In this document: positions 1 to 42,122 of the stretch, in pieces
How the letters are laid out: the number at the start of each line of letters is the position of its first letter
How positions within the stretch are numbered: the first letter of the stretch is position 1
NCBI GenBank assembly: GCA_029259415.1
Contig: JAPDIW010000043.1
Coordinates: forward strand, 1 to 42,122
Source: Archaeoglobi archaeon
GTDB lineage: Archaea > Halobacteriota > Archaeoglobi > Archaeoglobales > Archaeoglobaceae
DNA: 42,122 nucleotides
Direction of reading: 5' to 3'
Position numbers and translations under genes: made by a program
Notes under the pieces: generated by a model
Seen by the model: the letters and a program-made list of their open reading frames with translations, nothing else
The model's database searches: none
What the model was told of the DNA's origin: nothing

Positions 1-181
1 GTTCTTTTTTAGGTCTTCCTGGCTTCTTTAGCCTTGGAATCTCTCCTGTTTCCACGTATTGTTTGTAGATCTGATTTACTCTTCTTGTTGAGATTCCTTC
101 AATCTCTGCTATTATTCTGGTTGGTGTCCCCTTCTTCTTTTCTCTGATTATCCATTTTATCGCTTTTTCGTCGAGTTTCAC
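1..181 (-). mobile_element. N-terminal part of HTH transposase-like ORF, truncated by window edge
   Basis: Minus-strand translation from GTG at 181: VKLDEKAIKWIIREKKKGTPTRIIAEIEGISTRRVNQIYKQYVETGEIPRLKKPGRPKKE; HTH followed by GRPKK linker typical of IS481/IS3-like transposases. Confidence 0.65.
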
Positions 182-255
182 ACAGGGGTTTGTTGAAGTG
201 GGAAATAATTTCGGGAAAAGACAAAAACTGAGATAGGTTTAAAGTTTATTAAAGC

Positions 256-1217
256 TTACAATTTCATGGTGGTGAATATGAAGGATGAAGTGACCCTGTC
301 TACCCATCGAGAAAAGCACTCTTGATACTCCTGCCTGGGCTGCAAGAGTATCACCAAGGCCCCAGGCGAGCACCGTTTTCCTAGCATTGTCAATACCTGA
401 AGCCACCTCCCACCAGCTTCCTCGGCTATATAGAAGAAAGCGACATCTGGATTGTCAAAGTTGTATCCCGGGTGAATTACCGCAGCGAGGTACGTCTGAG
501 TGACGAAGAAGAACGTTATTATCGGAATTACCAGAACAACAGCTCTACTGACGACTTTTCTTGCCTCTATTGTCTCTTCAGCCAAAGTTGTCATTATGTC
601 GAATCCGAGAAAGCTCAACACGGCAACTGAGGCACCGGTAAGGATTGCATTTAACGTAAATGTGTCGGGGTTGTAAAATGGTTTCAGTGTGAACGTCAGA
701 TTTGGACGGTGACTATCTTGACTATTGAGGCAATAACAAAGACTGCAAACACTGCTGTTTCGAATAAAAACAGTGCCATAGTCGCTCTAGCTGTCATCTT
801 TATTCCGAGAATGTTTAGAATCGTCATGGGGACCAAGAACGCTATCGCCCAGATAATCATGCTTATTCCAGTTTCTGCTTCAAGCCATAGTGCAGAGACG
901 AGAATAACGAGAGCAGGGATAAGTATGTAGTCTAGAAGTATAACCCAGCCAGCAATGAAGCCGATGTGCGATCCAAGAGTTTCTCTGACGTAAGCATATA
1001 CAGATCCCGCCTCGGGGTACCTGTATGCGAACTGTCCATAAGCCCAAGCGGTTACAGACATCGCAAGTGCTGCAAGCAAGTAAACAAGCGGGACGTGACC
1101 GCCACTCAGAACTGCTACAATTCCATAAATGCCCATCGGTGCTATGGGCACCATCGTCATTATTGCAAAAGCTATCAAATCTCGCATTCTCAAAACTTTT
1201 TGAAGTTCTTCCGGCAT
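256..1217 (-). pseudogene. APC-family amino acid permease, frameshifted and 3'-truncated
   Basis: ORF 696-1217 carries the permease N-terminus; ORF 256-621 continues (LSFLGFDIMTTLAEE); alternative frames bridge the gaps (FTLKPFYNPDTFTLNAILTGASVAVLSF and VASGIDNARKTVLAWGLGDTLAAQAGVSRVLFSMGRQG), so at least two frameshifts. Confidence 0.8.
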
Positions 1218-1221
1218 GAAA

Positions 1222-2133
1222 TCACCTCCTTTCCCACTTTATTGCCTCCAGCAGTTTCAAAATCGAAGTGTGTTCCTTAGGTATCCTGACTCTGACAGTC
1301 TTCATTGGGTTAACAAGCTGACTAACCTCAACATCAACGACCATGCTTGCGAGCATATACGCGTCCTCCCAAGACAGAGAGTTGCTGTGCTGCAAAACCT
1401 TGACTGCAATTTCTGTTGCTTCTCTAAAAGCTCTGCTAACATCTTCGTCTGACACGAGAATGTAAAAGGCATCATCCGTCTCTACAACTGGCCATTGGGG
1501 GGCTTTACCCTCAACTACGTTGAGTTTGACTGTCACTTCTCCGCTAACCTCACAACTTGCGACGCAGACTTCCCCATCCCCCATCACTGCGTGAAGGTCC
1601 CCTAAACCGAATAGGGCACCGTCCCTGAATACTGGAAAATACACTGCTGCACCCCTGCCTATCACTTTCGTGTCGAGATTTCCACCGTGTCTTCCCGGAG
1701 TTCCGCATGGGACCTCTTCATCACTTGCGACACCAATCACTCCGATCATCGGCTTACATTTTATCTTAAGTCCGTTGTACGTTATGAATTCGTCTTTAAT
1801 CTCACAAACTTTCGTTTTGGGTTCTTTAACCAAGTCTCCAAGCACTCCTGCTCCGGGAACTACTACGATTATGCCTCTATCGGAAATCTTTATGTCCAGT
1901 ATTCTCACTTCCAGTGCATCTCCTCTCTTCACACCCTTCACGTAAATTGGTCCAGTAGCTGGATTCACTTTAGAGAAATCTATTTCTGTGACAAGTTGCT
2001 TTTCAGACGTTATCTGGTTCGAAAAACAGTCTTTAGTCTCTATCTGAACAATGCTTTCCTTCTCAACAGAGATTGCAGGTTTCAACTCTGGTCCGAAGGC
2101 GAAGAAACACGTATCACTCCCTAGTACGTGCAT
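1222..2133 (-). CDS. Acetamidase/formamidase family protein
   Basis: 303 aa; FmdA/AmdA features such as NPATGPIYVKGVKRGDALEV, GTPGRHGGNLD, GLGDLHAVMGDGEV. Confidence 0.9.
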   Translation of the reverse strand: MHVLGSDTCFFAFGPELKPAISVEKESIVQIETKDCFSNQITSEKQLVTEIDFSKVNPATGPIYVKGVKRGDALEVRILDIKISDRGIIVVVPGAGVLGDLVKEPKTKVCEIKDEFITYNGLKIKCKPMIGVIGVASDEEVPCGTPGRHGGNLDTKVIGRGAAVYFPVFRDGALFGLGDLHAVMGDGEVCVASCEVSGEVTVKLNVVEGKAPQWPVVETDDAFYILVSDEDVSRAFREATEIAVKVLQHSNSLSWEDAYMLASMVVDVEVSQLVNPMKTVRVRIPKEHTSILKLLEAIKWERR

Positions 2134-2404
2134 TTAATCACCCCTCGACGCGATGTGGTTCTTGGCATCATGTTTAGAAGGTTTTCTACATGATGGGAAT
2201 TATCTCTCATAGAACTTTGCTCATTGGACGAAAGGATCTATGATTAACAACCAGTAGAATTTTATCTGAAAAACCTTTCGAATTATGTATTAAAATGAAG
2301 ATGCAGTTTCACCATTCCTCAGAACTTTCGCTATGTTTTGTACTGTGAAATTTGAATTCAGCTCCTGATTACGTTTTCAAACAACTTTCAGACCATTTCA
2401 ATTG

Positions 2405-2530
2405 ACCGACATATTGGCGAGATCGCACCAACGAAGCACACCAAAATATTCGCTGGCAAAAACATTTTCAGCCCGCCCATCTCCCGTGAAGCGGGCTTCC
2501 CAGAGAGACCCGCTGAGGAGGTTGTAAAAT
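2405..2530 (+). mobile_element. Possible IS605-type (TnpB C-terminus / right end) relic
   Basis: Open frame TISIDRHIGEIAPTKHTKIFAGKNIFSPPISREAGFPERPAEEVVK*, with a GCCCGC...GCGGGC inverted repeat; resembles TnpB tails ending in REAG(S/F)P; short and uncertain. Confidence 0.3.
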
Positions 2531-3370
2531 GAATGATGTAAGAAAAAACAGGATTAGGGAGGCTATGGAGACCGTGCTGAAAGCATTCGAGAGCAATCCT
2601 GAAAAGGTCGCCCATGCCATTTTCTGGGGAAACAGCAAGCCTTCAGACAGCTGGAGCTTCTTTAACCGATTGATAATGCTGATGAATGAAACTGAGGATG
2701 CAAGAGGCTTCAGGCAGTGGGAGAAGGTGGGAAGGAGAGTTAAGAAGGGTGCCAAAGCTTTCTACATCCTCGCTCCGGTCAGGAAGAAGGTTCCGGTGAA
2801 GGTGAGGAGAGTTGAGAAGGCTGTTGTCGAGGGAGAAGAAGTTGTAATAGAGATTGAAGAGACTGTGATGGTTGAGAAGCTTGTCAGCTTCAAGCCAGTC
2901 CGTTTTCCGCTACGATGATACAGAAGGAGAACCTCTGCCAGAAGAGGAGTTTGACTTTGATTCCATGCAAGTTCAGAGGCATTGTTGAGAAACTCAACCT
3001 GAATGTTGAAACAACAGCTTTCAGAAACTACTACGGCGCGTGCCTCAAAACCAGGGTGATAAAGCTCGCCTCTCCAGAACCCATCGTCTTCCTGCATGAG
3101 CTTTGTCATGCAGTTGATGATCACTTGCACGGCATACAGGGAGGACAGATTCCGTTACAGGAGGTTGTTGCCGAGTTCAGTGCAGCCGTCATAGCCTGTT
3201 TGCTGGGATACAGAGTTCCGCTGGGAAATGGCAAGGAGTACATCGAGAGCTATGGCTTTGTTAACCTCTTCAAGGCCTTCGCGAGAATTGAGAGGGTTGT
3301 TGGGTTCGTGATTGAGAGGACGGCAGGTTTTGAGTTTGAAACTACTTCAGAGTCTCCCTTATGCAGTTAA
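2529..3370 (+). pseudogene. ArdC-like antirestriction protein, frameshifted
   Basis: ORF 2529-2918 (N-terminal ArdC-like: WGNSKPSDSWSFFNRLIMLM..ARGFRQWEKVGRRVKKGAKAFYILAPV); bridge frame FRYDDTEGEPLPEEEFDFDSMQ; ORF 2915-3370 has the metalloprotease motif HELCHAVDD. Two frameshifts. Confidence 0.75.
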
Positions 3371-3857
3371 TGAGCTCATTTTTTACCTTTCCATTTGAAA
3401 ATTCCGGTATATCGCCATAGAAAATTCTTAGCTGTCGATACTGCTACCTTTCAGTGGTATAACACTCTGTATTGACTTTTCGATGTTTTTGAACTGCTCT
3501 AGCTTGGATGTCCTGTCATGCTTCAGTTTTGAGGAATCGAGTATTTGCAGGAACAGCACGGAATCATCCATCCCGATCACACCATACCTGTCGTGGATGA
3601 AGTAATTGGAGAGGGCAGAAACAAGGAATTTCTCGCAAATATAAACCGGTCTGATGTCGGATTCCTCTATCTCGATGATGACCTTCACCCTTCCATCCTT
3701 CAGTATGAGCATATCGACGTCAGCATATTTTGTCTTTCTTGATTTCTGCTCGTTGCAGAATAGAGATACAAGCTGGTCTCCCCCACAAGCCGGATCCTTT
3801 ACGATTTCAAGTTCGGGAAATGCATCGCTTAAAATGTCACCGATGGTTTTTCAATAG
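3342..3857 (-). pseudogene. Decayed PD-(D/E)XK nuclease-like protein
   Basis: CNEQKSRKTKYADVDMLILKDGRVKVIIEIEESDIRPVYICEKFL (D..IExEES pattern); ORF 3428-3712 breaks near 3430 and continues in another frame as RIFYGDIPEFSNGKVKNELINCIRETLK*. Confidence 0.45.
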
Positions 3858-4066
3858 CAATGAAACCTTCTTAATCTAAACAGATAGTCCGACCACAATA
3901 CTCAATAACGTAAATCCTCTCAACTCATTCATTGTTATTCCTTGGGCTCAAAGAAAAAGGAACGTATTAACGTAACACCACCTAGATACAACACAAACCT
4001 GTACCCAGTTTTTTATTGCAAAGTTCTCCATAAGATCTACTTTTACTTCAACCATCCGAATCCACA

Positions 4067-4330
4067 TTAGCGATCATCATCCAAACCATATTTAAATGGC
4101 CTAACTAACCTAAATTTTCCCGGTTCAACCAGCTCAAATAACTCAGTATTTCCACGCGGATTGCCCACTCTATGCTTCCACAGAAAAGCATTATATGTTT
4201 CCTTCCCCAAAGCCCGGACAGGCCCTTCTAAAGTCTTCTTTGGTGAATGGTTCGTTCAATCTTCCTTCTTTTACGCTTTAACTATTGCAGATAAATTCTA
4301 TGTTCTCCCACGGCTTTGGGACAAAACTAC
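4067..4330 (-). pseudogene. Frameshifted remnant of a small conserved-looking domain
   Basis: Two minus frames join as EPFTKEDFRRACPGFGEG / TYNAFLWKHRVGNPRGNTELFELVEPGKFRLVRPFKYGLDDDR*; absent from the ORF track because of frameshift and an upstream stop. Confidence 0.45.
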
Positions 4331-4854
4331 TCCCCCCTTTGGCATCTCAAAATGTTTTGCATGACATTTTAATTTCTATCGGACATTATAAAAATCTTAC
4401 GCTGTGTTTTTGCTGATATAACTTTTCTTCATTCTATTTTACCCTGAATCATGGTACCAGACACATAGATGGAGAAATAAAGCCGGAGATTCGTTATTGT
4501 TTTAGTAATTGTGCGCAAAACCTATATTCAGAGATAGACAAATTTTAACTATAACAGAGGTTGAATAAAACGCTTTAAAAAGGTATTGGTGAATTTTGTC
4601 CCAAAACCGTTCTCCCACCATGTCTACTAAATTTGCCAAATATGTAAATGTTATAGTTCCACAACATCTCGTATTTTCCCTTTTTGCTTGTTATAATATC
4701 CCCAGCTTTACTTCTTTCCAACATCCTCGATAATTCCTCCACAAATCTCCAGTTAATCTCGAGAATAAATGTTCTCATTCTCAGATTGCATTCGAATCTG
4801 GTTGGCAATAGTTTTTATCTTGGAAAGGTTTTTAAAAAGTATAAAGATAGCTAA

Positions 4855-4971
4855 ATTCAAAAATGGCTTATTTATGCAGAACAGAAAGGAAATTGGGTTG
4901 TGGAGAGGTGGGAAAACGATTTGGAGACTCCGGGAAGGTTTAAAAACGCCATTATGGAAGCCAAAAAGTAA
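4855..4971 (+). pseudogene. C-terminal fragment of unknown protein
   Basis: Open frame IQKWLIYAEQKGNWVVERWENDLETPGRFKNAIMEAKK* preceded by an in-frame stop; protein-like composition only. Confidence 0.25.
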
Positions 4972-5102
4972 GTTTTTAATCAATCTAAAACAGAAGAAAA
5001 CAGGGAGCGGAACTAGTCTTTCGAGTATCGTTGATGCTTATGAGTTAATTTCCGGGCCTTTTGGAAATTTGACGAAATCTTCGGTTCGGAGAGTGGTTTG
5101 GA

Positions 5103-5180
5103 ATGTCTAAAGGTAGGTCTGTGAAGGAAATTTTTGAATGCTATTCTGAGTTGGTAGTAGTTAGGAGGTATGAGAAGTGA
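5103..5180 (+). CDS. Possible 25-aa leader ORF overlapping the mod start
   Basis: ATG..MSKGRSVKEIFECYSELVVVRRYEK* with TGA overlapping the GTG start of mod (GTGA). Confidence 0.3.
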   Translation: MSKGRSVKEIFECYSELVVVRRYEK

Positions 5181-7693
5181 GGGAAAGAGAGTTCTATAAA
5201 ACTTTGAGAGATCTGTTTGTAGGTGCAGAGGTTGAAGGCCGGTCGGGATACATCAAACTCATGGGAATAAAATCGAAGTATTTTGAAAAAGTATTTGCTC
5301 AGCTACGAAAGGATATTGATAAAGAACTAAGAGATTTTCCGGAATTTCGTGAAGAACTTTTCGATAAGCTCTACTCCTTCTTTAAGAGATATTTCAGCGA
5401 AACTGGATCTGTTCATTTCTGCTTTACTCCTTTTAGAGAGAATGTGTGGACTAAGGTTTATTCGAATAACAATTCAGCATTCTTCTGGACAACAACACAG
5501 GATATGGCTCTTGATTCCTTGAAAACGAGGGAGTATGAAAGGATCATTACAACTAATGATGTGGCTCTCTTTTGGAAAACGAGAGATTTGTACTACGTTA
5601 AAACAGATAGGCTGTGGAGAAGTATGAGGATTGAATTTGACGGGTACAGGTTCTTCTTTGACGCATCGGAGATCGAACACAGAAAAACGTACGAAAAGAA
5701 GGAAATCATTTTTGAGTTAAAAAGTGTAGAGAACGACGGAACAGTTGTTTTCAAAGTCATTTACTCCGAGAGGGGCAGAAAGACGAAACTCAACGATATT
5801 TTGAGAGAGCTAAAAAAAAGGAATATAGAAATTGATGAAGAAGTGTTGCGGCGAGCTTTTAGAATATTTGAAAAACAGAATGAGGTTGACTACTTTATCC
5901 ACAAAAACCCAAATGCGTTTTTAAAAGAGCAGTTTGGCATTTGGCTTAAGAATTATTTATTGGATGAGGAAAGCATTTTTGATGAAAAAAGGCTTAAGGA
6001 GTTGAAAGCGCTTAAAAAGATAGCTCACAAGATTATCGACTTCATCTCGCAGTTCGAAGACGAGGTAAGAAAGATCTGGGAGAAGCCAAAGTTCGTTTTG
6101 AATAGCAACTATGTGATTACCCTCGATAAGATTAAGGAACTATGTGGAGAGGAGTTTTTAGAGAAAGAGGTCATTCCAGAAGTCTTAAGGAATGAAAGGC
6201 AGTTGGAAGAGTGGAAGGAATTATTTGATATTAAAGTTAAGGAAAAGAGAGATTTGGTTGAGAGAAACACTTTGGAAGGAAAGGGATGGAAAAAACTGCC
6301 AGTTGATACAAAATACTTTGACGGTGAATTCAAGTGGAAGCTCATCGAAAAAATTTGTGAGGCATATAATCTGGATGAGATTTTAGATGGCTGGTTGATA
6401 AAAAGCGAAAACTGGCAAGCTTTGAACACAATCCTACCGAAATTCAAGGGAAAAGTCAGGATGATCTATATCGACCCGCCGTTTAACAAGGAACAGAATG
6501 CAGATTACGAGTACAATGTAAAGTACAAAGATTCTACATGGATAACAATGCTCGAAAACAGAATAACTTTGGCAAAGGAGATTCTATCGGATGGCGGTAG
6601 TATCTATGTAAGATGTGACTACAACGGAAACATGTACGTCAGACTTTTGATGGACGAGATTTTCGGAAAAGAAAACTTCAGGAACGAAATCATTGTAAAT
6701 AGAACTAAGAAAATTTTTGAGGGCGTAAAAGGATTTAATGTTGCAACCGACAGTCTCTTCTTTTATACGAAATCGGACGATTTCCTGTTTAACCCAATAT
6801 TCAAAGAGAGGACTGAACAAAAGTGGATAAATATGCATTCCCCTGGCGAGAGACATCCACCGGAGAGAGTGATATTCGGAAGAGTGTTTTACCCACCGAA
6901 AGGAAGACACTGGACATTCACACAGGAAAAGATAAACCAGCTGATAAAGGAAGGAAGGATCAGAATAAATGAGAGCAAGGAATATGTCGATATGCTTGGA
7001 AATAAAGTTAGAGGTATGCCCCAGTACCTTACGTCTTCTAAAGAAAGGCTAGACTCAAATTGGACAGACGTGCCTGGATATTCCTCTGTCTGGAAGTTCC
7101 AAACTGAGAATTCTGAGCACCTTCTTAAAAGGGTTATTGAAGCGTCATCCAGCAAAGGGGACATTGTGATGGATTTCTTCTTGGGAAGTGGAACGACAAC
7201 GGCGGTAGCCCAGAAACTTGGAAGAAGGTGGATTGGTATAGAGATGGGTGAACATTTTCACACAGTAATCTTGCCGAGAATGAAAAAAGTCCTGGCTGGG
7301 GAGAACTCGGGAATTTCAAAAGAAGTTAATTGGCAGGGAGGCGGATTCTTTAAGTACTACGAATTAGAGCAATTTGAGCAAACCCTAAGAAAAACTTGCT
7401 ATAAAGACGCCGAACCGTTCTTTGATATGGACTCGAATGAAATTTATTCGGAATATGTATTTTTAAAGGATGAAAAATTGCTGTACACTATGGAGTTGGA
7501 TTACAAGAACAACAAAATAAGAGTTGACCCATCAAAACTTTATTCTAATGTCGATATAGCCGAGACTCTCTCTAATTTGAGGGGAAAATTCATTAAGAAA
7601 CTTGCAAGAGACTACGTTGAATTTGAGGACGGAGAAAGGATTTACCTAAAAGAACTTGATTGGAAACTAGTTAAGCCACTTATATGGTGGTAA
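5177..7693 (+). CDS. Type III-like site-specific DNA methyltransferase (Mod)
   Basis: 838 aa; RMIYIDPPFNKEQNADYEYNVKYKDS (DPPF catalytic motif) and GDIVMDFFLGSGTTTAVAQKLGRRWIGIE (SAM motif); AGGAGG SD just upstream of GTG. Confidence 0.9.
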   Translation: MREREFYKTLRDLFVGAEVEGRSGYIKLMGIKSKYFEKVFAQLRKDIDKELRDFPEFREELFDKLYSFFKRYFSETGSVHFCFTPFRENVWTKVYSNNNSAFFWTTTQDMALDSLKTREYERIITTNDVALFWKTRDLYYVKTDRLWRSMRIEFDGYRFFFDASEIEHRKTYEKKEIIFELKSVENDGTVVFKVIYSERGRKTKLNDILRELKKRNIEIDEEVLRRAFRIFEKQNEVDYFIHKNPNAFLKEQFGIWLKNYLLDEESIFDEKRLKELKALKKIAHKIIDFISQFEDEVRKIWEKPKFVLNSNYVITLDKIKELCGEEFLEKEVIPEVLRNERQLEEWKELFDIKVKEKRDLVERNTLEGKGWKKLPVDTKYFDGEFKWKLIEKICEAYNLDEILDGWLIKSENWQALNTILPKFKGKVRMIYIDPPFNKEQNADYEYNVKYKDSTWITMLENRITLAKEILSDGGSIYVRCDYNGNMYVRLLMDEIFGKENFRNEIIVNRTKKIFEGVKGFNVATDSLFFYTKSDDFLFNPIFKERTEQKWINMHSPGERHPPERVIFGRVFYPPKGRHWTFTQEKINQLIKEGRIRINESKEYVDMLGNKVRGMPQYLTSSKERLDSNWTDVPGYSSVWKFQTENSEHLLKRVIEASSSKGDIVMDFFLGSGTTTAVAQKLGRRWIGIEMGEHFHTVILPRMKKVLAGENSGISKEVNWQGGGFFKYYELEQFEQTLRKTCYKDAEPFFDMDSNEIYSEYVFLKDEKLLYTMELDYKNNKIRVDPSKLYSNVDIAETLSNLRGKFIKKLARDYVEFEDGERIYLKELDWKLVKPLIWW

Positions 7694-7694
7694 G

Positions 7695-8453
7695 ATGACA
7701 ATGGAGGTTAAAAAAGAAGTTTATGGAAGTAGACCCTCTATTCTTGAAGGTATATTGAGGGACAACGGTGTTAAGTATCTAAAACATACTTGGCTTATTA
7801 CTTGTAGAGGGATGTTTAACATGGACAGTAACACGAGATATCTTTTCATCTGTGAATTTTTTAATCTAAACGATCTAAGAAATGCTGAATTTCCCACGAA
7901 TCTTTTTAATGAACGTATGATTCGCAGAGTGTTTGGGGTTTTTGTTGATGAAACGAAGGAAGTAATTTACTGGAAGTCTGGATATGGGGATGTGGAAAAA
8001 TACTCTTACGACGAATATATTAAATTGGTCGCAAAGTTAACGGAATGCAAGTATTTAGAGAGTTTTGCCAAAGGTTCTGAACATTCTACGCCGTTTAGTA
8101 GGTTTTTCCGGGAAAATATGGGTAAAGGCTTTGCATTGACAGATATTGATTTCATATTGCCTGATAAAAATATTCTTATAGAAGAAAAGACTTTTATAAA
8201 AAACTGGAGGGGTTATCTAGGCTGGGGTCAATGTTTGTCTCTCAAAGAGCTTAGAAGTGACGTTCTAAACGAAAGTGTAAAGATGTATTTAGTGTTTGTG
8301 GATCGTTCAAATGACCTGCTGTATGTTGTGGAGGACATAAACAGCATTGATTGCAGTAAGACAGCATATCTTGAAAATTGGGGTTCAGCGGTACCGGTTG
8401 AACTAAAAAAGCCTATACCAAAGGAACAGTTTATAGAATTGATTAGTGGCTAA
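7695..8453 (+). CDS. Uncharacterised protein, candidate PD-(D/E)XK nuclease, between mod and res
   Basis: 252 aa; ALTDIDFILPDKNILIEEKTFIKNWRGYLGWGQCLSLKEL fits a D-x(n)-ExK core followed by a GY-x-GxGQ helix. Confidence 0.6.
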   Translation: MTMEVKKEVYGSRPSILEGILRDNGVKYLKHTWLITCRGMFNMDSNTRYLFICEFFNLNDLRNAEFPTNLFNERMIRRVFGVFVDETKEVIYWKSGYGDVEKYSYDEYIKLVAKLTECKYLESFAKGSEHSTPFSRFFRENMGKGFALTDIDFILPDKNILIEEKTFIKNWRGYLGWGQCLSLKELRSDVLNESVKMYLVFVDRSNDLLYVVEDINSIDCSKTAYLENWGSAVPVELKKPIPKEQFIELISG

Positions 8454-8458
8454 TTTGG

Positions 8459-11281
8459 GTGATAGGAATGGTTAGGATAGTACTTCAAGAAATTGCCAAC
8501 AGCATCGATTTCAATTCTTTACCTCCAGAGTGGAGTAGTTTTGACTTAAGAAAATTTTCTCGAAATAAAGTCCTCTACGATTATCAGGAAGAGGCTTTGA
8601 AAAATGCCATAAAAGTCCTCTGGCTTTATTTTGAAAAGTTTAATGAGAACAAGAAAAAGCTTTTAAACGAGTACGAGGCTTTTGGGGCCAATCCAGGAGT
8701 TTTCTCGATAAAAAAGAGTAAAAAGCTCTTTAATGTTTTGACGGAGTACTACGAGTTGAAAAATGGCGAAATTCCTCCTGAAAACCGTATCAATAGAATG
8801 TGCTTCTGGATGGCAACTGGAAGCGGTAAGACGGTACTTCTTGTTAAGCTTATAGAAACACTTACATTACTGATGAGAAGAAGATGCATTCCAGAAAAGG
8901 ATATCTTGATTTTGACACATAGAGAGGACTTAATCGAGCAGATCAAGAACCATATGGATGAGTTTAGCCAGGACAACGAGACAAAAATAAGATACTGGAG
9001 TTTAAAAGAATACGACAAAGTCAAACGAGGGGGTGTTTTGCCCGGAGGAAGTGATACGGTTGACGTCTTCATGTACCGTGCAGACCTCTTCAGCGATGAA
9101 GAAAAAGAAAACTTGGTTGATTTTAGAAACTACGAAAATGGTGGAAACTGGTATGTTCTCCTTGACGAAGCTCACAAAGGAGACAAGGAAGAAAGCAAGA
9201 GGCAGTTTTACTACCACGTTATGTCCAGAAAAGGATTCCTGTTCAACTACTCTGCAACCTTTACGGACCCAATTGACATTTACACGACTGTTTACAACTT
9301 TAATTTGGAACAGTTCATCACAAGGGGATACGGAAAAAACATATACTTGTCAAGCGAAAGTCTTGGAGTTTTCAAAGATGAGTTTCCAAGCAAAGAAAAG
9401 CAAAAAGTCGTTTTAAAGAGTCTGGTTTTGCAGACTTATCTAAAAAAGGTTTTTAGGGAAATCAGAAGGCATGGAGATTACTACCACAAACCTCTGATGG
9501 TTGTTTTCGTAAATACCGTGAATCCGAGGGACGATGACAGCTTTGGAGAGCCTGATCTATTAAGGTTCTTTGAGGAAGTTGAAAAAATTTCAAGCGGAAG
9601 AGAAAAAGAACAAACGGAGAAACTCTTGCAGATTGTTAAGAATGAGCTGGTTAGTGAATTAGACGGCGGCAGATATATCTTTGGTGATGAGCGCCTTCAG
9701 ATTAATAAGGAGCTGTTAGGTAGCATTACCTACGAGGACGTTCTTGAAGAGGTCTTCAACGCCTCTGGGTGTGGTCAAATCGAAGTGATTGTTTCACCTT
9801 CAAACAGGAAAGAAGTTGCTTTTAAGATGAAAACCTCCGATAGGCCATTTGCACTAATAAAAATTGGAGACGTTACGAAACTTTTAAGGAAAAAGTTTGG
9901 TAGTTATGAAATTGTTGAGAAGTGGGAAAATGAAAGCTACTTTAAGGTCATTCACGAGGACGATTCGGATATAAACATAGTAATGGGTTCGAGAGCGTTC
10001 TACGAGGGTTGGGACTTAAACAGACCCAATGTTGTCCTGTTTATCAACATAGGTGTAGGTGAAAATGCGAGAAAGTTCGCTCTTCAGGCTATTGGAAGAG
10101 GTGTTAGAATTGAACCAATAAAAGGGGAGAGAAGGAGGGCGAGTTATCTCAGAAAACCTTTTAATCTTGATAAAAGGCAAATAAGCTCGATTGAAACTCT
10201 TTTTGTATTCGGGACGAGGGTAGAAGTTTTGAAGGAAATTATGAACACTTTAAAGAGAGAAAAGCTCGAGAGTGGAGAAACAATATCTCTCAATAGGAAT
10301 CCAAGGTCGGAAGAACGTACTCTCTTAGTTCCTGTATACAGGCGTCTGGGAACGGTTAAGCTTGATGAATTGCCAAAATTTGAGGTAGATGAAAAATCTC
10401 TCAAACTCCTGAAAGAGTATCTGAGCTGGCTTGAGGACGACAGGATACTTCTGATGCTACATTCAGATAGCTTTAATGACCTGGCAACTCTTCAAAGGTT
10501 TAAGGATTTTTTAAACAACGAGGCTCACTTTGAGTTTAGCGGAGATTTAGCAGTGCAACCTGAGTTCCTTATCCCAAGAATCGTGTCCCATATAAGCATT
10601 CAACCCGAAAAACTTAGTGATTTCAAGAAACTTGAGGAAGAGATTGTCCATTTTAGGAAAATTAAAGTTTATTTAGACAGGGAAGAAATCAGGGTATTCA
10701 GGGAGAAGCTCGGTAAAGTAAGATTTTCGGAAAAAGATAGCTTTAAAGACGTTGAAATTTACCACATCGCAGAACATTACTATCTCCCACTTCTTTCAGC
10801 AAGGAACAGGGTAGAGTGGATTAAACATATAATAAAAACAGAAAATGAATATAAGTTCGTAAGTGACTTGGTTGCATACTTAAGGAAGGAAGATAATCTT
10901 TTCAGGAAATTTGACTGGTGGATGTTCAGCAAGATAGATGAGCATTTAGACGATGTTTACATACCTTACTACCACAAGAAAACGAACACTTTCAGAAGGT
11001 TTAAACCCGACTTCATATTTTGGTTGTGTAAAGGAGATAAGTACTACATCATCTTTGTTGATCCAAAGGGGGTATCTCACACCGATTACGAATACAAGGT
11101 GGATGGTTACAAAAAAATTTTCATGGAGAATAATAAAATCAGAGAGTTCAAGCAAGACGGGTTTAAAATTAAAGTTCATCTATTTCTTTACACGGAAGAT
11201 GTTCAAAAGTTGCCAGAGGGATACAGAAGATTCTGGTTCGATGACATCGAGCAGGTGTTGAAAGTCTGCCTAGACGATTAA
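8459..11281 (+). CDS. Type III-like restriction helicase/endonuclease (Res)
   Basis: 940 aa; Walker A MATGSGKTVLLVK, DEAH box LLDEAHKGDKEE, motif VI ALQAIGRGVRIEP, C-terminal nuclease-like FKPDFIFWLCKGDKYYIIFVDPKG. Confidence 0.9.
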   Translation: MIGMVRIVLQEIANSIDFNSLPPEWSSFDLRKFSRNKVLYDYQEEALKNAIKVLWLYFEKFNENKKKLLNEYEAFGANPGVFSIKKSKKLFNVLTEYYELKNGEIPPENRINRMCFWMATGSGKTVLLVKLIETLTLLMRRRCIPEKDILILTHREDLIEQIKNHMDEFSQDNETKIRYWSLKEYDKVKRGGVLPGGSDTVDVFMYRADLFSDEEKENLVDFRNYENGGNWYVLLDEAHKGDKEESKRQFYYHVMSRKGFLFNYSATFTDPIDIYTTVYNFNLEQFITRGYGKNIYLSSESLGVFKDEFPSKEKQKVVLKSLVLQTYLKKVFREIRRHGDYYHKPLMVVFVNTVNPRDDDSFGEPDLLRFFEEVEKISSGREKEQTEKLLQIVKNELVSELDGGRYIFGDERLQINKELLGSITYEDVLEEVFNASGCGQIEVIVSPSNRKEVAFKMKTSDRPFALIKIGDVTKLLRKKFGSYEIVEKWENESYFKVIHEDDSDINIVMGSRAFYEGWDLNRPNVVLFINIGVGENARKFALQAIGRGVRIEPIKGERRRASYLRKPFNLDKRQISSIETLFVFGTRVEVLKEIMNTLKREKLESGETISLNRNPRSEERTLLVPVYRRLGTVKLDELPKFEVDEKSLKLLKEYLSWLEDDRILLMLHSDSFNDLATLQRFKDFLNNEAHFEFSGDLAVQPEFLIPRIVSHISIQPEKLSDFKKLEEEIVHFRKIKVYLDREEIRVFREKLGKVRFSEKDSFKDVEIYHIAEHYYLPLLSARNRVEWIKHIIKTENEYKFVSDLVAYLRKEDNLFRKFDWWMFSKIDEHLDDVYIPYYHKKTNTFRRFKPDFIFWLCKGDKYYIIFVDPKGVSHTDYEYKVDGYKKIFMENNKIREFKQDGFKIKVHLFLYTEDVQKLPEGYRRFWFDDIEQVLKVCLDD

Positions 11282-11327
11282 ATTATGGGTTGTTTTTGTT
11301 AACCCCTCTCATCTCGCCGAAAATAAC

Positions 11328-11546
11328 TCAGATAATCCTCATTGCTCTGTCAACAAACCTCTCAACAAGCTTTGCGTGCCCTTCCTCCTCCTTGGCGAGT
11401 TTTTTGAATAGTTCTGCATCTTCGCCAAGAACGTCACCAAAATTCTCTGCAATCTGTTCGTAAAGGGACTTTGCTTTAACTCGAGTTGTATATTTCATTG
11501 AAAACCTCTGGTCGTCGTACTTAAACCCTTCACAGTTAAATTTCAC
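11328..11546 (-). CDS. Short ferritin/rubrerythrin-like protein or fragment
   Basis: 72 aa; ELFKKLAKEEEGHAKLVERFVD contains an EExxH-type motif. Confidence 0.45.
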   Translation of the reverse strand: MKFNCEGFKYDDQRFSMKYTTRVKAKSLYEQIAENFGDVLGEDAELFKKLAKEEEGHAKLVERFVDRAMRII

Positions 11547-11571
11547 ATTGGTTTGGATTTTGAAGCCCCTA

Positions 11572-11645
11572 AGCCGCCGGCGGGATTTGAACCCGCGACC
11601 TGGTGATTACAAGTCACCCGCTCTGCCAGCTGAGCCACGGCGGCT
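11572..11645 (-). tRNA. tRNA-Thr(TGT)
   Basis: Reverse complement AGCCGCCGTGGCTCAGCTGGCAGAGCGGGTGACTTGTAATCACCAGGTCGCGGGTTCAAATCCCGCCGGCGGCT; acceptor AGCCGCC/GGCGGCT, anticodon loop CTTGTAA, T-loop GTTCAAATC. Confidence 0.95.
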
Positions 11646-11680
11646 CATCAGCCTTTAAACCACTGGTATTAAAAATTTTG

Positions 11681-12196
11681 CTAATCCCTGCTCGCAGCCC
11701 TTTTCAACCTCTCAACACCATTTATCTCGTCAATTATCGTTGCAACAGTTTTTGGTACAAGCTCTCTCCAGTTCCCATCTTCGAGTATGAGTTTTCTGAT
11801 GTAGCTTCCCCTGTAAAGGCTTCTGTCGAACTCAGGAGGAGCGATAACCTCAAGTCCTGCATCGTGAAAGACTTGTGCTATTACCGGATTTCTCGTTATT
11901 ATCGAATCCACCCTGGGAACGAGGTTGATTATGTAAAAGGCATGTCCCACGTAAACGCTCATTGTAGGAACGGTGGCTGTAACAATTCTGCTTAAATCAA
12001 CACCCTCATCCTTCAGAGCATCTCGCATCATCCATATTCTCTCGCCTGCTGTGAATGGATTGAGTACTGTATGGCTTTCATTCGCCATTCCAACCAGCAA
12101 AACGAGTTCATCGAACTTTTCAAGAGCCCACTTGACAACATTGAGGTGGCCCAGATGGAAGGGCTGAAACCTACCAAATATCAAAGCCCTTGACAT
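11681..12196 (-). CDS. nadM: Nicotinamide-nucleotide adenylyltransferase
   Basis: 171 aa; MSRALIFGRFQPFHLGHLNVVKWAL nucleotidyltransferase motif, archaeal NadM-like length. Confidence 0.9.
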   Translation of the reverse strand: MSRALIFGRFQPFHLGHLNVVKWALEKFDELVLLVGMANESHTVLNPFTAGERIWMMRDALKDEGVDLSRIVTATVPTMSVYVGHAFYIINLVPRVDSIITRNPVIAQVFHDAGLEVIAPPEFDRSLYRGSYIRKLILEDGNWRELVPKTVATIIDEINGVERLKRAASRD

Positions 12197-12220
12197 AACA
12201 AAATTTAAAAAGAAAAGAGG

Positions 12221-14092
12221 TTAATTACTTTTTGCAGGTTTAATTGCCCTGTTTGGACAGATTTTTGCGCAGACAGCACAACCAACGCAGAGGGATTGGT
12301 CGATGCTGACTTTCTCACCGTCAAACATCAGTGCTGGGCAGGCAAAGGTGTTTATACACTCCATGCACAGCGTGCAGTCTTCAGTCACGGTGTATGTGAC
12401 AATCTTGCCTTCCTTCCTCCTAGCCCTCGACCAAAGAATTGCACATGGCTGTCTTGCGATTATTACTGCCACACCATCGTGGTTCAAAGCTCTTCTCAGT
12501 GCATCCATCATCTTCCTGATGTTGTAGGGGTTCACAACCTCAACGAACTCAACTCCGCATCCCCTCACGATGTCCTCTATCTTTACAGCCTTTCCAACCT
12601 CCCCGCAACCCCTGAATCCCGTACCAGGATGGGGCTGGTGACCCGTCATAGCCGTTGTGGAGTTGTCGAGAATGACAAGCACAAACTTGGCGTTGTTGTA
12701 AACTGCATTTATCAACGGTGGAATTCCGGCATGGATGAATGTTGAGTCTCCAATTGTAGCAATAATTTTGTCGTTAAGTACATGTGCCAGGCCGTTCGAA
12801 ACTCCAACGCTTGCTCCCATGCAGATTGTAATGTCAACTCCTTCAAGTGGCTTGTTTATTCCGAGAGTGTAACACCCTATGTCACTGGGCAGCGCGGCGT
12901 TGCCAAGTTCATCAACAACTCTCCTTATCGCGTAGAAGGAAGCTGAGTGGGGGCATCCGGGGCAGAGTACGGGGGGTCTTGGTGGAGCTTTTGCCGCTAT
13001 TTCCTGAGATTCTGCAGCAATTCTCTCGTAATCCCTACTCGGCTTTATTCCGAGAGCTTTTGCAATTCCCATCTCGACCCTACCAACATTGTACTCGTAG
13101 TTCATGGGCATGTATCCGTTCATCTTGCCGTAAACCTCAGCCAGCCCCATTGCCCTTACGTGGAGCTCAACGAAGGGGTCAACCTCCTCCACAACTATAA
13201 CCTTCTTCATCTGCAAGACAAAATCCTCAATCAGCTTTTCCGGCAGAGGGTGCATTGATGACAGCTTCAAAACCGGCAGGTCGAGATTCAGGTTTTCAAG
13301 AGCCTCTTTGGCGTACGCATAGCTTAAACCGCATGCAATAATTCCAACATCACCTTGAGCGTCATCAACCCAATTCATATCAGACTTGTTGAAGTAATCC
13401 TCAATTCTGCTCAGCTTCTCCAGCAAAATGGGTTTTAGCTTTCTTGCATGAGCGGGAAGGACGACATCAGTTTCCGGATGCCTTTCCCAGTTAACTCTGC
13501 TTAACTTCTTCTCAGGAATTTTTCCAAGCTCAACAACCCCGCTTGCATGGTTCAGCCTCGTGTAGCTTCTGAGAATCATCGGCAGGCCGAATTTCTCAGA
13601 AAGTTCGAAACAGAGCTTTGCATAATCTTTCGCCTCCTGTACGCTTGATGGCTCCACAACAGGTAGCTTCGCTGCCTCCCCGTACCACCTGTTGTCCTGC
13701 TCGTTCTGGCTGCTGTGCATTGAGGGGTCATCGGCAGTTACAAGAACAAACCCACCTCTCGCACCAACGTAGGCGAAGCTGAAAAGGGTATCTGCGGCAA
13801 CATTCACACCGACATGCTTCATAGTCGCCATAGCCCTTTTTCCGGCGAGAGAAGCGCCAACGGCAACCTCGAATGCCACCTTCTCGTTTGCGGAGTACTC
13901 CATGTAAAAGTCCATCTTACCCCTCAGAAGCTTGCAGGCATCGCTTAAAGTGTCAGCAATTTCAGATGACGGCGTTCCGGGATATGCTGCGAAAACATCA
14001 ATCCCCGCCTCAATTGCCCCCCTTGCTATGGCTTCATTGCCAAGAAGAAAGACCTTTTCACCCTCTGCATCTCTGACCACATCACTGAGCAT
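12221..14092 (-). CDS. iorA: Indolepyruvate ferredoxin oxidoreductase, alpha subunit
   Basis: 623 aa; TPP-binding domain (GDSTFIHAGIPPLINAVYNNAKFVLVILDN) and C-terminal two-[4Fe-4S] ferredoxin domain (CTLCMECINTFACP..CVGCAVCAKICP). Confidence 0.92.
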   Translation of the reverse strand: MLSDVVRDAEGEKVFLLGNEAIARGAIEAGIDVFAAYPGTPSSEIADTLSDACKLLRGKMDFYMEYSANEKVAFEVAVGASLAGKRAMATMKHVGVNVAADTLFSFAYVGARGGFVLVTADDPSMHSSQNEQDNRWYGEAAKLPVVEPSSVQEAKDYAKLCFELSEKFGLPMILRSYTRLNHASGVVELGKIPEKKLSRVNWERHPETDVVLPAHARKLKPILLEKLSRIEDYFNKSDMNWVDDAQGDVGIIACGLSYAYAKEALENLNLDLPVLKLSSMHPLPEKLIEDFVLQMKKVIVVEEVDPFVELHVRAMGLAEVYGKMNGYMPMNYEYNVGRVEMGIAKALGIKPSRDYERIAAESQEIAAKAPPRPPVLCPGCPHSASFYAIRRVVDELGNAALPSDIGCYTLGINKPLEGVDITICMGASVGVSNGLAHVLNDKIIATIGDSTFIHAGIPPLINAVYNNAKFVLVILDNSTTAMTGHQPHPGTGFRGCGEVGKAVKIEDIVRGCGVEFVEVVNPYNIRKMMDALRRALNHDGVAVIIARQPCAILWSRARRKEGKIVTYTVTEDCTLCMECINTFACPALMFDGEKVSIDQSLCVGCAVCAKICPNRAIKPAKSN

Positions 14093-14240
14093 GGTTGGAG
14101 ATTGTTGGAGAGATTAAAACCTTTATTATTTCACAGCTGGTTAAGGCTCTTAGAGTTTGCGAGATTAGTCGAAAGTCCGGCTGGCTGGTGACTACTCAAC
14201 CCACTTCCAACCGATAACTTAAAATACCTCTCCACTACTC

Positions 14241-14290
14241 CCTTAGGAGTCCGTAGGAGGCTAAGGCCGCTGGGACTACGGGGTGATAGG
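14241..14290 (+). promoter_or_regulatory. Structured 5' leader of L1 mRNA, candidate L1 autoregulatory site
   Basis: CCTTAGGAGTCCGTAGGAGGCTAAGGCCGCTGGGACTACGGGGTGATAGG: interleaved pairs CCTTAG/CTAAGG and CCGTAG/CTACGG; upstream TATA-like CTTAAAATA near 14218. Confidence 0.4.
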
Positions 14291-14938
14291 ATGCTGGTTG
14301 AGAAAGATAAACTCGAAAAGTCGATAGAGGAGGCTATTAAGAACGGAAAGAAAAGAAATTTTGTAGAGACGGTAGAGATGGCGGTAAATCTAAGAAATGT
14401 TGACATGAAAAAGCCAGAGAACAGAATTGACGCTGTTGTTAATTTGCCTCATGGTCTTGGAAAGCCAAGGAAGGTGGGTGTTTTTGCAAGGGGAGACACA
14501 GCGTTGAAGGCGAGAGAAGCGGGTGCGGACGCTGTAATCACTCCAGAAGAAATCGACGAGTTGGCTAAAGATAAGAGAAGAGCTAAGAAGCTGGCCAATT
14601 CAATTGATTTCTTCATTGCAGAAGCCCCACTCATGCCCGAAATCGGTAGGAAACTCGGTCCTGTTTTAGGGCCAAGAGGGAAGATTCCGCAGCCGATTCC
14701 CCCGCTTGCTGATCCCAAGCCCTTCATCGAGAGACTTAGAAACTCCGTGAAGATCAGGACAAGAGACAAAACGACCTTCCACGCACCCATTGGCACCGAA
14801 AACATGGATGTTGAGAAGCTTGCAGAGAATGCTATGGAAATTTTAAAAGTCGTTGAGAACAAGTACGATAACCCTTCGCAGGTAGTCAAGTCGATATATG
14901 TGAAGAAGACCATGGGTCCTGCAGTGAGGGTGGTGTAA
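14291..14938 (+). CDS. rpl1: 50S ribosomal protein L1
   Basis: 215 aa; LGPVLGPRGKIPQPIPP L1 signature. Confidence 0.97.
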   Translation: MLVEKDKLEKSIEEAIKNGKKRNFVETVEMAVNLRNVDMKKPENRIDAVVNLPHGLGKPRKVGVFARGDTALKAREAGADAVITPEEIDELAKDKRRAKKLANSIDFFIAEAPLMPEIGRKLGPVLGPRGKIPQPIPPLADPKPFIERLRNSVKIRTRDKTTFHAPIGTENMDVEKLAENAMEILKVVENKYDNPSQVVKSIYVKKTMGPAVRVV

Positions 14939-15958
14939 ATGGCTGCGATTAGAGGTACGCCTCCAGAGTATAAGATCAGAGCTGTAGAGGAAATAAAGAG
15001 GATGATATCATCAAGGCCGGTAACGGCCATAGTCAGCTTCAGGAATGTACCTGCCAGCCAGATGCAAAAGATAAGGAGAGAATTTAAGGGAAAGGCTGAA
15101 ATAAAGGTTGTTAAGAACACTCTCCTTGAGAGAGCACTTGATGCTCTCGGAGGAGATTACGTCAAGCTTAAGGATTTTCTTGGCGATCAGATTGCTATAA
15201 TCACGGCAGACGAAAATCCTTTCAAACTTTACAAGATGATAGAGGACACAAAGGTCCCCTCTCCGCTCAAGCCAAATCAAGTATCTCCAGTTGATGTCGT
15301 CGTTAACGAGGGGCCGACGCCAATACCTCCCGGCCCGCTAATGGCCGAACTACAGGCTGCTGGATTGCCAGTAGCAATTGAGAAGGGCAAGGTGGTTGTG
15401 AAGGCTACCACAACCGTCGTAAAGGCTGGAGAGATTGTTAAACCAGAGGTAGCAAGAGCGCTGGAGAGGCTTGAAATTAAACCGATAAAAATAGGGCTCG
15501 ATGTCAAGGCTGTGCTTGACTCGGGAGTAATTCTGACACCTGAGACGCTGGCCATAGACACTGAAAAGGTGCTTGAGGACTTCCAGAAGGCTTACCAGAT
15601 GGCTATCAACCTCGCGGTCAACTCTGCATATGTCACCGAAGAGACGGCCGAAATACTCATAATGAAGGCCGTAATGGACGCCAGGAACCTTGCAATCAAT
15701 GCTGGAATCTTCGAAAAGGGTGTAATGGAGGATTTGATATTAAAAGCTCATGGAGAGATGCTATCGCTTGCATCTGTGCTTCCTGAGAAGGCGCTGGATG
15801 AAGAGCTAAAGTCCATACTTTCAGGAATCGCTCAGGCTCAAGCTCAAACTACTCCAAGAGTAGAAGAGAAGGAAGAAGAGGAGAAACCTGAGGAGGAAGA
15901 AGAGGAAGAGGAGAAAGAAGAAGAGGCAATTGAGGGTTTAGGTGCTTTATTTGGTTAA
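14939..15958 (+). CDS. rpl10: 50S ribosomal protein L10 (acidic P0)
   Basis: 339 aa; archaeal P0 sequence with acidic C-terminus [19 protein letters not shown]. Confidence 0.97.
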   Translation: MAAIRGTPPEYKIRAVEEIKRMISSRPVTAIVSFRNVPASQMQKIRREFKGKAEIKVVKNTLLERALDALGGDYVKLKDFLGDQIAIITADENPFKLYKMIEDTKVPSPLKPNQVSPVDVVVNEGPTPIPPGPLMAELQAAGLPVAIEKGKVVVKATTTVVKAGEIVKPEVARALERLEIKPIKIGLDVKAVLDSGVILTPETLAIDTEKVLEDFQKAYQMAINLAVNSAYVTEETAEILIMKAVMDARNLAINAGIFEKGVMEDLILKAHGEMLSLASVLPEKALDEELKSILSGIAQAQAQTTPRVEEKEEEEKPEEEEEEEEKEEEAIEGLGALFG

Positions 15959-15973
15959 AAGGAGGTGTTGAGA

Positions 15974-16294
15974 ATGGAGTATGTGTATGCGGCTCTCCTG
16001 CTGCACTCGGCTGGTAAGGAGATAACGGAGGACAGTGTGAAGGCGGTTCTTGAGGCTGCAGGTGTAGAAGTGGACGAGGCAAGAGTTAAGGCTCTCGTTG
16101 CCGCCCTTGAGGGCGTGAACATCGATGAGGCGATACAGAAGGCAGCGATGCCAATGACAGTAGCGGCTGCGCCATCAGCAGTTGAGACAGCGGCACCAGC
16201 TGAGGAAGCAAAAGAGGAGGCTAAAGAAGAGGAAGAAGAGGAAGAGGAGAAAGAAGAAGAGGCAATTGAGGGGCTTGGCGCTCTCTTCGGTTAA
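15974..16294 (+). CDS. rpl12: 50S ribosomal protein L12 (P1)
   Basis: [63 protein letters not shown] 6 nt upstream of ATG 15974. Confidence 0.97.
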
Positions 16295-16458
16295 TTTTTT
16301 GTAAAAATTTAAAATTTTTAAATACATATCTTTTCTGCGATTTTCATTTTCCCCCCATCCCAATGTTGCATCAACATCTTAACTTCGTTCTTATTTAGGA
16401 GCTTGCTCACATCACATGTTCGAGAAAATATTGTTCTGATGGAAGTTCGATAGAAAAG

Positions 16459-16468
16459 TATATATATA
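16459..16468 (+). promoter_or_regulatory. TATA box of histone gene
   Basis: AAGTATATATATACC ~50 nt upstream of the histone start codon. Confidence 0.55.
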
Positions 16469-16513
16469 CCTAATACTAAATTTTGTATCGAAAAGAGATA
16501 GGAGGTGTGTTGA

Positions 16514-16717
16514 ATGGCTGAGTTGCCGATGGCACCGGTTGACAGATTGATTAGGAAGGCTGGGGCTGAGAGAGTAAGTGCAGATGCAGTGGAAAAGATG
16601 GTCGAAGTGCTTGAGGACTACGCAATTACCGTTGCTAAGAGAGCCGTGGAAATTGCAAAGCACTCGGGCAGAAAGACCGTCACTGCAGACGACATTAAGC
16701 TCGCTCTCTCGATGTAA
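16514..16717 (+). CDS. Archaeal histone
   Basis: 67 aa; [77 protein letters not shown]6-ATG. Confidence 0.98.
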
Positions 16718-16741
16718 AAAATTTTTATACTTATCTATTTT

Positions 16742-17449
16742 TTAAAGAAATTCAAATGCGTTTTCGAAGATTTTCAGATGCTTGTGGGGCTTAACAAGAA
16801 ACTCAAGTTTCTCTATGCCGTAAACTAATTCGTACATGTCACCTTTTACATCAAGCACATTCTTTGGTTTTGCAAATCTTATTTCAGGCGCATCTTCGTA
16901 GTTTCTGTTTCTGACCCACTCTCCATTTATGTAGTAGTAGCAAGCACCCCTTCTCTGAGTATAGGGCTCGTAAATTGAACTGAAGTTCCTGCAAACCCAG
17001 TTTGCGGTTATCAAATCCTCATCCGCTGGATTTATGGTTACGTGGCCGTAGTTGGGAGGAACTATGACAACATCCCACTTTTTGGCTTCAACGACTATTA
17101 CGTCCTCTATTTTCCCGTCTGAAGGTTTTTGCATGATGAAAAATGCTTTCCCCTCTAGCACCTGGTATACTTCGGGATACGTAAGGCCATTCTCAACTTC
17201 AGGATGGTAGTGGCCATAAGTTTTGATGCTCTCTCCACCTATGTTGTTGGGTGGGATTACAGTGTAGTCGTATCTCAACCCAGCTTTCCTTATGATCTCT
17301 GCCTCCTCATCAGTTTTAAAGGAGTCCCTGAACATGTAGTAAGCATCAAAGTCCTCCTTAAGTGCTTCCGGAAATGCGAGCACCGGCTTTAGATCGGAAG
17401 CTTTCCTTACTTCTGACTGAAAAACTTTCTTTCCAAAAACGAATTCCAT
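16742..17449 (-). CDS. pgi: Cupin-type glucose-6-phosphate isomerase
   Basis: Likely start MEFVFGKKVFQSEVRKASDL (ATG at 17449; the ORF track extends further upstream); TYGHYHPEVENGLTYPEVYQVLEGKAFF cupin motif. Confidence 0.9.
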   Translation of the reverse strand: MEFVFGKKVFQSEVRKASDLKPVLAFPEALKEDFDAYYMFRDSFKTDEEAEIIRKAGLRYDYTVIPPNNIGGESIKTYGHYHPEVENGLTYPEVYQVLEGKAFFIMQKPSDGKIEDVIVVEAKKWDVVIVPPNYGHVTINPADEDLITANWVCRNFSSIYEPYTQRRGACYYYINGEWVRNRNYEDAPEIRFAKPKNVLDVKGDMYELVYGIEKLEFLVKPHKHLKIFENAFEFL

Positions 17450-17522
17450 GGGAAAAATAGTGTTGAGTGTATTTAAAGCTTGTTGGAGAAAGGTATTATA
17501 GCAGGTTGTGTGAAGAAGTAAC

Positions 17523-17936
17523 ATGAAATACAAGTTCATAGACCACACCGCGGACATAGCCTTCGAGGTATATGGCTCAGACCTGAGAGAGTTATTCGAA
17601 AATGCTGCTCTCGCCTTTTACGATGCTTTTGTCGACACTTCAAAGTTGAAAATAGAAAGAGAAGTTAGGGTAGAATGTGAAGGTGAGGATGCCGAAATCA
17701 CGCTTTACAGATGGTTGAATGAGCTCCTTTATCTTTTTGACACCGAATTCTTTGCGGCAAAAAATGTTAGGGCTGAGATTGAGGAAGGCAATGCGATTAA
17801 AGCAACAGGAACGCTTGAGGGTGGTAAGTTCAGTGCAGAAATGGTAAAGGTCGAACCCAAGGCGATAACGCTCTACAAATTCAGAGTTGAAAAAACTGAT
17901 AAAGGATATGTGGCTTTTGTTGTGGTTGACATATGA
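17523..17936 (+). CDS. Archease
   Basis: 137 aa; MKYKFIDHTADIAFEVYGSDLRELFENAALAFYD. Confidence 0.93.
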   Translation: MKYKFIDHTADIAFEVYGSDLRELFENAALAFYDAFVDTSKLKIEREVRVECEGEDAEITLYRWLNELLYLFDTEFFAAKNVRAEIEEGNAIKATGTLEGGKFSAEMVKVEPKAITLYKFRVEKTDKGYVAFVVVDI

Positions 17937-18973
17937 AGGAGATTTATCTACCCTTACATCACGGAAAGGCTCCCTACTGGCTGCTCAGCAGAATGAAAAA
18001 GCTGGCAAAGCCAATAGTGAAGCTAATAGTAATGGAATACGGGGAGAAGGAGTTTCTAGAAAGGCTTTCCAACCCCATTTTCTTTCAGTCTCTCTCAAAC
18101 GTGCTCGGGTTTGACTGGAACTCAAGCGGTGTTACGACCGTGCTTACAGGAGTTCTGAAAGCTGCATTGAACAACGAAGAATTTGACATAAGGATTGCCG
18201 GAGGTAAGGGAAAGAACGCTCTAAAGACGCCTGAAGAGATCATGAAGCTTTCGGAGGAGATTGGGGCAAATGGGGAAAGGCTGATAGAGTTCAGCAGACT
18301 GGCTGCAAAGGCCGACAATGCAGCTCTTATCGATGGTTACTCCCTCTACCATCACGCCGTAGTCTTCACGCCCAAGCATTTCACTGTCATACAGCAGGGA
18401 ATGAGTGAAACTGAAAGGTTAGCACGCAGGTATCACTGGAACGTTTACTCAAACATTCCAGAGCTTGAAAACGTGCATGATGGGATAATAGCAGAGAAGA
18501 GGGAGAAAGAGGTTGTAAACATGCTATCTGACCTAAGCAGAGATGCAAAGAGACTATGTGTAGACATAATAAGAGATGGAAGTTTCAGGAGAGATTACGA
18601 GAAATTGATTTCTGTGTTGAGGTGGAGGAAGGGTTTGAGAGTTCCAAGGAAAATCGACTGGAAGGTTGTTGAGAAGGCCTACAACCTTCAGCCTGAGCGA
18701 TTTGAAGATATCCTCTTAATCAGAGGTTTTGGAAAAGAGACGGTTCGTGCACTTGCTTTAGTTGCTGAAATAGTCTACAACACGGAATACGATAAAACAG
18801 ACCCCGCCAAGTACTGCTTCGCAGTCGGAGGGAAAGATGGAGTGCCTTTTCCGGTTAGAAGGGATATTTATGATGAGGTTATAGAGTTCATGCGCGAAAC
18901 TGTAAAGCAGGCTGAAATCGGTGATTTTGAGAAGAAAAAGATTCTGGAGAGGTTGAGCAGGACATGGATGTAG
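17933..18973 (+). CDS. DUF763 family protein
   Basis: 346 aa; LPLHHGKAPYWLLSRMKKLAKPI, SSGVTTVLTGVLKAAL; C-terminal HhH-like FEDILLIRGFGKETVRALALVAEIVY; 4-nt overlap with archease. Confidence 0.85.
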   Translation: MKEIYLPLHHGKAPYWLLSRMKKLAKPIVKLIVMEYGEKEFLERLSNPIFFQSLSNVLGFDWNSSGVTTVLTGVLKAALNNEEFDIRIAGGKGKNALKTPEEIMKLSEEIGANGERLIEFSRLAAKADNAALIDGYSLYHHAVVFTPKHFTVIQQGMSETERLARRYHWNVYSNIPELENVHDGIIAEKREKEVVNMLSDLSRDAKRLCVDIIRDGSFRRDYEKLISVLRWRKGLRVPRKIDWKVVEKAYNLQPERFEDILLIRGFGKETVRALALVAEIVYNTEYDKTDPAKYCFAVGGKDGVPFPVRRDIYDEVIEFMRETVKQAEIGDFEKKKILERLSRTWM

Positions 18974-20214
18974 TTATCAGGAAAAGCGAGGTGAAAGGAA
19001 AGGCCAGACCACCAGCATCCAAAAGCTACACCCACAGAGCATTCATAGCAGCATCTCTTTCCCCATCATCAAGAATTGTAAATCCCCTGATCTCCGAGGA
19101 CACGATTTCAACACTGAATGCCTGTAAAAAAATTGGAGCGCAATTTGTCAAGAAAGGGGAAGAGTGGCTGTTCAGCGGAGTTGACAGTATTAAAGCAGGC
19201 GGTTACTTCAATTTCGGCAACTCAGGAACAACTCTAAGGATATTCACTGGCCTACTCTCACTCTCACCCTTCAGAAGTGTTGTTGATGGCGACAGCTCTC
19301 TCAGGAAGAGGCCAAACCGGGAGCTTGTAGTTGCGCTGGCAAAGTTAGGAGGGAAGTTCGGAGGAAAAGAACCTTATTACCCTCCTTTCTCGGTTCGGGG
19401 AGTGGTTAAAGGGGGTGAGGTTGAGGTTGAAGCTCCAAGCTCGCAGTTTATTTCATCCCTCCTCTACACTCTTTCTCTGGCTGAAAGAGATTCTTTGCTG
19501 AAGGTTAAGGAGGTTAAATCTCAACCGTACATAGACATAACCCTCGAAGTTCTCAAAGAAAGCGGCGTGAAGATAATTAGAGAGGGTAACGTTTACTCCA
19601 TACCCGGCTCACAGAAATACAGGTTGCGAAGGTATGAGGTTCCGGCAGACTTTTCGTCAGCAAGCTACCTTATTGCTGCCGGTTTGATTGCTGGAGAGGT
19701 CACAATCGAGGGTATGTTCGATTCTGCGCAGGGTGACAGGAGAATAGTGGACATAGCCAGGGAAATGGGGGGGAAGGTTAAATGGGACAAGGAGAAGGGG
19801 ATAGTAAAGGCAGAGAAGTCGGAGCTGGAAGGTGTTGAAGTCGATGCTTCCGACATCCCCGACCTCGTTCCAACCATTGCCGTTCTTGCAGCTGTGGCGA
19901 AGGGTGAGACGAGAGTTTACAACGCTGAACATCTGAGAATAAAGGAGATTGACAGAATTGAAGGCATTTACCGGAATCTAAAGGCTCTCGGAGTTGATTG
20001 CAGACCCTTAAAGGATGGGTTGATTATTAAGGGGGGTAAAAAAGAGTTCAAAGGTGTTGTGGACTCATTCGGAGACCACCGAATGTCTCTGGCATTCTCA
20101 CTTCTCGGACTTCTTGGGGAGGTGAGGTGCAGAAACGCGGAAGTTGTTTCAGTCTCGTTTCCCGGTTATTTCAGAACCCTCCAGTTGCTAGGAGCAAATG
20201 TAGTCAGACTTTAA
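18964..20214 (+). CDS. aroA: 3-phosphoshikimate 1-carboxyvinyltransferase (EPSP synthase)
   Basis: 416 aa; SKSYTHRAFIAASL, FGNSGTTLRIFTGLLSL, LRIKEIDRI, DHRMSLAFSLLGL. Confidence 0.97.
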   Translation: MDVVIRKSEVKGKARPPASKSYTHRAFIAASLSPSSRIVNPLISEDTISTLNACKKIGAQFVKKGEEWLFSGVDSIKAGGYFNFGNSGTTLRIFTGLLSLSPFRSVVDGDSSLRKRPNRELVVALAKLGGKFGGKEPYYPPFSVRGVVKGGEVEVEAPSSQFISSLLYTLSLAERDSLLKVKEVKSQPYIDITLEVLKESGVKIIREGNVYSIPGSQKYRLRRYEVPADFSSASYLIAAGLIAGEVTIEGMFDSAQGDRRIVDIAREMGGKVKWDKEKGIVKAEKSELEGVEVDASDIPDLVPTIAVLAAVAKGETRVYNAEHLRIKEIDRIEGIYRNLKALGVDCRPLKDGLIIKGGKKEFKGVVDSFGDHRMSLAFSLLGLLGEVRCRNAEVVSVSFPGYFRTLQLLGANVVRL

Positions 20215-21034
20215 CGTACTTTCCGTCCTCCTCTCCAATCTTCCCTTCCTTTTCGAGCTTCTTGATGTGCTTTTCTATCATAACCTTTTCAAAGAAGTCC
20301 AGTATCTCTTTTGCGTAGGGCTTCCTGCCGTAAATTGGAGAAAGCTCAACTATTTCGTCAATGCTCTTCGGCTCCTCAAGAAGAGCGAGGATTTTGTCTT
20401 CTCTCTCTTTTATTTTGTTCTTGAACTCTATAATCTTGCTCATGGCATCCTCTTTTCCAAAAATGGGCTTGGAGTGGGCAGAAACAAATACTTCAAAGTC
20501 GAGGTCGAGCAGCTTGTCAATCTCTTTTTCGAAGAGGTGAGGGTCAGCTTCAGGATTCCCGTAGAAGGGGCCGAAGGAAGTCAAATCCACATCCCCACCA
20601 AATAGAACTTTTTGCTCGATTAAGAAAACGTGGTGGTCTATTGTATGACCCTTAACGGATATCGCAATTATTTCCGGCTCTTCTATGACCACTCCTTCCT
20701 CGTATCTTTCACACTCGAACTCTCTTAATCCTATAGAAGTACTTATAAACCTCTTCCAGGTTTCGACAAGGTCGGGTGTGACAAACCGTCTTGCAAGTGA
20801 ATCGAGAGTAATTTTACCTTCTTCTGGGGCTAAAATTTTCTTAAAAAGCCAGGCTCCAGACGAGTGATCTGGATGGAGGTGGGAGAGGATGAGTTTTTTG
20901 TCCCTCAATTTTCTCATAACTTCTATTCCTGCTCCAGCGTCTATCACGATTTCTCCCACTTTGACGACATTGCAGTAGGGAAACTTTCCCCTGTTCAGCC
21001 CCTCAATCACCCCGACTCCCTTGATTACTTCCAT
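20204..21034 (-). CDS. MBL-fold metallohydrolase
   Basis: 276 aa; LILSHLHPDHSSGAWLFK, VKGHTIDHHVFL, FGGDVDLTSFGPFYG. Confidence 0.85.
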   Translation of the reverse strand: MEVIKGVGVIEGLNRGKFPYCNVVKVGEIVIDAGAGIEVMRKLRDKKLILSHLHPDHSSGAWLFKKILAPEEGKITLDSLARRFVTPDLVETWKRFISTSIGLREFECERYEEGVVIEEPEIIAISVKGHTIDHHVFLIEQKVLFGGDVDLTSFGPFYGNPEADPHLFEKEIDKLLDLDFEVFVSAHSKPIFGKEDAMSKIIEFKNKIKEREDKILALLEEPKSIDEIVELSPIYGRKPYAKEILDFFEKVMIEKHIKKLEKEGKIGEEDGKYVKV

Positions 21035-21196
21035 TGTGTTTTAAGGAAATAAAGTGTTGAAAATAGTATCGAATAGAATTGTCTCATCATCTTTAACTTA
21101 TCTTGCTATAAGTCCACTTCCGAAGGAAGGAATACGGCAGGAGAGGTGGGGAAACAGGTTATATAATTTTCTTGAGTAAATTCTCAGAGGCTAAGG

Positions 21197-21376
21197 GTGA
21201 AAGTAGCGCTCCTCAGCTACAAGTTCGTATCATCAAAGACTGTTGAAGCAAAGCTGAACGAACAGCTTGAGCTATGTCGTTGGCTGTACAACCGTTTGCT
21301 TGAGGAAGTTAACAGGGCAGGAAAGGGTGGAAAATCACAAAAGCACGACACACGCCTTGACATAACTTTTAAATAG
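21197..21376 (+). mobile_element. TnpB N-terminal remnant (IS200/IS605 family)
   Basis: VKVALLSYKFVSSKTVEAKLNEQLELCRWLYNRLLEEVNRAGKGGKSQKHDTRLDITFK*; typical TnpB N-terminus, truncated after ~59 codons; not in the ORF track. Confidence 0.75.
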
Positions 21377-21410
21377 TTATTTTTATAACACTTTTATTGC
21401 AGGTGATATC

Positions 21411-21755
21411 ATGTTCGAAAACGTGATAGCTGACATGCTCAGCGTTAATGGTGTTAAAGGTGTGTATATCGTTGATAAGGAAGGAGCCTTGATCGAGGCC
21501 GAATCAATGTTCTCAGAGGATGATGAGGTTTATGCCGCTCTAATCGCTGATGCATTCAACAAAGCTTCAGAAGTTCTTGGAAAAATATCCTCTGACGAAC
21601 CTGAACTTGTGATGATTGATGGTAAAAAGGATCGCGTTATCGCTTCAAAAGCTGGGGATCTGATTTTCGGCGTAGTGGCTGATCAGAAGACGAATTACGG
21701 TTTGCTCAAGATAGAAATAAAAAAGGCGGTTGAAAAAATAACCGCAATGGTGTAA
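21411..21755 (+). CDS. Roadblock/LC7 domain protein
   Basis: 114 aa; MLSVNGVKGVYIVDKEGALIEAES...AALIADAFNKASEVLGKI. Confidence 0.8.
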   Translation: MFENVIADMLSVNGVKGVYIVDKEGALIEAESMFSEDDEVYAALIADAFNKASEVLGKISSDEPELVMIDGKKDRVIASKAGDLIFGVVADQKTNYGLLKIEIKKAVEKITAMV

Positions 21756-21759
21756 GGAT

Positions 21760-22503
21760 ATGCTAATACCGAAAGGAGAGGTTCTGGAACTTGGCAAGAG
21801 AGGGAATTTCAGAGATATATTGAGAGAGCTATCTGATAGTGGATTTACTGGCTACATTGAGGTTTCCTACAAAAAAGGTGAGCTTTCCAAAGCCAAAGTA
21901 CTTTTTAGCAATGGTAAGATCGTTGCCGCAGGAATTCAGAGAGTGATTAGCAAAAGCGAGGTTGTAGGAGAAAAAGCTCTTGAAGAGCTTTTAAGCCTTG
22001 AGAACTGTGTCGCTGATGTCTATATTCTTGATGAGGAAAAAGTGGCAAAGGCTTTGGAGTGGAACAAGAGTGCCGTTGTGGAGCACCTCCCTGAAACGGA
22101 GGCTGGAATGGAAGGCGGTCTGACGGAAGAGGTTATTATAACACCTGATGAACGAGAAGCAATTCTCCAGAAGTACGGCATTAAGATGCCTTCAGAGGAA
22201 GAGATTGACCAGATAATTACGAGTGCTCTCGACGGCAGCTATGAGATAATCTCAGCCACAAGCTCCACTCCTGGTGATTTTGAATCTCTTAAGAAGTCAC
22301 TGGTAAGCACAGCCGAGCTTTATCTCGGGAAAATGTCCAAAAAGGTTGTTGATGTAATCAGTGACTGTAGCTCAGCAGAAGAACTCGTCGAGAGGTTTGA
22401 TGAGGTAAGAAATGCAGCCAAATCTCTTGTAATCTTTGTTCCAAGGAAAAAAATAGATGAAATGATCTCCGAAATGGAAAAGCTAGTTGGGGAGAGTATT
22501 TAG
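21760..22503 (+). CDS. DUF2226 family protein
   Basis: 247 aa; LPKG-type N-terminus and FTGYIEVSYKKGELSKAKVLFSNGKIVAAG; directly after the roadblock gene. Confidence 0.65.
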   Translation: MLIPKGEVLELGKRGNFRDILRELSDSGFTGYIEVSYKKGELSKAKVLFSNGKIVAAGIQRVISKSEVVGEKALEELLSLENCVADVYILDEEKVAKALEWNKSAVVEHLPETEAGMEGGLTEEVIITPDEREAILQKYGIKMPSEEEIDQIITSALDGSYEIISATSSTPGDFESLKKSLVSTAELYLGKMSKKVVDVISDCSSAEELVERFDEVRNAAKSLVIFVPRKKIDEMISEMEKLVGESI

Positions 22504-22706
22504 CTCTCTTCCTCTAACTTTTTCTCCACAATTTCTACGTATTCTCTCAGTTCCCTGTTCATTTTTAGGACGTTTAGTATCTCCTTGTAGTTTGACTCAT
22601 CCACATCATCGTAACCAAGGCTTTCCATAGCCTTATCTAAAAAAAGTTTGGCAATAGGTCCAACTTCTTTCTTGAGTTCGTCGAGAAGTCTTTTGTAAGT
22701 TATCAT
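22500..22706 (-). CDS. Small protein of unknown function
   Basis: 68 aa; 4-nt overlap with the upstream HAMP gene. Confidence 0.6.
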   Translation of the reverse strand: MITYKRLLDELKKEVGPIAKLFLDKAMESLGYDDVDESNYKEILNVLKMNRELREYVEIVEKKLEEES

Positions 22707-23710
22707 TTCAATGCCTCCTCAAGGCTTTCCATGGCCACCTTGAGGCTTCTCCTCAGTCTCTCGATACTCTTTGCAAGAATTCCAATCTCATCTGATCTGT
22801 CCTGATGTGGAACCTCGGCCTCAAGGTCTCCTTCGGCGATCTTGTCAGCAGTGTTGCTCAGCTCGATTATTGGCCTCGTAATGGTCGTCGTGGTGAAGAC
22901 TGCAAGAACAACAACGAAGATTAAAGCTATTGCTGCTGCGATACCCAGTGAGTAGTAAACCTGCTGAAGCGCCTCCTCAAGGCTCTTGCTTATCTCATCC
23001 GCAATGTTCTCTGCCGGGTTCTCAGGATTCTGGGTGAGGTACTGGAAGTAGCCGTCGATATATGCTGATGTACCAGCAACCACCCAAAGTTCAGAATTTG
23101 TAATCGGATCATAAACTTTTACGCTGGTCGGGTAGTGGCAGAGGTACTTCAAATATTCCTCTCCAGTTGAAGGATCCTTCCAGGTGTAGTAACCGCAAAC
23201 CTCTTTCGGAGCTTCGGGATTTTCTACTATCTTAACTAACAGATTATAAAGCTCAGGCATTGTTTTGTTCCATCCCAGTAGTGCAAGATCAACACCGAGA
23301 TATTTCTCCTTTCCTATAAAAGCAGGATGAGCTATAAGAACTGCGTGATCTCTTCCGGCTACTTTGTTACCGGCACCAACCCACGTATATTCTTTTGCAC
23401 CCCAGCTTTGCACTCCGATGTTCCAGAATTCGGGATCGTTAATTAGATCATATGTCGTCAATACGGTTTTGTTCTCAAGTTTCATCTTGGCTTCGATGTA
23501 TTTTTCAATTGTCATCGCCAGATCCTGTGCTTTCATCCTCACAGCTTCCTGACCAGCTTTGGTGAGATATTCTTGGCTAACATCAGTAACACCTTTCTTT
23601 GCCTCATCGCTGAATGCGGTAATTCCACCTATCACAAGCTGGCTTAGAATCCCTAAAGGCACAAGGCTCGCCACAATAACTATCAAAACAATCTGCGGTG
23701 TTAACTTCAT
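22703..23710 (-). CDS. Membrane sensor with extracytoplasmic (Cache-like) region and HAMP domain, no C-terminal output domain
   Basis: 335 aa; TM1 near N-terminus, TM2 AAAIALIFVVVLAVFTTTTITRPIIELSNTADKIAEGDLEAEVPHQDRSDEIGILAKSIERLR (HAMP), ends soon after. Confidence 0.8.
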   Translation of the reverse strand: MKLTPQIVLIVIVASLVPLGILSQLVIGGITAFSDEAKKGVTDVSQEYLTKAGQEAVRMKAQDLAMTIEKYIEAKMKLENKTVLTTYDLINDPEFWNIGVQSWGAKEYTWVGAGNKVAGRDHAVLIAHPAFIGKEKYLGVDLALLGWNKTMPELYNLLVKIVENPEAPKEVCGYYTWKDPSTGEEYLKYLCHYPTSVKVYDPITNSELWVVAGTSAYIDGYFQYLTQNPENPAENIADEISKSLEEALQQVYYSLGIAAAIALIFVVVLAVFTTTTITRPIIELSNTADKIAEGDLEAEVPHQDRSDEIGILAKSIERLRRSLKVAMESLEEALK

Positions 23711-24312
23711 TTCTTAACCACCTCCACAAAATCACTTACCTTTGCACCGATCTTCTCTCTAGCCCACGTGGGGACAACAATGAAACCTTCTTTTGAGTAT
23801 GGAATCGCTTTTAAATTCACGACTCCGTTTTTCTTTACGCTGATGTATTCACCCTCCTTAACTCCTAAGGTTCTCATTATATCCTCTGCAAGAAAAGCCA
23901 CGTCGCTCCCTTCATAATCGTACTTCTGTGTAAAGTTCAGATCAACTCCGACTTTTGCCTTTGCAGCACCTGTGATTACAGTAATTGTCTCTTCAACATC
24001 CTTCTCAGCTTTAGAAACTTCCTCTTCAACCGAAGCAATTTCCTTCTGCATTTCAGTTACAGTTCTTTTTGCCTCAGCCTGGCCTGCAGAACCCTTCTCT
24101 TTCAGATATTTACCTATCTCAATCACCATTTGTTCGGGTGGTAGCTTCACGAACTCTTCGAGAACGTCATCCGGGATAACTCCTCTATAGACTTCTCTGA
24201 TTTCATAGGATCTTAATTTCGATTCGAGCTCCTTGACTTTTTCCTGAAGTTCTCTGATCAAGGCATCTTTTTCTGCAAGCAGTTTTTGACATTCGTCGTC
24301 CAATTGCAACAC
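23707..24312 (-). CDS. Coiled-coil protein of unknown function
   Basis: 201 aa; N-terminal coiled coil LIRELQEKVKELESKLRSYE; C-terminal small beta-like region; 4-nt overlap with the HAMP gene. Confidence 0.7.
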   Translation of the reverse strand: MLQLDDECQKLLAEKDALIRELQEKVKELESKLRSYEIREVYRGVIPDDVLEEFVKLPPEQMVIEIGKYLKEKGSAGQAEAKRTVTEMQKEIASVEEEVSKAEKDVEETITVITGAAKAKVGVDLNFTQKYDYEGSDVAFLAEDIMRTLGVKEGEYISVKKNGVVNLKAIPYSKEGFIVVPTWAREKIGAKVSDFVEVVKK

Positions 24313-24357
24313 CTCCTAATAATTGTTATGTTTTTTGAACTTTCTCAAATAAAAACT

Positions 24358-25518
24358 TTATGCAATTAAATATGCCAAAATTACAACACTAAGAGTGCCA
24401 ATAATGTCTGTTAAGGTGGTGGTGAGCGGTATTCCACCGTTATCCGGATCCACACCCATTCTGTGAAGCCAGATTGAAAGAGCGGTTGAGAAGAGCAGAA
24501 CGAATGCTGTTAGCGCGAGATAAACAGCAAGGAAGTAGAGAAAATCCTTTAATTCCGGTAAGGCCGTACCCGTAAAAAAGCTGGCGGAGAGGAAGGCAAG
24601 GATAAAGATTATTGGAGCTATTATAAGTGAGGTTGGGAAGATGTATATTGCGTCGATGAACTTTCTGCTCTGAAGTTCGCCAAGATGCAACTTTGTTGAG
24701 GTTCTGGCAACCATGATGCTGCCGTAGTTGCCTATACTTCCTATCACTGCCGGATACGCGAAGCTCAGAAACACAGCCCTGTGTATTATTTCGCTGAACT
24801 CCTGCAAAATGTTACCAGTCACGCTCTGGATGAGAGCGAGCAGAGAAACTATCATTAACACCTCCTTGTAAGCTTTTTTGTCGTATCCGCCTCTTACGGA
24901 CAGGTAGATGGACACCATCAGAATAACCACCAAAATTATGGTTGAAAACCAGGCAGCACTGTATTTCTCAAAGATGAAGATGAAAAGCACAATTGACGGG
25001 ATTGAAACCAGGTCGGCGAAGGTGGTGACGGCGGGCCCCATTATGTTGTCTGGATCCAGACCTCTTCTGAAGCTCTCAATTACGATTATTGCCGTGAAAA
25101 TTCCGAGAATTGCAGAAATCATGACGCTGGAATCAAGAATTATTTGAAAGGTTGTTGTCAAACCCTCCTTTCCAAAAAACTTTATCGCAGCAATCATGAA
25201 GAGGATAAGGGCGGGAACTGTTGCAGCCCAGATGCTGAAAAACACATTTTTTGATATGTACTCGTCTCTGATCGACGGATTTGATGAACCGAGATACAGG
25301 GATGTTGAGATTCTTGAGCCGAGAGAGCCAAAGACGTTACCCCTCAGTCCCATAAGTCCTGGGATAACAATAAGGATTTCAGGGTAGGTTGTGAGGAGCT
25401 TCTCAAAGCTGATTCCGAGGAAGATACCGGCGCCTAAGTCGAAAATAAGGCAGAGAGTTAAGGGAACAAGAACCTGTTTCAGTGCAGAAGATATTGTAAG
25501 CTCTCTCTCCGGCTGCAA
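24358..25518 (-). CDS. MgtE/SLC41-like divalent cation transporter
   Basis: 386 aa; IPGLMGLRGNVFGSLGSRISTSLYLG, PDNIMGPAVTTFADLVSIPSIV, DPDNGGIPLTTTLTDIIGTL. Confidence 0.88.
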   Translation of the reverse strand: MQPERELTISSALKQVLVPLTLCLIFDLGAGIFLGISFEKLLTTYPEILIVIPGLMGLRGNVFGSLGSRISTSLYLGSSNPSIRDEYISKNVFFSIWAATVPALILFMIAAIKFFGKEGLTTTFQIILDSSVMISAILGIFTAIIVIESFRRGLDPDNIMGPAVTTFADLVSIPSIVLFIFIFEKYSAAWFSTIILVVILMVSIYLSVRGGYDKKAYKEVLMIVSLLALIQSVTGNILQEFSEIIHRAVFLSFAYPAVIGSIGNYGSIMVARTSTKLHLGELQSRKFIDAIYIFPTSLIIAPIIFILAFLSASFFTGTALPELKDFLYFLAVYLALTAFVLLFSTALSIWLHRMGVDPDNGGIPLTTTLTDIIGTLSVVILAYLIA

Positions 25519-25566
25519 CCAAGCACCCCAAAAAAATAGAAGTAGTTCAAATATATTTCAGTTTTG

Positions 25567-26598
25567 TTAGATAATCTTCTCCTTCACCATAAGTTCAGCG
25601 TTGAGAACGCTTGCTCCCGCAGCCCCTCTGACCGTGTTGTGGCCCATAACTATGTACTTCAGCCCGTTCTCACCATCCTTCCTTATTCTGCCAACGGTGA
25701 TGCTCATGCCGTTGCCAGCATCTCTGTCGAGTCTCGGCTGTGGCCTATCCGGCTCTTCTCTGACGATTATCACCTTCTCAGGGGATGTTGGAAGGTCGAG
25801 CGGTTTCAGGGATTCAAATGCTGCCTTCGCTTCCTCAACACTCACGCTGCGATCGAACTCGACCCAAACAGCTTCAGTATGTCCATCGATGACGGGAACT
25901 CTGTGGCATGAGGCTGAAACTTTGATGTTGGCAAACTCGACCTTCTGGCCATCGAACTTTCCGAGAAGCTTTAACGGCTCCTCTTCGACTTTGTCTTCCT
26001 CACCCTTTATGAACGGAATCACGTTGTCCGTTATTGCGAGTGAAGGAACTCCCGGATAGCCCGCACCGCTCAAAGCCTGCATTGAGGCAACTCTGACAGT
26101 CTTGAGCCCCAGATCCATGAGCGGTTTGAGTGAGAGCACGAGGACGATTGTGGTGCAGTTTGGATTGGTGACGATGAACCCATCCCAGCCCCTGTTCTTC
26201 TTCTGAACCTCAATCAGACCGAGGTGCTCTGGATTCACCTCCGGAATTACGAGAGGGACATCTTCTGCCATTCTGTAAGCTGACGCGTTGCTTGCAACAA
26301 CAAATCCAGCCTCAGCAAACTTCGGCTCAACCTCTCTTGCTATATCCGAAGGCAACGCTGAGAAAACGATGTCGGCATCGACATACTTTGGATCCATCGG
26401 CACCATTTCGATGTCCTTTGCAACATCGGGAACATCACGAGAGGCTATCCAGTCCACCTCTTCTCCGTACTTCTTTCCAACCCTTCTCTCCGATGCTGCA
26501 AGGCTCGTCAGCTTGAACCAAGGATGGTCTGCGAGCATCTGGATGAACTTCTGACCAACCATTCCTGTAGCTCCGAGTACCCCGACACTGTATCGCAT
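25567..26598 (-). CDS. asd: Aspartate-semialdehyde dehydrogenase
   Basis: 343 aa; [42 protein letters not shown]. Confidence 0.96.
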
Positions 26599-26628
26599 GG
26601 TTGAAGGACAAGGGGCAATTTAAAAAAG

Positions 26629-26967
26629 TTAGTGGTGTAACTCCCTCTCCTCAGCCCCGTTGAGAGCGAGCATTATGTTTGCCCTGAGTGTCATTTCGAA
26701 GTAGAGCTTGTCAGGCTCAAGAATTACGAACTTCTTCGGAATGGGTATCATCAGTGTTTCGTCGCATCGGTAGCAGTGGTTTCCATTTGAATCCACAAAA
26801 ATCTTCGGTGATTCAGGCTTGCTTCTCTTCACACATAGATAAACCGACTTATCCCTGTTTTTCCTCACTGTTTGCATGATTTCATCGATGCTGTATACTC
26901 TCATCAGATTTTCGAGGATTTTATCGGCAATTTTCGAGTTGGTATCTGTTTCTTCAACAGCTTCCAT
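26629..26967 (-). CDS. Hypothetical protein
   Basis: 112-aa ORF between asd and an MBL gene. Confidence 0.55.
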   Translation of the reverse strand: MEAVEETDTNSKIADKILENLMRVYSIDEIMQTVRKNRDKSVYLCVKRSKPESPKIFVDSNGNHCYRCDETLMIPIPKKFVILEPDKLYFEMTLRANIMLALNGAEERELHH

Positions 26968-27053
26968 CTGAGGTAAAAGTAAACGAAGCTAAAGATAAAC
27001 CTTCTGGTTGTTGTGCATGTAACAACTCACACCTCAATATTCAAAAATTGAAA

Positions 27054-27842
27054 TTAGGGGAAGACTCTCCCTTCCAGGCTGGGATCGTGGCCGGGTAGGA
27101 TATTCTGCCTTTTCGCATAGCTTAAAGCTTTGAAACAGCTCTCGTACCACTCCGTCAGGTCGACATGCAGTCCCGGCGGGAGGAAAGGAACTTGAGAGGC
27201 TGGAATTTCCACAGTGTTTCCTGCAATGTCGGTCATTTGAATGGGATGCTTCGGAGGGAAGAAGTTGAGGTATGTGTAGAAGTGGTCTCCTGCAATGAGG
27301 TACTTCCCTCTCTCCGTCTCCACCGCAACACCCTGCAATCCCTTCGTATGGCCGGGAAGAAGCACTGTCCTGACTCCATCAGCAATCTCTACGTCACCTT
27401 CAATGAGGCAGAGGTCCATTTCTTCAAGCGGATACAGCATGCTGACATCGTAAATCCCGCGGTAGTGGAGGGGAGGGTTCAAAGCAGACTCCCACTCCCT
27501 CTTCTGGACGTAAATTCTTGCGTTGGTGAAAAGTTTTGCATTGGCAGCGTGGTCGAAGTGCAGGTGGGTGATTATGAGCTTGTCCACATCCTCAGGTTTC
27601 AGATTGACCTTCTCAAGAGCTTCTCTCAACCCTTTCTCCCCTCCACCTTTACCCGGAAATCCGTGAAACATCCCGTTCTTAGCCTCTCCAACCCCGGAAT
27701 CAACAACTATTTTCTCATCCCCGCCGTCAATGACCCAGACGTAAACCGGGCCAGTAGTCATCACTCTCATATCCCCCATCATTACAACGGCACCAAGAGG
27801 TACGCTAATCTCAGCAACCTTCAAAGGCATTATTCTGTACAT
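27054..27842 (-). CDS. MBL-fold metallohydrolase (lactonase-like)
   Basis: 262 aa; LIITHLHFDHAANAKLF, LLPGHTKGLQGV, LIAGDHFY. Confidence 0.88.
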   Translation of the reverse strand: MYRIMPLKVAEISVPLGAVVMMGDMRVMTTGPVYVWVIDGGDEKIVVDSGVGEAKNGMFHGFPGKGGGEKGLREALEKVNLKPEDVDKLIITHLHFDHAANAKLFTNARIYVQKREWESALNPPLHYRGIYDVSMLYPLEEMDLCLIEGDVEIADGVRTVLLPGHTKGLQGVAVETERGKYLIAGDHFYTYLNFFPPKHPIQMTDIAGNTVEIPASQVPFLPPGLHVDLTEWYESCFKALSYAKRQNILPGHDPSLEGRVFP

Positions 27843-27874
27843 GAATTCTACTAAATTTTTAGTTATGAAAATGT

Positions 27875-29997
27875 TTACGCATTTTTCCTTGTCCTGATCT
27901 TCACGTCCACAACCTCTGACCCCTCGGAGCTAACCATCACGGGGTTGCAGTACATCTCCGCTATTTCCGGGAACTCTTCGATCATGTAGCTGATTCTGAG
28001 TAAAGTTTCTACAAAAGAATCCACATCGGCCTTCTCGCCACCTCTGTAGCCTTCAAGCAGCTTGTATGCCTTCAACTCTTTCACCATCTCGTAGGCATCT
28101 GACCGGGTTATCGGTGTAACTCTCACGGAAACGTCCTTCATGAGCTCAGCAAGTATGCCACCTGCTCCGCACGTTATGAGCGGACCGAAAGCCGGGTCTT
28201 CTGCCACTCCAATGAACATCTCAACACCTTTGCTCATCCTCTGGACAAGGAAACCTTCAGGATTCAGAGTCTCCATCATTCTCTTCGCCTCCTCTCTTGC
28301 CTCTTCAGGGGGTGAGATTGACCTTAACCCGCCCCCTTCTCGGTTTTGTGGACTAATTCGGCTGAATGTGCCTTGAGAGCCACTCTACCAAACTTTTTTG
28401 CAGCCTCGTAGACACTCTCAGGGTCTCTCACATGTTCATATTTGGGGTACTTTATGCCAAAACAGCCGAGCAGCTCAAACGCCTTGTCTGGAGATAGCCA
28501 CTCTTCTTTTCCCATTGCCTCCGCAATTATGGCAGCAGCCTTTGCCCTGTCAAAATCAAACGTCGGAATTGGCTCCTCTTTTTTCTCCCTCCACTTTGCG
28601 TACTCGACAACCTTTCCGAGAACCTTTGCAGCTGTGTTCGGGAAAACATAGACAGGAACCTTTACTTCATCCCCTATCACTCCATCCTTGGAATTGCTGC
28701 TTATGTAGATGTAAACCACAGGCTTTCCGAGAGAGTTGGCATACTTGGCAGCCGAAATAACAGCTCTCTCAACCGCCTCGCTCTTTTCCTTGCTGATGGC
28801 AGGGACGAAAATGTTTATTATGGCATCAACGTTCTCATCCTCAGCCACAATTTTCAGAGTGTTACCGTAATTCTCGACGTTTGCTGAAGCAGTCATGTCA
28901 ACTGGGTTCTTTACACTCGCAATGTCGGGCAGAATTTTTCCTCAGTTTTTCCATCGTCTCTGGTTTCAGCTCAGCAACCTCCAGACCTACCTGCTCACAC
29001 CAGTCGGAGGTTATTGCACCCAAACCTCCACCGTTCGTAACGATGCAAACTCTTCTTCCCTTTGGTAAGGGTTGGTGGAGAAGGAATGCTGAGATTGAAA
29101 ACAGCTCGTCAATCGAGCTAGCCCTGATTATTCCCGTTTGCTTGAAAAGTGCATCAATAGCCACTCCAGATGACGAAATTATCGCTCCAGTGTGTGAGGC
29201 TATAGCTCTCGCACCTGCAGGTGTAACTCCAGAAGCTATGGCAAGTATTAGCTTCTTTCTCTTGGCAAGTCTGGCAAACTTTCTTGGGTTGGAAATAGAC
29301 TCCTGGTAGAGCATAATCAGCTTCGTTCTCTCGTCATTTTCCCAGAATTCGATGAGGTCATTGCTGGTTATGTCAGCAACGTTTCCGAGAGACGCGAAGT
29401 AAGACAGTCCGAGGTCGTAGCTGTTGATTTTGTCCATAAGCCACTTTGAGATGCAAAGGCTATGCTTCCTTCGTGGGGTGGTATGGGGGCGAAGGATGCG
29501 AAAAGCCTAACGTCGGGAGAGGTGTTGATTATCCCCATGCAGTTGGGGCCGATTAGACGCATTCCGTACTTCCTGCATATCTCAACGAGTTTTCTCTGCC
29601 TCTCAACACCCTCACCGCCAACTTCGGCAAATCCTGCAGTTAAAACGAGCAGAGCCTTCACACCCTTCCTTCCACATTCTTCGGCAGCTTCAAGAGCGTA
29701 TTTTACTGCCACGGAAGTTACTGCCAGGTCTATTTCGTCAGGAATTTCCGAAAGCTTTTCGTAGGACTTTACGGCCATTATCGACTTAGCAGATTTGTTT
29801 ACCGGATAAACAACTCCGCTGAATCTGTAGGTGAGGATGTTGTAGAACGTTCTCCCACCAACCTTCTCAATGTCTCTGGAAGCACCAATAACCGCAACCG
29901 ATTTCGGATTGAAGAGGTTTCTTAGCGCATTGAACGTGGCTATTTTCTCCCTCTTCTCAAAATATGCCAGTACATCTTCAGTCAGAGTCGTTACCAT
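27875..29997 (-). pseudogene. ADP-forming acyl/acetyl-CoA synthetase, alpha-beta fusion, three frameshifts
   Basis: Four ORFs (29368-29997, 28898-29437, 28324-28896, 27875-28279) reconstruct one protein: NPKSVAVIGASRDIEKVGG..., IAFASQSGL/MDKINSYDLGLSYFASLGN, KILPDIASVKNPVDMTASANVENYG, LVHKTEKGGGLRSISPPEEAREEAKRMM. Confidence 0.88.
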
Positions 29998-30453
29998 TCC
30001 TTATCCCGATTTTTCCCTTTTCCGGCTTTATCTCCACCGGAAATCCAGATTCTTTAAAGACGTCTATTATGGCGTAGTTTTTCAGGAAGAACTTCACTTT
30101 CGAACACTTTTATGCCGTTCTTTTCCGCAATTTCCGCCATAGCTCCGAGCAAGATTGTTGCAACACCTTTTCCCTGAAAACCTTCTCTCACAACAAAACC
30201 GATCTCCGCGGTATCCTCCGAAATCTTTCTGTCGACTGAGTGGCCGATTATTTTGTCTCCAAAAACGGCTACGAGACCAAATTTTTCTTCGTTGCACTCA
30301 ACAAAATCTTCAACAATTTTGCAAACCTCCTCTTCGGAGGGTGTAAACATTGAACCTCATTCTCAGAGACTCTTCAGAAAGGGAAAGGTACAGTTCTTTC
30401 AGAGCTTCGTAGTCTTTTTCGCTCACAGATCTTAGCTTTACAAACGCTTCCAT
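29978..30453 (-). pseudogene. GNAT acetyltransferase, frameshifted, overlapping the acyl-CoA synthetase start
   Basis: Three frames join: MEAFVKLRSVSEKDYEALKELYLSLSEESLRMRFNV / FTPSEEEVCKIVEDFVECNEEKFGLVAVFGDKIIGHSVDRKISEDTAEIGFVVREGFQGKGVATILLGAMAEIAEKNGIKVFESEVLPE / NYAIIDVFKESGFPVEIKPEKGKIGIRNGNDSD*. Confidence 0.8.
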
Positions 30454-30522
30454 CTTTCAGATAAGCCTTTCCTTCCTTGCCATAAAGTTTTACTCTCATG
30501 GACGAAGTTTCTCAGTATTAAA

Positions 30523-31254
30523 CTATTGCCTGTTTCGCTTTTCGTTATTTAACACCCTAAGTATCAGCAATCCCGTTTCATACATGATGACAAAAAGGAC
30601 GAGACTTGCAATCTGGGTTAAGCCGGTAAAGTCCATCGTGAGATTCGTTACGAAGATAAGGATTAGGATGTAGACGGGAATTCTCAGACTTCTGTAGGTA
30701 GGATATCTAATTATGCCGAATTTGTCAGACAGTACCATGATAAGAGGGATTTGGAAGAAGAACCCGAAGGATATGAGCAATTTGAACGCGTTGGTCAGAG
30801 TTTTCTCTGCAGAGAGATAGGGGTCTACTGCACTGCTGAGAGCGATGCTGTAGAGGACTGGCACTACAAATTTGTAGGCAAAGAAGGTTCCGAAAAGGAA
30901 TATTCCGTAACTCGGAATCAGAATTGACTTCAAAAACTTCCTTTCATGCTCGTAAAGACCCGGCTTGGCGAAGAGGTAAAGCTCGTAGATTATGTAGGGG
31001 TAAAGGAGCAAGAGAGATGTTATTACTGAGAAGCTGAGCCTTATCACGACCCACTCAAGAGGTGTGAAGACGTATATGGGATTTTTTCCAACAAGCGAGT
31101 ACCAGAAGGAAAGTAAATAGGGATAGGAGACGTAGTATGAGATGGAAACTGCAACAATCAGGATTATACAGATTCTAATCAGCCTTTTTCTGAGTTCTTC
31201 GATATGTTCCCGCAGTTCGAGTTCTCTGTCTTCAGGTGGGCCACTCACATACAT
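30523..31254 (-). CDS. tatC: Sec-independent protein translocase TatC
   Basis: 243 aa; LREHIEELRKRLIR, multi-TM, FAKPGLYEHERKFLKSILIPSYGIFLFGTFFAYKFVVP. Confidence 0.93.
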   Translation of the reverse strand: MYVSGPPEDRELELREHIEELRKRLIRICIILIVAVSISYYVSYPYLLSFWYSLVGKNPIYVFTPLEWVVIRLSFSVITSLLLLYPYIIYELYLFAKPGLYEHERKFLKSILIPSYGIFLFGTFFAYKFVVPVLYSIALSSAVDPYLSAEKTLTNAFKLLISFGFFFQIPLIMVLSDKFGIIRYPTYRSLRIPVYILILIFVTNLTMDFTGLTQIASLVLFVIMYETGLLILRVLNNEKRNRQ

Positions 31255-31375
31255 TTTCTGGTTGTAGGAAATAAATGCTTTGACAACTGTTAGAAGTTTT
31301 GTTTAATCTACCAAGAAATAGTGCCGGGAGTGGACGACCATAGCCGAGGTTTCAAAAATCCCCATCATCAAACAC

Positions 31376-31729
31376 TCACTTGTTCTTAACCTCATCCACA
31401 CGTTCCTCACCCTTCAGCGATTTAAGTTTTAGCTCTACATCGCATATCAGTTCAACCTCTATCAGTTTCTCTTCCTTGACTGTGGATGGTGGATCTTTAT
31501 AATACCTCCATCCTCCATCTTCCGCAAATGGTGAGCTAGACGTGCATAGTTCTGCCTGTAATCGTAGTCTCTCCTCAGAATCTCCATTAGATCTGCAACA
31601 GCCATTCTGTAACCTTGCTCTCTAAGGATGTCTACCACAACCCCACCTGACAGGATGTGCAAGTCCCATACAGGCGTAGGCCTTCCTTACGGCATCCGCA
31701 GGATACAGATCTTCATATTCGAATGGCAT
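31376..31729 (-). pseudogene. ArsR-like winged-HTH regulator, frameshifted
   Basis: Three frames join: MPFEYEDLYPADAVRKAYACMGLAHPVR / VVVDILREQGYRMAVADLMEILRRDYDYRQNYARLAHHLRKMEDGGIIKIHHP / TVKEEKLIEVELICDVELKLKSLKGEERVDEVKNK*. Confidence 0.6.
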
Positions 31730-31981
31730 GTTGTTAACTCAATCTTAGTCGTATAAATTACTTACTGATTTACACGTGTAAACAAAAAATGCGAAAATCC
31801 TATTATAAAGTATAGAGTCTACGATTCTTTGTTAAGAACTAAGTGAGAAAAAATAGTTATAACATGACACGGTAGCGATTCAGTGAAGGATAGGTCGACC
31901 AATTTCGAAAGTCAGTAGATTCATCAGCATTACATAGTAAGCGATTCTCCTATCATCGAAAGTAACCTTAGATCATTAAAG

Positions 31982-31992
31982 TTAAATAATAG
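31982..31992 (+). promoter_or_regulatory. TATA-like box of cas interference operon
   Basis: AAAGTTAAATAATAG centred ~25 nt upstream of the cas6 ATG at 32011. Confidence 0.45.
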
Positions 31993-32010
31993 TATGTTTT
32001 GCTATTTACT

Positions 32011-32727
32011 ATGCGTGTAAGGGTTGATCTAACACCCCTTGAGGGTGTTGCCAAGATTGACCTAAACTACTTTTACTATCTCGCTTCTCTCATATATCGG
32101 GCGATAAGGTCTGCGGACAGAACCCTTTCACTGGAACTCCACAAGCCTTATGGCCCTAAGCTTTTCACGTTCAGTAAACTTTTCGCTGAAAACTTCAAAA
32201 TTGAAAGAAACCGGATGTGGATTGAGGGTCCAGCCCACTTTTTCTTTTCCTCACCGAAGAACGAGATGTGTGAGAAGTTCGTTGAAGGACTTCTAACGAA
32301 TCCGGAGGTAAGTATAGGAAATGTACAATTTCTCGTTACAGGTATTGAGGTTTTGAGGGAAAAGAAAATAGGGGAGAAAGAGAAGTTTGTCACACTGAGT
32401 CCAATAGCTGTCACAACAGTCGAACGTCAGGGTTACTCCAGAAGAAGTGTTGACCTCTACCCATCAGATGCAAGATTTTACGAAATTTTGAAGAGAAATC
32501 TCGTGAAAAAATACGTTGCTCTCCACGGCAAAGAGCCAGAGAATGATGAATTGAATATAGAGCCAATTTCCGTAAAGCCGAAGAGGCTGAGAGTAAAGAA
32601 TACATTTCACCGCTGTTCGGAAATGGTTTTTCTCGCTGAGGGGAGCAGAGAGCTTCTTGAGGTAGGGTACAAGGCAGGATTTGGGGCGAAGAACAGCATG
32701 GGGTTCGGGATGGTGAAGGTGGTATGA
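32011..32727 (+). CDS. cas6: CRISPR endoribonuclease Cas6
   Basis: C-terminal G-rich loop GYKAGFGAKNSMGFGMVKVV; first gene of the cas operon. Confidence 0.93.
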   Translation: MRVRVDLTPLEGVAKIDLNYFYYLASLIYRAIRSADRTLSLELHKPYGPKLFTFSKLFAENFKIERNRMWIEGPAHFFFSSPKNEMCEKFVEGLLTNPEVSIGNVQFLVTGIEVLREKKIGEKEKFVTLSPIAVTTVERQGYSRRSVDLYPSDARFYEILKRNLVKKYVALHGKEPENDELNIEPISVKPKRLRVKNTFHRCSEMVFLAEGSRELLEVGYKAGFGAKNSMGFGMVKVV

Positions 32728-34223
32728 GTCGCAGTAATTTAGTAAAGGGGGGTTGTTCCGAGAAAGAGAGGCAAGTAAGTGCTGTGGAATTTTATTGGAC
32801 AGGACATCCTTTTGTGGATGCAGGTTTGGTTGCGATTTTACTAATTGCCAAGAAGAGTAAACCAGAAGAACTTACTGAAAAAGACATAGAAAAGGCGATA
32901 AAGTTTACTTCTGAACTCTATGCAACAAAGGAATGGAGTTCCGGTTATATTCACGGAATGATTTTCCCCAACAACGGAATACTTATGGCAAATCCAAGCA
33001 TGGGCAAAAGTAGATCACCTGAAAAAATAGCAAAGAGGCTTAGAATTCTTTACGAAAATATTTCGACAACTATGAACGAAGAATATGAAAGTAGGTGTAT
33101 AATTTGTGGCAGACAAAAACCAGCGTACGAGTTTCCACAACTATCCAAAGATGTGGTCAGATCAGGAATAGTTAGATCGGTTTTTTCATTGCTTGGTACC
33201 GGTGATGTGAACAATTTCTTTCCGTCGGCAAACATAAAAGGAGCTGATGTATGCACACACTGTCTTTTTTTGACCCAATTCATGCCGCTCGCATCTTACA
33301 GACTTTCGAGAGTATTGGTAATACACGCCTACCCCTATGAAGTCATGCTTGAGCTTTCTAAAGAAGCTCTTAAAGATGTAAAGAAAAGTAAACTCGCTTC
33401 TCAAGCGAGAGGATTTAGAAGGCCAGAAAACTTCCTTTTCCACATTATAGGAGAAATAACGAGAAAAATAGAAAGAGATAACTTTTGGGAGAGGGCTTCA
33501 ATAACCCTCTACTATTTTATATGTAACAACCAGAATCAAATTTTAGATGTTATCCACGTTCCAACTCCAGTGCTAAGATTTGTCACTTATGCGAGCACAA
33601 AAAATGAGTGGAAGCGTATTGTTTCAATGGGGTGGGAGAAAACACCAAAAGAAGAACAATTTGAAGAGTTTGAGCGCAAATACTCTAATAAAGTTTATAC
33701 AAAACTTTTGAATTACGAAAGCATTTTGCCATATTTTTACAACTGGAAGGAGAAAAGAGTAAATGCGAGTTGGGATCTTTTGGCTTTTTATTGCAAGGAG
33801 GTGATGGGGTTGAATGAGAAAGCTTTGGATTTTATAAAAGATGTCGGAGACAGAATAGTTGAAACTTTGAACATGCTACCTACTAACAAAATGAGAAAAA
33901 GAGTCAGAGAACTAGAAACTGCAGAAGAAAAGGGGAGAGGTTTGGGTCGATTTGCATCGTTTTTTGTGAGATTAGAAAAGGATAGGCAAGAATTGGGTAT
34001 TGCAACACCACTAATGACGTTCGACGAATTTGCAAAAATTCTTACAGCTTATGGGGAAGATATAAATGTCTCTTGGAAGACTGTTAAGAATCTTATTCTG
34101 TTTCGCATTTATGAAAAGCTGCACGATAAATTAATAGAAACTGGAAAAACTAAAGATGAGTTTGAGGGATTTGAAGAGGAGGAGGGTTTAAGCATTTATA
34201 CTGAAGGGGGTGATGAGGTATGA
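32724..34223 (+). CDS. cas8: Type I-B-like Cas8 (Cst1-like, CXXC..CXXC)
   Basis: 499 aa; CIICGRQKPAYEFP ... CTHCLFLTQFMPLASYRLSRVLVIHAYP; position between cas6 and cas7. Confidence 0.82.
   Translation: MSRSNLVKGGCSEKERQVSAVEFYWTGHPFVDAGLVAILLIAKKSKPEELTEKDIEKAIKFTSELYATKEWSSGYIHGMIFPNNGILMANPSMGKSRSPEKIAKRLRILYENISTTMNEEYESRCIICGRQKPAYEFPQLSKDVVRSGIVRSVFSLLGTGDVNNFFPSANIKGADVCTHCLFLTQFMPLASYRLSRVLVIHAYPYEVMLELSKEALKDVKKSKLASQARGFRRPENFLFHIIGEITRKIERDNFWERASITLYYFICNNQNQILDVIHVPTPVLRFVTYASTKNEWKRIVSMGWEKTPKEEQFEEFERKYSNKVYTKLLNYESILPYFYNWKEKRVNASWDLLAFYCKEVMGLNEKALDFIKDVGDRIVETLNMLPTNKMRKRVRELETAEEKGRGLGRFASFFVRLEKDRQELGIATPLMTFDEFAKILTAYGEDINVSWKTVKNLILFRIYEKLHDKLIETGKTKDEFEGFEEEEGLSIYTEGGDEV
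33810..34223 (+). CDS. cas11: Predicted internally translated Cas11-like small subunit (within cas8)
   Basis: In-frame TTG at 33810 preceded by AAGGAGGTGAT (33795-33805), GGAGGTG-N6-TTG; would give ~137-aa product LNEKALDFIKDVGDRIVETLNMLPTNKMRKRVRELE...; alternative ATG at 33804. Confidence 0.55.
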   Translation: MNEKALDFIKDVGDRIVETLNMLPTNKMRKRVRELETAEEKGRGLGRFASFFVRLEKDRQELGIATPLMTFDEFAKILTAYGEDINVSWKTVKNLILFRIYEKLHDKLIETGKTKDEFEGFEEEEGLSIYTEGGDEV

Positions 34224-35335
34224 AGTTTGCTGTTGGAATGGTTTTGATAGACGCTCCACACTCGGCCCTAAATATGCTGGGTCAAACAGGAGTTGCAGAA
34301 GAGAACAGAGTAGAAGTAAAGAAACTTAGAAAAGGCCGAGAAATGTATGCTTATGTATCTTCACAAGCATGGCGTTATTGGTGGAGAAAAACTTTAGAAG
34401 AACACTATGAGTGGAAGATATCTCCTCTTTTTAGGGCAGAAAAGCAAGTGTTTACAGCGGCCAATCCGATTAAGTACGATGATGACGATGTTTTTGGTTA
34501 TATGTGGGCACCAAAAACCCAAAGAGGTGATGAAGGAGGCTTCGCCTTAACTAGAATTTCTCCGCTTAAAACGACACCTCTAATTTCAATCCTTCCAACC
34601 AGAAACTCTTTAACGGAGGATAAAGGGTTTGCTTCTAGACATGAGGGAGACCCAGTACCTTACAATAATGAGTTTTATTCAACTATACTGAAAGGTGTAT
34701 TTTCTCTAGATCTTGATAGTATTGGTAAATTTAATATCAAATACAAGTCGGGTTATCTGAACTTGATTACACCCAAATCAATAGAGAGACTGACTCAGAA
34801 CGTTTCCAAGAAAGATAAAGTAAAAAAAGCCATTAATAGAGCCCTCAAAGAGATGGATTATGAAAACAATTATTTAAAACCAGCAAAAGAAATTGGTGTA
34901 AAGATTAACGAAAAAGAATGGATAATGCCAAACGAAATCAGAAAGAAAAGAGCGAGCGAGACGATTAAAGCACTTAGGTACATATTCGGAGGCGCAAAGC
35001 AAACACAATATCTTACGGACGTAACACCGAAATTTGCAATCTTAGCGATGCTTGAGGGTGGTATAAATCCGTTTATAAGTGGAATTGTTTACGAAGAGAA
35101 AGGAGAAGTAAAATTTGACTCAGAAGCTTTGATTTCAAGGATGCTTGAGTTTGCAGACATTTTAAATCCAAAGAAGCTGTTTGTTGGCAAAGATAAAGGA
35201 TTCATGAAAGAATGGGACGAAGAGATATCTAAAGTCAAACACACTCTAAGCGAGAATGGAATTAGTGTTGAAATCACTACAGTCGGTGATGCGTTAGAAA
35301 AGTTTGCCAAAGAAGTTGAAGCTTACTACGGTTGA
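34220..35335 (+). CDS. cas7: Cas7 (Cst2/DevR-like)
   Basis: 371 aa; HSALNMLGQTGVAEENRVEVKKLRKGREMYAYVSSQAWRYWWRKTL. Confidence 0.9.
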   Translation: MKFAVGMVLIDAPHSALNMLGQTGVAEENRVEVKKLRKGREMYAYVSSQAWRYWWRKTLEEHYEWKISPLFRAEKQVFTAANPIKYDDDDVFGYMWAPKTQRGDEGGFALTRISPLKTTPLISILPTRNSLTEDKGFASRHEGDPVPYNNEFYSTILKGVFSLDLDSIGKFNIKYKSGYLNLITPKSIERLTQNVSKKDKVKKAINRALKEMDYENNYLKPAKEIGVKINEKEWIMPNEIRKKRASETIKALRYIFGGAKQTQYLTDVTPKFAILAMLEGGINPFISGIVYEEKGEVKFDSEALISRMLEFADILNPKKLFVGKDKGFMKEWDEEISKVKHTLSENGISVEITTVGDALEKFAKEVEAYYG

Positions 35336-35338
35336 TAT

Positions 35339-35986
35339 ATGATTCGCGTAAAAATAAAAAGTTGGACTGCAAGTTTCCGGTATCCTACATTCCAGTCAGG
35401 GTATCAGCCAACTTTACCCGTTCCACCGCTTTCTACCATCCAAGGACTTCTGTCAGCGGCCAGAGGAGAGATAGTCTCTTTCAGCGAAATTCCATTTTTC
35501 GGGTATGTTTTCATAAGTAATGGTACAGGAGTCGATTTGGAAAGAATCTATGCATTAGGAAAACCAGAGACAGATGTAATAAAGCGAGAAGTGTTGTTTG
35601 ACAATATTCTTTATCTTTATTTACCAGAAGAGTGGGGGGAATATTTCAAAAAACCGAGATTTCAATTATTGCTCGGTCGTTCAAGCGACATAGCAACTGT
35701 AGAAAAGATAGATAAGGTTGAACTTGAGGAAAAAACGAACGTTCCTGTTGGTGGGGTTGTTGTTCCCATGAATTCTGGCTTGCCAGGTATGGTTCACGCA
35801 CTTCCAGTCGAATTTGATTACTCAACAATTCCAAGAAGGGCAAAATTGGTAAAACCATTTGTTGTTCTACCATTTCCAAAGAATATAGCCCAGAGAAAGA
35901 GGCAGACTTTCCACGGCAGTCTTCCTTATGACCCTCAAATAGACATCGGAGTATGGCTATATGAAGGTCTGCATGGCAAAGTTTAA
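35339..35986 (+). CDS. cas5: Cas5
   Basis: 215 aa; SWTASFRYPTFQSGYQPTLPVPPLSTIQGLLSAARGE N-terminal Cas5 motif. Confidence 0.92.
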   Translation: MIRVKIKSWTASFRYPTFQSGYQPTLPVPPLSTIQGLLSAARGEIVSFSEIPFFGYVFISNGTGVDLERIYALGKPETDVIKREVLFDNILYLYLPEEWGEYFKKPRFQLLLGRSSDIATVEKIDKVELEEKTNVPVGGVVVPMNSGLPGMVHALPVEFDYSTIPRRAKLVKPFVVLPFPKNIAQRKRQTFHGSLPYDPQIDIGVWLYEGLHGKV

Positions 35987-38177
35987 CCCAAACGATTTTC
36001 TTGAATGTCATGTAAATGATGCCATTAATGTGATGAAGAGCATAAAAACTGCCTTTCCTTGGATTTCTGAAATACGCAAAAATTTCTGGGAGCTTCTTTT
36101 TTATTCTATTCTTTTGCATGATTTAGGCAAGTGTGCAATAGGATTCCAAATTGCTGGTGCAAAAGGAAAAATCTGGGGGTACAGACATGAGATCCTTTCG
36201 ACGGCGTTTTCACAGTTTTTAGATTACGAAGAGGAAGAAAGAAATTTGATATCCCTTGCAACTATGACCCACCACAAATACTTGGATGACCCTAGCCTTA
36301 CAGTACCAACTAGAGCTGAAGAATTTGTATGGAGGAGTTACCTTGATAAGATTGATGAGGTTCTTAAAAATTCCGACTATATTGAGGAAGTTTTTATGCC
36401 TAAAATCCCGTACTGGGAGATTTACGTATTTGGCAAAACTATTGGCAAGTTTAAACTCTCAGGTGACTGGAAGTCGAGACTTGGAGAATTCGACTTTGAC
36501 AGCCTTCTAAATTGGTATGATCGAAATTGGGAAAAATACAAGGAAGAACTAATTTTTCTCAAGGGACTGTTAAATGCATGCGACCATCTATCATCTGCAG
36601 GTGAGAATTCAGTAAGGTTTCTTCCCCCCATAGCTGATACTATAGCATTCAGAATCCCAAGAGAGGATTGGAGACCTTTGCAGAAGCAAGCAAATCAGAT
36701 TAAAGAGAATCTCCTTCTCCGGGCCCCTACAGGGTATGGAAAAACTGAAAGCGCTCTTTTATGGGCAGATGTCAACAGCCATAAAAACAAAAACGGAGTT
36801 TCTAACAGGATTTTCTATGTTCTCCCGTATAAAGCGAGTATTAATGCGATGTATGAGAGAATGTTAGACTACTTCAGAAGTCCAGAGCTAGTTGGTGTTT
36901 TGCACAGCTCTTCTTCCTATTACCTCTACGCTTCAAATTTTGAATACAAACGTCTTTCGAGTCTTTACCAAAAAATATACACACCTTTGAAGGTCACAAC
37001 ACCATTTCAGATAATGAAGGCGTTTTTTGGTGTTGGTTTCTTTGAAATGACGTTGAGCGAGCTGAAAAATGCTCTGCTAATCTTTGATGAAATACATGCC
37101 TACGAACCAAATATTCTAGGCATAATTCTCGCAATGCTGGAGATACTTAAGGAATACAAAACGAAAGCTCTAATCATGTCTGCAACTCTGCCAGACTTTA
37201 TTGAGGATCTTTTTGTGGAGTTGTTGAAGCCAGAAAGGTTGGAAATTCCGAGAAATGACGCCGATTTATTCACAAGGCACCGTATTATAATCGTTAGGGG
37301 GAATATTGAGGAAAACCTTCAAGATTTTGCAGAGGAATTTAAGGAGAGAAATCTCACACCTGCATTAATTACATGTAACACTGTCGATAGAGCTATTGAG
37401 GTTTACAAGAGACTTAGAAGCCTTGGATATCGAGCTATGCTCCTACACAGCAGGTTTACATATGGAGACAGAGAGGAGCTTGAAAGAAAATTAAAGCAAG
37501 ACCTGAGCAGTTATGACTTCGTCGTTGCAACACAGGTTGTCGAAGTATCGCTGGATATAAGCTTTCGGACTATATTAACTGAACCAGCACCTCTTGATGC
37601 ACTTATTCAGAGGTTTGGAAGAGTGAACCGACAGGGCTGGAAGGAAAAGCGAATATCTGATGTCTATGTTCTAACTGAAGGATCAGAGAAGGATAAAAAC
37701 GTTTACAAACCATATGACGTTGTAAGAGAGAGTATTAAAATTTTAGAAAGTTTAGACGGGCATGAACTCAAGGAGTCTCTTATCCCCAATCTTGTATCTC
37801 AGAGCTACTCCAAACATAAGAATCAGCTCATCAAAGAAATTAATGAATATAGAGCCACTGCTCTCGAACTTTTTGAAGACTTACAACCACTCAAAAAGAC
37901 TGAGAGTGAAGATGAATTTTACAGAATGTTCCAAGGTTTAGAAGTGGTACCGGCGAGATTTGAAAGTAGAGTGGACGAACTGATTAACAGCGGGAGAGGA
38001 GTAGAAGTTTATCGGTATTTGGTGCCTCTACCATACTGGAAGTTCTTTGCTTTAAAGAATAAATTTGGTGAAATAATTAATTACAACAGAAATCACAGAA
38101 TATTTGTTGCTAATCTAAAATACAATCACGAGCTTGGACTTACTGACGAAATCGAGGATTCTGCAACGATTATTTAA
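35961..38177 (+). CDS. cas3: Cas3 HD nuclease-helicase
   Basis: 738 aa; LLHDLGKCAIGFQ, RHEILSTAF, THHKYLDD (HD), LRAPTGYGKTESALLWA (Walker A), LIFDEIHAYEP, QRFGRVNRQG. Start may be ATG 35973. Confidence 0.95.
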   Translation: MKVCMAKFNPNDFLECHVNDAINVMKSIKTAFPWISEIRKNFWELLFYSILLHDLGKCAIGFQIAGAKGKIWGYRHEILSTAFSQFLDYEEEERNLISLATMTHHKYLDDPSLTVPTRAEEFVWRSYLDKIDEVLKNSDYIEEVFMPKIPYWEIYVFGKTIGKFKLSGDWKSRLGEFDFDSLLNWYDRNWEKYKEELIFLKGLLNACDHLSSAGENSVRFLPPIADTIAFRIPREDWRPLQKQANQIKENLLLRAPTGYGKTESALLWADVNSHKNKNGVSNRIFYVLPYKASINAMYERMLDYFRSPELVGVLHSSSSYYLYASNFEYKRLSSLYQKIYTPLKVTTPFQIMKAFFGVGFFEMTLSELKNALLIFDEIHAYEPNILGIILAMLEILKEYKTKALIMSATLPDFIEDLFVELLKPERLEIPRNDADLFTRHRIIIVRGNIEENLQDFAEEFKERNLTPALITCNTVDRAIEVYKRLRSLGYRAMLLHSRFTYGDREELERKLKQDLSSYDFVVATQVVEVSLDISFRTILTEPAPLDALIQRFGRVNRQGWKEKRISDVYVLTEGSEKDKNVYKPYDVVRESIKILESLDGHELKESLIPNLVSQSYSKHKNQLIKEINEYRATALELFEDLQPLKKTESEDEFYRMFQGLEVVPARFESRVDELINSGRGVEVYRYLVPLPYWKFFALKNKFGEIINYNRNHRIFVANLKYNHELGLTDEIEDSATII

Positions 38178-38251
38178 AAACTAATATTATAGCAGATCTT
38201 GTAAGTTTTATGGTTAAAGTTTGCAAAAAATGGATTTTTACAGAACCACAA

Positions 38252-38527
38252 TCAGATTACTTCATCCATGCTGCTCTTCTCCACTCCAATAACTTCTCTC
38301 TTCATCGCATCAGCACTTCTAAGCCTGTATATCACAATCATGTCCTCCTCCTCGTTTATAATCTCCCTCAGCCCCATCTTGACTTCCTCAAGGTCTGCCT
38401 GCGTTAGTTCGCCCTCAAACAGCGAATTCTGAATCCAGTTCAGGTGCTTCCTGAGAAACTTCTTTACCTTATTTACCCTCTCGACATTAACATCGTAGGC
38501 GATTATCACATACATTGCTACCACCAC
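38252..38527 (-). CDS. cas2: Cas2
   Basis: 91 aa; [41 protein letters not shown] (ORF start annotated 4 codons upstream). Confidence 0.95.
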
Positions 38528-39486
38528 ATCACAAAGGGCTTGTACTTCTCAGCATTCAGGATGTGCTTAACGAGCTTGTAGCATTCAAGCCTTATCAGCC
38601 GCTGATAGGAGACTTTCCTGCCCAGCGTTCTGTGCTTTATAGTCCTCTCAAGTCTCTCGTTGAATGCCTTTAGAAACTTCTTTTTTCCGCTCTCACTCAG
38701 AAGGACGCCCCTAAACTCTTCATCAAAATCCCCTTCATCAACCATTTTCTTATTGACGAGGGAGATGACGAGCCTGTCCACGAGGAGAGGCTTGAAAATC
38801 TCAGCAATGTCGAGCGAGAGGCTGAATCTCCTCTCAGAAGGCTCGTGGAGATAGCTAATTGCCGGATGGAGTTGGGTGTGGTAGATTTCGGTAAGAACCG
38901 CAGAATACAGGAGAGAGTTTCCGAAGCTGATCATGGCGTTAACTTCATTCTCTGGCGGTTGTCTGCTCCTCTTCTCGAACTTCATTCCGGTCAGAATGCT
39001 GTCGAACTTTGAGTAATACTCCGTCCTTGCTGCAGCTTCAGTTCCCATCACTTCCTCCACGCTTTCTGCCTCACCAAGGCTCTGAAGAGCTGAAATTACT
39101 CCTGTATCATCCTCCCCACTCCTCCTCAGCACACGTGCCATGTTCATAATACTACCTTCAACGAAAGCCTTTGCCAAATATAGCCTCCTCTCCCTGTCAA
39201 GGTAGTGCTCAGCCTGCCTCACCACCACTTCACCCGAAATCAGGCTCTCTCTGGGGTAAAACGAGCCAGTATAGTAGCCGTATCTGTTGAAGAAGTGCAC
39301 GCACACACCTTCCCTGGCCAGATAGTTGAGAGCCTGTGAGGTTATTGTAAGCGAGCCGAGAGCGTATATGGCGTAGATTGAGTTTATCGGAATTGGCCTT
39401 CTTCCTTCGGCGTTCTCAAAGTATATCGTGTTCTCCTTCCTTTTCAGCTTGCCGTCAGAGACTATGTAGAAGTTCTTTTTCCTCAT
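38518..39486 (-). CDS. cas1: Cas1
   Basis: 322 aa; [79 protein letters not shown]. Confidence 0.97.
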
Positions 39487-39489
39487 TTG

Positions 39490-39993
39490 TCACCCTGAAA
39501 AACAGAACTCAAAATAAGCACACTTTCTGCAGTGCTTTTTCCTGACGGGCTTTGGCATCTCCTTTTTTCTCTTCAACTCGTCGATTTCCCTCAAAATCTT
39601 CTCCAAATCTTTTGACTTCTCCTCGTCCAGCTCGACATTCACAACTTCCTTGCTCTTTGGATATGTGATTCTGCCCTTGGCGGATATTCCAAGATTGGAG
39701 AGGTAAAAGAGATAGTAGAGCATCTGGAAAATGTCAGCTTTTTCCATTGATTTCGCCTTCTTTACCTCCTGAATCTCCAGCTCATTTCCTTTCCTGACAA
39801 CATCTATTGCTATTGCCCCAATCTGAACATCTTTTCTTTCTCTCTGGTAGAATTCCTTATGGACGAGCTTTCCGAGTTTTACAATATCGCTTTCCCTCTC
39901 CAAATTCACGTTGTGGCTGAAAAGCCATAGTTTGGTCTTACAAACAAAGTAATAGTTAACCTCTACACCTCTGATGTACATTTCATCAACCAT
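39490..39993 (-). CDS. cas4: Cas4
   Basis: 167 aa; EIQEVKKAKSMEKADIFQMLYYLFYL, and KHCRKCAYFEFCFSG cysteine cluster. Confidence 0.95.
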   Translation of the reverse strand: MVDEMYIRGVEVNYYFVCKTKLWLFSHNVNLERESDIVKLGKLVHKEFYQRERKDVQIGAIAIDVVRKGNELEIQEVKKAKSMEKADIFQMLYYLFYLSNLGISAKGRITYPKSKEVVNVELDEEKSKDLEKILREIDELKRKKEMPKPVRKKHCRKCAYFEFCFSG

Positions 39994-40388
39994 AATAATT
40001 AATCCATGTTGTCTAATATATGGATTACTTCCAAAGCTACTATGAAAAGCTGCAAAAATAAACTCCGTTAAAATTGTTAAGCTTAAAAAGGCTGTTTGAT
40101 AAGGTCGCAGAATGATTTATTTTCAAATTATATTGTATATATTTTTAGTTTTTATTTACTTTATTCTGGAAATGACATAGTCTAGTATTTATTTTTAATT
40201 CCATCCATGCTGATTTGCCTTTAATTTCGTTAAAAAGCGGTGTGGTTGGTTTACATTGCAATCAATCTACAGAATAAAAATCGCACATCTTTATAAACGA
40301 CCTGCAACTTCGGGGATTTGCGAGAGTATATAAACTAAAGAAGGAACAAGAAAGCTTTAAGTTAGGAATGGAGAAAATATTACGGCCG
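39994..40388 (+). promoter_or_regulatory. CRISPR leader region with promoter
   Basis: AT-rich ~395-bp non-coding stretch between cas4 start and first repeat; TATATAAA at ~40328, ~55 nt before the first repeat. Confidence 0.7.
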
Positions 40389-41983
40389 GTTGAAATCAGA
40401 CCAAAATGGGATTGAAAGGATTTGAGATACCGCAAAGTGCAGTTTGAAGTGATCAAGCGTTGAAATCAGACCAAAATGGGATTGAAAGGATGCAGCGGTT
40501 GTTGGGGTTCATCAGGCATCAGCCTCGTTGAAATCAGACCAAAATGGGATTGAAAGTTCTTCCGTTAGCTGCGTAAGCCATCCCTGTCATCTTGTCGTTG
40601 AAATCAGACCAAAATGGGATTGAAAGGATGGTTCTTCCGTTTGATGAGCTTGAGAAACTAATGTTGAAATCAGACCAAAATGGGATTGAAAGACCCATAT
40701 ACAAACACATCTCCACCTCACTCCATCCTGCGTTGAAATCAGACCAAAATGGGATTGAAAGGAGTTTTCCCACTGCCTGTAATTCCGCAAATAAGCGTTG
40801 AAATCAGACCAAAATGGGATTGAAAGATGTCCACAACAACTTCTGCCACATTGACAGTGCCGCAGTTGAAATCAGACCAAAATGGGATTGAAAGAGGAAT
40901 GGTGTTTAACATCGACATTCGAAACATTTGCGTTGAAATCAGACCAAAATGGGATTGAAAGGCTTCTTCCATATTCCACCACCCTATGTCCGTTCAATTC
41001 GTTGAAATCAGACCAAAATGGGATTGAAAGGGAAGTTTTCAAGGTGCTGGTCTAAATAGCGTGTAAGGGTTGAAATCAGACCAAAATGGGATTGAAAGTT
41101 ATATAGCGTTCAAAAGCTGCTGTCAGTTCGGATGTTGAAATCAGACCAAAATGGGATTGAAAGGAATCTTGACCATATCTGCAATTTCCTCATTCTTGAT
41201 GTTGAAATCAGACCAAAATGGGATTGAAAGAAGACCCTTTGACCAAAACAGGAGTCAGCTGTACTTTGTTGAAATCAGACCAAAATGGGATTGAAAGATG
41301 TAGGTCTTATCTTGAACAGCTTAAGCAGTAACCCACCGTTGAAATCAGACCAAAATGGGATTGAAAGAGATTTTTTCGAGCCAGTCGAGGTTTGCGAAGG
41401 CAATATCGTTGAAATCAGACCAAAATGGGATTGAAAGTGAAATGCTCGCAAAGTTCAGAGCGGAAGGTAAGCTGGTTGAAATCAGACCAAAATGGGATTG
41501 AAAGGCGGCTTTTATTTCATATATAATGTTCTGTATGATCTCCAGTTGAAATCAGACCAAAATGGGATTGAAAGGTAAAATTCGAGAGGTGGCGTGTATT
41601 CTTCAAGCTCCTGTTGAAATCAGACCAAAATGGGATTGAAAGTCTCCAGCAATCGCATCAACGAAAATCTCTGCTACCACCGTTGAAATCAGACCAAAAT
41701 GGGATTGAAAGACAAGTATGCACTTCTCCTTAACTCCTCTCAAACCCATGTTGAAATCAGACCAAAATGGGATTGAAAGATTAATCTTTAAAAAGCCTGA
41801 CTCGTGCTTTAGCCATAGTTGAAATCAGACCAAAATGGGATTGAAAGCTGGATCTTTCCTCTTGTCAATAACTTTGAAGTTCCTGTTGAAATCAGACCAA
41901 AATGGGATTGAAAGGTTTTCTCTATTTTAAGAGCATACACACCTCTCTCAAGCGTTGAAATCAGACCAAAATGGGATTGAAAG
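40389..41983 (+). CRISPR. CRISPR array: 24 identical 30-bp repeats, 23 spacers (~34-40 bp)
   Basis: Repeat GTTGAAATCAGACCAAAATGGGATTGAAAG at 40389, 40459, 40527, 40597, 40663, 40732, 40797, 40865, 40932, 41001, 41069, 41134, 41201, 41268, 41338, 41408, 41475, 41545, 41613, 41682, 41750, 41818, 41885, 41954. Confidence 0.99.
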
Positions 41984-42040
41984 AAATCTGGTGTCTGTAT
42001 AGTCCCAAAAAATTTGACTTTAAATACCCTCCAACAACTA

Positions 42041-42122
42041 ATGGGTTACGGCAGACTGACAGAGAAGAAAATAAGGTACATTGTAAGGCACAAGAGAAGA
42101 GGAAAAACTAACAGAGAGATAG
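42041..42122 (+). mobile_element. N-terminus of HTH transposase-like ORF, truncated by window edge
   Basis: MGYGRLTEKKIRYIVRHKRRGKTNREI; similar in style to the left-edge ORF (KLDEKAIKWIIREKKKGTPTRIIAEI). Confidence 0.5.

Follow-up and report, generated by a model that had tools for sequence, protein, structure and literature searches.

Internal translation of the small subunit Cas11 from the large-subunit gene has been published for CRISPR-Cas types I-B, I-C, and I-D (McBride et al. 2020, reviewed in PMC10212523). Cas11d in cas10d of type I-D and Cas11c in cas8c of type I-C are translated from in-frame internal starts, and wide conservation of the internal start was reported for type I-D (PMC10212523, PMC7684278). 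In the type I-B system of the archaeon Haloferax volcanii, Cas11b is translated from an internal Met of cas8b, as found by a Met-to-Ala mutation and mass spectrometry, and is needed for effective interference (PMC11899642). In the type I-B system of Synechocystis PCC 6714, free Cas11b corresponds to the helical C-terminal domain of Cas8b and supports the non-target strand (PMC11096372). The stoichiometry of this complex is Cas8b1-Cas7b7-Cas5b1-Cas6b1-Cas11b3, with three Cas11b per Cas8b (PMC11096372, PDB 8H67). In the I-B1 system of Thermotoga maritima, a 15.1 kDa Cas11 required for assembly was proposed to lie inside cas8; however, no Cas11 was obtained from the proposed internal site in E. 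coli, and the protein was provided from a gene of its own (PMC13199841).

In the present study, we examined the cas8 gene in a stretch of 42,122 nucleotides (the window) from an Archaeoglobi archaeon (contig JAPDIW010000043.1 of assembly GCA_029259415.1). It is highly probable that an internal start in this gene makes its C-terminal end as a separate small protein, the predicted Cas11. The original prediction had relied on internal Cas11 translation in types I-D, I-B, and I-C, and the literature bears this out (PMC10212523, PMC11096372, PMC11899642). As other type I systems are known to use this mechanism, the Cas8b1/Cst1 site is a well-supported further case. The titles and abstracts of open-access literature naming Archaeoglobus and Cas11 contain no apparent report of an internal Cas11 in Archaeoglobus.

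The locus resembles that of H. volcanii in being an archaeal type I-B system with a putative in-frame internal start close to the 3' third of cas8b, whereas H. volcanii belongs to another organism group and has an ATG start, a weak GGATG Shine-Dalgarno sequence (SD), and a product of about 29 kDa (PMC11899642). With Synechocystis PCC 6714, it shares a (putative) ribosome-binding site inside cas8b, at its 3' end (PMC11096372); in contrast, the Synechocystis system is bacterial with a Myxan-type Cas8b (formerly Cmx8), and the chains of its complex (8H67) gave no sequence match to the window protein. An arrangement of the Synechocystis or Haloferax type would explain every feature of the window cas8. 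The large subunits of types I-D and I-C are different proteins (Cas10d and Cas8c). The large subunit of T. maritima is also called Cas8b1, and the null result in E. coli counts against a nested cas11 in the window cas8.

The features of the locus are listed in Table 1. In a profile search, the window cas8 scored 208.1 bits against TIGR01908 (Cas8b1/Cst1; curated cut-off, 19.4), and its operon partners, a Cst2-type cas7, cas5t, cas3, and cas6, fit this membership. The cysteines of its CxxC...CxxC motif (C125, C128, C177, and C180) are invariant or nearly so in the homolog alignment. The operon was originally described as having no separate cas11, and this is correct: cas6, cas8, cas7, cas5, and cas3 overlap or abut, and thus there is no room for one. 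A search of the same genome for Csa5 gave no match, but the control search was equally silent.

Table 1. Features of the type I-B locus and of the predicted nested gene (window coordinates)
Feature	Position	Strand	Evidence or remark
cas6	32011..32727	+	TIGR01877 E=2e-52; open frame from 31999, ATG at 32011
cas8 (Cas8b1/Cst1), large subunit, 499 aa, 58 kDa	32724..34223	+	TIGR01908 E=2e-61; PADLOC Cas8b E=1.6e-81
internal Shine-Dalgarno sequence GGAGGTG	33797..33803	+	anti-SD duplex; invariant in 10 Archaeoglobi-group orthologs
putative internal start codon TTG, cas8 codon 363 of 499	33810..33812	+	start codons in 33/33 homologs
predicted nested gene cas11, 137 aa, 15.9 kDa	33810..34223	+	AlphaFold2 and conserved columns
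cas7 (Cst2/DevR)	34220..35335	+	TIGR02585 E=2e-69; ATG overlaps cas8 stop
cas5 (Cas5t/Cas5b)	35339..35986	+	TIGR01895 E=6e-53
cas3 (HD + helicase)	35961..38177	+	TIGR01587 E=1e-98; TIGR01596 E=1e-25
cas2	38252..38527	-	TIGR01573 E=3e-14
cas1 (type I-B)	38518..39486	-	TIGR03641 E=4e-144
cas4	39490..39993	-	TIGR00372 E=1e-24
CRISPR array	40390..41983	not assigned	24 repeats of (G)TTGAAATCAGACCAAAATGGGATTGAAAG (exact repeat count), spacing 65-70 nt

The sequence AAGGAGGTGAT is located at 33795-33805 and is followed by a TTG in the cas8 frame, which ends with the stop codon at 34221-34223; the positions in the original prediction were exact. The 3' end of the 16S rRNA of the same genome is GGCTGGATCACCTCCT, which is complementary to the GGAGGTG motif. 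The anti-SD duplex energy was -16.9 kcal/mol for the internal SD, compared with -12.1 for the SD of cas8 itself, -16.0 for that of cas7, and -13.9 for that of L12. In a local RNA structure prediction, the bases of the internal SD remain single-stranded. The likeness to the L12 gene (15961-15976) and the histone gene (16501-16516) was confirmed; both have GGAGGTG-N6-ATG, and the GGAGGTG-N6-start spacing is found at all three sites. At ordinary gene starts with GGAGGTG in this genome, the N5 and N6 spacings are the commonest (17/25). TTG is a weaker start than ATG; it is the start codon at 4 of these 25 ordinary gene starts. As a chance baseline, we used 442 kb of the genome (20 × 20 kb and the window). 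Across 403 ORFs (123,248 codons), no internal in-frame GGAGGTG other than the cas8 site had a start codon 4-9 nt downstream. Initiation at GTG 33801 or ATG 33804 was also considered and rejected, because these codons are too near the SD and codon 361 varies: only the window and a single close relative have ATG there, the other homologs having TTG, ATT, or GCG.

The TIGR01908 profile and tblastn yielded 33 distinct homologs, the most distant at about 20% identity; most are from archaea, and one is from a Herpetosiphon plasmid. This was the only cas8 relative in the plasmid collection, and the phage and viral collections contained none. The proteins were aligned blind to the DNA and then read as codons. 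The column at the window TTG contains ATG in 24 sequences, TTG in seven, and GTG in two, and among 431 well-filled columns it is the only one occupied entirely by start codons (the next best, 66%). All seven Leu residues are encoded by TTG and both Val residues by GTG, whereas gene-wide these codons account for 18% of Leu and 20% of Val codons, respectively. The probability of this codon choice is 2.6e-7 if the sequences are independent, a value that is only a rough guide because the homologs are related. The tree requires a minimum of five codon changes at this site, each between start codons. One homolog (L018, G216:C124) has an in-frame TAG 22 codons past its internal ATG (ETIGE*EDNRLKR), with the rest of the frame intact and a normal end; this codon is an amber read-through site, a sequence error, or a sign of a broken gene.

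The SD is conserved at the nucleotide level. In 10 of 10 distinct genes of the Archaeoglobi group, the codons are NNG GAG GTG, which give GGAGGTG every time, and the residue before GAG GTG varies among Lys (AAG), Ser (TCG), Gln (CAG), and Val (GTG). In each of these genes, the SD was stronger than expected from 1000 synonymous recodings (p 0.004-0.038) and ranked second or third in strength among about 450-510 in-frame positions; in all of them it was also stronger than the SD of cas8 itself (-13.2 to -16.9 vs -8.4 to -12.1). Codons 358-364 form the top peak of synonymous constraint in cas8 (pairwise synonymous identity, z=12.6 in 7-codon windows, with non-independent pairs). The next distinct peak is the start region of cas8 itself, a positive control, although it shares sequence with the end of cas6. 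Beyond Archaeoglobi, many homologs have a weaker and less uniform SD (as in L021 and L039), and p<0.05 was obtained for 17 of the 33 homologs overall. Absence of conservation of the SD and the start at synonymous sites in relatives had been set beforehand as a refutation of the original prediction; the comparison gave strong evidence to the contrary.

The expectation of a product of about 137 aa, charged and helical, also held: the predicted protein is 137 aa long with 37% charged residues and five predicted helices. AlphaFold2 modeling of the Cas11 part with 30 sequences (the Herpetosiphon row was left out) gave a compact five-helix bundle (block pLDDT 89-98 over residues 1-110; pTM 0.73) followed by an acidic, disordered tail of 26 residues. 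Seven columns are invariant and five nearly invariant in the 30 sequences. Modeling of full-length Cas8 places the internal start in the linker that joins helix 350-359 to helix 365-384, where the Cas8 core gives way to the C-terminal bundle, and the first helix of the product begins just past the start. The top Foldseek match of the full-length model was a type I-C Cas8 chain (8dfs_I; E=0.015, 489 columns, TM-score 0.23) and the second was a type I-A Cas8 chain (7tr6_C, E=0.037); these were the only Cas proteins among the matches listed. In the fold comparison that had been proposed, the compact helical bundle was obtained, and the isolated 137 aa matched neither Cas11 nor any other protein significantly in Foldseek. 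Because the isolated bundle gave no significant match, it is position and shape, and not a fold match, that support its assignment to the Cas11 fold. Profile searches of PDB, Pfam, and PADLOC with the Cas11 part gave no Cas11 family; aminotransferase and interleukin-10 matches in the PDB sequence search were at chance level and were disregarded. A search for stand-alone Cas11 with a Cas11 profile detected only copies embedded in cas8 and one 81-aa fragment. In the genome with this fragment (G300; L016 and L082), cas8 is broken within the Cas11 part, and the matching 81-aa C-terminal fragment is on another contig.

The search with the Cas11 part also found further Cas8b proteins that TIGR01908 did not report (PADLOC PDLC01594). 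This second Cas8b family (L083-L087 and L089-L096) occurs in Archaeoglobi and has a C-terminal Cas11-like bundle. Two of its members score on no NCBIfam Cas family, and one member has a marginal match to Csm2 (E=0.048). At the homologous point, 7 of 7 examined genes contain TGGAGGTGG-N6-ATG (TGG AGG TGG N6 ATG, that is, GGAGGTG-N7-ATG). The motif is in another codon phase, encoding Trp-Arg-Trp, compared with x-Glu-Val in the TIGR01908 family. As the DNA motif is common to both families and the peptide is different, the nucleotide signal appears to be what is selected, and among the sequence comparisons the second family is the best evidence for such selection. Because GGAGGTG-N6/7-start is kept at the boundary of the Cas8 core and Cas11 in two codon phases, we tentatively raise the possibility, which we regard as rather unlikely, that an ancestral cas11 with its own ribosome-binding site was fused onto cas8 on two separate occasions, and that the leader became coding in different frames. 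In two short open frames of 127 and 89 aa (L097, G002:C4, and L098, G047:C2), the match to the second family is confined to its first 85-117 positions; both are truncated copies.

Conservation of the site could have other causes. Motifs resembling an SD have been suggested to slow elongation, and the present motif lies precisely where the Cas8 core meets the C-terminal bundle; a ribosome pause there might aid the folding of Cas8, and no separate protein would be made. We consider such a pause very improbable, as it predicts neither that the codon 6 nt downstream has stayed a start codon (ATG, TTG, or GTG) through at least five changes, with no synonymous Leu or Val codon, nor that the spacing is like that of true gene starts. 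Another explanation is that the peptide E-V-x-G-L/M is kept for structure at a helix boundary and that the SD and start arise incidentally from codon usage. E359, V360, and a hydrophobic residue at 363 are indeed conserved as amino acids within the group, but this does not account for the use of GAG over GAA, GTG over other Val codons, NNG at the variable residue, and only TTG for Leu, held in 10 of 10 genes. Nor does it account for the rarity with which an SD arises in synonymous shuffles, the position of the site at the top constraint peak of cas8, or the same DNA motif over the peptide W-R-W in the second family; the chance that the peptide explains the site is thus minute.

The small subunit might also come from a short transcript that starts inside cas8 and on which the SD acts, in which case the same protein would be made by separate transcription. 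The A+T-rich stretch upstream of the SD would suit this route, but starting on the operon mRNA calls for no additional element, and the proposal concerns the route and not the product; there is little likelihood that it applies.

With internal initiation on the operon mRNA, one frame of cas8 would give two proteins. Ribosomes from 32724 would make the 58 kDa Cas8b1 large subunit, and ribosomes recruited by the internal SD GGAGGTG would start at TTG 33810 and make the free 16 kDa C-terminal helical bundle, the putative Cas11. Along the Cas7 backbone, several free copies of Cas11 would stack beside the C-terminal domain of Cas8 and hold the DNA strand that is displaced in the R-loop. An internal SD stronger than that of cas8 fits a need for more Cas11 than Cas8. 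By analogy with the complexes of types I-B, I-C, and I-D, we infer the initiation, the assembly into Cascade, the copy number, and the role of Cas11 at the R-loop. The suggestion that a Cst1-type Cas8 works in the same way as these systems gains support from the conserved SD and start, the modeled helical bundle, and the motif of the second family.

This finding would extend internally translated Cas11 to Cas8b1/Cst1 of Archaeoglobi, Methanosarcina-type archaea, and a Herpetosiphon plasmid, as well as to a second Cas8b family. Reconstitution of Cascade from Cas8b1/Cst1 and second-family systems should include Cas11. Other nested genes can be found by a purely genomic signature, namely an alignment column made up wholly of ATG, TTG, or GTG that follows a conserved SD.

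Elsewhere in the window (27875-30350, minus strand), an acyl-CoA synthetase (GNAT/CoA-binding/succinyl-CoA ligase/ATP-grasp) is apparently contained in five ORFs with frame breaks between them; it appears to be a pseudogene or to reflect assembly errors.
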